DNA from: an uncultured Geobacteraceae bacterium
Lineage (GTDB): Bacteria; Desulfobacterota; Desulfuromonadia; Geobacterales; Pseudopelobacteraceae
Reading direction: 5' to 3'
Assembly: GCA_903901875.1 (NCBI GenBank)
Contig: CAIUSO010000114.1
Span: 1-64,000 of the forward strand
DNA length: 64,000 nucleotides
In this document: positions 1 to 64,000 of the stretch, in pieces
How positions within the stretch are numbered: the stretch's first letter is position 1
Layout of the letters: every line of letters starts with the position of its first letter
Made by a program: the position numbers and the translations under genes
The notes under the pieces: generated by a model
The model's input: the letters and a program-made list of their open reading frames with translations, nothing else
Told to the model about the DNA's origin: nothing
Database searches by the model: none

Positions 1-138
1 ATAATAGAGGGGGAAAGTTATAGAAAAAAGAAGGGTACCATCGGGCTCAAACTATGATACGTTAACGAACCAATTCAGCACGCCGTGCCTGGGTGAATGG
101 GTATGAAAACCAGGTGGGTGAATGCTCGTGAAAAATGA

Positions 139-306
139 CACCAGGAACAAGTAGCGGCCAAAATGGGTGTTTCTCAGCCTTCATTGGCGAGAGTAGAAGC
201 GACACTCGGCTCTCACCGTCATTCACCGTCTCTTGAGATGCTCCGCAAGTACGCTGCTGCTGTCAACTGCAAGCTGGAGATCAAGCTGATACCGCAGCAT
301 TCGTAA
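139..306 (+). pseudogene. XRE-family antitoxin remnant (3' part only)
   Basis: An open frame reads QEQVAAKMGVSQPSLARVEA and ends LEIKLIPQHS-stop, which is the helix-turn-helix and C-terminal tail typical of HigA-like XRE antitoxins of about 100 aa. The frame is closed at its 5' side by a TGA at 136-138. Upstream, ATG ACA CCA (135-143) would continue into the frame if the single G at 144 were removed, so a one-base insertion plus a further upstream stop (129-131) have broken the gene. No toxin gene is visible in the remaining 130 bases. It is a decayed toxin-antitoxin remnant. Confidence 0.6.
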
Positions 307-562
307 TTGTGGCTTGTCCGTCTACCGCCAAGTGGACGCTTTAGCCTTAAATTATCAACGCCAGCAACGCTGGAGTTATCATAATGAACACGAGCGACAT
401 GCTTATTACGATTGTTCGAAGGACGTATGGAAGGTGACGTGTCAAATTGATAGCGATAAACAACCAAGCGCCCAATTCCGATGATTACCCTTACAAATTG
501 TTTATTTGTGATATTGAAAATTAAAGCACCAAAGATCCAGTCAGCCATAATCAGTGACATTA

Positions 563-757
563 CTATAAGAGGAAATGCCCCTGCGCATTTGATGAAATCC
601 GCCTTTTCTTCTTTCGATTTGTTCCACTTTTGATTGAGCCAGTAATCTGGGCCGATACCTTGCCAGCATCTTTCAATATCTCACGATCATTCAGAGTCAA
701 AAAACCTTCCAGCTTGGTGATCCAGTCTTGCATAGTTCCCTGTGCCGGGCAATAATA
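563..757 (-). pseudogene. RhuM-like virulence protein C-terminal remnant
   Basis: Reading the minus strand from ATG at 733 gives a 56-codon frame beginning MQDWITKLEGFLTLNDREIL and continuing KDAGKVSAQITGS, ending at TAG 563-565. This resembles the conserved C-terminal segment of RhuM-family proteins (virulence protein RhuM, often in mobile or defence contexts). The frame is preceded by stops, and an overlapping frame (ITREEVEQLALGI, about 745-800) may be more of the same decayed gene. It is too short to be functional. The call rests on recalled family sequence, so the family name is moderate confidence while its broken state is clear. Confidence 0.45.
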
Positions 758-823
758 CCAAGTGCCAACTGCTCAACCTCTTCACGGGTGATTGATTCGG
801 CAAGGCACCTATGGATAGCCGAA

Positions 824-857
824 CAAAAAAAACGGCCCGTAAAGGGCCGTTTTTTTT
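824..857 (-). terminator. Rho-independent terminator after the FKBP gene
   Basis: A run of A, the stem ACGGCCC-GTAA-GGGCCGT and a run of T form a symmetric hairpin 27 bases beyond the FKBP stop codon. With A and T tracts on both sides it can work in either direction. Confidence 0.85.
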
Positions 858-883
858 GCTGCAGTAAACAATCAGTGCGATGA

Positions 884-1399
884 CTAGCCGATGCTGACCA
901 GTTCGATCTCAAAGGTAACATCTTCGCCGGCCAGCGGGTGGTTGGCGTCAAAGGTAACCTGATCTTCGTTGGCTTCCAGAACGACGACTTCAAGCTCTTC
1001 ATCATCTTCATTGGAAAGGCTCAGTTCATCCCCCACTTCCGGGATCAGATCCTCAGGAAGCTCACTGCGTGGCACGGTGAATACCTTTTCCTTGTCGTAC
1101 TCGCCGAAAGCATCGACAGCGGCGATCTTGACGGTTTTTTTCTCGCCCGGTGCCATGCCGACAATGGCAGCATCAATCTGCGGAAAGAGAATTTCTTCGC
1201 CCAGAATGAAGGTCATGGGGCCGCTTTCGTGGCCGCCACAGCCGCATTCATCATCTTCGCAGCCATCTTCACACCCTTCGTCACAGCATTCATCTTCATT
1301 ACATTCGGTATCTTCCAGCGTTGAGTCGAATACGGTTCCATCGTCCAGAGTTCCGGTGAAATTAATTGTTACGGTAGTGCCTCTTTCTGCCTGTGCCAT
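884..1399 (-). CDS. SlyD-like FKBP peptidyl-prolyl isomerase with Cys/acid-rich insert
   Basis: Predicted cytoplasmic FKBP-type prolyl isomerase and folding helper. The N-terminal half VTINFTGTLDDGTVFDST and the distal AFGEYDKEKVFTVPRSELP and ANHPLAGEDVTFEIELV match the SlyD layout, in which an insert-in-flap chaperone domain sits inside the FKBP fold. Between the first strand pair and PMTFILGEEILFPQ lies an insert of about 30 residues with seven Cys (including CC and CGC), one His and many Asp/Glu. SlyD normally carries its metal-binding Cys/His at the C-terminus; here that tail is absent and the cluster is internal. The start is placed at the ATG at 1399, five codons inside the longest frame, because AGAGG lies about 8 bases upstream. 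It lies downstream of ftsZ but has terminators on both sides, so it is probably a separate unit. Confidence 0.85.
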   Translation of the reverse strand: MAQAERGTTVTINFTGTLDDGTVFDSTLEDTECNEDECCDEGCEDGCEDDECGCGGHESGPMTFILGEEILFPQIDAAIVGMAPGEKKTVKIAAVDAFGEYDKEKVFTVPRSELPEDLIPEVGDELSLSNEDDEELEVVVLEANEDQVTFDANHPLAGEDVTFEIELVSIG

Positions 1400-1501
1400 T
1401 GGTCTGCCTCTCATTATGGGTTAAGTGATATTGTACAGCGAGACAAAATACGGGAGAGTTTGTCATTCGTCCAGATAAATTTTAAGAGTTGTTAAAACAG
1501 G

Positions 1502-1534
1502 AAAAAAACGAGGGGAGCAATTGGCCCCCCTCGT
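1502..1534 (-). terminator. Intrinsic terminator of the dcw operon
   Basis: On the minus strand ACGAGGGG and CCCCTCGT form an 8-bp stem around a short AT/GC loop and are followed by seven T. It lies 17 bases after the ftsZ stop and marks the end of the division cluster transcript. Confidence 0.85.
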
Positions 1535-1550
1535 CAGGTTCGTGTATAAT

Positions 1551-2723
1551 TTAATCTACGGATTTTCGCAGAAACGTCGGGATATCGTACTGATCTTCAT
1601 CGTCGTCAATAAACGACACCGCCGGACGAAGCCGGGTCACATTCTCAACCTTTTCACGGTCACGGACAAAGGTCGGACGATCGAGGGAGGCGGGACTGGA
1701 GACATGCTTGTCGGCCAGGGCCGACATACCGATTCTGCGGGCACCATGCCCCTTTTCCGCATCAAAACGGTCGCCGAAACCGGTGGCTATAACCGTAACC
1801 TTGATGCTGTCCCCCATATCGTCGTCACGTACCACACCGATCTTGATGTTGGCCTCTTCGTGGACTTTTTCGTGGACGATGCGGTTTACCGTATTGTAAT
1901 CATCCATGGTCATGGCAGCGGAACCGGTAATATTAACCAGCACCCCTTTGGCACCCGAGATGTCATTATCTTCGAGCAAGGGGCTGGAAATAGCATTATT
2001 GACCGCATCAGCGGCCCGATTGTCACCACTCCCCATGCCGATACCCATCATGGCCATACCACGGACACTCATGACGGTTTTAACATCGGCAAAGTCCAGA
2101 TTCATCAGACCTGTTGAGGTAATCAGCTCCGAAATACCCTGCACGGCCTGACGGAGTACGTCGTCGGAGGGCTTGAAAGCGTCGAACAGCGACATATTTT
2201 TGCTTGCCAGGCTGATAAGACGATCATTGGGAATGATGATAAGTGAATCAACATGTTTTTTCAGCTCGGCAATGCCCTGATCTGCCAGCACTGAACGGGA
2301 CTTCCCTTCGTAGGTGAACGGCTTGGTGACCACACCAACGGTCAGCACGCCGGTTTCACGGGCCGCTTCGGCAATAACAGGAGCAGCACCGGTTCCGGTG
2401 CCCCCACCCATACCGGCAGCGATGAATACCAGATCGGCACCCTTGATGGCTTCGGCCAGCTGTTCCTTGTTTTCAAGGGCAGCGGCGGTACCGACCTCCG
2501 GCTTGGAACCGGCACCGAGTCCCTTGGTAAGCTCACGGCCAAGCTGAAGCTTGACCGGTGCTTTCGAGGTTCTGAGGGATTGGGCATCCGTATTTGCTAC
2601 GATAAAATCGACTTTATGTATTGAGCTGGAAATCATGGTGTTGACAGCGTTGCCCCCCCCACCTCCAACTCCGATAACTTTTATGACAGCACTCTGCTCT
2701 ATGGTATCATCAAATTCAAACAT
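1551..2723 (-). CDS. ftsZ: Cell division GTPase FtsZ
   Basis: Tubulin-like GTPase that polymerises into the division ring. It is 390 aa, a normal length. The N-terminus has VIGVGGGGGNAVNTM, the GTP-binding loop is present as AAGMGGGTGTGAAPVIA, and the T7-loop region is intact. A short variable linker follows the core, and the C-terminal tail ends DDEDQYDIPTFLRKSVD, the conserved peptide that binds FtsA and other partners. The start is ATG with two good ribosome sites (AGGAG and GGGAG) in the 20 bases before it. A 133-base spacer separates it from ftsA, the widest gap in the cluster, so extra ftsZ expression from a local promoter is possible but no clear one was found. Confidence 0.98.
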   Translation of the reverse strand: MFEFDDTIEQSAVIKVIGVGGGGGNAVNTMISSSIHKVDFIVANTDAQSLRTSKAPVKLQLGRELTKGLGAGSKPEVGTAAALENKEQLAEAIKGADLVFIAAGMGGGTGTGAAPVIAEAARETGVLTVGVVTKPFTYEGKSRSVLADQGIAELKKHVDSLIIIPNDRLISLASKNMSLFDAFKPSDDVLRQAVQGISELITSTGLMNLDFADVKTVMSVRGMAMMGIGMGSGDNRAADAVNNAISSPLLEDNDISGAKGVLVNITGSAAMTMDDYNTVNRIVHEKVHEEANIKIGVVRDDDMGDSIKVTVIATGFGDRFDAEKGHGARRIGMSALADKHVSSPASLDRPTFVRDREKVENVTRLRPAVSFIDDDEDQYDIPTFLRKSVD

Positions 2724-2856
2724 TCGTTCTCCCTTCTCCTGTTGTGTAACTCAAAACGCTCCCCTGACCGGAGAAATGTAACCTCAATTAGACCAAAAAA
2801 CAAAGGAAAAAATAATATTTTTTTTATGAAAAACCGGGCCCTTTAAAAACAGACGG

Positions 2857-4098
2857 TTAGAAGAACTCGCGGAACCAACCCTTCATCCGCCCAAAAACAG
2901 ACCCGAACAGTTTTTCATCGTTGTTCTTGCCGGTGGGGAATTCCCGGGTGGTTGCATTACGGGTGCCGTACACCACCAGGCCCACGCCGGTGGCGTACAC
3001 CGGTGACTTCACCACGTCAGTCAATCCGCCGATTCGCTGGGGAAGACCGCGCCGTACCGGCAGATTGAAAATCTGCTCGGCAAGTTCAGGAATCCCCTCA
3101 AGGATACTGGAACCACCGGTAATAACTACTCCCGAGGCGATGGAGTCCTCAAGCCCCGATTTCATAATTTCCCGATTGACCAGGGCAAAAATTTCCTCCA
3201 TACGGGGTCCGAGGATTTCGCACAACACATTCCGGGACAATTCACGGGGTTTACGTCCCCCCACGCTGGGCACCTCGATTTTGTCCTCTTTGCCAACCAG
3301 AGAAGCGAGGCAGCAGCCATATTTTTGTTTGATTTTCTCTGCTTCTGCAAAGGGAGTGCGAAGCCCCACGGCGATGTCGTTGGTCAGCTGATTCCCCCCC
3401 AGGGAGATGACAGACGTGTACTTGATGGCACCATCGGCAAAAATGGCAATATCCGTGGTTCCCCCACCGATATCGACCATGCAGACCCCCAGCTCCTTTT
3501 CGTCGTCCGACAGTACCGCATGCGACGATGCCAGCTGTTCCAGCACGATATCTGCCACATCCAGGCCAGCCCGGTTGCACGACTTGACAATATTCTGGGC
3601 ACTGGCCACGGCACCGGTCACAATATGGACTTTCGCTTCCAGACGTACGCCGCTCATGCCAAGCGGTTCGCGGATGCCGTCCTGTTCGTCGATGATGAAT
3701 TCCTGGGGCAGAATGTGCAGAACTTCCCGATCCATGGGAATGTTGATCGCCTTGGCGGCATCAATTACACGGCGCACATCTTCCTGGGAAACTTCGCGGT
3801 TTTTGATGGCAATGACACCGTTGGAGTTGAGCCCCTTGATATGGCCACCCGCAATGCCGGCGTACACCGATTTGATCTCGCACCCCGCCATCAGCTCAGC
3901 CTCTTCGATAGCTTTTCTGATGGCACCGACCGTGCTCTCAATATTGATGACCACACCCTTGCGCAGACCGCTGGAAGGGCTGGTGCCAATACCGACGATA
4001 TCAATTCCCTCTTCCGTAATATTGCCAACGATGGCACAGATCTTGGTGGTACCGATGTCAAGACCGACAATCAGATTATCCCGTTTGGTTGCTGACAT
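2857..4098 (-). CDS. ftsA: Cell division protein FtsA
   Basis: Actin-family ATPase that tethers FtsZ to the membrane. It is 413 aa with the phosphate-1 motif LDIGTTKICAIVG near residue 13, the inserted SHS2 (1C) domain around residues 85-160, the phosphate-2 motif MVDIGGGTTDIAIF and the adenosine motif VVITGGSSILEGI. The C-terminus (MKGWFREFF) is an amphipathic membrane-targeting helix. The ATG start is preceded by GGGGGGAG at ideal spacing. It follows ftsQ by 39 bases and is in the same operon. Confidence 0.97.
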   Translation of the reverse strand: MSATKRDNLIVGLDIGTTKICAIVGNITEEGIDIVGIGTSPSSGLRKGVVINIESTVGAIRKAIEEAELMAGCEIKSVYAGIAGGHIKGLNSNGVIAIKNREVSQEDVRRVIDAAKAINIPMDREVLHILPQEFIIDEQDGIREPLGMSGVRLEAKVHIVTGAVASAQNIVKSCNRAGLDVADIVLEQLASSHAVLSDDEKELGVCMVDIGGGTTDIAIFADGAIKYTSVISLGGNQLTNDIAVGLRTPFAEAEKIKQKYGCCLASLVGKEDKIEVPSVGGRKPRELSRNVLCEILGPRMEEIFALVNREIMKSGLEDSIASGVVITGGSSILEGIPELAEQIFNLPVRRGLPQRIGGLTDVVKSPVYATGVGLVVYGTRNATTREFPTGKNNDEKLFGSVFGRMKGWFREFF

Positions 4099-4137
4099 AC
4101 TACTCCCCCCTGCCTGTTATAAGAAATAAGCTGTAAC

Positions 4138-4959
4138 CTAGCTTTTTTTAACGATTATTTTGTCTTTATAGTCAAGATCGATATAACTGATTGTCGGCAA
4201 CTGCACCAACAGACCCCGGTAAATCCGGGCAAAGCGTTCAATCTTTGCGCTGAAATCATCGGAACCGACCTTCACCGGCAGTGCTCCTGATGCGGTAAAC
4301 AGCGTAAAACCGTACCCTTTATCGTAATGAATCTCCGATACATCCGCAAGAATAAATGCACCCTTTTCCCGTAATATTTTCAGGAGTTGACAGGTTGACT
4401 CCAGAGCTTCCCTGGTCCCCTTGGGATCACTGGCAAGATCCTCCTCGCGAAATCCGGTAACTACCGGATAGTCCAGCTTGTCTCCCTGATTGAGCACCTT
4501 GAAAACAGTACCCTTCTTATCCAGATAATAGATGAATCCCATGTTGACAATGGCCAACGGCTCCCGCTCCACGATAGTAATGGAAATGGTATCGGGAAAA
4601 TAGCGGTTCACCCGTACGGTTTCTACCCAGGGATTCTGGAGGATGTGCTCCCCGATCTGTTTCAGGTTCATCCTGAGCAGTTCTTTGCCCGGTTCCACCC
4701 CCGCCAGCCCGACAATCTCGTCACGGGTCAGGTGCTTGCAGGGTGAAATATCCAGGGTTTTAAGCGAAAACAGGGAAACGGCGTTAATGGCACGGTAACC
4801 ACCATAGAGCACTCCGGCCACCAGAGAGCACAAAGCAACCCCGACAACGGCATACGTGAGAGGCCGCAGGTATTTTTTGTAATCAACAGGTTTACGCTGC
4901 ACCCTTACTTTGTTAGGCGTCACTTTCCGCTGTTGTGATAATTTGGCAAAATCCCGCAC
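4138..4959 (-). CDS. ftsQ: Cell division protein FtsQ (POTRA domain)
   Basis: Bitopic divisome protein linking early and late division proteins in the periplasm. It is 273 aa: a basic cytoplasmic N-terminus, one transmembrane helix around residues 35-55 (YAVVGVALCSLVAGVLYGG), then a POTRA domain (FSLKTLDISPCKHLTRDEIV) and the FtsQ beta domain with PDTISITIVEREPLAIV. The start is GTG, with AAAGG inside the end of ddl about 11 bases upstream. Only 3 bases separate it from ddl. Confidence 0.93.
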   Translation of the reverse strand: MRDFAKLSQQRKVTPNKVRVQRKPVDYKKYLRPLTYAVVGVALCSLVAGVLYGGYRAINAVSLFSLKTLDISPCKHLTRDEIVGLAGVEPGKELLRMNLKQIGEHILQNPWVETVRVNRYFPDTISITIVEREPLAIVNMGFIYYLDKKGTVFKVLNQGDKLDYPVVTGFREEDLASDPKGTREALESTCQLLKILREKGAFILADVSEIHYDKGYGFTLFTASGALPVKVGSDDFSAKIERFARIYRGLLVQLPTISYIDLDYKDKIIVKKS

Positions 4960-4962
4960 GGC

Positions 4963-5889
4963 TTAATTTACCTTTGTAGAGAGTGATGCGGTTTCAATAA
5001 TGCGTGACACAAGGGCTTCGAAAGAAAGCCCGGCCCCTTTGAGGGCAATTTCCGGCAACAGAGAGAGGGCGGTCATGCCGGGAAGAGTATTTACTTCCAG
5101 AACATAGCAGTCACCCTCCGCTGTCACCAGCAAGTCGGCACGACTGTACCCCCGACACCCGAGTGAACGATGGGCAGCCAGGCCGGTCCGCAGTGCTTTT
5201 TCGTAGAGAGCCGGCTCAAGTCGGGCCGGGAACAGATGTTCCGCCATGCCATCGCTGTATTTGGCCTCGAAATCGTAAAATTCATTTTTGGGAACGATCT
5301 CAATGGCACCGATCGGCTGATCATCAAGAATACCGATCTGCACCTCCTGCCCTTTGATATACTGTTCCACCAAAATTTCTTCGTCGTGCCGAAAGGCCAG
5401 CTCAAGGGCCCCAGCCAGCTGTGACTCGTCCCTGACAATGGACACGCCGACCGACGATCCCTCCTGCACCGGTTTGACCACCACCGGTAGAGCGAAGGGA
5501 AGTTCAGATAGTATAACCGATTCATTCCGCCCATAACAGCGAAATGGTGCCGTCAGGATACCACTGGCAGCGAAGACCCGCTTGCTGTACAGCTTGTGCA
5601 TGGCCAAGGCGCTGGCCAGCACACCGGAACCGGTGTAGGGAATCTGCAGCAGTTCCAGCACCCCCTGCACACAGCCATCCTCACCGTACCGGCCATGGAG
5701 GGCGACAAACGCCACCGCCACATCTTCCCGCTGCATAACCTCAACCAGATCCCGCCCAACATCAATGAGCACCGCCCGGTATCCGGCCCCAATGAGGGCC
5801 CCATACACAGCTGCGCCACTCTTCAGGGACACGTCACGTTCAGCCGAGAGCCCACCGTACAATACGCCGATTTTCTTTGATTTATTCAT
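4963..5889 (-). CDS. ddl: D-alanine--D-alanine ligase
   Basis: ATP-grasp enzyme joining two D-Ala for the peptidoglycan stem peptide. The N-terminal motif [21 protein letters not shown] is diagnostic. [16 protein letters not shown] (ATP-grasp) and [20 protein letters not shown] (metal and D-Ala site) are intact. The frame is open to ATG 5925, but the start is placed at the ATG at 5889 (308 aa). AAGG lies 8 bases before it, homologues begin just before KKIGVL, and the upstream extension [12 protein letters not shown] has no good ribosome site. Either start leaves the enzyme whole. Confidence 0.95.
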
Positions 5890-5928
5890 GTTGATTGCCT
5901 TGTTGGGGCACAGTTCAGAAAGCATACG

Positions 5929-6828
5929 TTAAATTTCACCCACTATACGCACTTCTTCCTCAAGTGTCACGCCGGATATTGCACAAACCTGATTTTTTAT
6001 CGTCTCTGCCAACGCAAGAAAATCTCTGGTGGTGGCTCCACCGGCATTGACCAGAAAATTACTGTGTACTTCCGACACCAACGCTCCCCCCACCGCCGTT
6101 CCCCGCAGACCGGCGGCATCTATCAGGCGCCAGGCTGCCTGCCCGGGGGGATTTTTAAAAAACGAGCCGGCACTGGGAAACCCCACATTATGTTTGGTAC
6201 GGCGCAACTCCAGATCCCTGCGGATATCCTCCTCAACGATCCCGGCATCGCACTCCGAGAGCCTGAATCGGGCAGCCAGCACAATGTCACCGGCTTCAAG
6301 CTCCAGACGACGGTAGGCGTACTTAATCTCGTCCCGGCATACCGACATGACAGTGCCGTTGCGCAGTAGAGTCAACTGTTCCGTATGGCTCAGAATCCCC
6401 TGACCATAGGCCCCGGCATTCATGGTGAGGGCTCCGCCGATGGTTCCCGGAATTCCGGAGATGAAACTGATCCCCCCAAGCCCCCGTTGCTGGGCGAAAC
6501 GGACCACCGGAAGGTTTTCGGCACCCGCCTCCGCCTCGACGAACAGCTCATCAACCAGGCCGATCCGGTTAAACCGTTCCAGGGAGATCACACACCCGCG
6601 AATTCCGCCATCCCGCACCAGTAGATTGTACCCCCGGCCGATGGTCATCCAGGGGAGTCCTTCCCCCTGCAGCCACGAAAGCAGGCCACAGAGGTCGTCA
6701 GAATCCTCGGGAATGGCAAAGAAATCGGCCGGGCCTCCCGTTTTCAGGGACGTATGACGTTCCATTGGCTCATTACGCAACAACTCCCCGCGAAACGCTA
6801 TGGCAGTTTCCCTACTCTGACCGTTCAC
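5929..6828 (-). CDS. murB: UDP-N-acetylenolpyruvoylglucosamine reductase MurB
   Basis: FAD enzyme that reduces UDP-GlcNAc-enolpyruvate to UDP-MurNAc. It is 299 aa, typical of the shorter type IIa/IIb MurB. Visible motifs are NTSLKTGGPAD-like (HTSLKTGGPADFFA), the FAD-binding IGRGYNLLVRDGG, GIPGTIGGALTMNAGAYG, and the catalytic serine segment FPSAGSFFKNP. The start is GTG with GGGGGG five bases upstream. It follows murC closely. Confidence 0.97.
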   Translation of the reverse strand: MNGQSRETAIAFRGELLRNEPMERHTSLKTGGPADFFAIPEDSDDLCGLLSWLQGEGLPWMTIGRGYNLLVRDGGIRGCVISLERFNRIGLVDELFVEAEAGAENLPVVRFAQQRGLGGISFISGIPGTIGGALTMNAGAYGQGILSHTEQLTLLRNGTVMSVCRDEIKYAYRRLELEAGDIVLAARFRLSECDAGIVEEDIRRDLELRRTKHNVGFPSAGSFFKNPPGQAAWRLIDAAGLRGTAVGGALVSEVHSNFLVNAGGATTRDFLALAETIKNQVCAISGVTLEEEVRIVGEI

Positions 6829-6846
6829 CTTACCCCCCGACGACTA

Positions 6847-8217
6847 TTACTGTAACAGTGACACCAGTGTTTCCCCCTGCTGCCAGATATTTCCTGCACC
6901 AAGGGTAATCACGATGTCCCCTTCCCGTACAATGCCGGCCAGATGTTCGGGAATCAGCTCCCGATTACCGATCCAGGTCACATCCTTCTGGCCGTGGCGA
7001 CGGACCTCAACTGCCAGCCGTTCGGCAGTGGCACCGTCAATGGGCTGCTCTCCGGCGGCATAGACATCGGTCAGCACCAGCACATCGGCATCAGAGAAGG
7101 CGGTAACGAATTCATCGAACAGTTCATGGGTGCGGGTATAGCGATGGGGCTGAAAGGCCGCCACAACACGCCGTTCCGGCCATCCCTGCCGGGCTGCGGC
7201 AAGGGTTGCCCTTATCTCTGCCGGATGATGGCCATAGTCATCCACCACCATGATACCCCGTGGCTCCCCTTTCACCGTAAAACGGCGTCCCACGCCGCTG
7301 AATGCGGCAAAACCCTCCTGAATGGCGGTGAAGGGGATGTCCAGTTCAAGGGCCACGGCGATACAGGCCATGGCGTTCAGAACATTGTGGGGACCGGGCA
7401 TGGGAAAGGTTATTTCACCGAGACGATACCCTTTGAAGTGGGCGATGAACGAGGTTTTGAAACCGTCATGACGCACATGGGTGGCACGGATATCGGCCTG
7501 AGCCGATAAGCCGTAGGTCATGTAGCGTTTTTTGACACGGGGAAGTATTTCCCGAATGTTCCGATCATCAAGACAGAGTACCGCCAGTCCGTAAAAGGGC
7601 ACTTTGTTGATAAACTCCACAAAGGTATCCTTAATCTCTTCGATGCCGGAATAGTGATCCAGATGGTCGGCGTCGATGTTGGTAACCACCGCAATGGTGG
7701 GAGAAAGCAGCAGAAACGATCCATCCGACTCGTCGGCCTCCGCCAGAAGGAATTTGCCCTGACCGATCTGGGCATTGGTGCCGATGGCATTCAGCTTGCC
7801 GCCAATAACTACGGTCGGATCGATGCCGGCATGGCCCAGAATGGCCGCCCCCATGGAGGTGGTGGTCGTCTTGCCGTGGGTTCCGGCAATGGCAATGCCA
7901 TATTTCATCCGCATCAGTTCGGCCAGCATCTCGGCGCGGGGGATAACCGGCACATGGAGCCGGTGTGCTTCCACAACCTCCGGATTTTCGTCATGGACGG
8001 CCGAAGAAATAACCACCACATCCACATCGGTCAGATTCTCGGCCTGGTGGCCGATGCCGATTTCGGCCCCGAGGGAAGCAAGTCGTTCGGTGATATCAGA
8101 AGAGCGCAGGTCAGAACCAGATACCTTGTAGCCCAGGTTAAGGAGCACCTCGGCGATACCGCTCATGCCGATACCACCAATGCCGACGAAATGGATCTTG
8201 TCTATTTTTCCGTACAT
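6847..8217 (-). CDS. murC: UDP-N-acetylmuramate--L-alanine ligase MurC
   Basis: Cytoplasmic Mur ligase that adds L-Ala to UDP-MurNAc. It is 456 aa. The N-terminal Rossmann motif [17 protein letters not shown], the P-loop [13 protein letters not shown], the Mur signature [11 protein letters not shown] followed by [10 protein letters not shown], and the C-terminal [16 protein letters not shown] are all present. It lies between murG (18-base gap) and murB. Confidence 0.98.
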
Positions 8218-8235
8218 GGGAACTACCTTTCGTGG

Positions 8236-9333
8236 TCAGGGTAACTTCGTCATTTCATCAACAATAATCTTCGCCGCATCAAGGCGCGCCAGACCAAGGG
8301 CCAGATCTCCCGTATTCCGGATCAGCTCAGGGTCCCCCGCCAGGGTAGTGATGGCAGCGGCCAGGGATTCACCGGTCAGCTCCCGCTCAAGCATCATGAA
8401 ACAGGCATCCTTCTTGAGCAGCGCCTCGGCATTACGCCGCTGATGATCGTCAACAGCATGGGGAAACGGGATGAACAGGCACGCTTTGCCGCAGGCGGTC
8501 ACCTCGGCAATGGTGGTTGCTCCGGCACGGCAGATGATCAGATCCGCAGCGGCGTAGTGTGCCGCCATATCGGCGATAAAGGGGGTTACGACAGCATCAA
8601 CCCCCGCCCCACGGTACGCGTCCCGAACCTCGGCACACTCTTTTTCACCGGTCTGGTGGGTAATGTGAAGTTTCACACCGCTGTCCCGCAGCAAGGGTAA
8701 CGCCCGGACCATGGCGGCATTGAGCGCATGGGCCCCCTGACTGCCGCCAAAGATGAAGAGATGAAACAGGTCATCGGTCCGCCTCCCCTGCTCTGCTCCA
8801 CCGGCCCCAGCCGGGGCAACAATATCCAGAATCTGCCGACGCAGCGGATTGCCGGTCAGCTGGGTGGTCGCCGACGGAAAATAGCGGGCCGACTCCTCCA
8901 GGGTAATGAACACTTTCGTGGCAAAGCGCGCCAGCAGCCGGTTGGTCTGCCCCGGTATGGCATTCTGTTCGTGAATAAAGCGGGGAATCCCCCTGCCTCG
9001 GGCCGCAAGCACCATGGGCAAGGAGGCATAGCCGCCAACTCCCAGCACCATGTCGGGACAGAATTCCTTGAGTACTTTTCGGGACTGGGCATAGCCGTAG
9101 AGCATGAGTGCCCCCCCCTTGAGCTGGGCGGCAAGCCCTTTGCCCCGTATACCGGCGGCAGAAATCAGTGCCAGCCTGTAGCCCGCAGCGGGCACCGCCC
9201 GTGCCTCAATGCCCCGTTCGGTACCGACAAACAGCACCCGGTTGGCCGGGTCACGGGAAAGAAACTCTTCGGCGACGGCGATGCCGGGAAACAGGTGTCC
9301 ACCGGTGCCTCCACCGGCAATAATCAGTCTCAT
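8236..9333 (-). CDS. murG: UDP-GlcNAc:lipid I transferase MurG
   Basis: Membrane-associated GT-B glycosyltransferase that converts lipid I to lipid II. It is 365 aa, the usual size. The glycine-rich N-terminus IIAGGGTGGHLFPGIAVAEE, the loop VGGYASLPMVLAA, the IFGGSQGAHALNAAM motif and the C-terminal donor site CRAGATTIAEVTACGKACLF match the family. It overlaps ftsW by 4 bases (ATGA). Confidence 0.98.
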   Translation of the reverse strand: MRLIIAGGGTGGHLFPGIAVAEEFLSRDPANRVLFVGTERGIEARAVPAAGYRLALISAAGIRGKGLAAQLKGGALMLYGYAQSRKVLKEFCPDMVLGVGGYASLPMVLAARGRGIPRFIHEQNAIPGQTNRLLARFATKVFITLEESARYFPSATTQLTGNPLRRQILDIVAPAGAGGAEQGRRTDDLFHLFIFGGSQGAHALNAAMVRALPLLRDSGVKLHITHQTGEKECAEVRDAYRGAGVDAVVTPFIADMAAHYAAADLIICRAGATTIAEVTACGKACLFIPFPHAVDDHQRRNAEALLKKDACFMMLERELTGESLAAAITTLAGDPELIRNTGDLALGLARLDAAKIIVDEMTKLP

Positions 9334-10457
9334 GTTTCCTCCTTGAGACTGATTGAGGAAATCTTCAGGCCCGATGAAATATTAAGCAAAATACCGACGG
9401 AAAACAGACTGATCAGCAGGGAACTGCCGCCGTAGCTGATAAAGGGCAGTGCCAGCCCCTTGGTCGGCAGCAGACCGGTCACGACGCCCATATTAACCGA
9501 CGCTTCAATACCAAACAGCACCGCAATTCCCAGGGCGAGAAAGCGCCCGAAGGTGTCCGGCGCGGCAACGGCTATGCGCATGGCCCGCTGAACCAGCAAA
9601 AGAAACATACCAACGATGACGATCACCCCGAGGAACCCAAGTTCTTCACCCACCACCGCCAGAATAAAGTCCGTATGGGCCTCCGGCAGATAGAACAGCT
9701 TCTGCTTCCCCTCTCCGAGCCCCTGGCCGAATACGCCGCCGGTGCCGAGGGCCAACCAGGACTGGATAATCTGGAAGCCGCTGTTCTGGGGATCCTGCCA
9801 CGGGTCCAGAAACGCCAGAATACGCCGCTTCCGGTAGGCCACATTCATGACCAGGAAGTAGAGGAACGGCATTGACATCAAAAAGATTGATATGATGTAG
9901 ACCAGTCGGGTCCCGGCAGCAAACAACATGATAATGGCGACCGCCGCCAGGGTCAGGGCAGAGCCCATATCCGGCTGCTTCAACAGCAGACCGAGCATCA
10001 CCAGCAAAATCAGCATATAGGACACAAAGCCCGGCCCCAACTGTTTGATCTTGTCCTGTTTCCGGTCGAGAGAATAGGCCATGTACATAATCAGGGCTAT
10101 CTTGGCTATCTCCGACGGTTGCAGATTGAAACCGGGAAGCCTGATCCAGCGGGAAGCTCCGCCGGCGCTGCCGCCGATGCCCGGAATAAGCACCAGCACC
10201 AGCAGTACGATGCAGCCGAGCAGAATCGGTGCCGCCAGCTTGCGCCAGAACTGGTAATTGACCCGCATGGTTCCCAGCATGAGGGCAAAACCGAGTACGG
10301 CAAAAATTCCCTGGCGTTTGAGAAAGAAAAAACCGTCGTTAAAGCGCTTGGCAGCCATTACGGAAGAAGCCGAATAGACCATAACCACCCCGAAGCAGGT
10401 GAGCGCTATGGCCATCAGCATGATTACCAGATCATATTCTTCCAGTTTCTTAAACAT
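9330..10457 (-). CDS. ftsW: SEDS peptidoglycan polymerase FtsW
   Basis: Polytopic SEDS-family glycosyltransferase that polymerises septal lipid II with FtsI. It is 375 aa with about ten hydrophobic segments. It has the SEDS motifs GASRWIRLPGFNLQPSEIAK, AHTDFILAVVGEELGFLG and the C-terminal GLALPFISYGGSSL. It follows murD with no gap and overlaps murG. A rodA identity is less likely because it sits inside the dcw cluster. Confidence 0.97.
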   Translation of the reverse strand: MFKKLEEYDLVIMLMAIALTCFGVVMVYSASSVMAAKRFNDGFFFLKRQGIFAVLGFALMLGTMRVNYQFWRKLAAPILLGCIVLLVLVLIPGIGGSAGGASRWIRLPGFNLQPSEIAKIALIMYMAYSLDRKQDKIKQLGPGFVSYMLILLVMLGLLLKQPDMGSALTLAAVAIIMLFAAGTRLVYIISIFLMSMPFLYFLVMNVAYRKRRILAFLDPWQDPQNSGFQIIQSWLALGTGGVFGQGLGEGKQKLFYLPEAHTDFILAVVGEELGFLGVIVIVGMFLLLVQRAMRIAVAAPDTFGRFLALGIAVLFGIEASVNMGVVTGLLPTKGLALPFISYGGSSLLISLFSVGILLNISSGLKISSISLKEET

Positions 10458-11798
10458 TTACAGTGCCTTTACCGCGGCTATAAACCGCTCTGCCCGCTCT
10501 TCGTAATCCCGGAACATATCAAAACTGGAACAGGCCGGCGACATCAGCACCGTACCCCCCGGTGCCGTTATCCGGGCAGCGGTCTGTACCGCTTCTTCCA
10601 TGGTTGCCGCCCGCAGCGTATTGGCCAACGTTCCCAACTCCTCTTCCATCCGATCGGCGGCCTCGCCGATCAGCACCAGATGGTTGACCCGCTCCCGGAC
10701 CAGCGGGGCCAACGGCGCGTAGGCTCCCCCCTTGTCCTTGCCGCCGGCAATGAGGGTGATACCGGTGAAACTCTCCAGTGCTTTTTCCACGCTCCCCACG
10801 TTGGTGGCCTTACTGTCTTCGTAATAGCTGACGCCATTCACCTGTCGCACAAACTCCATGCGGTGGTGGAGTGCCTCGAAACAGAGTATGGTTTCAAAGG
10901 TTTCGTCGGGGCGGCACCCCAGCAACAGGGCGCAGGCGACGGCGGCCATGATGTTTTCCAGGTTATGGACCCCCTGAAGCCGAATCGCTGCCGTCGGAAA
11001 ACACTCTTCATGGCCATTATGCCGGTAGGTTATGACCCCGTCCCGGTAGAAGATCCCCTCAGCAAGCTCATGGCGGCGACTGAAGGGAAACAGGGAGGCC
11101 CGGAGCTGCCCGGCATGGTGCCAGACCAGCTCATCGTCCCGGTTTACCACGGCAAAATCGTCTTCCGTCTGATTTTCAAAAATCCGCAGTTTGGCAGCCA
11201 CGTAGGATTCGTAGTCAGGGTACCGGTCCAGATGGTCCTCGCTCAGATTGAGCAGTGCCGCCACGGTGGGACGAAACGAGGTAATCCATTCCAGCTGGAA
11301 CGAGCTTATTTCCGCCACCACCTGATCCACCAACTGGCGGGAAGCCACCAGGTCGATGAGCGGCGTACCGATGTTCCCCCCCACATAGGTATGATACCCG
11401 TTCTGTGTGAATATCTCGCCCAGAATGGTGGTGGTGGTCGTTTTACCGTTGGTGCCGGTAATGGCGGCAATCGGCACGTCAATGCCCCGCGCCGCCAGTT
11501 CGATTTCACTGACAATCTCCCGGCCGGCCCCCAGTGCCGCAACCAGAGGCGGGAGGTCCATCGGCACACCGGGGGACACCACAATCAGGTCACTGGCGAG
11601 AAAGGTGGCTTCATCGTGCCGCTCCAGCTCCCGGATTATATCGAAGCCCTCAAGCTCGGCCAGTGCTCCGGCCAGAAGCGTCTCATTGCGCATATCGGTG
11701 ACGGTGACCCGCCCTCCCCGTGCGGCGGCATAGCGGGCACAGGCCACACCGGTTTTGGCCAGACCGACCACGAGGATGTTTTTATTCTTCAGTTCCAT
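10458..11798 (-). CDS. murD: UDP-MurNAc-L-Ala--D-Glu ligase MurD
   Basis: Mur ligase that adds D-Glu. It is 446 aa. The N-terminal Rossmann segment [18 protein letters not shown], the P-loop [14 protein letters not shown], the [21 protein letters not shown] signature and the C-terminal substrate loop [19 protein letters not shown] are present. It abuts ftsW directly and follows mraY by 6 bases. A 653-codon open frame lies antisense to this gene and mraY and is judged a shadow. Confidence 0.98.
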
Positions 11799-11804
11799 GG
11801 GATG

Positions 11805-12881
11805 CTACCTCATCTTCAGTGTCGAAATAGCCACCAGTGCCAGAATGATGCTGATTATCCAGAAGCGGACGATAATTTTCGGCTCGGCGACCCCCTTCAG
11901 TTCAAAATGGTGGTGAATGGGTGCCATGCGAAAAATCCGTTTTCCCCGGTACTTGTAGGAGCCCACCTGAAAAATCACCGACAGGGCCTCGACCACAAAT
12001 ATCCCCCCCACGATTACCAGCAGAATTTCCTGTTTTGTCAATACGGCGATGGTGCCAAGGGTGCCCCCCAGGGAGAGTGAGCCCACATCCCCCATGAACA
12101 CCTCGGCCGGGTAGGAGTTGAACCAGAGGAACCCGAGTCCGGCCCCCACCATGGCACCGCAGAGTACGGCCAGCTCTCCGGCTCCCACAACCCGGGGAAT
12201 CTGCAGGTAGGCGGCCAGGGTCGCGTGGCCGGCGATATAGGAGAAGAGCATATAGGTTGCGGCATTAATGGCCACCGGGCCGATGGCCAGGCCATCCAGG
12301 CCATCGGTCAGATTGACGGCGTTACTGGCCCCGACAATCACCAGGGTGGCAAAGGGGATAAACCAAATCCAGAGATCGGGGTGAAAATTTTTGAACAGCG
12401 GGAAATAGAGCTCTTCGCTGAAACCGGGCTTAAGAAACAGAAAAGTAGCCACCGCACCGGCAAGTACTACCTGCCAGAACATTTTCTGACGGGCCGATAA
12501 CCCCTTGGTGTTTTTTTCCACCACTTTTTTATAATCATCCACAAAACCGATCAGGCCGTACCCGACGGTAATAAAGAGTGCCAGCCAGATATATTGGTTG
12601 GTCAGATCGGCCCAGAGCAGGGTCGGAAAGACGATGGCCGCCAGGATGATCACTCCTCCCATGGTCGGAGTTCCCTGCTTTTGCAAATGGGATTCGGGAC
12701 CGTCGGTACGGATTACCTGGCGGGCCTGCATCGCTTCGAGACGGCGGATGAACCAGGGGCCGAGAACAAAGCAGACCAGCAGTGCCGTAATCATGGAATA
12801 GATGGTACGAAACGTCAGATACTTGAAAATATTGAACAGCTTGATGTTGGTGGCCAGCGGAAAAAATATATGATACAGCAT
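11805..12881 (-). CDS. mraY: Phospho-MurNAc-pentapeptide transferase MraY
   Basis: Integral membrane enzyme that makes lipid I on undecaprenyl phosphate. It is 358 aa with about ten membrane helices. Visible family motifs are [13 protein letters not shown], the catalytic-face [36 protein letters not shown], and the C-terminal [12 protein letters not shown] histidine loop. It lies between murF and murD with gaps of 3 and 6 bases. Confidence 0.98.
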
Positions 12882-12884
12882 GGG

Positions 12885-14270
12885 CTATTCCCCTTTAATC
12901 AAACGGTGCAGTTCCGTGGCCACTTTTTCCATGGTTACTCCCCGTGATCCCTTGAGCAGAATCACATCGTCACGCTCCAGAATTCGGTACAGCTCCCCGG
13001 CAACTTCGGCGTGTTCCGAACAACAGATGACCGACTCGGCAGCCATGCCCTCCCTGAGGGCCCCTTCCCGGCCATGGGTGGTCATCAGTTCTCCCAGCAG
13101 ATAGAGGCGATCTACGGTCCGTGCGGCAATGGTGCCGATGGCCCGATGCGCCTCCCCTTCGCCACTGCCAAGCTCCAGCATATCGCCGAGTACGGCAATC
13201 CGATGTCCCGGCCCGGCCAGGGTGGCCAGGGTCTCAAGGGCCGCCCGGGTAGAGGCCGGATTGGCGTTATAGCTGTCATCAATCAGGGTGAACCGATCAT
13301 GGCGTTCTATCTGAAAGCGCCCCTTATAGGGGGTAAAAGCCTCCAGTCCGGCAACAATAACCGGCAGGCTGATCTTTTCCAGAAGGGCCGCCGTCGCCGC
13401 CAGGGCGTTATAGATATTGTGCCGGCCGCAGGCCTTGAGCTGGACCGCCGCCTGGCCAACCGGGGTAACCAGCTGGAAACGCTGTCCCTCCAGCCCCAGG
13501 GAGACAATCTCCCGCGCGCGGACCTCTCCCCGATCAATGCCAAAGCTGATGCGACGGGCAGAAGCATTCTGGGAGAGGGAAGCCACCCGTGAATCATCGG
13601 CATTGACAATGGCCAGCCCCCCGTCAGCGATGCGGTGGAGCAGCTCACCTTTGGCAGCAGCAACCCCCTCCACACTCCCCATGCTCTGGAGATGTGCCTG
13701 AAGGGCATTCAGCACGACGCCGACCTGTGGTGCGGCAATGGCCGCCAGGCGGTCTATCTCGCCCGGCTCACTCATTCCCATTTCCAGCACCGCCCATCGG
13801 TGCTCGGGGCGAAGCTGGAACAGCATCTGGGGGAGACCGATCAGATTATTAAGATTACCGGCGGTTTTCAGGCCGGGTCCGGTCTGTTCGAGAATGGTTG
13901 CGATCATCTCTTTTACGGTCGTCTTGCCGTTACTTCCCGTAACCCCGATGACCGGAACCGTAAATTTCCTGCGCCAGTTGGCAGCAAGATCACCCAGGGC
14001 CCTCAGACTGTTTTTGACGACAACCGCCGTCAGGGTCTCCGGGATCGAATGTCCCTTCAGCCACTGTTCCTCCACAATGGCTGCGGCAACCCCCTTGGCA
14101 GCAATTTCAGCTATATAATCGTGGCCGTTAAACCGCTCTCCCCGCAGGGGGACAAACAGCTCCCCCGGCGCAACGGTCCGTGAATCGGTTGATATTCCGC
14201 TAATGGTGCCGGTGCCGTGGCCGATGATGCGACCGCCGACGGCTCCGGCTATTTCGTTGAGTGAGAACAT
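12885..14270 (-). CDS. murF: UDP-MurNAc-tripeptide--D-Ala-D-Ala ligase MurF
   Basis: Mur ligase that completes the pentapeptide by adding the Ddl product. It is 461 aa. Motifs seen are the N-terminal ISTDSRTVAPGELFVPLRG, the P-loop VTGSNGKTTVKEMIA, the GNLNNLIGLP segment, and the C-terminal LIDDSYNANPASTRAALE. Its first 22 bases overlap the end of murE, which suggests translational coupling. Confidence 0.98.
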   Translation of the reverse strand: MFSLNEIAGAVGGRIIGHGTGTISGISTDSRTVAPGELFVPLRGERFNGHDYIAEIAAKGVAAAIVEEQWLKGHSIPETLTAVVVKNSLRALGDLAANWRRKFTVPVIGVTGSNGKTTVKEMIATILEQTGPGLKTAGNLNNLIGLPQMLFQLRPEHRWAVLEMGMSEPGEIDRLAAIAAPQVGVVLNALQAHLQSMGSVEGVAAAKGELLHRIADGGLAIVNADDSRVASLSQNASARRISFGIDRGEVRAREIVSLGLEGQRFQLVTPVGQAAVQLKACGRHNIYNALAATAALLEKISLPVIVAGLEAFTPYKGRFQIERHDRFTLIDDSYNANPASTRAALETLATLAGPGHRIAVLGDMLELGSGEGEAHRAIGTIAARTVDRLYLLGELMTTHGREGALREGMAAESVICCSEHAEVAGELYRILERDDVILLKGSRGVTMEKVATELHRLIKGE

Positions 14271-15793
14271 GGGGTAACTTTCTTCGCAAAGAAGGCAGCA
14301 GCCTCCTCCCGGTCATCAAAATGGTGTTTCACGGTGCCGATAATCTGGTAATCTTCATGGCCTTTACCGGCCAGAAGGACAATATCATTCCCTCTCGCGT
14401 GGGCAATTGCCAGCTCGATCGCCTCACGACGGTTCTCCACAAGGATAAATCCCTTTTCGCCACAGCCGTCTGCTACTTCGTGGCGCCCGTACTCCCGAAT
14501 TCCCAGCGGCTCAATACCGGCCCGGATCTGCGCCAGGATTAACCCCGGCTCTTCGCTACGGGGATTATCAGAGGTGACAATTGCCAGATCACTCATGGTT
14601 GCGGCTATCTTCCCCATGATCGGACGCTTGCCGTTATCACGGTCACCACCACAGCCAAAAACGGTAATGATCCGCCCGGTGGCAATCTCCCCCAGGGTGG
14701 CAAGAACATTCTCCAGCGCATCTCCCGTATGGGCATAATCGACCAGGCAGGTCACACCGGCACTGTTTTCCACCCGTTCCATGCGCCCCGGCACCGTCTG
14801 GTGCTGCTCTATGCCATGTTTCAGGGCGGCAAGGGGAAGATCAAGGGCCACACCGGCGGCAACTGCAGCCAGAATATTGGACAGATTGAAGCGTCCCAGC
14901 AGCCGGGAGGACACATCAAACTCCCCCGACGGCGTCACCAGAGTTGCCTGAATGCCGGTCACCGATGACGAGACGTTTTTCGGATGAACGTCATACTCTG
15001 CAGCCATACCGAAGGTAATCACCGGTGCAGCAGAGCGGCGTACCATCTCGGCACTGACCGGATCATCCATGTTCACAACGGCCCGGCGCCGGGGTTTTTC
15101 CGGTGAAGGTGCCAGCAACTCGCTGAAGAACCTGCTCTTGGCATCCAGATAGCTTTCCATGGTCCCGTGGTAGTCCAGATGGTCACGGGTCAGATTACTG
15201 AAAATACCCACGTCAAACTGGCAGCCATCTACCCGTTTCTGCTCCAGTGCGTGGGAGGAGACCTCCATGACAAATGCCTGGGCTCCGGCCTGGGCCAACT
15301 GGGCAAAGGCACCTTGCAGCTCGGTGGATTCGGGAGTGGTGTGGGATGCCTCGATGGAGAGTGCTCCAAAGCGATAACTGATGGTCCCCAGCACCGCAGC
15401 CGGCACTCCGGCAGCGTCCAGAATCGCCTCAATCAGATAGGTCGTTGTTGTTTTACCATTGGTACCGGTAATACCGACGAGGGGCCTGGTTGCCGTCGGC
15501 TCACCCTGGAACCGGGCGGCCATACGCCCCATGGCAGCACGTCCATCGGCAACCTTGACCCAGGGGATGGTGGTCGGCGCAGCCGCCTCGTCTTCAAGGA
15601 TGACGGCAGCGGCACCGGCGGCTACGGCACGCGGGATAAAGGAGTGACCATCAACCCGGCTCCCCCGCAGGGCAAAAAACAGGGTGCCGGGAGAAACCGC
15701 ACGGGAATCGCAGGTCAGGGACGTGATGGCCACACCACCATCACCATGGACCTCTGAACCAACTGTCTTTTCGAGCAGATCATACAGTGTCAT
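14249..15793 (-). CDS. murE: UDP-MurNAc-L-Ala-D-Glu--meso-DAP ligase MurE
   Basis: Mur ligase adding the third stem residue. It is 514 aa. TSLTCDSRAVSPGTLFFALRG, the P-loop [14 protein letters not shown] and NLTRDHLDYHGTMESYLDAK are present. The specificity loop reads DNPRSEEP, the DNPR signature of meso-diaminopimelate ligases rather than the lysine type, so the wall should be DAP-type (gram-negative). A 55-base spacer with a stable hairpin separates it from ftsI. Confidence 0.97.
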   Translation of the reverse strand: MTLYDLLEKTVGSEVHGDGGVAITSLTCDSRAVSPGTLFFALRGSRVDGHSFIPRAVAAGAAAVILEDEAAAPTTIPWVKVADGRAAMGRMAARFQGEPTATRPLVGITGTNGKTTTTYLIEAILDAAGVPAAVLGTISYRFGALSIEASHTTPESTELQGAFAQLAQAGAQAFVMEVSSHALEQKRVDGCQFDVGIFSNLTRDHLDYHGTMESYLDAKSRFFSELLAPSPEKPRRRAVVNMDDPVSAEMVRRSAAPVITFGMAAEYDVHPKNVSSSVTGIQATLVTPSGEFDVSSRLLGRFNLSNILAAVAAGVALDLPLAALKHGIEQHQTVPGRMERVENSAGVTCLVDYAHTGDALENVLATLGEIATGRIITVFGCGGDRDNGKRPIMGKIAATMSDLAIVTSDNPRSEEPGLILAQIRAGIEPLGIREYGRHEVADGCGEKGFILVENRREAIELAIAHARGNDIVLLAGKGHEDYQIIGTVKHHFDDREEAAAFFAKKVTPCSHSTK

Positions 15794-15816
15794 AGGTTCT
15801 CCTCAAAAATGGTAAA

Positions 15817-15838
15817 ACCTGCCGGTGGGACGGCAGGT
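15817..15838 (-). terminator. Strong hairpin between ftsI and murE (possible attenuator)
   Basis: ACCTGCCG and CGGCAGGT make a perfect 8-bp GC-rich stem around a six-base loop in the 55-base ftsI-murE spacer. On the minus strand only three T follow, so full termination is unlikely. A partial attenuator or mRNA-processing/stability element is more plausible. Confidence 0.5.
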
Positions 15839-15848
15839 ACATTCTGCA

Positions 15849-17831
15849 TCACGCTGAAGGGGTGAACTTTATCCATACTTCCCCCACGCCCCTGATTTTC
15901 TGGCCGGGGGGAGGGCTCTGTTCGGTGGCCCGGCCACTGCCGAGGAGCCTGATATTAATGCCCCGTTTTTCCATGACCTGCAAAACCCGGCGCATACTCA
16001 TGCCTCTGAAGTTGGGCATAACCTCTCCCTCCGGCGGCATTTCCTCTTCATCCCCCTCTGCCACTGTTTCAACGGCCGGTTCCGGCACGCTCCTGGCACT
16101 GTTCGCACCGTTTGCGACCGGATGTTTTGCCGGAGCCACGGCCACATTCGGTTGTATTTTCATATACGCCAGGGAGTTCTGGGCGATCCCCTTAAAAGCC
16201 GGGGCCGCAACAATCCCCCCGTATTTAACCCCCTGTGGTTCGTCGATAATGACCGCAATAGTCAGTTTGGGTCGGTCCGCCGGAACAAAACCGACAAAGG
16301 AGCCGATACGTTTTGAGGGTGAGTAGGCACGGGTAACCGAATCAACCTTCTGGGCCGTGCCGGTTTTACCGGCCACCAGGAAACCGTCAAGGGCCGCCTT
16401 TGTTCCGGTACCGCCATCAGCGGTAACCGTTTCCATCATCTTGGTCACCTTCTGGGCCGTATCGGCGGAAATGACACGCCGCACCGCCTGTGGCTCGAAC
16501 TTCTGCACAACGGTTCCGTTATCATCAAGAATCTGTTCCACCAGATAGGGTTTCATCAGAGTTCCCCCATTGGCAATGGCAGAAATCGCCGTGACCAACT
16601 GGATGGTTGACAGTGAAAGCCCCTGTCCGAATGAGATGGTAGCCAGATCGATGCCGTACCAATGTTTCTTCAGATTGCCGGGAGACTCACCCGGCAGGTC
16701 GATGCCGGTGCGCGTCCCAAAACCGAAGTTGCGTAAATAGGAGGAGAGCTTCCCCTCCCCCATCTTGAAGCCTATTTTTGCCGATCCGATGTTACTGGAG
16801 TACTTGATGATCTCGGAAATATTCAGCCGTGAGTGGGGATGGTCATCATGGATGGTCCGCCCGGAAAAACGGTACACGCCATTTTCACAATTATACACGT
16901 CGGTCGGTCTGATGGTGTTGGTGTCAAGGGCGGCGGCGATGGTAAACACCTTGAAGGTGGAGCCGGGCTCAAAGCTGTCGGTGACCACATGATTACGTAA
17001 CTGTGCCAGCGAGTAGCGGGAATACGCGTTGGGGTTAAAGGTGGGGTAATTGGCCATGGCCAGAATTTTGCCGGTGTCAGATTCCATGACAACCGCCATC
17101 CCCCCCTTGGCATTGCTGTCCGTCACCGCCTTGGCCAGCTCTTTCTCTGCGATGAACTGGATGGTCTTGTCCAGGGTAAGGATAACACTTTTACCCGGAG
17201 ACGAATCCTTGATGACCGTACTTTTCACCTCAATGTTTCTGCCCAGGGCATCCCGTTCCGTTATCATATAGCCGGTATTTCCCAGGATGGTACTGTCGTA
17301 CTTGAGTTCAATCCCCTCCAGACCGTTGGGGTCGCGGCCGGTAAAACCGACCACATGGGCCGCAATCTCCATGTTCGGATAGAACCGTTTGGACTCAGGG
17401 GCAAAGCCGATCCCCGGCAGCTTCATGTTCTTGATACGGGTAGCCACTTCAGGGGCCAGCCACCGTTGCACCCAGGTGAACGACTTGCTCACGGAAAGGC
17501 GGGATACCAGTTCCCCCTTTGGTATACCGAGAATGGGGGCCAGAACCCCGGCGGTGCCGTCAACGTCCTTGATGCGACGTGGCTCGGCATAGCAGGAGTC
17601 CATATGGATCGATTCGGCAAGTGTGGTGCCGTTCCGATCAAGAATACTGCCACGGGCCGGTGTCAGTTCAACCCGGTGCTGGTGCTGTTTGTCGGCTTTT
17701 TTTACCAGATTTTCATGTTGGAGGATCTGAAGATAGAACGCACGCCCTGCCACAATCAGAAACAGCAGACCAAAAACGGTCCCGATCATAATGATCCGGA
17801 CCCGCGCCCATTTTTCCCGTTCTTCTATCAT
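15849..17831 (-). CDS. ftsI: Penicillin-binding protein FtsI (PBP3) with PASTA tail
   Basis: Septal peptidoglycan transpeptidase. It is 660 aa, longer than the E. coli enzyme of about 590 aa. The order is one N-terminal transmembrane helix (about residues 12-32), a dimerisation domain (LTPARGSILDRNGTTLAES), and the transpeptidase domain. The active-site motif is STFK with Ser291, followed by YSSNIGSAK (SxN) and AGKTGTAQK (KTG). After a Pro/Ala/Glu-rich linker, the last 60 or so residues (MPNFRGMSMRRVLQVMEKRG and the PPPGQKI motif) form a PASTA domain, more familiar in sporulation or gram-positive PBPs. Its start overlaps ftsL by 4 bases. Confidence 0.96.
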   Translation of the reverse strand: MIEEREKWARVRIIMIGTVFGLLFLIVAGRAFYLQILQHENLVKKADKQHQHRVELTPARGSILDRNGTTLAESIHMDSCYAEPRRIKDVDGTAGVLAPILGIPKGELVSRLSVSKSFTWVQRWLAPEVATRIKNMKLPGIGFAPESKRFYPNMEIAAHVVGFTGRDPNGLEGIELKYDSTILGNTGYMITERDALGRNIEVKSTVIKDSSPGKSVILTLDKTIQFIAEKELAKAVTDSNAKGGMAVVMESDTGKILAMANYPTFNPNAYSRYSLAQLRNHVVTDSFEPGSTFKVFTIAAALDTNTIRPTDVYNCENGVYRFSGRTIHDDHPHSRLNISEIIKYSSNIGSAKIGFKMGEGKLSSYLRNFGFGTRTGIDLPGESPGNLKKHWYGIDLATISFGQGLSLSTIQLVTAISAIANGGTLMKPYLVEQILDDNGTVVQKFEPQAVRRVISADTAQKVTKMMETVTADGGTGTKAALDGFLVAGKTGTAQKVDSVTRAYSPSKRIGSFVGFVPADRPKLTIAVIIDEPQGVKYGGIVAAPAFKGIAQNSLAYMKIQPNVAVAPAKHPVANGANSARSVPEPAVETVAEGDEEEMPPEGEVMPNFRGMSMRRVLQVMEKRGINIRLLGSGRATEQSPPPGQKIRGVGEVWIKFTPSA

Positions 17832-18169
17832 TTGACGTGTATAACCTGCTGTTCGGTCGGCAGTGCCATTCCCAGCTCATTCTTGGCAATGGCCTCGATC
17901 CGGGCCGGTGCCTTCAGAGACGCGGCCTCAAGCTTGAGCCGTTTCTGTTCCTGGCCCGCCTCACTTAACTGGCGACTCACTTCGGAAATTTGCAGGTTAA
18001 GATCAACCAGCTTGAAACGGGACCAGACATGGAATACGGAGACAACGGTAAACACCATCATGCAGATCATCAGATATTTGAAAATATCAATCTTGATGGG
18101 AGTAAGTTCCAAGCCGCCAAGTGCGCGCGGTGCGGCTACTTTGGTATAGGTGGTTCGTGCGTGGGCCAT
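17828..18169 (-). CDS. ftsL: Cell division protein FtsL
   Basis: Small bitopic divisome protein that works with FtsB and FtsQ. With the chosen start it is 113 aa: a short basic N-terminus, one transmembrane helix (YLMICMMVFTVVSVFHVWS), then a coiled-coil stretch rich in Leu/Glu/Arg and the tail ARIEAIAKNELGMALPTEQQ, typical of FtsL. The start is the ATG at 18169 with GAGGT nearby. The frame can be extended to a TTG at 18208 but lacks a ribosome site there. The sequence is poorly conserved; the call rests on position and architecture. Confidence 0.9.
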   Translation of the reverse strand: MAHARTTYTKVAAPRALGGLELTPIKIDIFKYLMICMMVFTVVSVFHVWSRFKLVDLNLQISEVSRQLSEAGQEQKRLKLEAASLKAPARIEAIAKNELGMALPTEQQVIHVK

Positions 18170-18208
18170 TGGTATGTACCTCTTCTCTTCCGTTGTTGGT
18201 TCCTGCAA

Positions 18209-19144
18209 CTACAATTTCACGACGGCCCGCAGTTTGGCACTGCGTGCCCGGGGGTTCCCGTCGGTTTCTTCCCCGGTTGCCATTACTGGCCGACCGGTGA
18301 GAATTTTCACCCGTGGCTGTCTACCACAGACACAGATTGGTAACTGCCTCGGGCAGGTGCATCCTTCTGCATATTCCCGAAAGATATGCTTAACGATCCG
18401 ATCTTCCAGAGAGTGGAACGAAATGATCACCGCCCGACCGCCGGGCCGCAACAGATCAAGTGCCCCCCGCATACCGGCTTCCAGACTGGCCAGTTCGGCA
18501 TTCACCGCGATACGCAGGGCCTGGAAGGTCCGGGTGGCCGGATGGATGCGCTCATCCCATTTCGCCTTGGGCACGGCCCCTTTGATAACATCCACCAGCC
18601 GGAAGGTGGTCAAAATGGGAGACTCGCTCCGGGCCGCGACGATAAAGGAGGCAATCCGTTTCGACCACCGTTCCTCCCCGAAATCAGCAATTATCCGGTC
18701 CAGTTCCGGCTCCGGCAGGCTATTCACCAGGTCGGCGGCGGTATCACCAGAGGTGGTGTCCATCCGCATATCCAAAGGTGCATCCTGCTGAAAGCTGAAA
18801 CCCCGCTCCCGGGTGTCAAGTTGATGGGATGAAACCCCCAAGTCCAGGATGAAACCATCAATGGCGGCGACACCAAGGGACGCCACATGACCGGCCACAT
18901 CGGAAAAGTTACCATGTACCAGCCGCACCCTATCGCCATAGGGGGCCAAGCGGGCACCGGCAGCGGCGAGGGCTTCCGGGTCACGATCAAAACCGATCAA
19001 GCGGGCACCGGGGGCCTTTTCGAGGATCAGAGCGGCATGGCCGCCCCCCCCAAGGGTACCGTCTATATAAATATTACCGTCAACCGGTTCCAGAAGAGCA
19101 ATCACTTCATCGGGCAGTACGGAAAGGTGATGAAACGCCGTCAC
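18209..19144 (-). CDS. rsmH: 16S rRNA m4C1402 methyltransferase RsmH (MraW)
   Basis: SAM-dependent methyltransferase acting on cytidine 1402 of 16S rRNA. It is 311 aa. The N-terminus has [13 protein letters not shown] and the SAM loop [14 protein letters not shown], followed by [21 protein letters not shown] and the C-terminal [17 protein letters not shown]. The last base of its stop codon region overlaps mraZ's end by one base on the 5' side, so the two are cotranscribed. Confidence 0.98.
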
Positions 19145-19620
19145 TAGAGTCCCAACTCGGCGGCAGCTTCAGAGCCATTCGGGAAATTCTTCATATCCTG
19201 GGTACGGACTTTATCCCACTCGTTCATGCTCCAGACCTCGATCCGATCCAACGTCCCGACAAACTGTATATCCCGTTCAAGGGCTGCATCCCTCCGGAAG
19301 GGGGGGGGAATAAGAAAGCGCCCCAGTTTATCGGCACTGCACTCTTGGGCCGGCGCAATAATGGTGCGCATGATGCTTTTGCGCTGATCCGCAGTAAACC
19401 CCCGACTGTTCTGGACACTTTTTTCAAACTCAAACCATTCTTTGTAGGGAAAAATCAGCAGACCGGAGCTATAGCCCCCTCCATCCAGTGTGATCGGAGC
19501 CGAGTTTGTGAGGTAAAACCTCTCATCTCCGTGCTTTTCCAAAAGAACTTCACGGAAACGTGCCGGAAGGCTGGTACGCCCTTTGGCATCTATGGTTGTC
19601 TCGAAAATTCCCCTGAACAT
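19144..19620 (-). CDS. mraZ: Transcriptional regulator MraZ
   Basis: DNA-binding protein with two SpoVT/AbrB-like halves that controls the dcw cluster. The N-terminal half has [22 protein letters not shown], read here in two parts ([16 protein letters not shown], then [10 protein letters not shown]). The second half has [17 protein letters not shown], the repeated DxxGR/P motif. It is 158 aa. The start is the ATG at 19620, with AAAGAG 5 bases upstream, rather than the GTG at 19626; family members begin MFRG. It is the first gene of the operon and has its own predicted binding boxes in front. Confidence 0.96.
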
Positions 19621-19641
19621 AACCACTCTTTAGGCATTATT

Positions 19642-19667
19642 TTCCACAATGTTCCACTTTTTTCCAC
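19642..19667 (-). promoter_or_regulatory. MraZ-binding boxes (three GTGGAA repeats)
   Basis: On the minus strand three GTGGAA hexamers occur at exact 10-base intervals, each separated by 4 bases. This fits the GTGG(A/T)G-type direct repeats bound by MraZ in other bacteria. They lie between the predicted -10 box and the mraZ start, where bound protein would block transcription, so autorepression is expected. A fourth, imperfect GTGGTT sits at the mraZ start. Confidence 0.85.
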
Positions 19668-19677
19668 ACTGTTGAAA

Positions 19678-19706
19678 CTTATACCGATGGTCAAGGGTAC
19701 TGTCAA
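19678..19706 (-). promoter_or_regulatory. Sigma70-type promoter of the dcw cluster
   Basis: TTGACA (19701-19706) and TATAAG (19678-19683) are separated by exactly 17 bases on the minus strand. Initiation is predicted near 19671, just before the first MraZ box, which supports promoter and operator working together. Confidence 0.8.
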
Positions 19707-19878
19707 TATAAAATATGAATTTAAGGATGATGAGAGAGCCTACGGCCAGGGATATTTCTGATTGTTATGCAGGGCGAAAGAAAGCGGAAAACGAAAGGAA
19801 AAAGATTCCAAGCAGGGCAAAACAGATAATGGCTGAAGTCATAGATGAGCTATTGCGGTTTTGGTAGTAAGAGCCAAC

Positions 19879-20292
19879 TCACTTCTTTTGATGAATTCTA
19901 CACGTTTCGCTCTCACATTGATGTCGTTTCGGCAGATAGGGTCGAGTACGGGCGAACAGCCAGTAGCCAATGCGAGCTAACCGGTTGACCACCGGTAACT
20001 GAATGACGCGCCCCATGATACCGTAGAGTGTCGAAGTCGGGAATGCCTGCCATATGGCCCAGAATGAGTCTACCCCTTTGAACACCTGTCCATCCTGATC
20101 AATGGCATGCAACTGGTGCATGAAATCAGCGAGCGAAATTTGGTATGGTGCCGAGTCGAAATCAGGGGAACTGATGTCGATTGCCACCAGATTTTCCCCA
20201 TGGTCGATCCTCAGGTAGTGTTCAATCTCGGTAGCACAGACGACGCAGGAACCATCGTAGAGCACATTAAGTGGGAAACGTGGCGTTCTCAC
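19879..20292 (-). CDS. DCC-family thiol-disulfide oxidoreductase (DUF393)
   Basis: 137-aa protein with LNVLYDGSCVVCATEIEHYL near its N-terminus, the DxxCxxC signature of the DCC (YuxK-like) family of presumed thioredoxin-like oxidoreductases. The middle has GVDSFWAIWQAFP and the tail LPKRHQCESETC, as in relatives. The open frame extends 51 codons further, but that part overlaps the 64-aa gene and lacks the family pattern. The likely start is the GTG at 20292, which shares a base with the upstream stop (TAGTG), suggesting translation by coupling; no ribosome site of its own is seen. Substrate unknown. Confidence 0.8.
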   Translation of the reverse strand: MRTPRFPLNVLYDGSCVVCATEIEHYLRIDHGENLVAIDISSPDFDSAPYQISLADFMHQLHAIDQDGQVFKGVDSFWAIWQAFPTSTLYGIMGRVIQLPVVNRLARIGYWLFARTRPYLPKRHQCESETCRIHQKK

Positions 20293-20486
20293 TAAATAAG
20301 TGGGCGTATTTCTGTAGCAGTGAACCAGGCCGCGCAGGTGACAGCAGCTCCGGTACCGGGGCCGACGGTTATATCTGCTCTTTCTTTTATTTTTACCAGC
20401 ATGGAACCGGACTCTTCCGTCTTCACCAGTTCCAAAGCAAGACAAACGCCACTAAAGCCGGGAGTTGAAGCCTTAAAACAGTTCAT
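20292..20486 (-). CDS. Hypothetical 64-aa protein
   Basis: A short frame starting MNCFKASTPGFSGVCLALEL with a near-perfect AAGGAG ribosome site 6 bases before the ATG. It lies 25 bases after the SOUL gene and its stop overlaps the DCC gene start. Two Cys near the N-terminus and one further on are the only notable residues; no membrane helix or family is recognised. The ribosome site and the coupled layout argue that it is real. It begins 13 codons inside the longest open frame. Confidence 0.6.
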   Translation of the reverse strand: MNCFKASTPGFSGVCLALELVKTEESGSMLVKIKERADITVGPGTGAAVTCAAWFTATEIRPLI

Positions 20487-20511
20487 AGTATCTCCTTGAT
20501 GACAATCTCTG

Positions 20512-21105
20512 TCACTCCGAGGCAATCGGAATCAGTATCTCGTTTCGACGCAGAAACCATGGTGTGAACGGCGGGTTGTAGCGTGCCCAGACCGGATCTC
20601 CCATGACTTTCAGGTCGTTGGCTGTAATCCATTGTTCCAGTTCTTGCTTATAATGCATGTATTTCTTCTCACTCCAGAATCCGGAATATTGAACGGCAGC
20701 CACTCTGCGGGCAGCAACCGGACGCAGTTTAATGTTTGGATCTGCGGGAGTCGGCAGGTTTTCCAGAGAATATGAAGCCGGCATCATAAAGCTTACGGCC
20801 CACTTACCCTGAACATTCAGTTGACTGACCGGAGCGGTCATGGATATTTTTTCCCCCGACAACTCCTGCGAAACGGGAGCCGTCATAGTAATCTTGACGC
20901 GTGGTTTATTGTCACCGGAAATGTAGCGAAAAAGCGGCCTGAAAGCCTTGCTGCCGGCACGTTCCAAGTCACCGTCAACAATGATTTCGGCGAGTATCTG
21001 ACTGGCGTACTGGCGCAGCTCGAAAATTTTATCTGCTTTAATAACTGTGTAGGGTGCTTCTTCGGTTGCCATGACAGTAGTCGCTCCTATGAACAGTGTT
21101 GCCAC
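20512..21105 (-). CDS. SOUL-family heme-binding protein
   Basis: 197-aa protein with the SOUL/HBP pattern: YTVIKADKIFELRQYASQIL at the start, then AGSKAFRPLFRYISGDN, two copies of KITMTAPVSQ / KISMTAPVSQ, VSFMMPASYSLENLP and a C-terminal RRNEILIPI. Relatives bind heme or related tetrapyrroles. The N-terminus LFIGATTVMATEEAPY looks like the end of a signal peptide, but the only start is GTG at 21105 and the positively charged n-region is missing. The upstream sequence is the end of a broken antitoxin gene, so the 5' end may have been trimmed by rearrangement. Export is therefore uncertain. Confidence 0.85.
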   Translation of the reverse strand: MATLFIGATTVMATEEAPYTVIKADKIFELRQYASQILAEIIVDGDLERAGSKAFRPLFRYISGDNKPRVKITMTAPVSQELSGEKISMTAPVSQLNVQGKWAVSFMMPASYSLENLPTPADPNIKLRPVAARRVAAVQYSGFWSEKKYMHYKQELEQWITANDLKVMGDPVWARYNPPFTPWFLRRNEILIPIASE

Positions 21106-21118
21106 TTTGCTTACATCC

Positions 21119-21342
21119 CTATGCCAACACTGTTTCCGGTGTCACGTTCAATCGCAATCCAACTCCATGCAGCAGGTTAAAGAGGGTTCGTATTTCAGGA
21201 TTGCCCCGGCGTGACAACGGTAAAGGCTCTCTCTGTTCAGGTGTGCTTTTTCGGCGACGGTTTTCATACCTCCATTAGCTTCTGCTACGTTACGGAGGCA
21301 CTCCGTAACGTAGCAGAGCGTGATGTCAAGTTGCTTGAGCAT
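21119..21342 (-). pseudogene. Frameshifted addiction-module antidote (HTH) gene
   Basis: The first frame gives LRNVAEANGGMKTVAEKAHL and NRESLYR, the helix-turn-helix of plasmid-type antidote proteins. It then runs out of register. The other frame continues LSRRGNPEIRTLFNLL and HGVGLRLNVTPETVLA to TAG at 21119-21121, exactly the expected C-terminal half. A small indel around 21215-21225 therefore splits the gene. No partner toxin precedes it; the large kinase gene ends 13 bases upstream. Confidence 0.75.
21281..21317. repeat. Perfect 17-bp inverted repeat with 3-base loop
   Basis: TCTGCTACGTTACGGAG is followed by GCA and its exact reverse complement. It lies in the 5' part of the antidote pseudogene. 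Neither side carries a T-tract, so it is not a standard terminator. It may have arisen by template switching or may mark an insertion/excision point. Confidence 0.9.
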
Positions 21343-21354
21343 GGCACCCCCACA

Positions 21355-24300
21355 TCACCTGTTCTTCAGCCACCTATTCAACACTTCGGAAACGACCTCT
21401 TTTTTCACCGGTTTTGACACATAATCATCCATACCGGCCCGGAGACAATTTTCACGGTCTTCGGCCATGGCGTTGGCGGTCATGGCGATGATCGGCACCT
21501 GGTGGTTTAACACCCGTGAACCGGCATCACGGACCACTGCGGTGGCTTCAAAACCATCCATTTCCGGCATCTGGCAATCCATCAGTACGAGATCGTAGTT
21601 GAATACCTCCAACGAACGCACCGCCTCAAGGCCGTTTGCCACAACGTCAACATTATAGCCAAGGTTGTGTAACGTTTTCTGGGCAACTTTCTGATTAATG
21701 ATATTGTCCTCGGCCAGGAGCAAGCGAAAGGTCTTCCGATGGTGACTTTCCGGCAACTCCGTTAATTGGCTCGCTATTTTGACCGGCTTGCTCAACGTCC
21801 CCCGGAGATGGGCAATACAGTCATGGAGCTTGCTCTGCCGTATGGGTTTGCTCAAGTAACCATCAAACCCAAACTGCTCGATCATTGTTTTATCTCTGGC
21901 TTGACCGTAGGCAGACATCATAATCATCTTCAAAGAGGCTAACGATGAATCGGCCTTTATGTGACGACCTAATTCAAATCCATCCATCCCAGGCATCTTC
22001 ATATCAATCAAGGCGATATGAAACGGAGTTCCCGTGCTGGCTGCCTGCCGTAAAACCTCCCGCGCATTTTCAGCGTCTGCCACCGTAACGGCACTGCACT
22101 CCCAGCGCTCAAGCAGGGTTTTCAGGAGGGTGCGACTGGTGGCATTGTCATCAACGATGAGAATTCTGGCACCCTTTATGTCGTCGGCAGTTCCAGCCGC
22201 AACAGGACCGGAATCAGGGGTACCCACCATTTTTTCAAGGCATACGGTGAAACTAAAGGTCGAGCCGACACCATATTCACTGGTCACCCCAATGGTGCCC
22301 CCCATCAGTTCCGTCAACTGCTTGCAGATGCTCAGTCCAAGCCCCGTACCGCCAAATTTCCGGGTGGTGGAACCTTCTGCCTGGGTAAAGGGGGCAAAGA
22401 CCGCCTCAAGCCGATCAGCCGGGATGCCGATACCACTGTCCGTAACTTCAAAGAGAACCGTTGCAGAGTCCGGGGAGTCGGCTTTGAGCGAGGCACTGAT
22501 GATTATTTCGCCGGCACGGGTAAACTTGATGGCATTACCGACCAGATTGGTGATGATCTGCCTGATTCTTCCCGAATCGCCCTTCAAGGTGGGGGGAATT
22601 GCGGGATCAATGGTACAGACAAGCTCGACCCCCTTTTCAGCGGCACGCAGGGCAAGTAACTCGGCGGTATCTTCCATCATGGTGCAGAGGTCCAGCTCAA
22701 GCAGCTCCAGCTCAAGTTTCCCCGCCTCAATTTTAGAGAAATCAAGGATATCATTGATGAGATCGAGGAGGTTTTCACCACTCCGCCGGATTGTATCGGC
22801 ACAGTCATGCTGTTCCTGGGTGAGTTCCGTATCAAAGAGCAGGCTGGTCATGCCGATAACGCCGTTCATGGGCGTGCGTATTTCATGGCTCATTGATGAC
22901 AGGAAGGTACTCTTGGCACGGGTGGCCGCTTCGGCACGTTCTTTTGCAACGTGCAGTTCTTCAAGTAGTTTCTTGTTGTGGGTAATGTCTTCACTGACGC
23001 TTAAATAATGAACAACCTCACCGGCTGCGTTTCGCACCGGTGAAACGGACGCAAGCTCCCAGAAAAGAGTACCATCTTTACGTTTACTGATCAGCTCTCC
23101 ATGCCAGGTGTTGCCGGCGACGATGGTTGCCTGCAGCTCCTTATAGACGTTGGCATCCAATTTCCCCGATTCAAGAAAGCCGGGATGTCTCCCAACCACC
23201 TCTTCGAGAGAGTAGCCGGTCAGTTCGGTAAATCTCGGATTGACAAATTCAATCTCACCCCGAATATTCGTCATAATGATCGAAGCGGGGCTCTGCTCCA
23301 CGGCCCGTGAAAGTTTCAGCAACTCTTCTTCATTCTTGCGTCGCTCAGAAATATCTGAAAAGGTGACCACAGCACCTCGGGGTATGCCGTTTTCGTAGAC
23401 CGGGTACGAGGATAATTCGGCATAAAAAGGAGTGCCATCACTCCGCCACAAGACTTCGGAATCAACCCGGCACGGAAGCCCCCGTAGACTTGCCGTGTAG
23501 AGAGGGCACTGGTTCGGATCGTACGGAGAACCATCCAGATGACTGTGATGTATGAGGGAATGGGAGTCTTTTCCCATGAGTTCTTCAGCCGTATAGCCGA
23601 GTATTTGCAAGGCGGCTTTGTTGCTGTAGGTAAAACGCCCCTTTTCGTCAATACCTTGTATCCCCTGATCAGTACTTTTGAGAATAAGCTGCAGGCGTGC
23701 TTCTGCCCTGTTGGCTGTTTCCATTGAAGCACTTAACTGGTTTTCAAGTGTTTTCTGATCGGTAATATCGTTGATAAAGCCGTGCCAGAGCACACTCCCG
23801 TCCGGCATCTTTGACGGCTGGGCAAAGCCGTAGCGCCACCGGACACCCTGCTGGGGCAGCACAACACGAAACTCGTACATCCATGGCTCAAGTGTCCGTG
23901 CCGAGCCTGTTATGGACAGCGCAACCGATTCGGCATCCTCCGGGTGTATGAGGGAGTTAATGATCGAGGCATCCTCACGTACCTGCTCTGGTGTTACGCC
24001 AAATATTTCTTCAATGGCATTGCTCGCATAGGGGAAGCAGGAACTTCCATCCGGAAGCAACTGGAGTTGATATATCATGCCGGGAATCTGGCGGGAGAGG
24101 GAATGTAACAGGTCATGACTCTGCTGCAGTTTTTCTTCCAAGGCTTGTTGGACGGTGACATCAGTTACTATCCAGATACTGCCGTCGTGTGGCTTATCCT
24201 TGTCAATGGCCGTACCGCATATCCGTGCCGTGAAGAGCGTGCCGTCCCGACGTTTCAGCTGTTGATGTCTGACGACCGTTTCACCGGTGGCAATGACCGC

Positions 24301-25299
24301 GTACGCCTCGTCACCAAGTTGATCATACTCCTGCTGTGACGGGTAAATCAGTTGGGTACTCTCATTTTCCATTTCTTCCGCACCGTATCCGAACACATGG
24401 AAGAAGGTTGAGTTAGCCCATTTTCTCCTCCGTTTGACCACTAATGCGATGCCGACCCCGGCATTTTCAAGAATGATCTTCTGTTCATCCAGCAGCTGTT
24501 GTCGCTCCTGTTCCAGCAACTTTCGCATACTGATGTCGCTCCATCTGCTGAAAACCAACTGGCGACCATTTTTAACAATGATACTCAATGATATCTCTGC
24601 CCAAAACTGCGTGCCGTCAGAGCGTTGAAACAGCCACTCAAACAGTGTCCTTCCTGAACCAATCGCCTCGGCAATATAGGCGGCTGCAGCGTCCTCCGAT
24701 GTCCGCCCGTCGGGCTGGAACTCCGGGGAGAAGTTTTTTGGCGTTTGTCCACAAATAGCATGACGCTCGCAGCGAAGCAGCCTTTCAGCCGCACTATTAC
24801 AGTCGGTAAAGACACCGTTATACATAAGGGTATGGGCGTCAGGGGTTTCGTTGAAAAGCTGGCGGAACCACTCCTTACTTTCAAGCAGTTCCCGCTCGGC
24901 ACGTAACTGGTGGGCACATTCTAATAAACTGCGCAGCAACTGTGTGCGATTGACCGGCTTTGAGACATATTTATCAACACCAATCTCAATAGCCCGCATC
25001 AGGTAATCGACCTGTTCAAAGGCGGTGACGACAACGATGGGCACTGAGTGACTCAGCTTCTTGATCTCTTCAGCCATGGTAAGCCCATCCATGGTTGGCA
25101 TCTTTATATCCGTTATGATGAGATCAGGCGACTGGGCCTTAAACACGTCAAGGCCCTCCTGGCCGTTACGTGCAGTCAGCAGCGTCCCGCAATATCGGGA
25201 TATGAGCCTGACACCCGGTTCAAAGATATCGTCTTCATCTTCAACGTAAAGAAGGGTAAGACCCTTCAGATACTCCTGATCAGTCACGTTTGTATTCAC
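21355..25299 (-). CDS. Multi-PAS hybrid histidine kinase (REC-PAS5-HK-REC-REC)
   Basis: 1314-aa soluble hybrid sensor kinase without membrane helices. The order is an N-terminal receiver (LLYVEDEDD; phospho-Asp64 in [12 protein letters not shown]), about five PAS domains (roughly 138-270, 272-395, 397-530, 531-655, 656-785), and HisKA with [12 protein letters not shown] (His805). A HATPase follows with [15 protein letters not shown] and [13 protein letters not shown], then receivers with Asp1099 ([10 protein letters not shown]) and Asp1241 ([10 protein letters not shown]). Having a receiver in front means it can itself be phosphorylated by another kinase. The B12-protein/kinase pair lies just upstream (6-base gap to the kinase), so it is probably their partner. 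Its C-terminal half is a close paralogue of the kinase at 35410. Confidence 0.93.
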
Positions 25300-25305
25300 G
25301 GATAA

Positions 25306-26610
25306 TTACTCCTCTGCCAGTGGTATGCGAATTGTAAACTCACTGCCCCCTTCGATGTTACGTGCTTCAATACGTCCAGCCATGTTCCGTTCAATGATTG
25401 TTTTGGACATATACAGGCCAATGCCGGTTCCAGAACTTTTTGTAGTAAAGTAGGGTTCAAAGATTTTATCGATAACAGCATCGGGAATTCCTCCGCCATT
25501 ATCACGAACCGTCACCACCCCCATACCATTGTCAGCTCCAACTCCTATGTTGATCTGCCCCTCGGTCATGGCCGACCCGACAATTGCATCCTTGGAGTTA
25601 CCCAGCAGATTGAGCAAAACCTGGGAATACTCGCCCGGAAAGCCATACAAGGTATAATCATCCCCCTCGGCAACGGTGATTGTGATACCTATATTTTTAT
25701 AGGAGGCATTCACCAGCTCCACCGTTCTTCTGACTTTCGTCCGCAACGAAAAGGAGACTTTCTGTTTGTCCTGACTGTAAAAATTACGAAAGTCATTGAT
25801 TGTTGAAGACATTTTCTGAATGAGCCGATCAGCGGTCGCAACGGTTTCATGGACATATTCCGGGGTAAGCTCGTTTTCCTCCTGGGCGGCAGCAAGGTCA
25901 CCGACCACCATGGAGAGCGCATTGAGCGGCTGACGCCACTGGTGGGCAATGTTGCTTATCATCTCCCCCATGGCAGCCTGGCGGCTCTGGCTTATGAGCA
26001 TCTGATCTTTTTGACGCAACTCGGCGAGGGCATCCAGTACTTGCTGTTCAAGTGAGCTGCTCAGATTCATTAACTGTTCTTCGCTCACCTGCAACTTATG
26101 ATTGAGCTGTTCCAGCTCAAAGTTCTTCTTGACAGATTCCCGTTGCAAATTGGACAGTTCACTGTTCATCTTATACAATTCATTGTAGAGGGGAATCTCT
26201 TGGCTGGTATTTTTCAGAAGACCCTGCAAGCGTTCAAGGAGCAGAAACAGACAGCCACGCGCGATGTTGCGGGAGATCAGCTCATTAACAACCTGGATAA
26301 CGCCATCATGTGATGGTGCCCCGATGACGATGAGCGCCTCATCCACCACTATGGCCGTACAGAGGAAGGAGATAACCGCAGACTGATGAACCGCTATGAG
26401 CTCCCAATCAAAGGCCGCTCCGTTACGGAGCGTTTCATCGAGAAATACCCGTACCTTCTCAGCGGAGCCTTCGTCGAAGAGTGAGTGTACCGGAAAACCG
26501 GTGTTAATCGGCAGGATTGTCTGAGACCCCTTACAGAGTATCTGCGCTATAATGCTGGAAGGGGTGCACATAACAGCAAAGCCATCGTTTGTACCTTCAC
26601 TCGTTACCAC
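25306..26610 (-). CDS. Sensor histidine kinase paired with B12-binding protein
   Basis: 434-aa cytoplasmic kinase. An N-terminal PAS-like region (about 1-130) precedes a coiled coil (about 145-205) rich in Leu/Glu. The H-box is IAHQWRQPLNAL with His223, and the ATPase domain has LNLLGNSKDAI, VRDNGGGIPD and GTGIGLYMSKTIIE. There is no receiver, so it must pass phosphate to another protein, most likely the receiver-bearing kinase downstream. The start is the GTG at 26610, since GGGAGG lies 6 bases upstream; the longer frame runs into the preceding gene. It begins one base after the TAA of the B12-binding gene. Confidence 0.9.
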   Translation of the reverse strand: MVTSEGTNDGFAVMCTPSSIIAQILCKGSQTILPINTGFPVHSLFDEGSAEKVRVFLDETLRNGAAFDWELIAVHQSAVISFLCTAIVVDEALIVIGAPSHDGVIQVVNELISRNIARGCLFLLLERLQGLLKNTSQEIPLYNELYKMNSELSNLQRESVKKNFELEQLNHKLQVSEEQLMNLSSSLEQQVLDALAELRQKDQMLISQSRQAAMGEMISNIAHQWRQPLNALSMVVGDLAAAQEENELTPEYVHETVATADRLIQKMSSTINDFRNFYSQDKQKVSFSLRTKVRRTVELVNASYKNIGITITVAEGDDYTLYGFPGEYSQVLLNLLGNSKDAIVGSAMTEGQINIGVGADNGMGVVTVRDNGGGIPDAVIDKIFEPYFTTKSSGTGIGLYMSKTIIERNMAGRIEARNIEGGSEFTIRIPLAEE

Positions 26611-26611
26611 A

Positions 26612-27307
26612 TTAAACCTCCCTGTTCGGGCACACCATATCATTTGCAGCTTGAACAGCCTGATCGGCATTGACGGCCCACAGATCGGCACCAACGGTGC
26701 GCCACAGTTCCGGTACCGTATTAAACGGCATTCCACCGACCATTATACGGGGCGCGTTCTCGGGAAAGGCCTTTTTGATGACTGCGATAAGTTCCTGTAC
26801 CTTCGGGACATGGTACGTCATGGTGGCGGAAAGTGCCACCAGATCCGGTTTTCGTTGTTCAATGGCAGCTATCAGCTGTTCACTGGAGACCCCGGAGCCG
26901 ATAAACCACGTATCCCAGCCATCCATTTCAAAAAAGTCTGTCACCATACGAATACCCAACTCGTGGGTCTCGGAACCGGCACAGGCGGTCACCAGTTTCT
27001 TCCCCGAACGGCGGGACGAAAGTATCTCAGAGTAGAGCTCCAGCATAAAGGACTGGGTGGCTGCGGTACAGAAATTTTCTTCGGCTATGGAGACCCGATT
27101 GATAAGCCAGAGTCGTCCGATTTCGTACTGTACCGGCTGGAAAATGGTAATATACAGGTCGCGGATTGACAAGCCACCCCGGAGCGCATCCCGAATAAGT
27201 TGGTAGGCTTGTTCACGCGTACCCGCGAGAAGACCGGCCAAATAACGACGGGCCAAATCCGGAAGTACGATTTCCTCTTGAGAACAGATGGCCGTAGTAT
27301 CAGACAT
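26612..27307 (-). CDS. Cobalamin-binding sensor protein (B12-binding_2 + B12-binding)
   Basis: 231-aa protein with the two-part corrinoid fold of MtaC, MetH and the photoreceptor CarH. An N-terminal helical bundle (LARRYLAGLLAGTREQAYQL) includes IGRLWLINRVSIAEEN, a W-x9-E-N version of the W-x9-E-H motif of CarH-type bundles. The Rossmann domain has GSETHELG, a variant of DxHxxG keeping the cobalt-ligand His, then LSATMTYH and IMVGGMPFN. No DNA-binding or methyltransferase domain is attached and no methyltransferase is nearby, so a sensory role with the next gene's kinase is inferred. The start is the ATG at 27307 (GAGGG upstream); the open frame extends to a TTG at 27331. Confidence 0.85.
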   Translation of the reverse strand: MSDTTAICSQEEIVLPDLARRYLAGLLAGTREQAYQLIRDALRGGLSIRDLYITIFQPVQYEIGRLWLINRVSIAEENFCTAATQSFMLELYSEILSSRRSGKKLVTACAGSETHELGIRMVTDFFEMDGWDTWFIGSGVSSEQLIAAIEQRKPDLVALSATMTYHVPKVQELIAVIKKAFPENAPRIMVGGMPFNTVPELWRTVGADLWAVNADQAVQAANDMVCPNREV

Positions 27308-27982
27308 AATTACTTCCCTCAAAATACTCAATTTTCATTCAAATCAAGTTCAAGCCATACAAAAAGAGCATCATATATCAGGTAACCTATCTCCGCATCC
27401 TTGTAAAGTCGCAATAATTCCTACGTATATCTGTAGGAGTTTATGGCAGGATACACATAAAACAAGTCTATTTCCCGCCACACCATACACCATACAGACA
27501 GCCAATGTCTGTCGTTAGATTGCTACAATCATGACAAGTACATTAATCGATTAATACCTCACAAAGGGAGGAGCGGTTGATCCCAGGTCCGTTTTTGTTT
27601 CTTTACGGGGTTGGCAAGCAAGGGCAAATAGCGGGCACACGTAGATACCGAGGCGTACCTGATCCGCGTGAATGAGGTAAAGATGATTTGCCGGCAGCTA
27701 TTCCGGCAGGACTTGCAGAGATATTGTTTTTCTAAAAAGGGACTAATCACGTTGGAATACTCTGTTGTGTTTTGAGGGACTCATAACTTACCCGTACACA
27801 TTTTTTCGGTGAGCAATACTACTCCATCATCGCAAAATATGCGAGGAGAGAAAACGTGCAGGGTGTGCGGCGGAGGGGGGAGAAGAATAAATGTGTAAAA
27901 AATAAGGAAATGTATGTTACCACACCATTTGAGGTGCTCCGAAAGAGCCATGTGTGATAGATTTTATCCAAGGAGTCTTCGT
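27308..27982. other. Long intergenic region between divergent genes
   Basis: 675 bases separate the B12 gene (minus) from the BaeS-like kinase (plus). No convincing gene is seen; the short frames lack ribosome sites and family features. Notable items are an inverted repeat TCCTAC-8-GTAGGA at 27419-27438, about 110 bases before the B12 gene and possibly an operator, and TGCCGG-8-CCGGCA at about 27689-27708. Promoters for both sides must lie here but none could be placed securely. Confidence 0.5.
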
Positions 27983-29461
27983 ATGAAAACAGGCGTTGTT
28001 CACAAGCTGTTCGTGGTAATTCTGGCGGCAACCGGCCTCTCGGTGATTAGTGCGGTTGCTATCATGCAATGGAATCTCAACAGGGGGTTCCTCAAGTTTG
28101 TCAACACCGTCGAACAATCGAGCGTGACAAATCTTGCAACAGAGCTTGAGGAATTCTATCGCACAGAACAGGATTGGAAGCCTCTTATACAGGACCGACA
28201 GCAGTGGAATCATCTTGTCGAAGCATCGTTTCCCCATAATGGGCAACCACCGGAAGAACGTCGGCCCCATCCCGGCTCCGAACCGGACAGAAACGGCCCC
28301 GCTGGACCGCCACCGGACCGGATGGCCGGTGGCAACCATGGTCCGAGGTATCGCCACCATGTACCCCACCATTTTATCCAGCGGCTCTCCCTTCTTGATT
28401 CCCGTAAGCAGGTGATCATTGGCCAGGAGAAGGGAACATCCGGCGAGACCACGTTCACCCCACTGACATATCGGGGAGGGATCGTCGGTTTTATCGGACT
28501 GTTACCACGGGAATCAATTTCTGACGACCGGCAACTCCGTTTTTTGCGTGAGCAAAAGGTATCCCTCGTTATGACGGCTGTTGTCGTGTTACTGCTGGCC
28601 GCCACGCTTTCTATCCTCGTCGCGCACCGTCTGGTTCGCCCCCTTAAGCAGATGATCGCAGCAACCCGCCAATTGGCGGCAGGAAGTTTTGCTGCCAGAG
28701 TGCCGGTCGAATCAAAGGACGAATTGGGACAACTTGCCCAGGACTTTAACGGACTGGCAGCCACATTGGGACAGAGCGAACTGACCCGTCGGCAATGGAT
28801 TGCGGACATTTCCCATGAATTGCGGACCCCCCTCGCAATTCTGAGGAGTGAGATAGAATCGATTCAGGATGGCATTCGTCAGCCGACAACAGAACGAATT
28901 AATTCACTTCATGCCGAGACCTTGCACCTTGCCCGAATTGTGGATGATCTGTATCAATTGTCGTTATCCGATGTGGGGGGGCTCACCTACCGAAAGGTGG
29001 GGATCAATCTGACTGAGGTTCTCAAAGAGACGGTCACACAGTTTTACGAGAAGCTGCGCGTCAAGAACATTCGGGTTGAAGAGCAGTACCCCGAAACAGA
29101 GGAGGTTCCGTATTGTGGCGATAGGGAGCGGCTGCGGCAACTCTTTGCGAACCTGCTGGAAAATGCCCAGAAATATACCGATGTCGGGGGGGAACTTCAC
29201 ATAGCACTGCAGGTAACAGACCGGGACGTGATCATTGATTTCAGTGATTCGGCCCCCCATGTGCCAACGACCGAGCTTGATCGGCTGTTTGAACGGCTCT
29301 ACCGGGTCGAATCCTCCCGTAACCGCGCAACGGGGGGGGCCGGCCTGGGACTCGCCATTTGCAGAAATATCGTCGAAGCCCATAACGGCGTAATTACCGC
29401 CAGTACATCACCATTGGGAGGGCTTTGGATCAGAATCCGGCTCCCGGGAGTTATCTCATGA
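27983..29461 (+). CDS. BaeS-like membrane sensor histidine kinase
   Basis: 492-aa kinase. TM1 lies at about residues 8-30 (LFVVILAATGLSVISAVAIM), followed by a periplasmic domain of about 150 residues, TM2 near 195-217 (TAVVVLLLAATLSILVAHRL), and a HAMP domain. HisKA has DISHELRTPLAIL with His278, and the HATPase has LLENAQKY and GAGLGLAICRNIVEAH. The periplasmic domain holds a stretch very rich in Pro, His and Arg (around residues 85-135), unusual for a BaeS and suggestive of metal or polyanion sensing. The start is ATG 27983 with AAGGAG, 23 codons inside the longest frame. Its stop overlaps the response regulator start (ATGA). Confidence 0.9.
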   Translation: MKTGVVHKLFVVILAATGLSVISAVAIMQWNLNRGFLKFVNTVEQSSVTNLATELEEFYRTEQDWKPLIQDRQQWNHLVEASFPHNGQPPEERRPHPGSEPDRNGPAGPPPDRMAGGNHGPRYRHHVPHHFIQRLSLLDSRKQVIIGQEKGTSGETTFTPLTYRGGIVGFIGLLPRESISDDRQLRFLREQKVSLVMTAVVVLLLAATLSILVAHRLVRPLKQMIAATRQLAAGSFAARVPVESKDELGQLAQDFNGLAATLGQSELTRRQWIADISHELRTPLAILRSEIESIQDGIRQPTTERINSLHAETLHLARIVDDLYQLSLSDVGGLTYRKVGINLTEVLKETVTQFYEKLRVKNIRVEEQYPETEEVPYCGDRERLRQLFANLLENAQKYTDVGGELHIALQVTDRDVIIDFSDSAPHVPTTELDRLFERLYRVESSRNRATGGAGLGLAICRNIVEAHNGVITASTSPLGGLWIRIRLPGVIS

Positions 29462-30132
29462 ATGAAACCATTCTTATTGTTGAAGATGAAGAAAAGCTTG
29501 CCCAGGTTCTTACAGAATATCTCCACCAATCCGGATACAAATTTCACTGTATTACCAACGGGCTGGAGGTAGTTCCCTGGGTGAAAGAGCAGAAACCGGA
29601 CTTGATGTTACTTGATTTGATGCTGCCCGGCATGGATGGCCTTGACGTATGTAAAAAAGTCCGCTCTTTTTCCGCCATTCCCATAATCATGACGACGGCA
29701 AAAGTTGAGGAGATCGACCGTCTCCTTGGCCTTGAGCTTGGCGCCGACGACTATATGTGCAAGCCGTACAGTCCCCGGGAGGTTATTGCCCGCATTAAGG
29801 CGGTTTTGAAGCGGGCAGGAGGCAGTGAACTGCCGCCGTCCCATGGACTTGTCCTTGATGAGTTACGCTATCGAGCCACCATCCATGGCAAGGATCTGGA
29901 TCTGACATCGGTTGAGTTTGCGTTACTAAAGGTGCTTGCCGCACAACCGGGCCGAATCTACGGACGGCAGAAACTGATGGATCATATCTACACGGACCAG
30001 CGGATTGTCAGTGACCGCACCATTGACAGCCACATCAAAAAACTCCGCAAAAAAATAGCCCAGGCGGCACATCCGGGCGAAGAGTATATCCACTCAATTT
30101 ATGGTGCAGGGTACAAGTTTGAAATCAATTAG
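29458..30132 (+). CDS. OmpR/BaeR-family response regulator
   Basis: 224-aa DNA-binding response regulator. The receiver has ETILIVEDEEKLAQ with acidic pocket EDE, phospho-Asp53 (LLDLMLPGMDG) and GADDYMCKPYSPREV. The winged-helix domain has LTSVEFALLKVLAAQPGRI and DRTIDSHIKKLRKKI. The start ATG overlaps the TGA of the upstream kinase, so it is its cognate partner. Its last 39 bases overlap, tail to tail, the end of hipA on the other strand. Confidence 0.95.
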   Translation: MNETILIVEDEEKLAQVLTEYLHQSGYKFHCITNGLEVVPWVKEQKPDLMLLDLMLPGMDGLDVCKKVRSFSAIPIIMTTAKVEEIDRLLGLELGADDYMCKPYSPREVIARIKAVLKRAGGSELPPSHGLVLDELRYRATIHGKDLDLTSVEFALLKVLAAQPGRIYGRQKLMDHIYTDQRIVSDRTIDSHIKKLRKKIAQAAHPGEEYIHSIYGAGYKFEIN

Positions 30133-31305
30133 TCTTTTATTAATTTCTTTGAAGCGGGCAGTATCACTGACGGGGACACCGTAAAGCGCGAATACCTGTT
30201 CCCATGTGCTGATGGCGTCAAACACCTGTTCCAGTATCTCATGTACGTTTTTGATCCCCATGTTTCTTCCGATTGATGCCAGCTTTTCCCTCCCGGGGTA
30301 AGAGGGGCTACTATCGAAGAAAAGCACATGTTCTCCTCTCTGTCCGATGTCAGGATTCAGGTCAAAAGAGGGGGATAAACGCCACCCTTGGCTGGGGTCG
30401 TACGTCATCCAAAAGTTTTTGAGATGGTCATCAGTATTGCCTATTACTGCGTTGAATACCATCTGACGGTAGAGCTTTTCCGAGTCCAGTAATGGGTCGC
30501 TCCCATATTTCCTTACAATGCCCATGAGGTCCTGATAGCGGTGCTGGTAAAAACCTTGAGCTTTCAAGAGGGTTTGAAAACTTATCATGTGCCGTCGTCC
30601 ACCAGCGGTTATGTCGAATCGTTCAACCAGAAGCACTGGCTTGTGGCCACACTCTACGAGTTTTGTCATGGGAACTGACAAGCCGGAAGCGGCCGCGATA
30701 GCCATGGTCGCCATCTCTATTCGGACAGCATCGACCTCGTCTTTAATGCTCGGGAATTTGGCTATATACTGTTTGCTTTCATCATTATCCGTCACCAGTG
30801 CTTTAGGTCTGGCACCTCCAGGTGAACTACACGCACCCAACAACGCATTGATGTCTGGGTCAACAATTTCTCCCCGCTCAAACATTTCCGCTGCGTATAC
30901 CAGTGGACCTAATTGTAAGAGAGAGACCTCATGTGATGTTGTTTCGGTATTATCCGCGGAGTACGAAAGGGCACCGAGTCCTGAACCGCCTAACGCAATT
31001 AAAAGGTGAGGGATGTTCTGGTGGTGCCGTGGTATACGGTTCTTTCTGATCAGAATTCTACGACCCCAGTCATCCGGCAGGCTGTCTTCAAACACCCCGA
31101 ATACGCCGGGATGCCCAACAGACGAGACATCGGCACGTAACGGGATAGAGACGGGGTCAATCGAATAGCCCGTATCGTCTGCAAGGTATTCTCCCCTATA
31201 CCGAAAAGCACCCTTTGCTTTTCCATTATCGGTTATGTCCGTAACCATCTCTCCCGCCTTGCGGATGCCATTAGTCCTTTCGCTTATGAGTATTTTGTAA
31301 ATCAT
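30094..31305 (-). CDS. hipA: HipA-family Ser/Thr kinase toxin
   Basis: 403-aa toxin of the HipBA type; in E. coli HipA phosphorylates glutamyl-tRNA synthetase and induces persistence. The N-terminal subdomain has FRYRGEYLAD and GVFEDSLPDDWGRR. The core has the Gly-rich SSPGGARPKALV, the lysine strand QYIAKFPS, and the catalytic GNTDDHLKNF (Asp292/Asp293) with SPSFDLNPD as metal-binding segment. All catalytic motifs look intact, so it is probably active. It overlaps the antitoxin gene by 4 bases. The C-terminus overlaps the convergent response-regulator gene. Confidence 0.93.
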   Translation of the reverse strand: MIYKILISERTNGIRKAGEMVTDITDNGKAKGAFRYRGEYLADDTGYSIDPVSIPLRADVSSVGHPGVFGVFEDSLPDDWGRRILIRKNRIPRHHQNIPHLLIALGGSGLGALSYSADNTETTSHEVSLLQLGPLVYAAEMFERGEIVDPDINALLGACSSPGGARPKALVTDNDESKQYIAKFPSIKDEVDAVRIEMATMAIAAASGLSVPMTKLVECGHKPVLLVERFDITAGGRRHMISFQTLLKAQGFYQHRYQDLMGIVRKYGSDPLLDSEKLYRQMVFNAVIGNTDDHLKNFWMTYDPSQGWRLSPSFDLNPDIGQRGEHVLFFDSSPSYPGREKLASIGRNMGIKNVHEILEQVFDAISTWEQVFALYGVPVSDTARFKEINKRLIDFKLVPCTIN

Positions 31306-31595
31306 TGGGGACTCCGAGTCGCCCGCTTACGAGTAGGCGTCACACTCTCTTCATATTGAGCGAAGAGATCTTCCTCTGGATGGAGGATAGAATCCAAATC
31401 GTCCTCCCTGCCAAGAATGAACAATGCGCGTGACCAGCGCCCTATTGTTATTGCGGGATCACCGGATTCCATTTTATAGAGGGTTGGAATACTCACGCCG
31501 ACTCTGGCAGCGAAGACGGCCTGTGATTCGTTTCTGCTCAACCGCTCTTTGCGAAGTCGAACTCCAAGGGATTGAATTTTGTAATCTTCAGGCAT
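31302..31595 (-). CDS. hipB: HipB-like XRE antitoxin
   Basis: 97-aa helix-turn-helix protein: LGVRLRKERLSRNESQAVFA, then ARVGVSIPTLYKMESGD and ITIGRWSRALFILGR, matching HipB-type antitoxins. It precedes hipA with an ATGA overlap, the standard operon order. GGGGA sits 7 bases before the ATG. It should repress its own promoter together with HipA. Confidence 0.92.
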   Translation of the reverse strand: MPEDYKIQSLGVRLRKERLSRNESQAVFAARVGVSIPTLYKMESGDPAITIGRWSRALFILGREDDLDSILHPEEDLFAQYEESVTPTRKRATRSPQ

Positions 31596-31641
31596 TGCAA
31601 TGTCCCCACGAGGAACCTGCCGACAGGCTCCACACTCCTGA

Positions 31642-31692
31642 TATAAGCGTAACTATGTCTTGTATTATAAGCATATTATCAACTTAACACAA
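31642..31692 (-). promoter_or_regulatory. hipBA promoter with candidate operator repeats
   Basis: On the minus strand TTGTGT (31687-31692), a 17-base spacer and a consensus TATAAT (31664-31669) form a promoter about 70 bases before hipB. GCTTATA occurs twice in direct orientation (31642-31648 and 31666-31672), one copy covering the -10 box, and could bind HipB. Confidence 0.65.
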
Positions 31693-31721
31693 GCACTAGT
31701 TGGTATTACTACACTCCTCGC

Positions 31722-31952
31722 TTATTCATTTCTGTTGAGATAATCTCTCATCGGGCATCTGCAGTAATTTGTTTCCCCGAAAGAAACTCTATACGAGCAA
31801 TATGCCTGTTCTAGACAGACTAAAAACTGCTTTCCCGCCGTCGGTTTCACGCGACATAAATCCTTAAAACCGTTACTCTCGCAGAGGAAATCCTTCGTGC
31901 ATTCGGTCTGTTTTTTCAGTTCTGCAATCCAAGTTTCATCGTAGGCTGACAT
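31722..31952 (-). CDS. Small Cys-rich protein, function unknown
   Basis: 76-aa protein starting MSAYDETWIAELKKQ. Seven Cys are spread over the chain: ECTKDFLCESNGF, DLCRVK, FLVCLEQAYC, and NYCRCPMRDYL near the end. I recall similar small proteins in Geobacter-type genomes with the pattern C-x5-C...C...FxxCxxxxxxC...CxCP, so it is likely a real conserved gene that binds a metal or iron-sulfur centre. No signal peptide, so cytoplasmic. An ATG three codons earlier (31961) is an alternative start; neither has a strong ribosome site. It lies just beyond the hipBA promoter. Confidence 0.65.
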   Translation of the reverse strand: MSAYDETWIAELKKQTECTKDFLCESNGFKDLCRVKPTAGKQFLVCLEQAYCSYRVSFGETNYCRCPMRDYLNRNE

Positions 31953-32043
31953 GTGGAGCATCCATAGGTTTTAAAATGTGTTCCACCACGACATTTATCA
32001 TTTTTTTACCGTAGAATCAACTCCGTTTAAGGGACCACCATTG

Positions 32044-32859
32044 TCACAACGCAGGCATTGCCCGTCCCATGAATTCATCGAACAGCGGCACAGTAAAGGC
32101 AATGTCTCCAAATGAGGGGCTATAGATCATTCCTTTTCTGATCAGGCCGGCACGTAATGGTCCCATGGCACTCACCTTTATCTGCAATTGATCGGCAACA
32201 TCACTGGTGCGACAGGTGCCGCCGCCAAGTTCGGCCATTGCTCGCAGAAACAGCTTCTCCCGTGGAGTCAACCGGTCGAATCGAACTCTGAAGAAATTCT
32301 CATCCAGACGCCGTGACACCAGATCGCTCGCTTTCTGAACATCCTGCAAGGAAATCGGCGAGGCAGCCGCATGGTTCCATGCCTGATACCCCCACTCCTG
32401 AAGGAAATACGGGTACCCTTGAGTCAAACGGAATATCTCCGCAAGAGCATCCGGAGCAAATTCTTCATGGGCGGCACGCACTGGGTCCTGGAGTGCTTGG
32501 TTCGCATCGGATTCCGGCAGTGCCCCAACCACCGGAAAACTAAATAACCGTTCCGCATATGACTTCGATTCACCAACCAGACCAGGAAGGATCGGCAGAC
32601 CAGCACCGATCAGAACCAACGGTAGCCCACATTGCTATATTGTGCGGTAGCCACTGTTTTTTGCTCTCCGTTCAATCTCATTCAGCAGCACCGTTTTCCC
32701 AACGCCACGCAACCCGGTGAGCAACAGGCTTTTCTCCGACCGTCGTGCCAATACCCGCCCCAAAAGGACTTCCGCCTGCTCCAAGACTGTGCTGCGACCA
32801 GCCAGTTCTGGTGGTGGAGAACCTGCACCCGGAGAGAAAGGGTTTCTTATTTTATCCAT
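32044..32859 (-). pseudogene. AAA ATPase gene with large internal deletion
   Basis: The first 75 codons (MDKIRNPFSPGAGSPPPELA, Walker A GLRGVGKT, ERRAKNSGYRTI) are the N-terminus of a family of about 380-400-aa AAA_16-type ATPases. A TAG follows at 32635-32637. In the same frame the text resumes LPLVLIGAGLPILPG, GESKSYAERLFSFP, LTQGYPYFLQEWGYQAWNH and RFDRLTPREKLFLRAM, and ends VPLFDEFMGRAMPAL, the family's C-terminal half. The middle of roughly 150 residues with Walker B is missing and the stop sits at the junction. The two halves could still be read as separate peptides but the ATPase is dead. Confidence 0.85.
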
Positions 32860-32952
32860 AGCAACCTCACTTCTACAAATTTATACATACCTATAGCACT
32901 TAAGAGGTATACGTGTGTATAAATCGCTATAATCGTAATATCATCCCGGCAT

Positions 32953-35391
32953 TTATTTCTTTGACATAAGCCACTGCTCAAGTGTTTCAGCCAGAGCTTT
33001 CTTGTTAAGCGGCTTCGCCAGATAATCATCCATGCCGGATTCAAGGCATTTTTCCCGATCCCCATCCAGAACATTGGCCGTTACGGCAATTATCGGCACC
33101 TTGTGGTTGATAACGGGTGAGGAGCAATCCCTGATAACCGTGGTGGCCGTATAGCCATCCATTTCCGGCATCATGCAATCCATCAACACCAGATCATAAT
33201 CAAATATTTCCAATGCCCGCACCGCTTTTCGCCCATCAGCGACAACATCTACCGTGTAGCCGATATTTTTAAGCAGATTACAAATTATTTTTTGATTTAT
33301 GGCATTGTCTTCTGCCAAGAGGAGCCGGAGAGCCGTACCATTCGTCGCCGTTTCCGGTTGCTCCGTACCATTCGCAGCTATCGGTGATACCTCGTCGAAA
33401 ATAGCTGGCCCCCCTTCCCTGCCGTGCTCAAGCCCGGCAAGCACCAATCGCGCGGTAAACCAGAAGGTCGAGCCGTTCCCTTCTTCGCTCGACACGCCAA
33501 TCTCTCCCCCCAGAAGCTCCGCCAGTTCACGGGAAAGGGCCAACCCCAAACCGGTACCACCATGGGTGCGGGTTGCCGTGCTATCGACCTGGGAAAAAGC
33601 GGAAAATATATCCTTGAGGCGGGACTCCTGAATACCAATGCCGGTATCATGGACATCGAACCGTATCACTGCGGCCCCATCCTCCACGGTTTGACAGGTG
33701 ACCGAGATGACAACAGTTCCTTTGCTGGTAAACTTAATGGCATTATCCACCAGACAGGAAAGTATCTGCTGAATTTTGCCGGCATCACCTTTCAACCGGC
33801 AGGGGACAGCTGGCGCAATTCGACAGGCCAGACCCAGCCCCGCTTCTGCTGTTCGGGGAACAAATTTCTGTATTGTTTCTTCCACGACATCCGGGAGATT
33901 AAAATCCCTGTTTTCAATATTCAGTTTGTTTACCCTGACCAGGGTAAAGTCCAGAATATCCGAGATGATATCAAGCAGATTATTACCACACTGGTTGGCT
34001 ATTTGTGCCAAATCACGCTGTTCATCGGTCAGATCACAATCAAGGAGCAGGCCGGTCATCCCCAGCATCCCGTTGAGCGGGGTACGCATTTCGTGGCTCA
34101 TGACCGCCAGAAATTCGTCTTTGGCCAGATTTGCTATTTCGGCCTGTTCCTTGGCCTTGACAAGTGAGGATTCCAGCTCTTTGCGCTTATTGATGTTTTC
34201 CTTGATACCGATATAATGGGTTATGACACCTTCGTCATCACGTAGTGGAGATATCTTGGCCTGTTCAAAGGAAATTTCACCCTGTTTGCCTTTATTTATG
34301 AATTCCCCTTCCCACACCTGCCCGTTCTTGATGGTACACCAGAGCTCGGAAAATGTTTCCGGCGGAGTGAAGCCCGATTTAAGAATTCTCGGATTCTGCC
34401 CGATGGCCTCTTTCGCAGTATAGCCGCTCAACTGGGTAAAATTATGATTGACAAATTGTATCGTACCCTCCGTATCGGTAATAACCACCGTAACGGGACT
34501 TTGGTCAACAACACGGGAAAGCAGGCGAAGTTGTTTTTCGGCAACCTTACGCCAGGTAATATCTTCATGAGCTATGACAGCGTACCTTTCTCCATTTATG
34601 CTGAAGGGGCTCGCCTTGCAGATGAACCAGAGATCTTGTTCAGGAGTGCGGTAAGGATATTCCTTCATGAACAGGGGTGACGTGTCATTCAGCACCGCGT
34701 TGATGCCGGACGTGAACTCACTGGTGGACAGATCCTGCACCGCAAACGGTGACTGGCGCGCGAAAAAATAATTGGTTCCCACACCACTGCTCTCTTTTAT
34801 CTCACCATTCTCACCACCAAAAGTTTCCCAGGCACGGTTTGTAGTAACTATGGTGCCCTGCCTGTTTATGACGCAGATATGGGCCCTGATGCCGTCAAGG
34901 GTTGACTTGTAAAACGCATCCTGTGCCGTCAGGCTCGCCTCTGCTTTTTTTAAATCGGTGACATCTGTCACAAGGACAAAGAAGCCATTGACGCCGGCAT
35001 CATCTCTGTCAGGTATATAGTTAGTCCAGGTATAACCGATACTGCCATCGGGCCTGGTTAAAGCTCGTTCGAATTGTTGATGTTCACCAGCCATGGCTGC
35101 AGTAATGAAGGGTTCATTCTTGTTAAACAGCTCCTCACCCATAAAATCCCGGATATGCATACCGTCCAGCTCTTCGAGACTTTTACCAAACCACTCCTGA
35201 TAGCCACGATTGGCAAAGCCGCAGCGAAGATCCCGGTCCCAGTAGCCAACCATTCCGGGGAGGACATCAATCAGATCCCTCATGAAACGCTCACTCTTTA
35301 CCCGAGAGGCTGCAACCTGCTGAGAGGTTTTGTGATCCGCAACGACCTCACCGGGAAGCTGCGGTGTCCCTCCATTATTTTCAGTATTCAT
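32953..35391 (-). CDS. Hybrid histidine kinase (PAS3-HK-REC)
   Basis: 812-aa cytoplasmic hybrid kinase. Three PAS domains lie at about 35-155 (DVLPGMVGYWDRDLRCGFAN), 155-285 (GIRAHICVINRQGTIVTTNR) and 290-410 (VDQSPVTVVITDTEGTIQFV). HisKA has MSHEMRTPLNGMLG with His433. The HATPase has DTGIGIQESRLKDIF and [13 protein letters not shown], and the C-terminal receiver has LLLAEDNAINQKI with Asp738 (MDCMMPEMDGY). AGGA lies 7 bases before the start. It is a close paralogue of the C-terminal two thirds of the 1159-aa kinase at 42663, sharing all three PAS domains in order. Confidence 0.93.
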   Translation of the reverse strand: MNTENNGGTPQLPGEVVADHKTSQQVAASRVKSERFMRDLIDVLPGMVGYWDRDLRCGFANRGYQEWFGKSLEELDGMHIRDFMGEELFNKNEPFITAAMAGEHQQFERALTRPDGSIGYTWTNYIPDRDDAGVNGFFVLVTDVTDLKKAEASLTAQDAFYKSTLDGIRAHICVINRQGTIVTTNRAWETFGGENGEIKESSGVGTNYFFARQSPFAVQDLSTSEFTSGINAVLNDTSPLFMKEYPYRTPEQDLWFICKASPFSINGERYAVIAHEDITWRKVAEKQLRLLSRVVDQSPVTVVITDTEGTIQFVNHNFTQLSGYTAKEAIGQNPRILKSGFTPPETFSELWCTIKNGQVWEGEFINKGKQGEISFEQAKISPLRDDEGVITHYIGIKENINKRKELESSLVKAKEQAEIANLAKDEFLAVMSHEMRTPLNGMLGMTGLLLDCDLTDEQRDLAQIANQCGNNLLDIISDILDFTLVRVNKLNIENRDFNLPDVVEETIQKFVPRTAEAGLGLACRIAPAVPCRLKGDAGKIQQILSCLVDNAIKFTSKGTVVISVTCQTVEDGAAVIRFDVHDTGIGIQESRLKDIFSAFSQVDSTATRTHGGTGLGLALSRELAELLGGEIGVSSEEGNGSTFWFTARLVLAGLEHGREGGPAIFDEVSPIAANGTEQPETATNGTALRLLLAEDNAINQKIICNLLKNIGYTVDVVADGRKAVRALEIFDYDLVLMDCMMPEMDGYTATTVIRDCSSPVINHKVPIIAVTANVLDGDREKCLESGMDDYLAKPLNKKALAETLEQWLMSKK

Positions 35392-35409
35392 GAAATCGTC
35401 CTGTAATTG

Positions 35410-37992
35410 TTATTGGCCAGCCGCCCCGCTCTGCCCCAGCCATGTATCAAGCATCACTGCGAGAAGCTCCTTTTTAATCGGCTTTGACAGATAGTCGTCC
35501 ATGCCTGCCTGTAAACAGTTTTCTCGATCTTCAGTCATGGCGTTGGCGGTCATGGCTATGATCGGCACCATACGGTTCAGGACCGGGGAGGTTGGGGAGC
35601 GAATGGCCGCCGTTGCTTCGAAACCGTCCATCTCCGGCATCTGGCAATCCATAAACACCACGTCGTAATCTACCATTTCAAGGGCACGGACCGCCTCAAG
35701 ACCATTGGCCACGACATCGACCCCATAGCCCAGATTCTGCAAGGTTTTTTGGGCAACCTTTTGATTAATGATATTATCTTCCGCCAAAGGAATGCGGACA
35801 GTTCGCCCGCTCCGCTCTACCCCTTGACCGGAGACATCTCTCGATGGTTCATCGGTCCGGCTGATTTTACCCAGAGCGTGCGCAATACTGTCCCGTAGTT
35901 TGCTCCGGCGAACCGGCTTGGCCACGTAACCGGAAAAACCCGCTTCCTCAATCAGCGAAGCATTGCGGTTCTGGCCAAAGGCCGATACCATGACCAACCG
36001 GGTCTCTGCCAGCAGTGGATCGGCCTTGATACGGTGACCCAACTCAAGACCGTCGATTCCCGGCATTCTCTGATCAATCAACGCAACCTGAAATGGTGCT
36101 CCCGCTACGGCCGCTTCCCGGAGGAGTTCCAATCCCCGTTCCCCATCGGCAACGGCAACAGCTCGGCATTCCCAGCGTTCCAGCAGACCAGCCAGTACGC
36201 TGCGACAGGTCTCGTTGTCGTCCACAATCAGGATTTTGGTACCCAGAATATCAAGGGGGGAGACCTTCTCTTCGGGCGTGCAACAACTACCACCACCGGC
36301 CTGTTTAGCAAATTGCACCGTAAAACCGAAGGTTGCCCCCTTGCCATAGTCACTGGTCACCGTGATCTTGCCCCCCATGATCTCTGCCAACTGCTTGCAG
36401 ATGGCAAGACCCAACCCGGTACCGCCAAACTTGCGAGTGGTGCCCCCCTCGGCCTGGGCAAAAGGGGCAAAGACCGCGTCAAGGCGATCTGCCGGAATCC
36501 CGATGCCGGTATCCTTCACCTCAAAAATCACCGTGACCCAACCGGTCCGATCATCTTGCAGTGAGGCACTGATGACAATTTCGCCACTGTTCGTGAACTT
36601 GATGGCATTGCCAACCAGATTGGTGATTATCTGTCGGACTCTTCCCACGTCTCCCTGTAAAACGACAGGAATTGCAGGATCAACGATGTTAATCAACTCA
36701 AGCCCCTTTTCAGCAGCCCGCAGTGACAGCAACTCCGCCGTATCTTCTACCATGGCGCACAGATCAAAGTCGAGTATTTCCAGATCAAGTTTTCCCGCCT
36801 CAATCTTGGAAAAATCGAGGATATCATTAATAATGTCCAACAGATTTTCGCCGCTTTTACGGATTATTTCGGAAAAATCCCGCTGTTCCGGTGAAAGATC
36901 CGTATCCGCCAAAAGGCTGGTCATGCCGATGACACCGTTCATCGGCGTGCGTATTTCATGGCTCATGGATGACAAAAAGATGCTCTTGGCACGGGTAGCC
37001 GCCTCGGCATGCTCTTTTGCGATGTTCAATTCCTTGATGAATTTGAGCAGTTTAATTTCAGCAAGCTTCCGTTCCGTTATATCCTCATGGGAAATAATCG
37101 CATATTTGGTGTTGGAAACCGTAAAGAGACTGATATTACAGACAAACCAGCGCATGACCGTCGGAGAATGGCACGGGTACTCCAGACGGTGGGTAGGTAG
37201 CGTCCCATCCAGGACCCCCTTGATGGCCCCGGTAAAATTCACAATATCCGGATCTCCGAGATCACAGGCGGTAATACAGGTATTCAGATAATTAGCACCA
37301 ACATCGAAGGTTCCCGGGGACGCACCATTGGCGGCGGCATAATCATTCCAGGCCCGGTTGGTAAACAGTATGGTCCCCCCTGCATCAATAACACAGATGT
37401 GGGCACCTAAGCCATCCAGCGTGGCATGGGTGAACTGTTCCTGCTCTTGAAGCTGATGGTATAACTGTTTCGAATCGGTCACGTCATGAATGAACCCATA
37501 CCCCAGCACCCTGCCATCGTCGGTTCTTTGCGGGTGGGCAACACCGTGGTGCCAACGTATACGTTTGTCCTCACGCACAACCCGGTATTCATAATCCCAC
37601 GTCTGAAGCGTCGTACCAGAGACGCCGATTGACTGCATCATGGCAGGGTAATCATCAAGATGAACCGTTTCAAACAGCCGCTTCACATCCCCCCGTACCT
37701 GTTCAGGTGAAACGCCTGACAGCTCTTGTATCCCCTCGCTGACGTAGGGAAATTTGACATGGCCGCCGGGAGACATTTCAAACTTGAAAAACATGCCCGG
37801 CACATGACGGGAAAGAGCTCCCAGGAGTTCGTGGCTCTGCCGTGCCTGTTCCCGCTGGAACTTCAATTCCAGGTGGTTACGTACCCGCATCAGTACCAAC
37901 CCCATATTGAATGGCTTGGAGATAAAGTCGATTGCTCCCGCCTCCAGCCCCCTGATTTCATCGTCAATGCTGTTGAGGGCTGAAATCATCAA
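35410..37992 (-). CDS. Hybrid histidine kinase with broken N-terminal receiver
   Basis: 860-aa frame: half a receiver ([17 protein letters not shown]), two PAS domains (about 55-180 and 185-310), His[14 protein letters not shown] with His345, HATPase ([28 protein letters not shown]), and receivers with Asp640 ([10 protein letters not shown]) and Asp782 ([10 protein letters not shown]). Upstream, an excellent GGAGG and ATG at 38023 begin [13 protein letters not shown], the normal start of a receiver, which then hits a stop. The two pieces are in different frames with roughly 60 codons missing, including the phospho-Asp. The kinase could still start at the TTG or ATG near 37990. The kinase and output parts look intact and are paralogous to the kinase at 21355. 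Confidence 0.85.
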
Positions 37993-38042
37993 CGACCAGT
38001 ATGTTACCTTTTACTGCCGGCATAAGAACCTCCACCCGTTAA

Positions 38043-41000
38043 CTACAGAGTAATTTTATCCAGCGTCAGTAAGGCACCGGCAAAGTCTATGGCGTCAACT
38101 TGCCGGCACAACGTTTCAACTTCTAACGAAGCGGGTAATTGTGAAGCCAGCGTTTCAACCAGATGCAATGCGCTGGAATCCCCCCGTTGCAATGCCCTTC
38201 GAAGTGCCGTGACCGTCGCCGTGCTGTCCCCCTGCCGGTCGTTCGACTGCGGAACTTTTCGGTCATCCTCCATGGTCAACGTTCTGACCACATCGGAGAT
38301 AATCTCCATCTGCTCCCGAACTGCCCCCGTGAAGCGGGCAAGGGTGGCAGCATCCCCTTCACCCTTGAGGGTCGCTTCCAGCTCTTTACAGATACGGTTC
38401 AGCTCCGTGGCACCCACGTTGGCCGAAATGCCTTTCAGGGAGTGGGCCTGCCGCGTGGCGGCTTCACGGTTATCCCGGTCTATGGCGGCGCAGAGTTCAT
38501 CAACTACGACGGCTCCCTCTCTGACAAAAGCGTTAGCCATTCTCTTCATCATGGTGACATCATCCATACATCGGCTCAGAAGCTCGTCAACATCAAGGCC
38601 CTGCACTGTCGGGAGCAGGGGGGAACTTTCAGGTAGGGGAACCGGCTCAGGTTCCGCACGTGAGGTATCTCCGCGGCTGGTCATGGCAGCCACCATGCGA
38701 AACAAAGCGTCCGGGTTGACCGGCTTGGTGATGAGATCGTCCATGCCCGCCTGCAGGCATCGTTCACGCTCTTCCGCCATGGCGTGTGCCGTCATTGCCA
38801 CAATGGGCAGACGGGACGAATCCCACCGTTCCCGTATCGTTCGTGCCGCCGTAAGTCCATCCATAACCGGCATCTGAACATCCATCAGAACCAGGTCGTA
38901 TGCACCATGGGCATCGGCAACCATTTCCACCGCCTCACGCCCATTGGCAGCCGTGGCAACGGAGACACCAACCCGCTCCAGCAGTTCCGATGCCAGTTGT
39001 GTGTTGATGGCGTTGTCATCGACCAGCAGTATATGCACCCCCGCAAACTCATCGTTTTTGAAGCATACCGGTGGCTTACGTGGTGGGGTACCGATGCCGG
39101 CACTGATCGGCATCGTGGCGGTGGCGGTGAGGCATTCCTCCCCCCCCTTATGGAGAGTGCACCCGCACCACAGTGAGAAGCTGAACCTGCTACCTACGCC
39201 GGGAGTGCTTGTCACCGAGATATCACCTCCCATCAACTGCACCAGGCTTTGGCAGATGGAGAGACCGAGGCCGCTGCCGCCATACTCGCGGGTGGTTGAC
39301 GTATCGGACTGTGTAAACGGCTGAAAGAGCAGATCTAGCTGATCCGGTGGGATGCCGATACCAGAATCTTGCACGGTAAAGAGTATGTTGACCCGATTGG
39401 ATTCCTCGTCGACTTCCGTAATGAGCGCGGAGAGCGCGACCTCCCCCGTCGCAGTGAACTTGATTGCATTGTTTATGAGATTGGTAATGACCTGTTGAAG
39501 ACGGAGCGGATCACCAATCAGAATTGGCGGGAGAGTATCCTCCTCGGGCAGTATGAGAGACAGCCCCTTATTCTCAGCAGCTATTTTCTGAAGTGTCGCA
39601 ATATTTTCAAACAGCTGCATCGTGGAAAACTCTACCTCCTCGATGGTAAGCATATTGGCCTCAATTTTTGAAAAGTCGAGAATGTCATTCAGTATGCCCA
39701 TGAGAGCTTCGCCCGAATAGGTTATTTTGTTCAGGTAGTCATGAACTTTCGGGGAGAGGTCCTGTTGCAGTGCCAGATACCCCATGCCGATGATGCCGTT
39801 CATGGGGGTACGGATCTCATGGCTCATATTGGCGAGGAAACGGCTCTTGGCAAGGTTTGCCGCTTCGGCCGAGACGATGGCTTTTTCCCGCTCTGCTTCG
39901 TACCGGGAACGCTCGGTAATATCGGTATCAACGCCTCTATACCCGGTCAGGTTTCCGTCACTATCAAGGATAGGCACTCCATTGGTGCAAATGAGGACCT
40001 GATGCCCCTCTTTGTGTATGTACCAACTCTCCAGATTTTTAATAGTTGCCGTATGGGCACTAACCTCACTGAACAGACTTCTTACCTGTTCCGCTTCCTC
40101 TGACGACATAAAGTCGTAGATGGTGTTACCCTCTATTTCTGACGGGTTATAGCCCAGTACCTTATGAACCTGGGGAGAGCAGTAGGTGTAGCACCCCTCC
40201 TGATCGACTTCCCATACCCAATCAGACATGGTTAATATTATGGCATTGAGAGTTTCGTTGGATGCAACGGCGTCCGCATTGGCCTGTAACAGTGCCAACT
40301 CGGCCATTTTAAGATCAGTAACGTCGTTAAATGACCAGACACGCCCCACAATAGTAGGGCCGACTTTTTGCGGTTGGGAATTGCGCAGGAATATGCGGCC
40401 ATCGGCAAGATGGAGTGTGTCACAGCTGGAAGCTTGCGGGTTGTCGTAGAGCTCCCTCACCTTGGCCAGAAACTGTTCCGGATCGGCCATTTGTGCAACA
40501 ACATGGGCGAGTATGGGATCACTGATATTTTTATCCAGAAGTTCCGGGGGCACGCGCCACAGGTCAAGGAATTTCTGATTCCAGAGGGAAATATGGCCAT
40601 TCAGGTCAACCGCCAGGACACCATCCATGGTGGCTTCCAGGGTACCACCGAGCAGTGACATGGTCGAAGCCAGGGCCTCACTGGTCTGCGTAAGGCTGGT
40701 AATATCGTAACTGACACCGGTCATACGGTGTGGTGTATCGTTTTCATCCCGTTCAATCCTGCCAAAGGCCCTGATGGTGCGGATAGCACCATCGGACCAC
40801 ACCACGCGAAATTCGATATTGAACTCCCGCTCTCCGTTCAAGGCCATTATAATGGCGGCATCACTCCGTTCAATGTCATCGGGATGCAGTCCCCCCATCC
40901 AGGCTTCATAGGTACCGGCAAAATTTTCTGCACGCACTCCGTACAGTCGATACATCCACTCATCCCAGATCAGCCTGTTTTCCGGGATGATCCACTCCCA

Positions 41001-42179
41001 GACACCGATACCTCCCGAGTCGACGGCCAGCGCAAAACGATTGCTCAGCCTCTCCAACTGAACCTTCTGCTCAGTCAGCTCACGGGACATGGTTGCCGCC
41101 AGTGCCAACGCCTTGTCTCTGGTACTGGAGAGGAGATAGCTTATTGCCGACAGCAAAAAGCTGACCAGAATGCAGGACCCCAGTGCCAGGCGGGAGTTCT
41201 CCCGTTCAAGATGTCTGGCAAATGACGGAAGACACTTAAAATCGATACACCATTTTTTCCCATAGGCATCCAGTGAGACCCGCTTGGTAAAATAGGGGAC
41301 AAAGTCCGTGGGAATCTGGTTCAGCTCCGTCTGTATGCTACTGAACATCAGCTCTTTTTCAGCAGGGGCCTCGCTCGCATACACCTCAAACCCGACATCC
41401 GGTGGCAGCTTTGCCATGGTTCCGTAAATGAAATCGTTCATCCTGATGGGACTGTAGACAAAACCATAAAAAGCTTTACGCCGCAACTCCACCGAATCGG
41501 TCGGCATCCCCTTTCGGTATATGGGGGTATACATGAGCATACCGCTCTGTTTGTCCTTTTCCGTCTCCTGGACCAGTATTATTTTGGCGGCAATTGTCGT
41601 AGCACCGCTGTCGATAGCTTTATCCATTGCACCGCGGCGCACCGGCTCGGAGTACATGTCATAGCCGAACGCACGCTGATTTCTCCAGTTAAAGGGTTCA
41701 AGGTACATGATCGAACTGTACGCAGGGCGCTCTCCCAACGGCTTGATCGTGTATTCGGGAAACCCCTCTGCCCGCACCGATGCGATATTTTTCTCTTTTT
41801 CAGCCGGGGTAAGCCAGATACTGAAACCAATCCCCAGTATGCCGGGATGATTTTCGTCGAGACGGAGCGTTGAGACGAAGCGTCGCCACTCGCTGCGGGA
41901 AACCTGGTCACTGCCGTTAAACAGCCCGACGCCACCAAGAAGAACCTGCTCGTGGTCATGCATCCGCTTTTCAATCTGCCGGGAGACCACGGAGGTTATC
42001 TCCGCAAAGGTTTCAGCCGCTTTATTCTGATAACTCTGTTCAAGCATCCACCACAGGAACAGTGACGTTCCCAACGAAGCACACAGCACGAGAACGGAAA
42101 GGGCACCGGCACGAGTGACGAAAGCTCCGATGTTAAAATTACCGACCGTGCGGCGGGCAGTAGAAGGAAGTACGCTCAT
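38043..42179 (-). CDS. CHASE-domain hybrid histidine kinase with Hpt
   Basis: 1378-aa membrane kinase. The order is TM1 at about 27-49, a periplasmic CHASE domain (about 75-290; GIGFSIWLTPAEKEKN, AFGYDMYSEPVRRGAMDKA), TM2 at about 335-355, three PAS domains (about 395-505, 515-640, 640-760), and His[14 protein letters not shown] with His787. HATPase (DSGIGIPPDQLDLLF, GGSGLGLSICQSL), a receiver with Asp1100 (MDVQMPVMDG) and an Hpt domain with RQAHSLKGIS (His1246) follow. CHASE domains usually bind small ligands such as cytokinin-like molecules. The full phosphorelay (His-Asp-His) means a separate receiver protein must be the output. AAGGCGG precedes the ATG. Confidence 0.94.
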   Translation of the reverse strand: MSVLPSTARRTVGNFNIGAFVTRAGALSVLVLCASLGTSLFLWWMLEQSYQNKAAETFAEITSVVSRQIEKRMHDHEQVLLGGVGLFNGSDQVSRSEWRRFVSTLRLDENHPGILGIGFSIWLTPAEKEKNIASVRAEGFPEYTIKPLGERPAYSSIMYLEPFNWRNQRAFGYDMYSEPVRRGAMDKAIDSGATTIAAKIILVQETEKDKQSGMLMYTPIYRKGMPTDSVELRRKAFYGFVYSPIRMNDFIYGTMAKLPPDVGFEVYASEAPAEKELMFSSIQTELNQIPTDFVPYFTKRVSLDAYGKKWCIDFKCLPSFARHLERENSRLALGSCILVSFLLSAISYLLSSTRDKALALAATMSRELTEQKVQLERLSNRFALAVDSGGIGVWEWIIPENRLIWDEWMYRLYGVRAENFAGTYEAWMGGLHPDDIERSDAAIIMALNGEREFNIEFRVVWSDGAIRTIRAFGRIERDENDTPHRMTGVSYDITSLTQTSEALASTMSLLGGTLEATMDGVLAVDLNGHISLWNQKFLDLWRVPPELLDKNISDPILAHVVAQMADPEQFLAKVRELYDNPQASSCDTLHLADGRIFLRNSQPQKVGPTIVGRVWSFNDVTDLKMAELALLQANADAVASNETLNAIILTMSDWVWEVDQEGCYTYCSPQVHKVLGYNPSEIEGNTIYDFMSSEEAEQVRSLFSEVSAHTATIKNLESWYIHKEGHQVLICTNGVPILDSDGNLTGYRGVDTDITERSRYEAEREKAIVSAEAANLAKSRFLANMSHEIRTPMNGIIGMGYLALQQDLSPKVHDYLNKITYSGEALMGILNDILDFSKIEANMLTIEEVEFSTMQLFENIATLQKIAAENKGLSLILPEEDTLPPILIGDPLRLQQVITNLINNAIKFTATGEVALSALITEVDEESNRVNILFTVQDSGIGIPPDQLDLLFQPFTQSDTSTTREYGGSGLGLSICQSLVQLMGGDISVTSTPGVGSRFSFSLWCGCTLHKGGEECLTATATMPISAGIGTPPRKPPVCFKNDEFAGVHILLVDDNAINTQLASELLERVGVSVATAANGREAVEMVADAHGAYDLVLMDVQMPVMDGLTAARTIRERWDSSRLPIVAMTAHAMAEERERCLQAGMDDLITKPVNPDALFRMVAAMTSRGDTSRAEPEPVPLPESSPLLPTVQGLDVDELLSRCMDDVTMMKRMANAFVREGAVVVDELCAAIDRDNREAATRQAHSLKGISANVGATELNRICKELEATLKGEGDAATLARFTGAVREQMEIISDVVRTLTMEDDRKVPQSNDRQGDSTATVTALRRALQRGDSSALHLVETLASQLPASLEVETLCRQVDAIDFAGALLTLDKITL

Positions 42180-42339
42180 GATTCCGCCTTAAGAGGTTAA
42201 GTGGCATAGTAAGTACATCGTTTCATTTAAATGCATAAGAGAGAAGATTGCAAGTCGCTATCATTCTGACAGAGTTTGCAGGATAAAGCCTACAGCAGGT
42301 AGGAGTGGGCACACACGGCAGGCATTTGATTATTATACA

Positions 42340-42540
42340 TCAACATGAAGCACCCCGTGCTTTGGCGAAGATATCCCGTACTGCCGACACCCACTCGGCA
42401 CTGAACCTATCTCCGTTTGTCAGCCACGCTTCCATACTTCGCGTCTGTTCCACTTTAACGGCCCCCTTTTCATCGCAGACCGCTGCGACAATAAGGACAC
42501 CGGTCCCTTTCATGTCTCCCCCCATCTCATTGTCAGTCAT
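42340..42540 (-). CDS. Hypothetical small protein
   Basis: 66-aa frame from ATG 42540 containing MKGTGVLIVAAVCDEKGAVK and EWVSAVRDIFAKARG. The reading frame stays open and protein-like for about 20 codons before this ATG (SAENFELLSHEFTAM), so the gene may have started further upstream and lost its 5' end near the GC-rich repeat at 42601. No ribosome site, membrane segment or family is recognised. It lies between two kinases on the same strand. Confidence 0.4.
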   Translation of the reverse strand: MTDNEMGGDMKGTGVLIVAAVCDEKGAVKVEQTRSMEAWLTNGDRFSAEWVSAVRDIFAKARGASC

Positions 42541-42596
42541 TGCGGTGAATTCATGACTCAGCAGTTCGAAGTTTTCTGCGGAAAGTTGCCTTAAAA

Positions 42597-42640
42597 GTCC
42601 CCCCTCCCCTTGTGGAGGGGGTTAGGGGGAGGGGAGGCTC
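42597..42640. repeat. GC-rich palindromic repeat
   Basis: CCCCTCC-CCTTGT-GGAGGGG forms a hairpin, followed by GTTAGGGGGAGGGG. This C-rich/G-rich pattern is familiar as an interspersed palindrome in many bacterial genomes. It lies 23 bases after the 1159-aa kinase stop and may serve as a transcript 3' end, though the T-tract is weak. Confidence 0.5.
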
Positions 42641-42662
42641 AATGCAAGGACCAATCCGGAGA

Positions 42663-45600
42663 CTACTGACTTTTTTCAGGAGAAAGCCATTTATCAAGCA
42701 TTTCGGAGAGTGCTTTTTTCGTGAGCGGCTTCGCCAGATAATCATCCATTCCGCACTGAAGGCATTTTTCACGGTCCCCATCCATGACGTTGGCGGTTAC
42801 CGCGATTATGGGTACCCCATGGTTCAGAACGTGTGAGGTAACATCTCTGATTACCTCAGTGGCCTCATAGCCGCTCATTTCCGGCATCATGCAATCCATC
42901 AGAACCAGATCATACTCGGCTATTTCCAGTGCCCGCACCGTCTTGAGCCCATCGGTGGCAACATCAGCTTTATAACCAAGGTTCTTGAGCAGATGAAGCG
43001 CCGTTTTCTGGTTAATCGGGTTGTCTTCGGCCATCAGGATACGGACAGCCACCCCCTCGACCACACTGTTTTCGGGCACCGCAGGAGGTGCGCCTTCAAG
43101 TACCGGCTGTGGCAGTGCAGCCGGTACAGTGGCTTGGAGTTCCCCCTTGCCACAAATCTCCATTGTGGCCGTAAACCAGAAGGTCGAACCTTTCCCTTGC
43201 TCACTCGTCACACCGATCTCACCACCCAGAAGGGTCGCCAGCTCTTTGGCAAGTGCCAGCCCCAAACCGGTCCCGCCATAGGAACGGGTTGACGAGCTGT
43301 CCACCTGGGTAAAAGCCGTGAACACATCGGCAAGACGGGATTCCGCCATGCCGATGCCGGTGTCATGGACATCAAACCTGAGGACCACCGAACTGTTTTT
43401 CACTGAGCAGACGGATACCGAGATGACAACCGCCCCCCTTTGGGTAAATTTGAGGGCATTGTCAATAAGGCTGGTAAGTATCTGCTGGACTTTCCCCCCA
43501 TCTCCCCTCACGAGGCTGGGCACCTCCGGCGCGATCCGGCTTGTCAGCCCCAGTCCCGCCCCGGCAGCCCGGCTGGTAAACGAGCCCATGGTTTCATCCA
43601 GACAAGTGCGGAGGTTAATATCCTTTAGTTCCACATCAAGCTTTTTGACCCTGACCAGGGTAAAGTCCAGAATATCGCTGATTATTGCCAGCAGATTCTT
43701 GCCACATTGGTGTACAATGTCCGCAAACTCACGCTGTTCTTCCGTCAGTTCACTGTCAAGTAACAGATCTGACATCCCCAGCAAGCCGTTTAACGGAGTA
43801 CGCATCTCGTGGCTCATGACCGCCAGAAATTCATCCTTGGCCCGGCTTGCGATTTCCGCCTTTTCTTTCGCATCAACCAGGGACGCCTCCATCTCTTTGC
43901 GTTTATTGATATTTTCCTTAATCCCGATAAAATGGGTTATGATACCGTCATCATCACGCAGTGGTGAAATCTTTGCCTGTTCAAAGTTAATATCACCATT
44001 TTTACTGTTGTTAATGAATTCCCCCTCCCACGACTGTCCCGCCTTGATGGTCGCCCAGAGTTCCTCAAAGATATACGAATCGGTCAATTTCGATTTAAGT
44101 ATGCGCGGGTTTTTACCAAGGACCTCTTCGGCAGTATAGCCACTCAATGTGGTAAAATGGGGGTTAACAAATTCAATAGCACCTTGAGTGTCGGTAATAA
44201 TTATTGACACCGGGCTCTGGTCCACGGCACGGGAGAGCATGCGCAGCTGCTGTTCCGCAACCTTGCGCCAGGTAATATCTTCATGGGTAATAACCCCATA
44301 TATGGTGCCGTTGATGGTGAAACGGCTGGCCTTGCAGACGAACCAGAGCTCTTTTGTGGGGGTGTGGCATGGGTACTCCTTGATAAATTCAGGTAACGTA
44401 CCGTTCAGCACGGAGGAGATGCCGGTGACAAATTCGGCAACGGTGGGGTCCTGCTCACCGGAAAGCGGCTGACAGGCAAAGAAATAATTCGAGCCGATAC
44501 TGCTATGTTCCGGAATCGCATCATTTTCTGCGCCAAAGGTTTCCCAGGCTCGATTTGTGGTGACGATGGTTCCCTGTTCATTAATCACACAGATATGCGA
44601 TCTGATACCGTCAAGAGTCGATTTATAAAACTGATCCTGGGCCGTCAAACTCGCTTCAGCTTTTTTTAAATCGGTGACATCCGTTACCAAAACAAAAAAG
44701 CCATGGACACCATCAGCATCACTATCGGGAATATAGTTGGCCCAGGTATACCCGGAGGTGCCATCGGGTTTGCTCAGAGTACGCTCAAAGTGTTGTTGCT
44801 CCCCAGCCAGGGCCGCCGTAATAAACTGTTCATTTCTCTTGAACAGTCCATCGCCCATCAGATCATGAATATGGATGTCTTTCATCTGCTCGGGCGTTTT
44901 GCCAAACCACTCCTGATAGGCACGATTGGCAAAACCGCAGCGAAGATCATTATCCCAGTAACCGACCATCCCGGGCAATACGTCGATCAGCTTTCTCATG
45001 AAACGCTCACTGGCTTCAAGCGAGGCCGACAGTTCTTTCTGTTCTGTGATATCGATACATGACCCGACATATCCCGTGAACGCGCCGTTGGCAAAGGTCG
45101 GCGTCCCGCTATCGAGTATCCAGCGATAACTGCCGTCATTTCTCAGCAGGCGATACTCCATGGTAAAGCAGTGGCGATTGTCAAAGCAGGTCACATAGGT
45201 GTCGATACAACCATCCAGATCCTCGGGGTGGACCCCTTCTGCCCAGCCATTACCCTGCTCCTGCTCCAAGGTTCGCCCGGTAAAACTCAGCCAGACATCA
45301 TTAAACCAGTAACACAGCTTGTCAAGTCCCGCCAGCCAGATGAGAACCGGCGCAGAATTTGCCAACGAGCGGAAACGGACTTCACTCTCCTGGAGGGCCG
45401 CCGCCGCTGCCACACGGTCGGAAATATCATGGGAAATGGCCGACACACCGACGATGACACCCCGCGTATTGCACACCGGTGACATCGATACCGATACGTC
45501 CAGTGCGGTGCCATCCTTACGCAGGCGAACGGTGTCGTGATGCTTGATACTCCTGCCGTCACGGACCTGCTCCAGAAACATCGCCTCTTCGTACTGGCGC

Positions 45601-46142
45601 TGGGTCGGGACAATCAGGGAGATCGGCTTACCAATTACCTCCGTGCGGCGATAGCCATACATGCGTTCTGCGCCGGCGTTCCAGCTGGTGATGATGCCAT
45701 CCAGGCTTTTTGCGATAATGGCGTCATCGGATGACTCCACAATTGACGCAAGGGCTGACCGTTCTTCTTCAGCCTGCCGTTGGCTGGTCACATCGGCAAG
45801 AACGATCATCAGCTCCTGGCCGTTGATCTTCCGGATAGTGACCTCAAGCTCCAGAGCATTAACTTTCCCCGTCCCCCCATGAATAGTGACAGGCAGTTCC
45901 TCACACACCACCCCGCTCTCTCCGGCAAATGCCGCCACAAGGTGGTGGATTACCGGTGCAACCGGATCGAGAACATGAAAAAGGTTGTCAAGGGTGCCGG
46001 AGCGCGTAACACATTCAAGCAGCGCAACGGCCCGGGGCGTCAGCATCTTGATGTCACCGTTCAGGTCGATCCGAGCCATGGCGACCGGAATCTGGTACAT
46101 AAAAGCAAGCAACTCATCTGATTGGATATTTGGTCTATTCAT
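42663..46142 (-). CDS. Six-PAS hybrid histidine kinase cotranscribed with PYP
   Basis: 1159-aa cytoplasmic hybrid kinase. About six PAS domains run from residue 12 to 755, the second (AIIAKSLDGIITSWNAGAER) and third (NSAPVLIWLAGLDKLCYWF) absent from its paralogue at 32953. HisKA is VMSHEMRTPLNG with His778. The HATPase has DTGIGMAESRLADVF and [13 protein letters not shown], and the receiver has LMAEDNPINQKTAL with Asp1083 (MDCMMPEMSGY). It starts only 4 bases after the photoactive-yellow-protein-like gene and lies behind the same riboswitch. The first PAS domain (MYQIPVAMARIDLNGDIK) is the likeliest site for contact with a separate sensor. No effector regulator follows. Confidence 0.93.
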   Translation of the reverse strand: MNRPNIQSDELLAFMYQIPVAMARIDLNGDIKMLTPRAVALLECVTRSGTLDNLFHVLDPVAPVIHHLVAAFAGESGVVCEELPVTIHGGTGKVNALELEVTIRKINGQELMIVLADVTSQRQAEEERSALASIVESSDDAIIAKSLDGIITSWNAGAERMYGYRRTEVIGKPISLIVPTQRQYEEAMFLEQVRDGRSIKHHDTVRLRKDGTALDVSVSMSPVCNTRGVIVGVSAISHDISDRVAAAAALQESEVRFRSLANSAPVLIWLAGLDKLCYWFNDVWLSFTGRTLEQEQGNGWAEGVHPEDLDGCIDTYVTCFDNRHCFTMEYRLLRNDGSYRWILDSGTPTFANGAFTGYVGSCIDITEQKELSASLEASERFMRKLIDVLPGMVGYWDNDLRCGFANRAYQEWFGKTPEQMKDIHIHDLMGDGLFKRNEQFITAALAGEQQHFERTLSKPDGTSGYTWANYIPDSDADGVHGFFVLVTDVTDLKKAEASLTAQDQFYKSTLDGIRSHICVINEQGTIVTTNRAWETFGAENDAIPEHSSIGSNYFFACQPLSGEQDPTVAEFVTGISSVLNGTLPEFIKEYPCHTPTKELWFVCKASRFTINGTIYGVITHEDITWRKVAEQQLRMLSRAVDQSPVSIIITDTQGAIEFVNPHFTTLSGYTAEEVLGKNPRILKSKLTDSYIFEELWATIKAGQSWEGEFINNSKNGDINFEQAKISPLRDDDGIITHFIGIKENINKRKEMEASLVDAKEKAEIASRAKDEFLAVMSHEMRTPLNGLLGMSDLLLDSELTEEQREFADIVHQCGKNLLAIISDILDFTLVRVKKLDVELKDINLRTCLDETMGSFTSRAAGAGLGLTSRIAPEVPSLVRGDGGKVQQILTSLIDNALKFTQRGAVVISVSVCSVKNSSVVLRFDVHDTGIGMAESRLADVFTAFTQVDSSSTRSYGGTGLGLALAKELATLLGGEIGVTSEQGKGSTFWFTATMEICGKGELQATVPAALPQPVLEGAPPAVPENSVVEGVAVRILMAEDNPINQKTALHLLKNLGYKADVATDGLKTVRALEIAEYDLVLMDCMMPEMSGYEATEVIRDVTSHVLNHGVPIIAVTANVMDGDREKCLQCGMDDYLAKPLTKKALSEMLDKWLSPEKSQ

Positions 46143-46146
46143 AGGG

Positions 46147-46539
46147 TTATCCGAGAGCTAAAAAATTTACCAGAACGTAGCGTGTCGAACACAGGGGGGA
46201 AGAGAGGAGGCGAAGACGAACGTTGGTAGGACGCATCCGCCAACTGAAGGTATACTCCAGCGTCTCATCCAACGGACTCCCCTCAGCAAGAGCATCTTCA
46301 AAACGCTGAGCGACTCTGTAGTTATTCGTGCATTGGGCCACTTCTGTAAAAAATGGCCGTCCAAGCACGTGGTCAGGCAACAACCTTGAATGCTGTGATT
46401 CATAGGCATTATATCTGCGAACCAGCGTGTCTGTGTCAAAACCGATCACACCAAAATCAAGAGCATCCAATTCGTAATCGTTCAGCCCTTCCAATAAGTT
46501 AAAGACACCCGCATGGTCAAATGAAATGGTCATAGTCAA
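46147..46539 (-). CDS. pyp: Photoactive yellow protein (PYP) homologue
   Basis: 130-aa single PAS domain that aligns without gaps to Halorhodospira PYP over its core. LDFGVIGFDTDTLVRRYNAY corresponds to the strand pair, VLGRPFFTEVAQCTNN to the chromophore loop, and LEYTFSWRMRPTNVRLRL to the C-terminal strands. The Cys that carries p-coumarate (PYP Cys69) is Cys70, the pocket Tyr42 is Tyr43 and Glu46 is Glu47. Thr50 is Ser and Arg52 is Leu. PYPs are blue-light receptors. Genes for the chromophore (tyrosine ammonia lyase, p-coumaryl ligase) are not in this window. AAAGGA precedes the ATG. The 4-base gap to the kinase implies a shared pathway. If no chromophore is made, it could sense something else. 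Confidence 0.88.
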   Translation of the reverse strand: MTMTISFDHAGVFNLLEGLNDYELDALDFGVIGFDTDTLVRRYNAYESQHSRLLPDHVLGRPFFTEVAQCTNNYRVAQRFEDALAEGSPLDETLEYTFSWRMRPTNVRLRLLSSPLCSTRYVLVNFLALG

Positions 46540-46638
46540 TCCTTTGGGAAGGGTCCGATTCTCCCGATCTTTGAACGGAACGGGCCGGCCACACGTAGTA
46601 TGTCACTCCATTACGGCACGTCCGTAAAACAAAAAAAA

Positions 46639-46663
46639 CCTTCTCAAGCCGAACTGAAGAAGG
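46639..46663 (-). terminator. Intrinsic terminator of the riboswitch
   Basis: Minus strand CCTTCT and AGAAGG form the base of a stem with further pairing inside, followed by eight T. It lies between the GEMM aptamer and the PYP gene, so it should stop transcription in one ligand state. The stretch AAGAGGG just upstream can pair with CCCCTTCTT and act as the competing antiterminator. Confidence 0.8.
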
Positions 46664-46682
46664 GGTATGGACAGCCCTCTTT

Positions 46683-46757
46683 CCTGGGTAACCCGACTAT
46701 CCGGTTAACGGACTCGTAGCTTTGCGTCCCTGGGTTACCCCAAGTTTGCCATTTTCA
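46683..46757 (-). ncRNA. GEMM-I cyclic-dinucleotide riboswitch aptamer
   Basis: On the minus strand the leader reads ATGGCAAAC, then a helix CTTGGG-GTAA-CCCAGG with a GNRA loop, then GGACGCAAAGC, a second helix, and GGGTTACC closing the structure. This is the GEMM-I consensus (GGCAAAcc...GACGCAAAGC...GGUUACC). The base before GCAAA, equivalent to position 20 of Vc2, is G, as in c-di-GMP sensors; Geobacter-type cGAMP sensors carry A. A terminator follows, so it most likely regulates by termination. Genes controlled: the PYP homologue and the six-PAS kinase. Confidence 0.88.
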
Positions 46758-46781
46758 AAAAGAGATTATAACGTTCTTAAT

Positions 46782-46809
46782 TCTATATGTTGTTAGAAAT
46801 AGTTGTCAA
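46782..46809 (-). promoter_or_regulatory. Promoter of the riboswitch-PYP-kinase operon
   Basis: TTGACA (46804-46809) and TATAGA (46782-46787) on the minus strand, spaced 16 bases. A consensus TATAAT further down (about 46764-46769) lacks a good -35 and is an alternative. Either gives a transcript starting just before the GEMM aptamer. Confidence 0.6.
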
Positions 46810-46854
46810 CAACTTAAACAACGTATTTTCAACGATGATTTACTCTTACCTCCG

Positions 46855-49053
46855 TTAACTGTGGTCCTGAAGATAGCCGAAAACGTCTTCTGCCGACCGG
46901 GGACGACTGTAGAGATATCCTTGCACGACATCACACTGCTGCTCCCGTAAAAAGCGCAATTGTCCCTCGGTTTCGACACCTTCGGCGATAACCTCTTTAC
47001 CCAGCTTATGGGCCAGAGCAATTGTTGCTGCAGCGATAGCGGCATCGTCTGAGTCTGACTCAATATCTTTGACAAAGGAGCGATCAATCTTTAAGCGATT
47101 TACCGGAAAAAGCTTCAGGTAACTGAGTGAAGAATAACCGGTACCAAAATCATCAATCGCCAGTTCAACGCCCATATCACGTAGTTTGCGAAGTTGGTAG
47201 ATGGTCACCTCCGGATCATCCATTGCCGCACTCTCGGTAATCTCCAGTTCCAGAAAATGTGGATCCAACCCGGTGGCACTGATTATTTTAGCCACCGTAT
47301 CCGACAGGCCGTCCTGTTTGAATTGCTTTGCCGACAGATTTACGGCCATTCGTAAAGGGGGGAGTCCGGCCGCCAACCAGGACAGCATCTGCCTGCAGGC
47401 CGTTTCCAGCACCCAGTCGCCAATCGGCAGTATCAAGCCGGTGGCTTCGGCAAGGGGAATAAACGTGTCCGGTGGTACCAGGCCCCGCTCCGGGTGCTGC
47501 CAGCGCAAGAGCGCTTCAACACCGATGACCCGACCGGTGGCCATTTCAATCTGGGGCTGATAATGCAGGAGAAATTCTTCCCGCTCAATGGCGACCCGTA
47601 AGTTCCTTTCCAGTGTAAACCGCTCTTGAGCGGTTATGTTCATCTCTTGTTTAAAAAACTGGTAGTTGTTTCTGCCATTAGCTTTGGCATGATGCATGGC
47701 AATATCGGCATTTTTCATCAGCTCTTCTGTGGTGTCGCCATCGTGGGGAAATACGCTGATACCTATGCTTGCGGTGATAACAACATCTCGATTGTCCAAC
47801 CGGAATGTGTGGGAAAGGTCTTCCAGAATTTTGCTGACAATGTGTGCCGAAGCACAGCCTGATACCACCTGGGGCAATACAACGGCATATTCATCACCAC
47901 CTAACCGGGCGACAACATCAATATTTCGGACCGACTTTGCAAGGCGAGAAGCGACCCCTGACAGAAGAGTGTCCCCCACATGATGGCCCAGAGAGTCATT
48001 AATGTACTTGAAATGGTCCAGATCAATGGAGAGGATTGCCAGATGACTGGAGGATTGTTTCGCCATCTTCAGTGCAGCGGAAAGCTTTTTTTTCAGGCTG
48101 GTACGGTTGGGAAGGCTTGTCAATACGTCATAGTGCGCCAGAAAATCTATTTGTTGGGTAGCTTGCTTTAACTCGCTGATATCGGTGAAAGTTCCTATAT
48201 AGTTGAGGACATTCCCCCCTTCATCACACACCACGGAGAGCGACAACAGTTTGGGAAAAATGTCCCCTCCCTTCCGTTTACCATATAATTCACCCTGCCA
48301 ATAATTATGGAGCAGCAATGTTTCCCACATTGATTCGTAGAAACCCTTGGTCTCAATTCCAGATTTCAGGAGTTTGGGGTCCAGTCCCAGCACCTCGTCC
48401 TGACGATAGCCGGAAATACGGGTAAAGGAAGCATTGGTGGCCAGAATCCTGTTCGACGAGTCGGTTATCACAATAGCTTCGCCACTGTGTTCGAATACTT
48501 TGGCCATAAGCAGCATCCGGTTCTCTGCCTTTACCCGTCGTGCATTTTCCTCTTGCAGCATGGTAACCGTCTGTGACAATTCAAGGGTCCGTTCAGTAAC
48601 CCGCTGCTCAAGGAGCTCATGGGCTTGACGCAACTCATGGGCCATGCGCTTTGCATCGGTGATCGTATTCACAAACGTATTGATAGTCGTTAACAGCTTT
48701 TGTTGATCAATCGGTTTAAGCAGGTAGCTGTTGACACCAATATCAATGGCGGCGATCAGATTCTGGGCATCACTGAAAGCGGTCAGGGCGATGATGATCG
48801 TTTCGGGTGCGCGCCTTTTGATCTCCGTTGACATGGCGATGCCATCAAGCACCGGCATTTTGATATCGGTAATGACTATTTCAGGCTTATACCGTTCAAA
48901 AAGTTCCAGCCCCTTTTTGCCATTCTCGGCCGTCAGAATATGTATATCGGGATAGGACAATTCGAGAGTCAAGGCAAGTAATGATCGTACCTCATGCTCA
49001 TCTTCCACATAGAGGAGAGAAATGTGAGAAGCATCATCTTTCTGAAACATCAA
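46855..49053 (-). CDS. REC-PAS-GGDEF-EAL cyclic-di-GMP turnover protein
   Basis: 732-aa cytoplasmic protein. The receiver (about 10-130; LLYVEDEHEVR, IVITDIKMPVLDG) is followed by a PAS domain (about 175-300; HSGEAIVITDSSNRILATNA). The GGDEF domain (about 305-470) has active-site ARLGGDEYAVV and an RNID inhibitory site five residues before it. The EAL domain (about 480-730) has VEALLRWQHPERG, LEITESA, IDDFGTGYSSLSYLKLFP and VIAEGVETEGQL. GGDEY differs from GGDEF only at the tolerated last position, so both cyclase and phosphodiesterase could be active, with phosphorylation deciding. Its stop is 46 bases before the promoter of the c-di-GMP-type riboswitch operon. Confidence 0.94.
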   Translation of the reverse strand: MMFQKDDASHISLLYVEDEHEVRSLLALTLELSYPDIHILTAENGKKGLELFERYKPEIVITDIKMPVLDGIAMSTEIKRRAPETIIIALTAFSDAQNLIAAIDIGVNSYLLKPIDQQKLLTTINTFVNTITDAKRMAHELRQAHELLEQRVTERTLELSQTVTMLQEENARRVKAENRMLLMAKVFEHSGEAIVITDSSNRILATNASFTRISGYRQDEVLGLDPKLLKSGIETKGFYESMWETLLLHNYWQGELYGKRKGGDIFPKLLSLSVVCDEGGNVLNYIGTFTDISELKQATQQIDFLAHYDVLTSLPNRTSLKKKLSAALKMAKQSSSHLAILSIDLDHFKYINDSLGHHVGDTLLSGVASRLAKSVRNIDVVARLGGDEYAVVLPQVVSGCASAHIVSKILEDLSHTFRLDNRDVVITASIGISVFPHDGDTTEELMKNADIAMHHAKANGRNNYQFFKQEMNITAQERFTLERNLRVAIEREEFLLHYQPQIEMATGRVIGVEALLRWQHPERGLVPPDTFIPLAEATGLILPIGDWVLETACRQMLSWLAAGLPPLRMAVNLSAKQFKQDGLSDTVAKIISATGLDPHFLELEITESAAMDDPEVTIYQLRKLRDMGVELAIDDFGTGYSSLSYLKLFPVNRLKIDRSFVKDIESDSDDAAIAAATIALAHKLGKEVIAEGVETEGQLRFLREQQCDVVQGYLYSRPRSAEDVFGYLQDHS

Positions 49054-49088
49054 TTACTTCCTTTCAAACCATGAGGTTCTCAGAGCGT

Positions 49089-49577
49089 TCATAGAGCGCA
49101 GCACCCCATCGACAAGGAGGGAATCCTCACCATGGCAGCGGGTACGTACCTCGGGGATATTTCACGCGGAGAACTGATTTTTTCAATACACGCCGTTAGC
49201 TCACGGTCATGCTTTGAAAAATGATTCTGCAGAGACATCATGAGTTTGGTGCATTCGTCGATAACCGCAGAAAGACATGAATCCTTTTCAAGAATCATGG
49301 CAAGCAGTCCATTCATTGAACTGATGAGCCTGTCGTGTTCTTTTCGGTGGATTTCAGAGGAAGACGCTCCAATATGAAGCATTATCTGCGTCTCCGTACT
49401 GTGGCTGGAAGACGAGAAGTATTTCAGATAGACGAGCTGATCGCCCAATTCAATTGACCACATATTCTTATCTTTCAGGGTTGCAGAAATTTCATTAATT
49501 ACACTGAGGACGTTCTTCTGTTGGCTTCCAAGTACATCGCATAAACCCATGAGTTTTGCCAGTTGATTATCTCTCAT
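49089..49577 (-). CDS. Hemerythrin-like protein with incomplete iron site
   Basis: 162-aa protein with a four-helix pattern recalling bacteriohemerythrin: QQKNVLSVINEI, LVYLKYFSSSSHSTETQIML, SSEIHRKEHDRLISSMNGLL, and LMMSLQNHFSKHDRELTACI. The HxxxH pair (HRKEH) and HxxxxD (HFSKHD) are present, but the first His is Gln and the HxxxE motif is one residue out of register. It may bind one metal or none. It lies 35 bases before the GGDEF-EAL gene; hemerythrin domains are known oxygen or redox inputs for diguanylate cyclases. The start is the ATG at 49577 with GGAG, 17 codons inside the longest frame. An unrelated helical protein is possible. Confidence 0.55.
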   Translation of the reverse strand: MRDNQLAKLMGLCDVLGSQQKNVLSVINEISATLKDKNMWSIELGDQLVYLKYFSSSSHSTETQIMLHIGASSSEIHRKEHDRLISSMNGLLAMILEKDSCLSAVIDECTKLMMSLQNHFSKHDRELTACIEKISSPREISPRYVPAAMVRIPSLSMGCCAL

Positions 49578-49790
49578 TTTTCCCACTCCGTGATTGTATT
49601 TTACTATCAATAGTATGCCGGGCTGCAATACGCCTTCTGGGGTGGCAAAGAAGACTTTGAAGTCCTGTTGGTAATACTACTCACTCGGAGCAAATAACAA
49701 TAGAGGGGAAAAACGCAGAACGACTTCGATTTTCCCTATGGAAAATTCAGGAGATGGCGAAAACGGCGCGGTGGTGGGCAAGGGGAGAAA

Positions 49791-50435
49791 TCAGATGGCA
49801 CTTATGCCTTCACGGATGGCGTATTTGGTCAGCTCGGCAATGCTGAACACACCTATTTTCTTCATGGTGTTCATGCGGATAGTCTCGATGGTCTTGGTAC
49901 TGACATTCAGTGTAAAGGCAATTTCCTTGGTGTTTTTGCCATCGGCAATCAGAGCCAACACTTCCCGTTCACGATTGGAAAGCTGCGGCTTTGCCGTTTC
50001 AGCGTTGTTCTGGCCCAATTCATTCATTATGAGATTGGTAACGGCGGAAGAAAGGTATGACTTACCGTCGTACAGAGATCTGATGGCATCCACCAGTTCC
50101 TTACCGGCACAGTCTTTAAGCAGGTACCCCTTGGCACCGGCTTTAAAACATTCAGTGGCACAGCCCCGGTCCAAAATCATGGAAAGAGCAAGAATTCTGG
50201 CATCGGGATGACGCGCAATGATGTGACCGGTCGCTTCAATCCCCCCCATTATCGGCATGGTTAAGTCCATAACCACAATATCAGGATTGCACATTTCATA
50301 GATTTCAACCGCTTCATGACCGTTCTCTGCCTGCGCCACAACCGCAATGTCTTCTGAACGTTCGAGAAGGGATAAGAGCCCTTCGCGCACAATAGTATGG
50401 TCATCCACCAGCATTACCGTAATCTTCGTAGTCAT
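49791..50435 (-). CDS. NarL/LuxR-type response regulator
   Basis: 214-aa regulator. The receiver has VMLVDDHTIVREGL with phospho-Asp57 (VVMDLTMPIMGG) and GAKGYLLKDCAGKEL. The C-terminal LuxR helix-turn-helix has LSNREREVLALIADGKNTKE and VSTKTIETIRMNTMKKIGV. Its start overlaps the upstream kinase stop by 4 bases, marking them as partners. A 160-base gap follows it before the hemerythrin-like gene. Targets are unknown. Confidence 0.96.
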   Translation of the reverse strand: MTTKITVMLVDDHTIVREGLLSLLERSEDIAVVAQAENGHEAVEIYEMCNPDIVVMDLTMPIMGGIEATGHIIARHPDARILALSMILDRGCATECFKAGAKGYLLKDCAGKELVDAIRSLYDGKSYLSSAVTNLIMNELGQNNAETAKPQLSNREREVLALIADGKNTKEIAFTLNVSTKTIETIRMNTMKKIGVFSIAELTKYAIREGISAI

Positions 50436-53050
50436 TGTCTCTCCCCTGTTTCTTCAGCTGTCGTCAGCGGCACCGAAATGGTGATGACGCTCCCACCATC
50501 GGGGGGCTGTTCCATACGGAAAAAGCCATTCAAATATCTGAATTGACGGACTAAATTAAATATTCCGAAACAGCCCTTTTTAGTCGTATGATGTAAAAGG
50601 TCCGGATCAAAACCGATGCCATCATCTTTGACCGTTAATAACAGACTGTCCCCGTTTCTTGATACTGATACAAAGGCTTCAGACGCCATTGCATGTTTGG
50701 CCACATTGATCAGCAGCTCCCGGGTGGCCTGATATACCACCGAGCGGAGTACGTCCGAGAGCGGCTTTACGCTGCCATCGTTCAAAAAAAACACATTGAG
50801 ACCATAGTCTGTTTTCATCTGTCGGCAGAGCCACTCCAGGGTTGCCTCAAGCCCTACCGTAATAAGAAGAGGTGGCGTTAACTGGAGTGTCAACGAGCGG
50901 ACTTCTCCGATAACTTTCTCAAGTAAACGGTATGTGTCAGCAATATTGCTCTGATCGTACACCGACAGAAGCGACGAGTTAACGGCACTGAGTTTAATTT
51001 TACACAGCGCAAGGGACTGACCGATGTGGTCATGGAGCTCGGAAGAAATGCGCAAACGAATCTGCTCATCCTGTAATGACAATTCAGTGGCCAGATCCTC
51101 CTGATTTTCCCGTATTTCGCTGAGCGTGGTTATATTCTGATTAATGCCCAGAATACAGGTAATTTCATTGTTAATCCGGATCGGTGCGGTGATGTGTTCA
51201 TAAATCTGTCGGCATCCGGCAATTACGTATTCAGCCTCGAACGTGACGACGTCACCGTTAAAAGCTCGCTGATTACTCTCGATTATGATGGCCAATGTTT
51301 CGGGGGGGAGAGCCATTTCCCCCGGTGTTGCGCCGATAATGCTGCCCCATTGATTTCGTAAGGCCCGGTTTTCCATTATGCAGCAGCCGTTTGTATCTCG
51401 AACCCAGAGTTCAAACGGAGCATTATCAAAGGCCGCTTGCAAGAGTGATGATTGTCGCTGAACCTCCTCTTCCGCCCGTACCAGTTCAGTTATATCCCGT
51501 GTGAACGACATGATGCACGGTTCTTCAGCGACCTCGATTATTCTCGCATATAAGAGGCCGTTGAGCAGCGTGCTATCTTTTCTTCTGAAACTTGCTCTGA
51601 AATTTTCAACGTGATCGTGCGACTTCAGTAAGCGGAGCAGTTCATGACGTTCATCCGGGCTTGCCCACAGGTTCAGTTCCAACGCTGTCTTGCCAAGAGC
51701 CTCGTCACCGGTATAGCCGGTAACCCGGGTGAAACCATCATTCACCTGGATATACTTGCCATCCTTTACACGTGTGACAATAACGGCATCTGGCGACAAG
51801 CGAAACGCGGTGGAGAGCTTTTCCTCCTGATAGCGGAGCTGAATATCCTGACCGATGACCTTCTCTTCCAGTTGTTCGTGGGCCAGTTTAAGTGCCAATT
51901 CAGCCTGTTTGCGGGCAGAGATATCATGGATTATGACGAATGAGCGTTGGATATGGCCCGCAACAATGACGGAACTGATTTCTGCCGGGAATTTCTCGCC
52001 ATTTTTACGAATGCAGGTCAATTCCGTATTGATGAAACCGGTTTGCTTCCGTTTTTCCAGCGCCGGGACCAGCCTGTCATCTTCCAAGTCCATGATTCCA
52101 TTACGCCCTAACCGGCAAAACTCCTCGTCAGTCCAGCCAAACATCTTGCAGGCCGCAGTATTGGCCATGGAAATTATTCCATCCGGCGCAGTGCATAAGA
52201 CCGCATCCCGTGAGAACTCAAACAACGACCGGAATATTTGTTCCCTCTCGGCCAGCAGAGCCTCATTTCGCTTCTGTTCCGTAATATCCTGTTTGACAGC
52301 AACATAGTGAGTAATGTCTCCACATTCATTAAACATGGGCGAAATGGATGCCGACTCCCAATAGGTCTCACCATTTTTTTTACGGTTATGAAACTCACCT
52401 CGCCACGTATTTCCCGCAGTAATTGTCTTCCAGAGTGTCGTGTAAACGGCACGGGGAGTCTGACTCGTTTGTAAAATCCGGGGTGATGCGCCCCTCACCT
52501 CGTCAAGTGAATAGCCGGTAAGTTCGGTAAAGATCGGGTTTACGTACTCAATGACCCCCTCTGAATCCGTGACGACGACCGGGCAGGGATTCTGCTCAAC
52601 GGCAATAGAGAGTTTGCGAATATATTCGTTCTGTTCTTTAATTCTCTGTTCGGAGACGAGGTGGGAAACCGTTGAGTCAATAACCGTAAAAAGTTTTTCC
52701 TGGTTTAATGGCTTGAGAACATAACTATTTATCCCGGCTTCTATTGCCTTTATCAGATAGTGGGCGTCACCGACGGCCGTCAGCGCGATTATGATCGTCT
52801 GGGGTCTCAGCAACTTGATCTCTGACGACATGCCGATTCCGTCTATGATGGGCATTCTAATGTCGGTAATGACAATGTCGGGCCGATACTTGCGGTACAT
52901 ATCCAGGCCATCGGCACCGTTTGATGCCACAAACAATTGGATATCAGGATAATTTATCGCCAGAGAGTCACTCAGAAATTCACGGGTTTCCTGTTCGTCT
53001 TCCACATAAAGCATTGATAATTTGAGCGCGGTAGCTCCGATTTCAGTCAT
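50432..53050 (-). CDS. REC-PAS4-HisKA_3 sensor kinase (NarX/DegS type)
   Basis: 872-aa cytoplasmic kinase. An N-terminal receiver (LSMLYVEDEQETR, Asp63 in VITDIRMPIIDG) is followed by four PAS domains (about 155-275, 280-400, 415-530, 540-655). HisKA_3 has ISSELHDHIGQSLALCKIKL with His673. A HATPase of the NarX class has VYQATRELLINVAKHA and VKDDGIGFDPDLL. It pairs with the NarL-type regulator that overlaps its end. The front receiver suggests input from another kinase, probably the MASE3 kinase 21 bases upstream. Four soluble PAS domains point to cytoplasmic redox or ligand sensing. Confidence 0.93.
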   Translation of the reverse strand: MTEIGATALKLSMLYVEDEQETREFLSDSLAINYPDIQLFVASNGADGLDMYRKYRPDIVITDIRMPIIDGIGMSSEIKLLRPQTIIIALTAVGDAHYLIKAIEAGINSYVLKPLNQEKLFTVIDSTVSHLVSEQRIKEQNEYIRKLSIAVEQNPCPVVVTDSEGVIEYVNPIFTELTGYSLDEVRGASPRILQTSQTPRAVYTTLWKTITAGNTWRGEFHNRKKNGETYWESASISPMFNECGDITHYVAVKQDITEQKRNEALLAEREQIFRSLFEFSRDAVLCTAPDGIISMANTAACKMFGWTDEEFCRLGRNGIMDLEDDRLVPALEKRKQTGFINTELTCIRKNGEKFPAEISSVIVAGHIQRSFVIIHDISARKQAELALKLAHEQLEEKVIGQDIQLRYQEEKLSTAFRLSPDAVIVTRVKDGKYIQVNDGFTRVTGYTGDEALGKTALELNLWASPDERHELLRLLKSHDHVENFRASFRRKDSTLLNGLLYARIIEVAEEPCIMSFTRDITELVRAEEEVQRQSSLLQAAFDNAPFELWVRDTNGCCIMENRALRNQWGSIIGATPGEMALPPETLAIIIESNQRAFNGDVVTFEAEYVIAGCRQIYEHITAPIRINNEITCILGINQNITTLSEIRENQEDLATELSLQDEQIRLRISSELHDHIGQSLALCKIKLSAVNSSLLSVYDQSNIADTYRLLEKVIGEVRSLTLQLTPPLLITVGLEATLEWLCRQMKTDYGLNVFFLNDGSVKPLSDVLRSVVYQATRELLINVAKHAMASEAFVSVSRNGDSLLLTVKDDGIGFDPDLLHHTTKKGCFGIFNLVRQFRYLNGFFRMEQPPDGGSVITISVPLTTAEETGERQ

Positions 53051-53071
53051 AGTGTCTCGATTGTAACTTAA

Positions 53072-55294
53072 TTATACTTCAATTCTAAACTCAGCACCTT
53101 CTCCGGTGTTACGCACTGACAACAGGCCATTCATGCTCTTTTCAATAATAGATTTTGCCATGAACAGTCCAATACCGGTGCCCTTATCAGGTCCTTTGGT
53201 GGTGAAGTACGGCTCGAAGATCCTGTCTACCAGGTGTGGTGGAATTCCTCCTGCGTTATCGGAAATCGTCACGACATTCTTTCCCGCAACCGTATCAATA
53301 GCTATCACTATCCGCCCATGAGCGGGACAATGCACGACAAAAGCATCCCGGGCATTCATTAAAATATTGAGAAGGACCTGCGAGAATTCATTGGGAAAAC
53401 CAACAATTACCGGATTGACACGGGATTGGATTTCAACCCGAATGTGCTGGTTATTAAAGTTATCCGCCACCAGTGAGACTGTTCTCTCAATCACATCTCG
53501 GATATCAAACTCAGTCATCTCCTTATCCGGTCTAAAAAAACTCCGAAAATCCTCAATAGTCTGAGACATATGATTTATTTGCCCCATTGACTTTTGAATG
53601 ACTTTTTCGAGATATTCTTCGGTAAATGCCCCCCTGTCGTAGTACAATTGCATCTGTTGTATGATGATTCCAAGGGTATTCAATGGTTGGCGCCACTGAT
53701 GAGCGATATTGTTGATCATTTCTCCCAAGGAAGCCAGACGGTTCTGCTGGATAAGTAACTGTTCCTTTTCACGGAGTGCTTCAACCGCCTTGAGGCGTTC
53801 TGTGGTTTCCTCATAGAGTGCCTTTTCAGCTACCTTGCGACTGTTCTCACGGCTCAGGCTGTCGAGAGCAAACGAAATATCCATTCCCATCTGTAACAGC
53901 AACTCCACATGCTGCACATCGAAATAATTCTTTTCTGCTCCGTATAACGTGAGAGCGCCAACAACCTGATCATTCTCTTTGATTGCAATGGATGCCGATG
54001 CGCCGATGCCATACTTCCTCCCCTGTTCATGCCAGGGGAGGGTACAGGGATCGTTTTGAAAGTCGTTACAGATATAATAAGTTCCTTCGCGGATGGCACT
54101 CCCGGTCGGGCCTTCCCCTTCCGGCTCTTTGTTGGCGGTAATCCTGATATCATTCAGGTATGCCGTGGCACCACTTGAAGCAACAACATTCAGACCACCG
54201 CTTTGCCCATCCATGAAGCCAATCCATGCCAGGACAAACCCGCCGCTTTCCACGGCAATGCGACAAAAATCACTGAATAGCGAATCACGGTTAATGATTT
54301 TAACCATGGTATGGTTGGTCTCGCCAAGCACTGCGTAGAGGCGATTGAGTCGTTGAATATTCAGTTCCGCTTTCTGGCGTTCATGTATCTCTTCTTCGAG
54401 AACCGTAACGGCCTGTGCCAGAGCAGAGGTTCGCTCTTCTATGCGCTGTTCAAGCTTTTCACCCTGAGCCTGGAGATCTTCATTTACTTTAACGATCTCT
54501 TTAAAAATCACTTCCAGTGGTGCATCTATGCCGGTTGCAATAATGGCGTGATATACCATCAAAAATGAGAACAATTTAAAGTAGTGGCCGACAAGATTTG
54601 AGATGTCGTAGTTATCAATGTAAAATGTAAACGCGAGTTCTGAAATGATGGTGTAGAGGAGAGACAAGAGGAGCAGCTTATAAATGCGGTCTGAGAAGTG
54701 TGCTCTCTTTTTGCCAAGTAACAGAATACACGCCACAAGGATAAGGCAGATTGCATACTCACTGTATACTTTGAAATCGGTTAACCCTTTGCCTGCGACA
54801 AAGCAGACCGGAAATATCTTCCAGTAAAATATACTGGAAATCAGCAGGGCTGTGACTATGACATAAGAGACAAAGATCAATCCCGCATTAACTTTTCTGG
54901 TTCTGAGCAGCAGTGCAAACGATATAATGAGGGTGACGCTCTCCAAAGCTCTTGCTGCAATCCAGAGCTGATTGGCATAGTAATCGTAGTCGGTAAATAT
55001 GGGCATCCCCCTGTACGCGATCGTGTGCAGGAGATCCAATACGCCAATAAACAGACAGGAAATTCCTACCATTATCAGATACTGGTTGTGAATATATTTA
55101 AGGGAGTGCCAGGTGACAACAAATACCGTACATGCGATCACGACGCTGAAAAGTTCAACAAGGGTATGAAAGAGCAGGTAATTAACTTTTGTGGTCAGAT
55201 AGAGTCCCACAACAATCGCGCAAATGGTCAGCCAGTACATCATCGTGGCGTGGCGGCTACTCCGTTCAAAAATGGCGTGGGTCACTTGATTCAT
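53072..55294 (-). CDS. MASE3-GAF sensor histidine kinase
   Basis: 740-aa kinase. The N-terminal 265 residues hold about eight membrane helices with the MASE3 hallmark FVAGKGLTDFKVYSEYAIC and LLHTIAYRGMPIFTD. A coiled coil and a GAF domain (about 335-480; FCRIAVESGGFVLAWIGFMD) follow. The H-box is NIAHQWRQPLNTLG with His532, and the ATPase has VTISDNAGGIPP and GTGIGLFMAKSIIEKSMNG. The kinase core is the same class as the one at 25306. The start is the ATG at 55294 (AGAGG upstream), 12 codons inside the open frame. It heads the likely operon with the NarX-type kinase and NarL-type regulator. Confidence 0.92.
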   Translation of the reverse strand: MNQVTHAIFERSSRHATMMYWLTICAIVVGLYLTTKVNYLLFHTLVELFSVVIACTVFVVTWHSLKYIHNQYLIMVGISCLFIGVLDLLHTIAYRGMPIFTDYDYYANQLWIAARALESVTLIISFALLLRTRKVNAGLIFVSYVIVTALLISSIFYWKIFPVCFVAGKGLTDFKVYSEYAICLILVACILLLGKKRAHFSDRIYKLLLLSLLYTIISELAFTFYIDNYDISNLVGHYFKLFSFLMVYHAIIATGIDAPLEVIFKEIVKVNEDLQAQGEKLEQRIEERTSALAQAVTVLEEEIHERQKAELNIQRLNRLYAVLGETNHTMVKIINRDSLFSDFCRIAVESGGFVLAWIGFMDGQSGGLNVVASSGATAYLNDIRITANKEPEGEGPTGSAIREGTYYICNDFQNDPCTLPWHEQGRKYGIGASASIAIKENDQVVGALTLYGAEKNYFDVQHVELLLQMGMDISFALDSLSRENSRKVAEKALYEETTERLKAVEALREKEQLLIQQNRLASLGEMINNIAHQWRQPLNTLGIIIQQMQLYYDRGAFTEEYLEKVIQKSMGQINHMSQTIEDFRSFFRPDKEMTEFDIRDVIERTVSLVADNFNNQHIRVEIQSRVNPVIVGFPNEFSQVLLNILMNARDAFVVHCPAHGRIVIAIDTVAGKNVVTISDNAGGIPPHLVDRIFEPYFTTKGPDKGTGIGLFMAKSIIEKSMNGLLSVRNTGEGAEFRIEV

Positions 55295-55588
55295 AGACGG
55301 CCTCTCATTACGGATTACAATCAAATTCACATTGAAGCGTATTAATTCAATTAAGCCCCACCTTATACAAGTTTGAACCGGCTGACAAGATTTTGCAGTT
55401 CACCGGCCGGTAACGCATAATACCGGAGTGGACACAACGGTATTCGAGTGGTTGGGTGGGCAAAAGTCGAGGGCATACTGGTTAGCTGCCGTAGCCTTGT
55501 TTACAACCTGTTTGATTTCTCCATTGATGTTGCGAACACTTTTTGCTAAATTCACCACAGGCATCAAAGTCACAAGCAATGGGACAGT
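55295..55588. other. Divergent intergenic region
   Basis: 294 bases between the MASE3 kinase and the Cys-rich exported protein. A 70-codon minus-strand frame (55400-55612) contains LAKSVRNINGEIKQVVNKAT but has no family match and no clear ribosome site. A palindromic patch ACCGGC near 55392-55420 is seen. No promoter could be placed with confidence. Confidence 0.4.
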
Positions 55589-55942
55589 ATGACTTCTTCT
55601 CTGAGACATCAACTGACTACTGTCGTTCTCTTATTGATGTGCCTGTGTTCTTTTACACAGTCTGTCGCGAGGGCGTGCATACAGCATCAGGAGTCATTTG
55701 CCAGTCAAAGGGGTGATCTTTCAATCTCAGCTCCCCCGTGCCCTGACTGCCCCTGCGAGGGAGATGCGGATTCTGATTGTTGCAATACGGCATGCTGTGA
55801 TTGCCCGTGCCACACACCGATTATCCAACATTTCATGTTTGCATATGCCCCTCACTCCGTCAAAATGCTCTTCAAAGAGCCTCAATGGTCGATACACGAT
55901 ATCTATCTACCGATCTTTGCCCCCCCACAGAACCACGCTTAA
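55589..55942 (+). CDS. Exported Cys-rich protein, function unknown
   Basis: 117-aa protein. A signal peptide is likely (HQLTTVVLLLMCLCSFTQSV, cut near ARA). The mature part has a dense run of Cys (PPCPDCPCEGDADSDCC followed by NTACCDCPCH), then a hydrophobic C-terminus ending DIYLPIFAPPQNHA. I recall Geobacter-type proteins with the same C-terminal signature near metal-efflux or cytochrome genes. Metal binding in the periplasm is inferred. GGGA lies 8 bases before the ATG. It is followed after 136 bases by the cytochrome c assembly pair. Confidence 0.75.
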   Translation: MTSSLRHQLTTVVLLLMCLCSFTQSVARACIQHQESFASQRGDLSISAPPCPDCPCEGDADSDCCNTACCDCPCHTPIIQHFMFAYAPHSVKMLFKEPQWSIHDIYLPIFAPPQNHA

Positions 55943-56078
55943 GTCTCCCAGAGCCTGATCAATTCACTGATGGTATCAACCAATGCCTTGGAACAGTCCG
56001 AAGGATGCTCTATGGTTTGCCTGACAAATCCCGTGGCAACAAGGATTCACAACCACCTGTAATTAAAGGAGTTACTCC

Positions 56079-57446
56079 GTGAAAACCAGATTTAATGCTG
56101 TTGTAACATCTGTGTGGAATGGTTTCTGTTCACTTAAACTTGCGATGTTTATACTTATTTCACTTGCGGTCCTTTCAATAATCGGGACCGTTATTCCTCA
56201 AGGAATTCCTCCGGAAGAATATCTTGCCCTCATAGGACCGACAAAAGCCAGGCTCTATCAAGTGCTGGGCTTCTTTGACATGTACCACTCGTGGTGGTTC
56301 ATTCTTTTGTTGTACCTGCTGACAGTCAACCTGATTTGCTGCTCAATAAAACGTCTTCCCCGTATCTGGAAAATAGTTTTTCAGCCAGAAACAATCATGA
56401 CTCAGTCACTTGAATCATCTTTTTCATCGATCAAAACGATCTCAAGCAAGACAGACGTTCACCTGCTGAAGGAAAAGACAGAGGCCTTCCTACAGACTGA
56501 GTTTGCAAAACCGTTCGTACGCGAAGTTGATGGCAGCTTTCATTTGTTTTCTCAACAAGCTCCTTGGTGCCGGTTCTCGGTATACGTCGTTCATCTGAGC
56601 ATAATTATTATCTTTATCGGAGCAATTATTGGCACTCAGTTCGGCTTCAAGGGTTATGTTACCATTACTGAAGGGCAGAGTGTCGATAGGATTGGTGTAC
56701 GATCGGGCACGGATATAATCCCCGGATTTTCAGTACGCTGTGAAAAGTTCTCTCTGGCACAGTACCCAAACGGAGCGCCAAAGGAATTCAAAAGTATCCT
56801 GACGGTGCTCGAAAAGGGAGTACCGGTACCGGAGTACACCAACGTGCGAGTTATCGTTAATAAACCGATGACATACAAAGGAATCACCTTTTACCAATCA
56901 AGTTATGGCAATGCCGGGCAATACTTTTTTACCACCACGGATCTTGAGGGTAAAAATCTGACCGACCTTACTATGAGCAGCAACTCATCTGCTACCCTGC
57001 CTGACGGTAGCAGCATACATGTGTTGGAGACGACACCGGATATATCTTTGTATTCACCGGGACTCTCAGGAGCTGCTGCGCAGCTTGAAATCCATACACC
57101 TGGAGGCAACACGGAGCAGGTTGTCGTCTATGCAAACCACCCTGAATTAAATATTCAGCATGCAAAAAATCATGGCAAGGGTCCGGTTTTGCACTACAAA
57201 GGTGAGAAACAGGCGGTGTATACCGGGCTGCAGGTCGCCAAGGATCCCGGCGTTTGGGTGGTATGGGCAGGATGTGCATTGATGGTTGCAGGTATTTATA
57301 TCGCATTCTTCCTTTCCCACCGACGTATCTGGGTCCGCATACAAAAAGGCCGAGTCACCATCGGCGGTAATGCACACAAGAATCCGGCTTCATTCAATCT
57401 GTTCTTTGATCAGCTTTCAGAAAAATACACGTCACATATTTCGTAA
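56079..57446 (+). CDS. resB: Cytochrome c biogenesis protein ResB (Ccs1)
   Basis: 455-aa membrane protein of the system II heme-attachment complex. FNAVVTSVWNGFCSLKLAMF opens the ResB domain and the first helix ends GTVIPQGIPPEEY. Further helices lie at about 70-90 and 165-185, and a large periplasmic domain (GVRSGTDIIPGFSVRCEKF, YKGITFYQSSYG) precedes a last helix WVVWAGCALMVAGIYIAFFL. The start is GTG 56079, with AAAGGAG 8 bases upstream. The next gene encodes its partner. Together they move and attach heme to CXXCH motifs such as those in NapB. Confidence 0.95.
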   Translation: MKTRFNAVVTSVWNGFCSLKLAMFILISLAVLSIIGTVIPQGIPPEEYLALIGPTKARLYQVLGFFDMYHSWWFILLLYLLTVNLICCSIKRLPRIWKIVFQPETIMTQSLESSFSSIKTISSKTDVHLLKEKTEAFLQTEFAKPFVREVDGSFHLFSQQAPWCRFSVYVVHLSIIIIFIGAIIGTQFGFKGYVTITEGQSVDRIGVRSGTDIIPGFSVRCEKFSLAQYPNGAPKEFKSILTVLEKGVPVPEYTNVRVIVNKPMTYKGITFYQSSYGNAGQYFFTTTDLEGKNLTDLTMSSNSSATLPDGSSIHVLETTPDISLYSPGLSGAAAQLEIHTPGGNTEQVVVYANHPELNIQHAKNHGKGPVLHYKGEKQAVYTGLQVAKDPGVWVVWAGCALMVAGIYIAFFLSHRRIWVRIQKGRVTIGGNAHKNPASFNLFFDQLSEKYTSHIS

Positions 57447-57457
57447 GGGGAACATCC

Positions 57458-58312
57458 ATGACCAGTTCGTTTTTGTTCAATATAACCACCATTGCAGATC
57501 TTATTTCAATGCTGCTGTTTTTTGCATTCCTTGCGAGCAGGTCAAAAGCCCTTGGCTTTACCGGCATCACTGTTGCGTATGCCGGTTTTCTCGCAGAAAC
57601 AGTCGCAATTGCCCTTCGTTGGAAAGAATCCTATGATATGGGTGTGGGCCATGCACCACTCTCCAATCTCTATGAATCAGTTGTATTCTTCTCGTGGACA
57701 ATAGTCCTTATTTTTTTACTACTTGACCTGAAATACCGGTATCGGGTGATCGGTGCTTTTGTTATGCCCTTCGCCCTGTTGGGTATGGCATGGGCGCAAC
57801 TTGGAATGAATACCGGCATTGAACCGTTAGTTCCCGCTTTGCAGAGCAATTGGCTCCTGTACCATGTCGTCACCTGTTTTCTTGGCTATGCGGCATTTGC
57901 CGTCGCCTGCGGCATATCTATCATGTATTTGATAAAAGCGAACCTGACCGAGAGTTCCCCTGCGTCACGTGATGGACGCATAGCGGATATTTTTCCCCCC
58001 ATCAGGGTACTTGATGACCTTAACTACCGTGCCATTATGGTCGGTTTCCCGTTGTTGACTCTGGGGATTATTACCGGTGCAGCATGGGCAAATTATGCGT
58101 GGGGCACCTACTGGAGTTGGGACCCAAAAGAAACGTGGTCTTTGATTGTCTGGTTTGTCTATGCAGCGTTTCTCCATGCTCGAATTACCAAAGGCTGGGT
58201 CGGAAAACGTGCCGCCTGGCTTTCGGTTGTTGGTTTTGCTGCTACAATATTTTGCTATCTTGGCGTCAATCTTTTTCTGTCAGGTCTTCATAGCTATGGC
58301 GGCGGGAAATAA
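57458..58312 (+). CDS. ccsA: Cytochrome c biogenesis protein CcsA/ResC
   Basis: 284-aa polytopic membrane protein (about eight helices) with the heme-handling WWD motif in WGTYWSWDPKETWSLIVW and conserved His in LYHVVTCFLGYAAFAV and AAFLHARITKGW. It is the partner of ResB in system II; the 11-base gap implies cotranscription. GGGG precedes the ATG. Confidence 0.96.
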   Translation: MTSSFLFNITTIADLISMLLFFAFLASRSKALGFTGITVAYAGFLAETVAIALRWKESYDMGVGHAPLSNLYESVVFFSWTIVLIFLLLDLKYRYRVIGAFVMPFALLGMAWAQLGMNTGIEPLVPALQSNWLLYHVVTCFLGYAAFAVACGISIMYLIKANLTESSPASRDGRIADIFPPIRVLDDLNYRAIMVGFPLLTLGIITGAAWANYAWGTYWSWDPKETWSLIVWFVYAAFLHARITKGWVGKRAAWLSVVGFAATIFCYLGVNLFLSGLHSYGGGK

Positions 58313-58319
58313 TAAACAG

Positions 58320-58347
58320 CGGCAGAGGGAATGGATCCTCTCTGCCG
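58320..58347 (+). terminator. Terminator-like hairpin after ccsA
   Basis: CGGCAGAG and CTCTGCCG form an 8-bp stem with further GGA/TCC pairing inside, 7 bases after the ccsA stop. The T-rich tail is weak. It lies between convergent transcripts. Confidence 0.6.
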
Positions 58348-58423
58348 CGTTGTGTTTCATCCGTAGCTTACTATCGGGTTGTGTAATCCCATTCGGTCAA
58401 TGTTTTTAGTGACCGGTACAACT

Positions 58424-59125
58424 TCAATTGTCGAATACTGGGGTGGCCAAGAGTGCAGAGATCTCCTGCTGCATATTCTTCGTATCAATATGGGCATTCT
58501 GGAGAAGGGTTCCCCAGCTTTTTGAACCGCTCTTCACTTCAAGATACATTTGTTTTACCGGCTGTTGCGTTTGAGAAGAGATAACCGTGGCAATAATCAC
58601 TCCCTGATTGGATGCACCCACTTGCCGGAGGGCAGCCAAATCAGCATCTTTCAGAATGTGATTACGAAGGAATAATTCATCAACAGCTATTTCAGCTAAT
58701 TGGACCGGAGATGTCTTTGCATCCAGAGCTTTTGAGAACCGTGTTCCGAAAGATTTCGAGTCTACATGCAGGGAGGTGAACACGTCCTTCCAGACATCTC
58801 TCCTCTTCTTGACTTTGAGGATAGAGTCAGCTGATATACCTTTTTTTGCGGCAATCCAGTGGGCAATCCAAAGGTCGTCTGAAGAAATGCCCTGCTGTTT
58901 TTTCATCACGATAGTTTTCTTATCCACGTTAAACATTTGGGCAAAGAAGGTGTTTTGTATTGTAGCCAGAAAATATTCATCGGCGGCGGCCGGGTGCCCT
59001 GGATCATACGTGCGGTCAGTAAAACAATGACAGGTAATGGTAGGTATGGCATACGATGAAAGTGGCAACAGGCACAGCAGGAAAATAGTGCAGGAGAGCA
59101 TTTTGTTTCTGGTAACGAGACCCAT
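58424..59125 (-). CDS. Exported protein of unknown function in the nap operon
   Basis: 233-aa protein with a signal peptide (MLSCTIFLLCLLPLSSYA) followed by IPTITCHCFTDRTYDPGHPA. Two Cys follow soon after (CHC). The rest is helical and contains KKQQGISSDDLWIAHWIAAK. No family is recognised. Genes with this N-terminal motif may sit beside cytochrome or anaerobic respiration genes, but that is a guess. The start is the ATG at 59125 with AGGT, 16 codons inside the open frame; it lies 7 bases after the HPP gene, so they share an mRNA. Confidence 0.8.
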   Translation of the reverse strand: MGLVTRNKMLSCTIFLLCLLPLSSYAIPTITCHCFTDRTYDPGHPAAADEYFLATIQNTFFAQMFNVDKKTIVMKKQQGISSDDLWIAHWIAAKKGISADSILKVKKRRDVWKDVFTSLHVDSKSFGTRFSKALDAKTSPVQLAEIAVDELFLRNHILKDADLAALRQVGASNQGVIIATVISSQTQQPVKQMYLEVKSGSKSWGTLLQNAHIDTKNMQQEISALLATPVFDN

Positions 59126-59132
59126 AAGAGAC

Positions 59133-59663
59133 CTATAGCCAATGCTTCGGATAAGAACGGTGGTACACCACATTATTGGTAAAGAGTGCCATAATCAGGA
59201 GAATCAAGGCACCTGCCAACACCGGCAACAGGATGAACTCTGGACCAACCGCCCCTTGAACTCCGATCAGGGCGGTGGCTCCTCCCGGTGGATGAGTTGT
59301 ATGGGTCAGGTTCATTACAAATATTGCCAACCCAACCGCAATGGCCATAGTTAAAGGCGAGGATCCGACAAGGGCAACGACAATTACCGCCACCCCGGCG
59401 GATAAAACGTGTCCTCCAACCAGATTGCGCGGTTGGGCCAGAGGCGAGTCCACGGCATCAAAGAGCAGAACCGCCGAAGCACCGAATGAACCGATGAGCA
59501 GGTGGTGGCCTGACAGAGAAGTGATCTCGCCAATAGCCAGAATTCCCAGCGTGGCACTGAGAAAACTCCAGAATGCATTGTGCAATGATACCGTTGGCCG
59601 TGGCCCACGGAGCGGTGCCATGCAACGTCGGGGCACCCCGAGCAATCTGTTACTGATCGTCAA
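59133..59663 (-). CDS. HPP-family integral membrane protein
   Basis: 176-aa membrane protein with about five helices and the HPP signature region THTTHPPGGATALIGVQ, after LLIGSFGASAVLLFDAVDSP. Plant and cyanobacterial members are linked to nitrite transport. Here it sits downstream of the nitrate reductase genes, so nitrite movement across the inner membrane is a reasonable inference. The start is TTG 59663 because GGAGG sits 8 bases before it; the open frame extends to 59732 without a ribosome site. Confidence 0.88.
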   Translation of the reverse strand: MTISNRLLGVPRRCMAPLRGPRPTVSLHNAFWSFLSATLGILAIGEITSLSGHHLLIGSFGASAVLLFDAVDSPLAQPRNLVGGHVLSAGVAVIVVALVGSSPLTMAIAVGLAIFVMNLTHTTHPPGGATALIGVQGAVGPEFILLPVLAGALILLIMALFTNNVVYHRSYPKHWL

Positions 59664-59700
59664 GTGATCGTCCTCCAGTGATCGTGCAACATGTTTCTCG

Positions 59701-60135
59701 TCACAAAATCGATGGTTCCTGTTTCGTTTCACAAGCAGCCAATCGCTCTTTCAGTTCCTTTTCCTTTTTCCATCGCGCTGTAATATCCCGCATGATCGAT
59801 GCACAGCCCTGCATGTGCCCTGCTTCGTCGTGCAGTAACACCATGCTGAATTCCAGCGAAATTTTGGAGCCGTCTTTACAGATTCCCGGCGACGAAAGGA
59901 GACCCGTTTTATATGTAGTCTCTCCAGATGCCATTACCCGGTTATAGCCATCCCAGTGACGCTGGCGCAGATTTTCAGGAATGATTAGATCAAGTGATTG
60001 ACCTACAGCTTCAGCCGCACTGTACCCAAACATCTGCTCTGCTCCTCTGTTCCAAAAACAGATGGTTCCGTCTTTATCTGAAATGAGAATTGTATCGGGA
60101 GAATTTTTAACCGCTTCACTCAATAGCCTGTCCAT
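59701..60135 (-). CDS. Single PAS-domain protein
   Basis: 144-aa stand-alone PAS domain: SPDTILISDKDGTICFWNRG, EAVGQSLDLIIPENLRQRHW, GICKDGSKISLEFSMVLL and CASIMRDITARWKKEKEL (PAC). No output domain. HWxGY in this type of PAS is seen in some heme-PAS or FixL-like proteins, but a heme His cannot be assigned. It lies between the nap genes and the HPP gene, probably in the same operon, and may modulate another sensor by heterodimerising. The start is the ATG at 60135 with GGGGG. Confidence 0.85.
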   Translation of the reverse strand: MDRLLSEAVKNSPDTILISDKDGTICFWNRGAEQMFGYSAAEAVGQSLDLIIPENLRQRHWDGYNRVMASGETTYKTGLLSSPGICKDGSKISLEFSMVLLHDEAGHMQGCASIMRDITARWKKEKELKERLAACETKQEPSIL

Positions 60136-60176
60136 AGTACCCCCGTGTATGTGACGACTTGATGTATCAGACCGCA

Positions 60177-60545
60177 TCAGGGGATAGCTTTTCGAATCCC
60201 CAAGGATACAGCTTTTGGCGTGACCGGGCAGACATACTCACAGGTACCGCAGCCGGTGCAAAAGCTTTCGTCCACCCTGATTCCCACACCGGGAATAACC
60301 AGAATGGCTTGATTGTCGCATCTATCAGAACAGGTAAAACAACCGCAACTACGAGCAAGGCAGCACTCATTGCGTGCTGCCGCAACCATATCAGGACGAG
60401 GCTCCGCCGGTTTGACTGGCTCCTGTGGCTTCACCGTTTCTGTCACTGCGAACGCTTTTTTTGATAACGTATCAGACAGATCGAGCACGCTCTTTCCCAA
60501 CGTCATGAAGCCCTGACGAAAGAATTCTTTGCGACTCATACTCAT
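60177..60545 (-). CDS. napF: NapF-like 4Fe-4S ferredoxin
   Basis: 122-aa protein with two iron-sulfur motifs: CCLARSCGCFTCSDRC and CTGCGTCEYVCPVTP. The N-terminal MSRKEFFRQGFMTLGKS recalls a degraded Tat-like start or the NapF N-terminus. NapF proteins are cytoplasmic and help NapA maturation. At 122 aa it is shorter than E. coli NapF (164 aa), with two rather than four clusters. It overlaps napB by 4 bases. Confidence 0.8.
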   Translation of the reverse strand: MSMSRKEFFRQGFMTLGKSVLDLSDTLSKKAFAVTETVKPQEPVKPAEPRPDMVAAARNECCLARSCGCFTCSDRCDNQAILVIPGVGIRVDESFCTGCGTCEYVCPVTPKAVSLGIRKAIP

Positions 60546-60862
60546 TTTCCGCTTATTTTTTTCTGTTTCCTTGGTTTAACGGGCGGTACGTCGTTTAAAT
60601 CACTGCGTATATGGCACTGAGTACAGTTTAGACGGGTCGGGTGCGGAGTGGTGGGAGCCCCGTTTAATCCGGTTCGGTGGCATGCCAGACAGGTTTCGCC
60701 CGTCGCATTATCCGCAATCCGGTGTGATATCATGGGCGGCATGTCCTCGGCATTTTTGGCGTCTGCAGCAAAATTTACTTCTTCATCGGCGCACGCAATA
60801 GGCGGCAACGCTACCACGGCGGTCAATGCCATCACGGTTACTAAACGGTGAAATAGTTTCAT
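60542..60862 (-). CDS. napB: NapB-like diheme cytochrome c
   Basis: 106-aa exported protein: signal peptide (LVTVMALTAVVALPPIACA), then PPMISHRIADNATGETCLAC-H and TRLNCTQCHI, giving two CXXCH heme sites, with extra His as axial ligands (SHRI, TPHPT). This is the NapB pattern, but shorter than the usual 150 aa. It should pass electrons to NapA in the periplasm. AGGAGG precedes the ATG at 60862, 7 codons inside the open frame. Confidence 0.9.
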   Translation of the reverse strand: MKLFHRLVTVMALTAVVALPPIACADEEVNFAADAKNAEDMPPMISHRIADNATGETCLACHRTGLNGAPTTPHPTRLNCTQCHIRSDLNDVPPVKPRKQKKISGK

Positions 60863-60930
60863 CTGATACCCTCCTGTACTCACCCTGGTATGCGTATAAT
60901 TTAATTAAATATCGTCCCGTAGACAAACCG

Positions 60931-63240
60931 TTACGCTTTTTCTACTTTGACTGCACACTTCTTGTAGTCAGGTTCGCCTGAGATCGGGCAGTACGCATCA
61001 ATACAGAGCTCATTGATCAACTTTGTCTCGTCAAAGAAAGCCACAAAAATGTTCCCCTTCTCTGCTTTACCCCGTCCGTTCAAGTCTGCAGTCAGAATAA
61101 TAGAACCACGACGTGAACTGATTTTGACTTTTTGAAGATGCTTGATGCCGAGTTTTTTCGCGTCGTCAGCATGCATCTCGCAGACGGCATTCGGATATGC
61201 ACGCTTCAATTCGGGGACTCGACCGGTCATAGTGCCGGTGTGCCAATGTTCCAGCACGCGCCCCGTACAAAGCCAGAACGGGTACTGTTTGTCCGGTGAT
61301 TCCGCCGCAGGCTCATACGGGCGGGCCCAGATGACCGCTTTATAATGGTCAGCCTTGTTTTTGTAAAACTTTATCCCTTCACCGGCCTTAACATACGGAT
61401 CGTGCCCTTCCACATAGCGATATCTCGTTTCGTTGCCGTTCACAACCGGCCAACGCAGGCCACGGGCCTTGGTGTATGCTTCATAGGGGGCCAGGTCTTT
61501 CCCCTGCCCCTCACCAAACTTTCGGTACTCTTCCCAGATCTCCTTCTCGGGATATGTGTAGGGAAACAGATTACCATGCCCTAACCGTCTGGCCAGCTCC
61601 ATGGTCTGCCACAGATCGTTACGGGCCTCACCAGGTGGCTCGACCTGTTTGAACCATTGCTGGGTGCGGCGCTCGGCGTTTCCAAACACCCCTTCTTTTT
61701 CCACCCATCCAGCCGAAGGCAGGATCACGTCGGCCAGCTCGGTAGATCGGGTCGGATAAATGTCGGAGACAACCACAAAACGGCCATCTCCTTTACGGGC
61801 CCCTTTTCGGTAGCGGTTGAGGTTGGGCATGGACTGGAAGGGGTTGGTCACCTGGATCCAAACCACCTTGATATCGCCACGATCCAGGGCGCGGAACATC
61901 TCGGTGGCGTTATAAGTCGGCTTGGCAGGGATTTTTTTCGGGTCTACTCCCCATATTTTAGCCGCTTTTTCACGGTGTTCCGGATTTGTGACCACCATGT
62001 CGGCCGGCAGACGGTGAGTAAAGGTGCCGACTTCCCGGGCGGTACCACACGCTGAGGGCTGTCCAGTCAGTGACAGGGGATTTTCCCCTGGCCGGCAGAT
62101 TTTACCGGTCAACAGGTGCAAATTATAGGCAAGGTTGTTGGCCCAGGTGCCACGGGTATGCTGATTGAACCCCATGGTCCAGAGAGAATTCACCTTCCGG
62201 CTTTTGTCGGCATACAAGTGGGCCAGTTCGACTATTTTGGCAGCCGGAACCCCCGAAAGCGTTGCAACATATTCAGGAGTGTAGGGTTTGAGGAAATCTT
62301 TGTAATCTTCAAAGGTAATCAATTTTGCTTCATCGATAAATTTGAATTTATCCTCCAGACCATAGCCGATATTTTCCTTGCCACGCTTGAAAACCACATG
62401 ATTTTTAAGAAAAGTTTCATCGTGCAGATTGTCTCGGATAATCACATGTGCCAGACCGTTCATGATTGCCAGATCGGTCTGGGGTTTAAATTTTATGTAC
62501 TGGTCTGCCATCTGGGAGGTGCGGGTGCGCCGGGTTCCAAAATCAATGATCTTCACATTCGGGTTCTTGAGGCGGTTATCAATCATCCGTGAAAAAAGGA
62601 TCGGATGACATTCGGCCATGTTTGCTCCCCAGAGAAAAAAGGTGTCACCCAGGTCAAGGTCATCATAGCATCCCATTGGCTCATCACTGGCGAAGGTCGT
62701 CATAAATCCGGTTACGGCAGAAGCCATGCAGAGGCGGGCGTTCGGTTCAATGTTATTGGTGCCGATCCCTCCCTTAAACAGCTTGAGAGCAGCATATCCT
62801 TCAAAAACCGTCCACTGGCCGGAGCCGTAGATTGCCACGGAATCAGGGCCATAGGTGTCGATGGCACCCTTGAATTTACTGGCGATCAAGGTCATTGCCT
62901 CATCCCAGGAAGCTTCTACCATCTTGTCACCCTTGCGGATCAATGGCTTGGTCAAGCGGTCTTTGCCGTAGAGGATCTTGGAGAGGAAGTACCCCTTGAT
63001 ACAGTTCAATCCCTTATTTACCGGTGCCTGAGGGTCACCCTTCGTCGCAACGATTTTGCCCTCCTTGACACCTACCAGCACACCACAGCCGGTACCACAG
63101 AATCGGCAGGGTGCTTTGCCCCACGTGATGCCAGCTTCAGCGGCCTCAGCCTCTTTTGAATACAATAACGGCGCACCTGCCGCTGCACATGCTGCAGCTG
63201 CAGCACTGGCTTTCAGAAAATCACGTCGGGAAAGCTCCAT
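60931..63240 (-). CDS. napA: Periplasmic nitrate reductase catalytic subunit NapA
   Basis: 769-aa molybdopterin (bis-MGD) nitrate reductase. A Tat signal (LSRRDFLKASAAAAACAAAG) exports it folded. The 4Fe-4S cluster is bound by CRFCGTGC plus the Cys in KGLNCIKGYF, and the Mo ligand is the Cys in NARLCMASAVTGF (residue 172 of the long frame). ANMAECHPILFSRM, SLTGQPSACGTAREVG and DVILPSAGWVEKEGVFGN are as in NapA. Two ATG codons occur in tandem; the second (63240) has the better distance from AGGAGG. Closely related assimilatory Nas enzymes are cytoplasmic and lack a Tat signal. Confidence 0.97.
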   Translation of the reverse strand: MELSRRDFLKASAAAAACAAAGAPLLYSKEAEAAEAGITWGKAPCRFCGTGCGVLVGVKEGKIVATKGDPQAPVNKGLNCIKGYFLSKILYGKDRLTKPLIRKGDKMVEASWDEAMTLIASKFKGAIDTYGPDSVAIYGSGQWTVFEGYAALKLFKGGIGTNNIEPNARLCMASAVTGFMTTFASDEPMGCYDDLDLGDTFFLWGANMAECHPILFSRMIDNRLKNPNVKIIDFGTRRTRTSQMADQYIKFKPQTDLAIMNGLAHVIIRDNLHDETFLKNHVVFKRGKENIGYGLEDKFKFIDEAKLITFEDYKDFLKPYTPEYVATLSGVPAAKIVELAHLYADKSRKVNSLWTMGFNQHTRGTWANNLAYNLHLLTGKICRPGENPLSLTGQPSACGTAREVGTFTHRLPADMVVTNPEHREKAAKIWGVDPKKIPAKPTYNATEMFRALDRGDIKVVWIQVTNPFQSMPNLNRYRKGARKGDGRFVVVSDIYPTRSTELADVILPSAGWVEKEGVFGNAERRTQQWFKQVEPPGEARNDLWQTMELARRLGHGNLFPYTYPEKEIWEEYRKFGEGQGKDLAPYEAYTKARGLRWPVVNGNETRYRYVEGHDPYVKAGEGIKFYKNKADHYKAVIWARPYEPAAESPDKQYPFWLCTGRVLEHWHTGTMTGRVPELKRAYPNAVCEMHADDAKKLGIKHLQKVKISSRRGSIILTADLNGRGKAEKGNIFVAFFDETKLINELCIDAYCPISGEPDYKKCAVKVEKA

Positions 63241-63272
63241 CATCTCCTCCTCTATCCTGTCGTCTTGATACG

Positions 63273-63299
63273 AAAAAAGTGGCTACACGGGCCACTTTT
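63273..63299 (-). terminator. Terminator-like hairpin between napD and napA
   Basis: Minus strand AAAAGTGGC-CCGTGTA-GCCACTTTT followed by TT: a 9-bp stem ending in a T-run, only 2 bases after the napD stop. It may cut napA expression relative to napD, or be an mRNA processing/stability element. Confidence 0.65.
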
Positions 63300-63300
63300 G

Positions 63301-63534
63301 CTAAATGTCTTCAAAATTATGATAAGCCAGCCGTACTGAAACGACATTTTTTACATCGTGGAGAGCGGAGACAAGATCAACTTCATTAGTAATATCATCA
63401 GCTTCGATAACAGCAACTATTTGATCGTGAGGAAGTACGCCATGTATTTCAATCCCTTCAAACTCTGCAATTTGTGATGCAACAGAGTCGGCTTTTCCTT
63501 CAAGGCATTGCACAACAACACTTGATACCGGCAT
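63301..63534 (-). CDS. napD: NapD chaperone for NapA
   Basis: 77-aa cytoplasmic protein that binds the Tat signal of NapA until cofactors are in place. Family pattern: VSSVVVQCLEGKADSVASQI, then FEGIEIHGVLPHDQIVAVIE and ALHDVKNVVSVRLAYHNFED. It is the first gene of the operon, with AAGGTGACTGT... upstream as ribosome site. Confidence 0.93.
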   Translation of the reverse strand: MPVSSVVVQCLEGKADSVASQIAEFEGIEIHGVLPHDQIVAVIEADDITNEVDLVSALHDVKNVVSVRLAYHNFEDI

Positions 63535-63618
63535 ACAGTCACCTTATCTGACTTTAATTACAAATATGAGAGAAAATTCTCTCTGCATCTTTTGTATTGG
63601 AACTTCTGACGAATTAAC

Positions 63619-63659
63619 GTTATAGCACTACGGTTCTGAATTAAATTGACGAAAGTCAA
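63619..63659 (-). promoter_or_regulatory. FNR/CRP-type site and promoter of the nap operon
   Basis: The perfect palindrome TTGAC-GAAA-GTCAA (63646-63659) matches the FNR/DNR layout TTGAT-N4-ATCAA with C/G in the fifth place. On the minus strand TATAAC (63619-63624) follows at a distance that puts the palindrome centre about 41 bases before the expected start site, the class II activator position. Oxygen- or NO-responsive induction of nap is inferred. The remaining intergenic bases to 63814 hold no other clear feature. Confidence 0.75.
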
Positions 63660-63814
63660 ATATCATTAGATTAAAATCTGCAGAAAAAGTTTAAAGAAAG
63701 CACCATAGCTGCGCATCATATGAGCTCAGTATTCTATTGCTAATCAAGCAGTAGTGGCGCAGTGTCATTCACACTTACACACCAATGTCCTGTACATGGC
63801 ATTAAGGAGCTGAC

Positions 63815-64000
63815 ATGAAAATAGTGCTGACCGGTGCCACAGGTTACATCGGCAAACGACTTCTGCCACGGTTGATCGCTGAAGGGCATGAAGTGATCTG
63901 CTGCGTCAGGGATAGCAGCCGGTTTACCGCGCCGCCCGGTATGGAGGGGCGTGTACAGGCCGTGGAGGTGGATTTTCTCGACCGCCCGACTCTGGCCGCC
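63815..64000 (+). CDS. NAD(P)-binding epimerase-like protein (partial)
   Basis: The first 62 codons of a gene cut by the window end: MKIVLTGATGYIGKRLLPRL, a Rossmann TGATGYIG loop, then EGHEVICCVRDSSRF, as in NmrA/YbjT-like atypical short-chain dehydrogenases (often followed by a DUF2867 domain). AAGGAG precedes the ATG by 6 bases. Runs opposite to the nap operon. Substrate unknown. Confidence 0.85.
   Translation, partial: MKIVLTGATGYIGKRLLPRLIAEGHEVICCVRDSSRFTAPPGMEGRVQAVEVDFLDRPTLAA

Follow-up and report, generated by a model that had tools for sequence, protein, structure and literature searches.

The window, a 64,000-nucleotide stretch of DNA from an uncultured Geobacteraceae bacterium, encodes a photoactive yellow protein (PYP) and, in the next gene, a hybrid histidine kinase that begins with a PAS-fold domain, which we call ND. 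ND stands after nearly every clade C PYP and before every output type, making it a small, concrete target for tests of binding and light control. We favor, with moderate confidence, a reading of these sequences in which ND is the direct receiver on which PYP docks, passing a light signal to the output. The PYP-ND unit is the new part of the finding and is apparently undescribed: we found no earlier account of the ND domain in the open literature, including the main texts of PMC9664959 and PMC12826048; these two papers report GGDEF/EAL and kinase genes next to PYP but mention no domain common to them. The features of the locus are collected in Table 1.

Table 1 Features of the PYP-ND locus in the window.
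Feature	Position	Strand	Remarks
GEMM-I aptamer, c-di-GMP-I-GGC (RF03167)	46683..46759	-	60.9 bits, gathering score 59
Terminator hairpin, likely expression platform	46631..46663	-	Run of 8 U; from sequence and fold
Shine-Dalgarno AAAGGA	46540..46545	-	Ahead of ATG 46533 of the PYP gene
PYP (clade C)	46147..46533	-	128 aa + stop; coding part 46150-46533
ND, candidate PYP receiver	45756..46142	-	N-terminal PAS-fold domain (residues 1-129) of the gene after PYP
Hybrid histidine kinase	42663..46142	-	ND, several PAS, HisKA, HATPase, receiver domain; 4 nt past the PYP stop

The window encodes a clade C PYP

An earlier note on this DNA had read the minus-strand open reading frame at 46147-46539 as a PYP homologue with intact chromophore residues and had proposed aligning it with known PYPs. 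The frame is present, and the identification stands. The NCBIfam model TIGR02373 (photo_yellow) matches the protein at 79.6 bits (E=1.9e-22, model positions 3-121 of 124), and solved PYPs in the PDB match as well; the best is 1mzu, the PYP domain of Ppr (E=3.6e-18), with H. halophila PYP at E about 1e-16. No Pfam PAS family gave a better match; these models are far weaker (PAS_4, E=2e-7). The alignment to PYP is gapless from residue 3 to about 85, which takes in the stretch from the Tyr42 region to Cys69 for which the note had reported this. The note's residue numbers (Tyr43, Glu47, and Cys70) are right for a TTG start at 46539, which directly abuts the AAAGGA motif; the likelier start, an ATG at 46533 with a spacing of 6 nt from this motif, gives Tyr41, Glu45, and Cys68 as the equivalents of PYP Tyr42, Glu46, and Cys69. 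Cys69 is the defining residue of the PYP family (PMC9664959). Among the pocket residues listed in PMC12826048, the window protein keeps Ile31, Phe62, Val66, Ala67, and Phe96 and has Gln in place of Pro68, as do 21 of 86 relatives. The two second-shell differences that the note had singled out, Thr50 to Ser and Arg52 to Leu, are present and turn out to be nothing unusual: the family consensus has Leu at position 52, and Ser50 also occurs in characterised PYPs (PMC12826048). With Ser50, an absorption peak shifted to the blue, near 433 nm, would be expected.

The score lies under the TIGR02373 equivalog cut-off of 143 bits, which could point to a generic PAS domain with only a resemblance to PYP. 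But the cut-off is also missed by a relative encoded inside a TAL-pCL-PYP operon (84.6 bits), and TIGR02373 is reported to recover no more than about 20% of PYP homologs (PMC9664959), so we put the low score down to the narrowness of the model and do not exclude the protein on this ground. The PYP model and structures outscore every Pfam PAS family by at least about 10 orders of magnitude, and the whole pocket is conserved. We regard a generic PAS domain as extremely improbable and reject this identity at the sequence level; by its sequence, the gene encodes a genuine PYP, a new member of a known family.

By its residue pattern and nearest relatives, the protein belongs to clade C (Xing et al, 2022, PMC9664959), a mostly Burkholderiales group with no member characterised at that date. 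It has the clade C pattern of Met100, Leu92, and Tyr119, with Phe96 retained; none of the 86 clade C PYPs that we collected deviates at Tyr42, Glu46, or Cys69. The nearest sequences come from other Geobacteraceae MAGs (60%), and further close relatives from one Desulfobacteraceae MAG, an Archangium MAG, and many Burkholderiales. Just after Cys69, clade C PYPs carry a conserved run, C-M-N-N-x-x-V-A-Q-R-F-x-D-A (conservation spans residues 70-81), that is unlike H. halophila PYP, and they differ from that protein at more conserved positions between 95 and 110; our guess is that this run and these changes form a docking face.

Calling blue-light reception unexpected in a presumed anaerobic sediment bacterium, as the note had done, overstates the case. 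PYPs have already been reported in Thermodesulfobacteriota, at <1% (PMC12826048), and the host genome holds three PYP genes, one in the window and two on contig C54, all with an intact pocket. Strong PYP matches occur in only 4 of 76 sampled Geobacteraceae genomes, namely the host and three others of its genus. PYP is uncommon in this family, not unprecedented, and photoreception by PYP in such a host is plausible. In a weakly resolved PYP tree of 124 columns, the Geobacteraceae copies are scattered in several places near Betaproteobacteria, a pattern that fits horizontal transfer in either direction.

ND follows PYP and precedes different outputs

All three host PYP genes precede a gene with a similar N-terminus of ~130 residues, ND. 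Behind ND lies a hybrid kinase in the window, and a kinase and an HD-GYP protein on C54. The note was sound on PYP homology and intact residues; it had overlooked both the riboswitch upstream and this partner domain, conserved in the gene that follows PYP. The C54 pyp genes (L031, G000:C54, 8945-9328, followed by ND-kinase, and 12745-13098, followed by ND-HD-GYP) adjoin an OleC/OleD-like ligase and reductase pair, with an ABC transporter of the branched-chain amino acid type and a phosphopantetheinyl transferase-like gene also nearby, all named by reading the sequence.

We ran an ND profile on all open reading frames of 82 PYP-bearing loci (1.43 Mb). Given that these loci were picked by PYP sequence alone, PYP-ND adjacency is not built into the sample. 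At 78 of the 82 loci, ND is found no more than 200 nt downstream of PYP. Contig ends truncate two of the remaining four; at a third the distance to ND is 262 nt, and L045 is without ND. Conversely, a PYP lies at most 4.5 kb upstream of 125 of the 126 ND domains; many of these domains belong to a second ND gene of the operon, and the one left over sits at a contig edge beside a cut PYP. The hosts of PYP-ND loci include members of Pseudomonadota, Thermodesulfobacteriota, Myxococcota, and Gemmatimonadota. Classified by sequence motif, the outputs of the first gene are GGDEF (46), kinase (11), GGDEF-EAL (10), EAL (4), HD-GYP (1), and cut or none (7), and, mapped on the PYP tree, the output joined to ND switches 18 times or more.

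A few loci depart from this arrangement. At L045 (4260-4634), a clade C PYP from a Geobacteraceae MAG, the next large open reading frame looks like a DUF4347/VCBS-type surface protein. Two Betaproteobacterial PYPs (L099 8394-9116 and L116 6917-7667) are followed by short ND-PAS proteins (~245-260 aa frame) in which an output domain is not recognisable; these are possibly adaptors.

PYP and ND co-occur across genomes

ND was found in 4 of the 76 Geobacteraceae genomes, exactly the four with PYP (p=8e-7 assuming independent genomes, which these are not). Among 195 genomes of Oxalobacteraceae, the family of Pseudoduganella, 36 have both, one has ND without PYP, and PYP never occurs without ND; ND is present in 36/36 PYP-positive versus 1/159 PYP-negative genomes. 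In this family, ND lies within 80 nt of 39 of 40 clade C PYPs, the 40th being at a contig end. The same genomes hold 11 clade-A-like PYPs, none of them with ND nearby. In a set of 345 genomes from the host's phylum, only the host yielded PYP or ND.

Co-transfer of an operon would produce co-occurrence too. PYP and ND might travel together for that reason only, with ND an independent sensor for its own ligand and PYP acting elsewhere; some ND genes stand alone, and ND has an ordinary PAS fold with a conserved cysteine, Cys80, that could serve sensing of its own. But the PYP-ND junction is kept while outputs swap, ND genes far from a PYP exist almost only in genomes with PYP elsewhere, and ND is specific to clade C, being absent beside clade-A-like PYPs. 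We therefore consider mere co-travel unlikely and prefer to see ND as the receiver for PYP.

Two ND genes of the host lie away from PYP. One (L125, G000:C31:41942-42316) belongs to an intact 1192-aa hybrid kinase; in the other (L124, G000:C23:1947-2327), the frame has a stop and a transposase-like open reading frame overlaps it. Directly upstream of ND genes at two further loci (L128, about 7200-7273 on the minus strand, and L151, 4236-4416 on the minus strand) are short stretches similar to the C-terminal end of PYP, which appear to be what is left of lost pyp genes; the L128 remnant was seen by eye, and tblastn gave no match to it.

ND has a PAS fold

An AlphaFold model of ND (pLDDT 88.1) has PAS topology with a leading and a trailing helix, and fold comparison returned many PAS, LOV, and PYP chains with Z of 9-11 and no clear winner. 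By its predicted fold, ND belongs to the PAS superfamily. A specialised known fold was considered and rejected, since only ordinary PAS matches with tied scores appeared. No Pfam model matched the window ND, even with the cut-off relaxed to E<=5, and any one family matched at most 2 of 55 ND members (E<=0.01). Residue 80 of ND (window about 45903-45905) is a cysteine in strand 3, within the motif GVVC[ED], and is conserved in 89% of members; it might be a redox or ligand site. The host genome (4.3 Mb) contains at least 150 PAS domain matches.

At 21 loci the PYP and ND genes are in one frame, which allowed a linked PYP-ND prediction by reading through the stop codon. Both domains fold in this prediction (pTM 0.64, judged without coordinates). 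Over all loci, the distance correlation between PYP and ND is 0.79; in the GGDEF subset it is 0.45 for PYP/ND versus 0.43 for PYP/GGDEF. Because PYP/ND does no better than PYP/GGDEF in this comparable subset, we did not use distance correlation as evidence of contact.

Chromophore supply

The note had reported no chromophore genes in the window, which is borne out, and had proposed searching the rest of the genome for tyrosine ammonia lyase and p-coumarate ligase. That search found neither an aromatic-amino-acid lyase (PF00221) nor a PYP-type coumarate-CoA ligase in the host, and the same holds for all four PYP-bearing Geobacteraceae. Lacking both, the host would have to import any chromophore or make it another way.

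Elsewhere, the neighborhood of clade C PYPs is informative. In Methyloversatilis the gene order is aromatic lyase, 4-coumarate-CoA ligase (a TIGR02372 match at 328.6 bits), clade C PYP, ND-GGDEF, and ND-GGDEF-EAL. In Glaciimonas (L153), a lyase, a clade-A-like PYP, and a ligase are set divergently beside a clade C PYP-ND operon, an arrangement in which a single chromophore pathway may serve both types of PYP. From these lyase and ligase neighbors, clade C PYPs very probably use p-coumarate. Chromophore genes are not a family-defining feature: about 5% of pyp operons contain a lyase and 32% a ligase (PMC12826048).

The Geobacteraceae PYP may be no working light sensor, acting on ND as an apo-, thiol/redox-, or phenolic-ligand sensor, or decaying after import. 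This would fit the missing lyase and PYP-type ligase, given that a PF00221 lyase is present in 20 of 21 other PYP hosts tested (many may be histidine ammonia lyases), and the PYP remnants at two ND loci suggest that loss happens. But the pocket is intact in all Geobacteraceae copies, the most divergent included, and one genome holds three intact copies with partners. Furthermore, p-coumarate uptake is possible and has also been proposed in PMC12826048, and Sphaerotilus hippei has a clade C PYP yet likewise lacks PF00221. On balance, we find a protein blind to light doubtful, though less so than mere co-travel with ND, and keep to PYP as a light input. If photoactive, the Geobacteraceae proteins would depend on p-coumarate uptake together with a CoA ligase of a generic kind, or on some other way of making coumaroyl-CoA.

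A riboswitch precedes the PYP-ND operon

An aptamer and a terminator lie about 150 nt upstream of the PYP start codon (Table 1). Position 20 of the aptamer, mapped onto the usual Vc2 numbering, is G. In a Geobacter GEMM-Ib riboswitch, an A20G change switches the ligand from cGAMP to c-di-GMP (PMC6456294), and by this rule we predict that the window riboswitch is of the c-di-GMP type. It probably sets expression of the PYP-ND unit. The host genome has 18 RF03167 matches, in which position 20 is variously G, A, or C, and none of the other Geobacteraceae pyp loci examined has a riboswitch above threshold. In open papers, 'c-di-GMP-I-GGC' appears in passing mentions only; we found no functional account.

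A model for signaling through ND

The window gene would supply the light-sensing subunit of a receptor made up of two proteins. In this model, clade C PYP would carry p-coumarate on Cys69, and blue light would isomerise it to yield a partly unfolded PYP signaling state. That state would shift how PYP sits on the ND of the next-gene protein and so alter its output, a hybrid histidine kinase here and c-di-GMP cyclases, EAL or HD-GYP phosphodiesterases, and other kinases in paralogs and relatives. We start from PYP homology with an intact pocket, near-obligate PYP-ND adjacency, co-occurrence across genomes, output swapping, and the absence of known chromophore biosynthesis genes. What we infer is the physical docking, the direction of signaling, and a chromophore that is imported or made by an unusual route.

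A broader proposal could go either way: that clade C PYPs, in at least four phyla, are detachable light inputs docking on ND as a single dedicated domain, itself joined to interchangeable kinases, cyclases, and phosphodiesterases, that one PYP drives several effectors, distant ND proteins included, and that the Geobacteraceae receptor is active only with p-coumarate from outside. If so, the Geobacteraceae PYP would be a combined sensor of light and plant phenolics.

PYP is among the best-studied photoreceptors, and its missing downstream partner has been named an important gap (PMC12826048, PMC9664959); the PYP-ND unit makes this open question testable. ND might also serve as a general connector in optogenetics. 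From the Geobacteraceae comes the further question of how a host without known chromophore genes keeps three intact PYPs.

Comparison with known systems

Like the clade C PYPs described previously (PMC9664959), the window protein is single-domain, keeps Tyr42, Glu46, Cys69, and Met100 but not Phe92 and Trp119, and has c-di-GMP enzymes or kinases as neighbors. It differs in its Geobacteraceae host without a PF00221 lyase, in keeping Phe96, and in having Thr at residue 70; the ND domain common to the neighbor genes was not described for clade C in that work. The PYP of Idiomarina loihiensis is also single-domain and has been proposed to act on the signaling protein encoded next to it (PMC9664959, PMC12826048), there a GGDEF/EAL protein, but that PYP is clade A, unlike ours. 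In Ppr of R. centenum, the source of the best PDB match, PYP likewise feeds a histidine kinase. Ppr, however, is a PYP-phytochrome-histidine kinase fusion, whereas here the proteins are separate and no phytochrome domain was found in the window kinase. Finally, the riboswitch shares its aptamer and terminator with the GEMM-I (c-di-GMP/cGAMP) riboswitches of Geobacter, but it has G20 instead of the A20 of the cGAMP type and precedes a photoreceptor operon.
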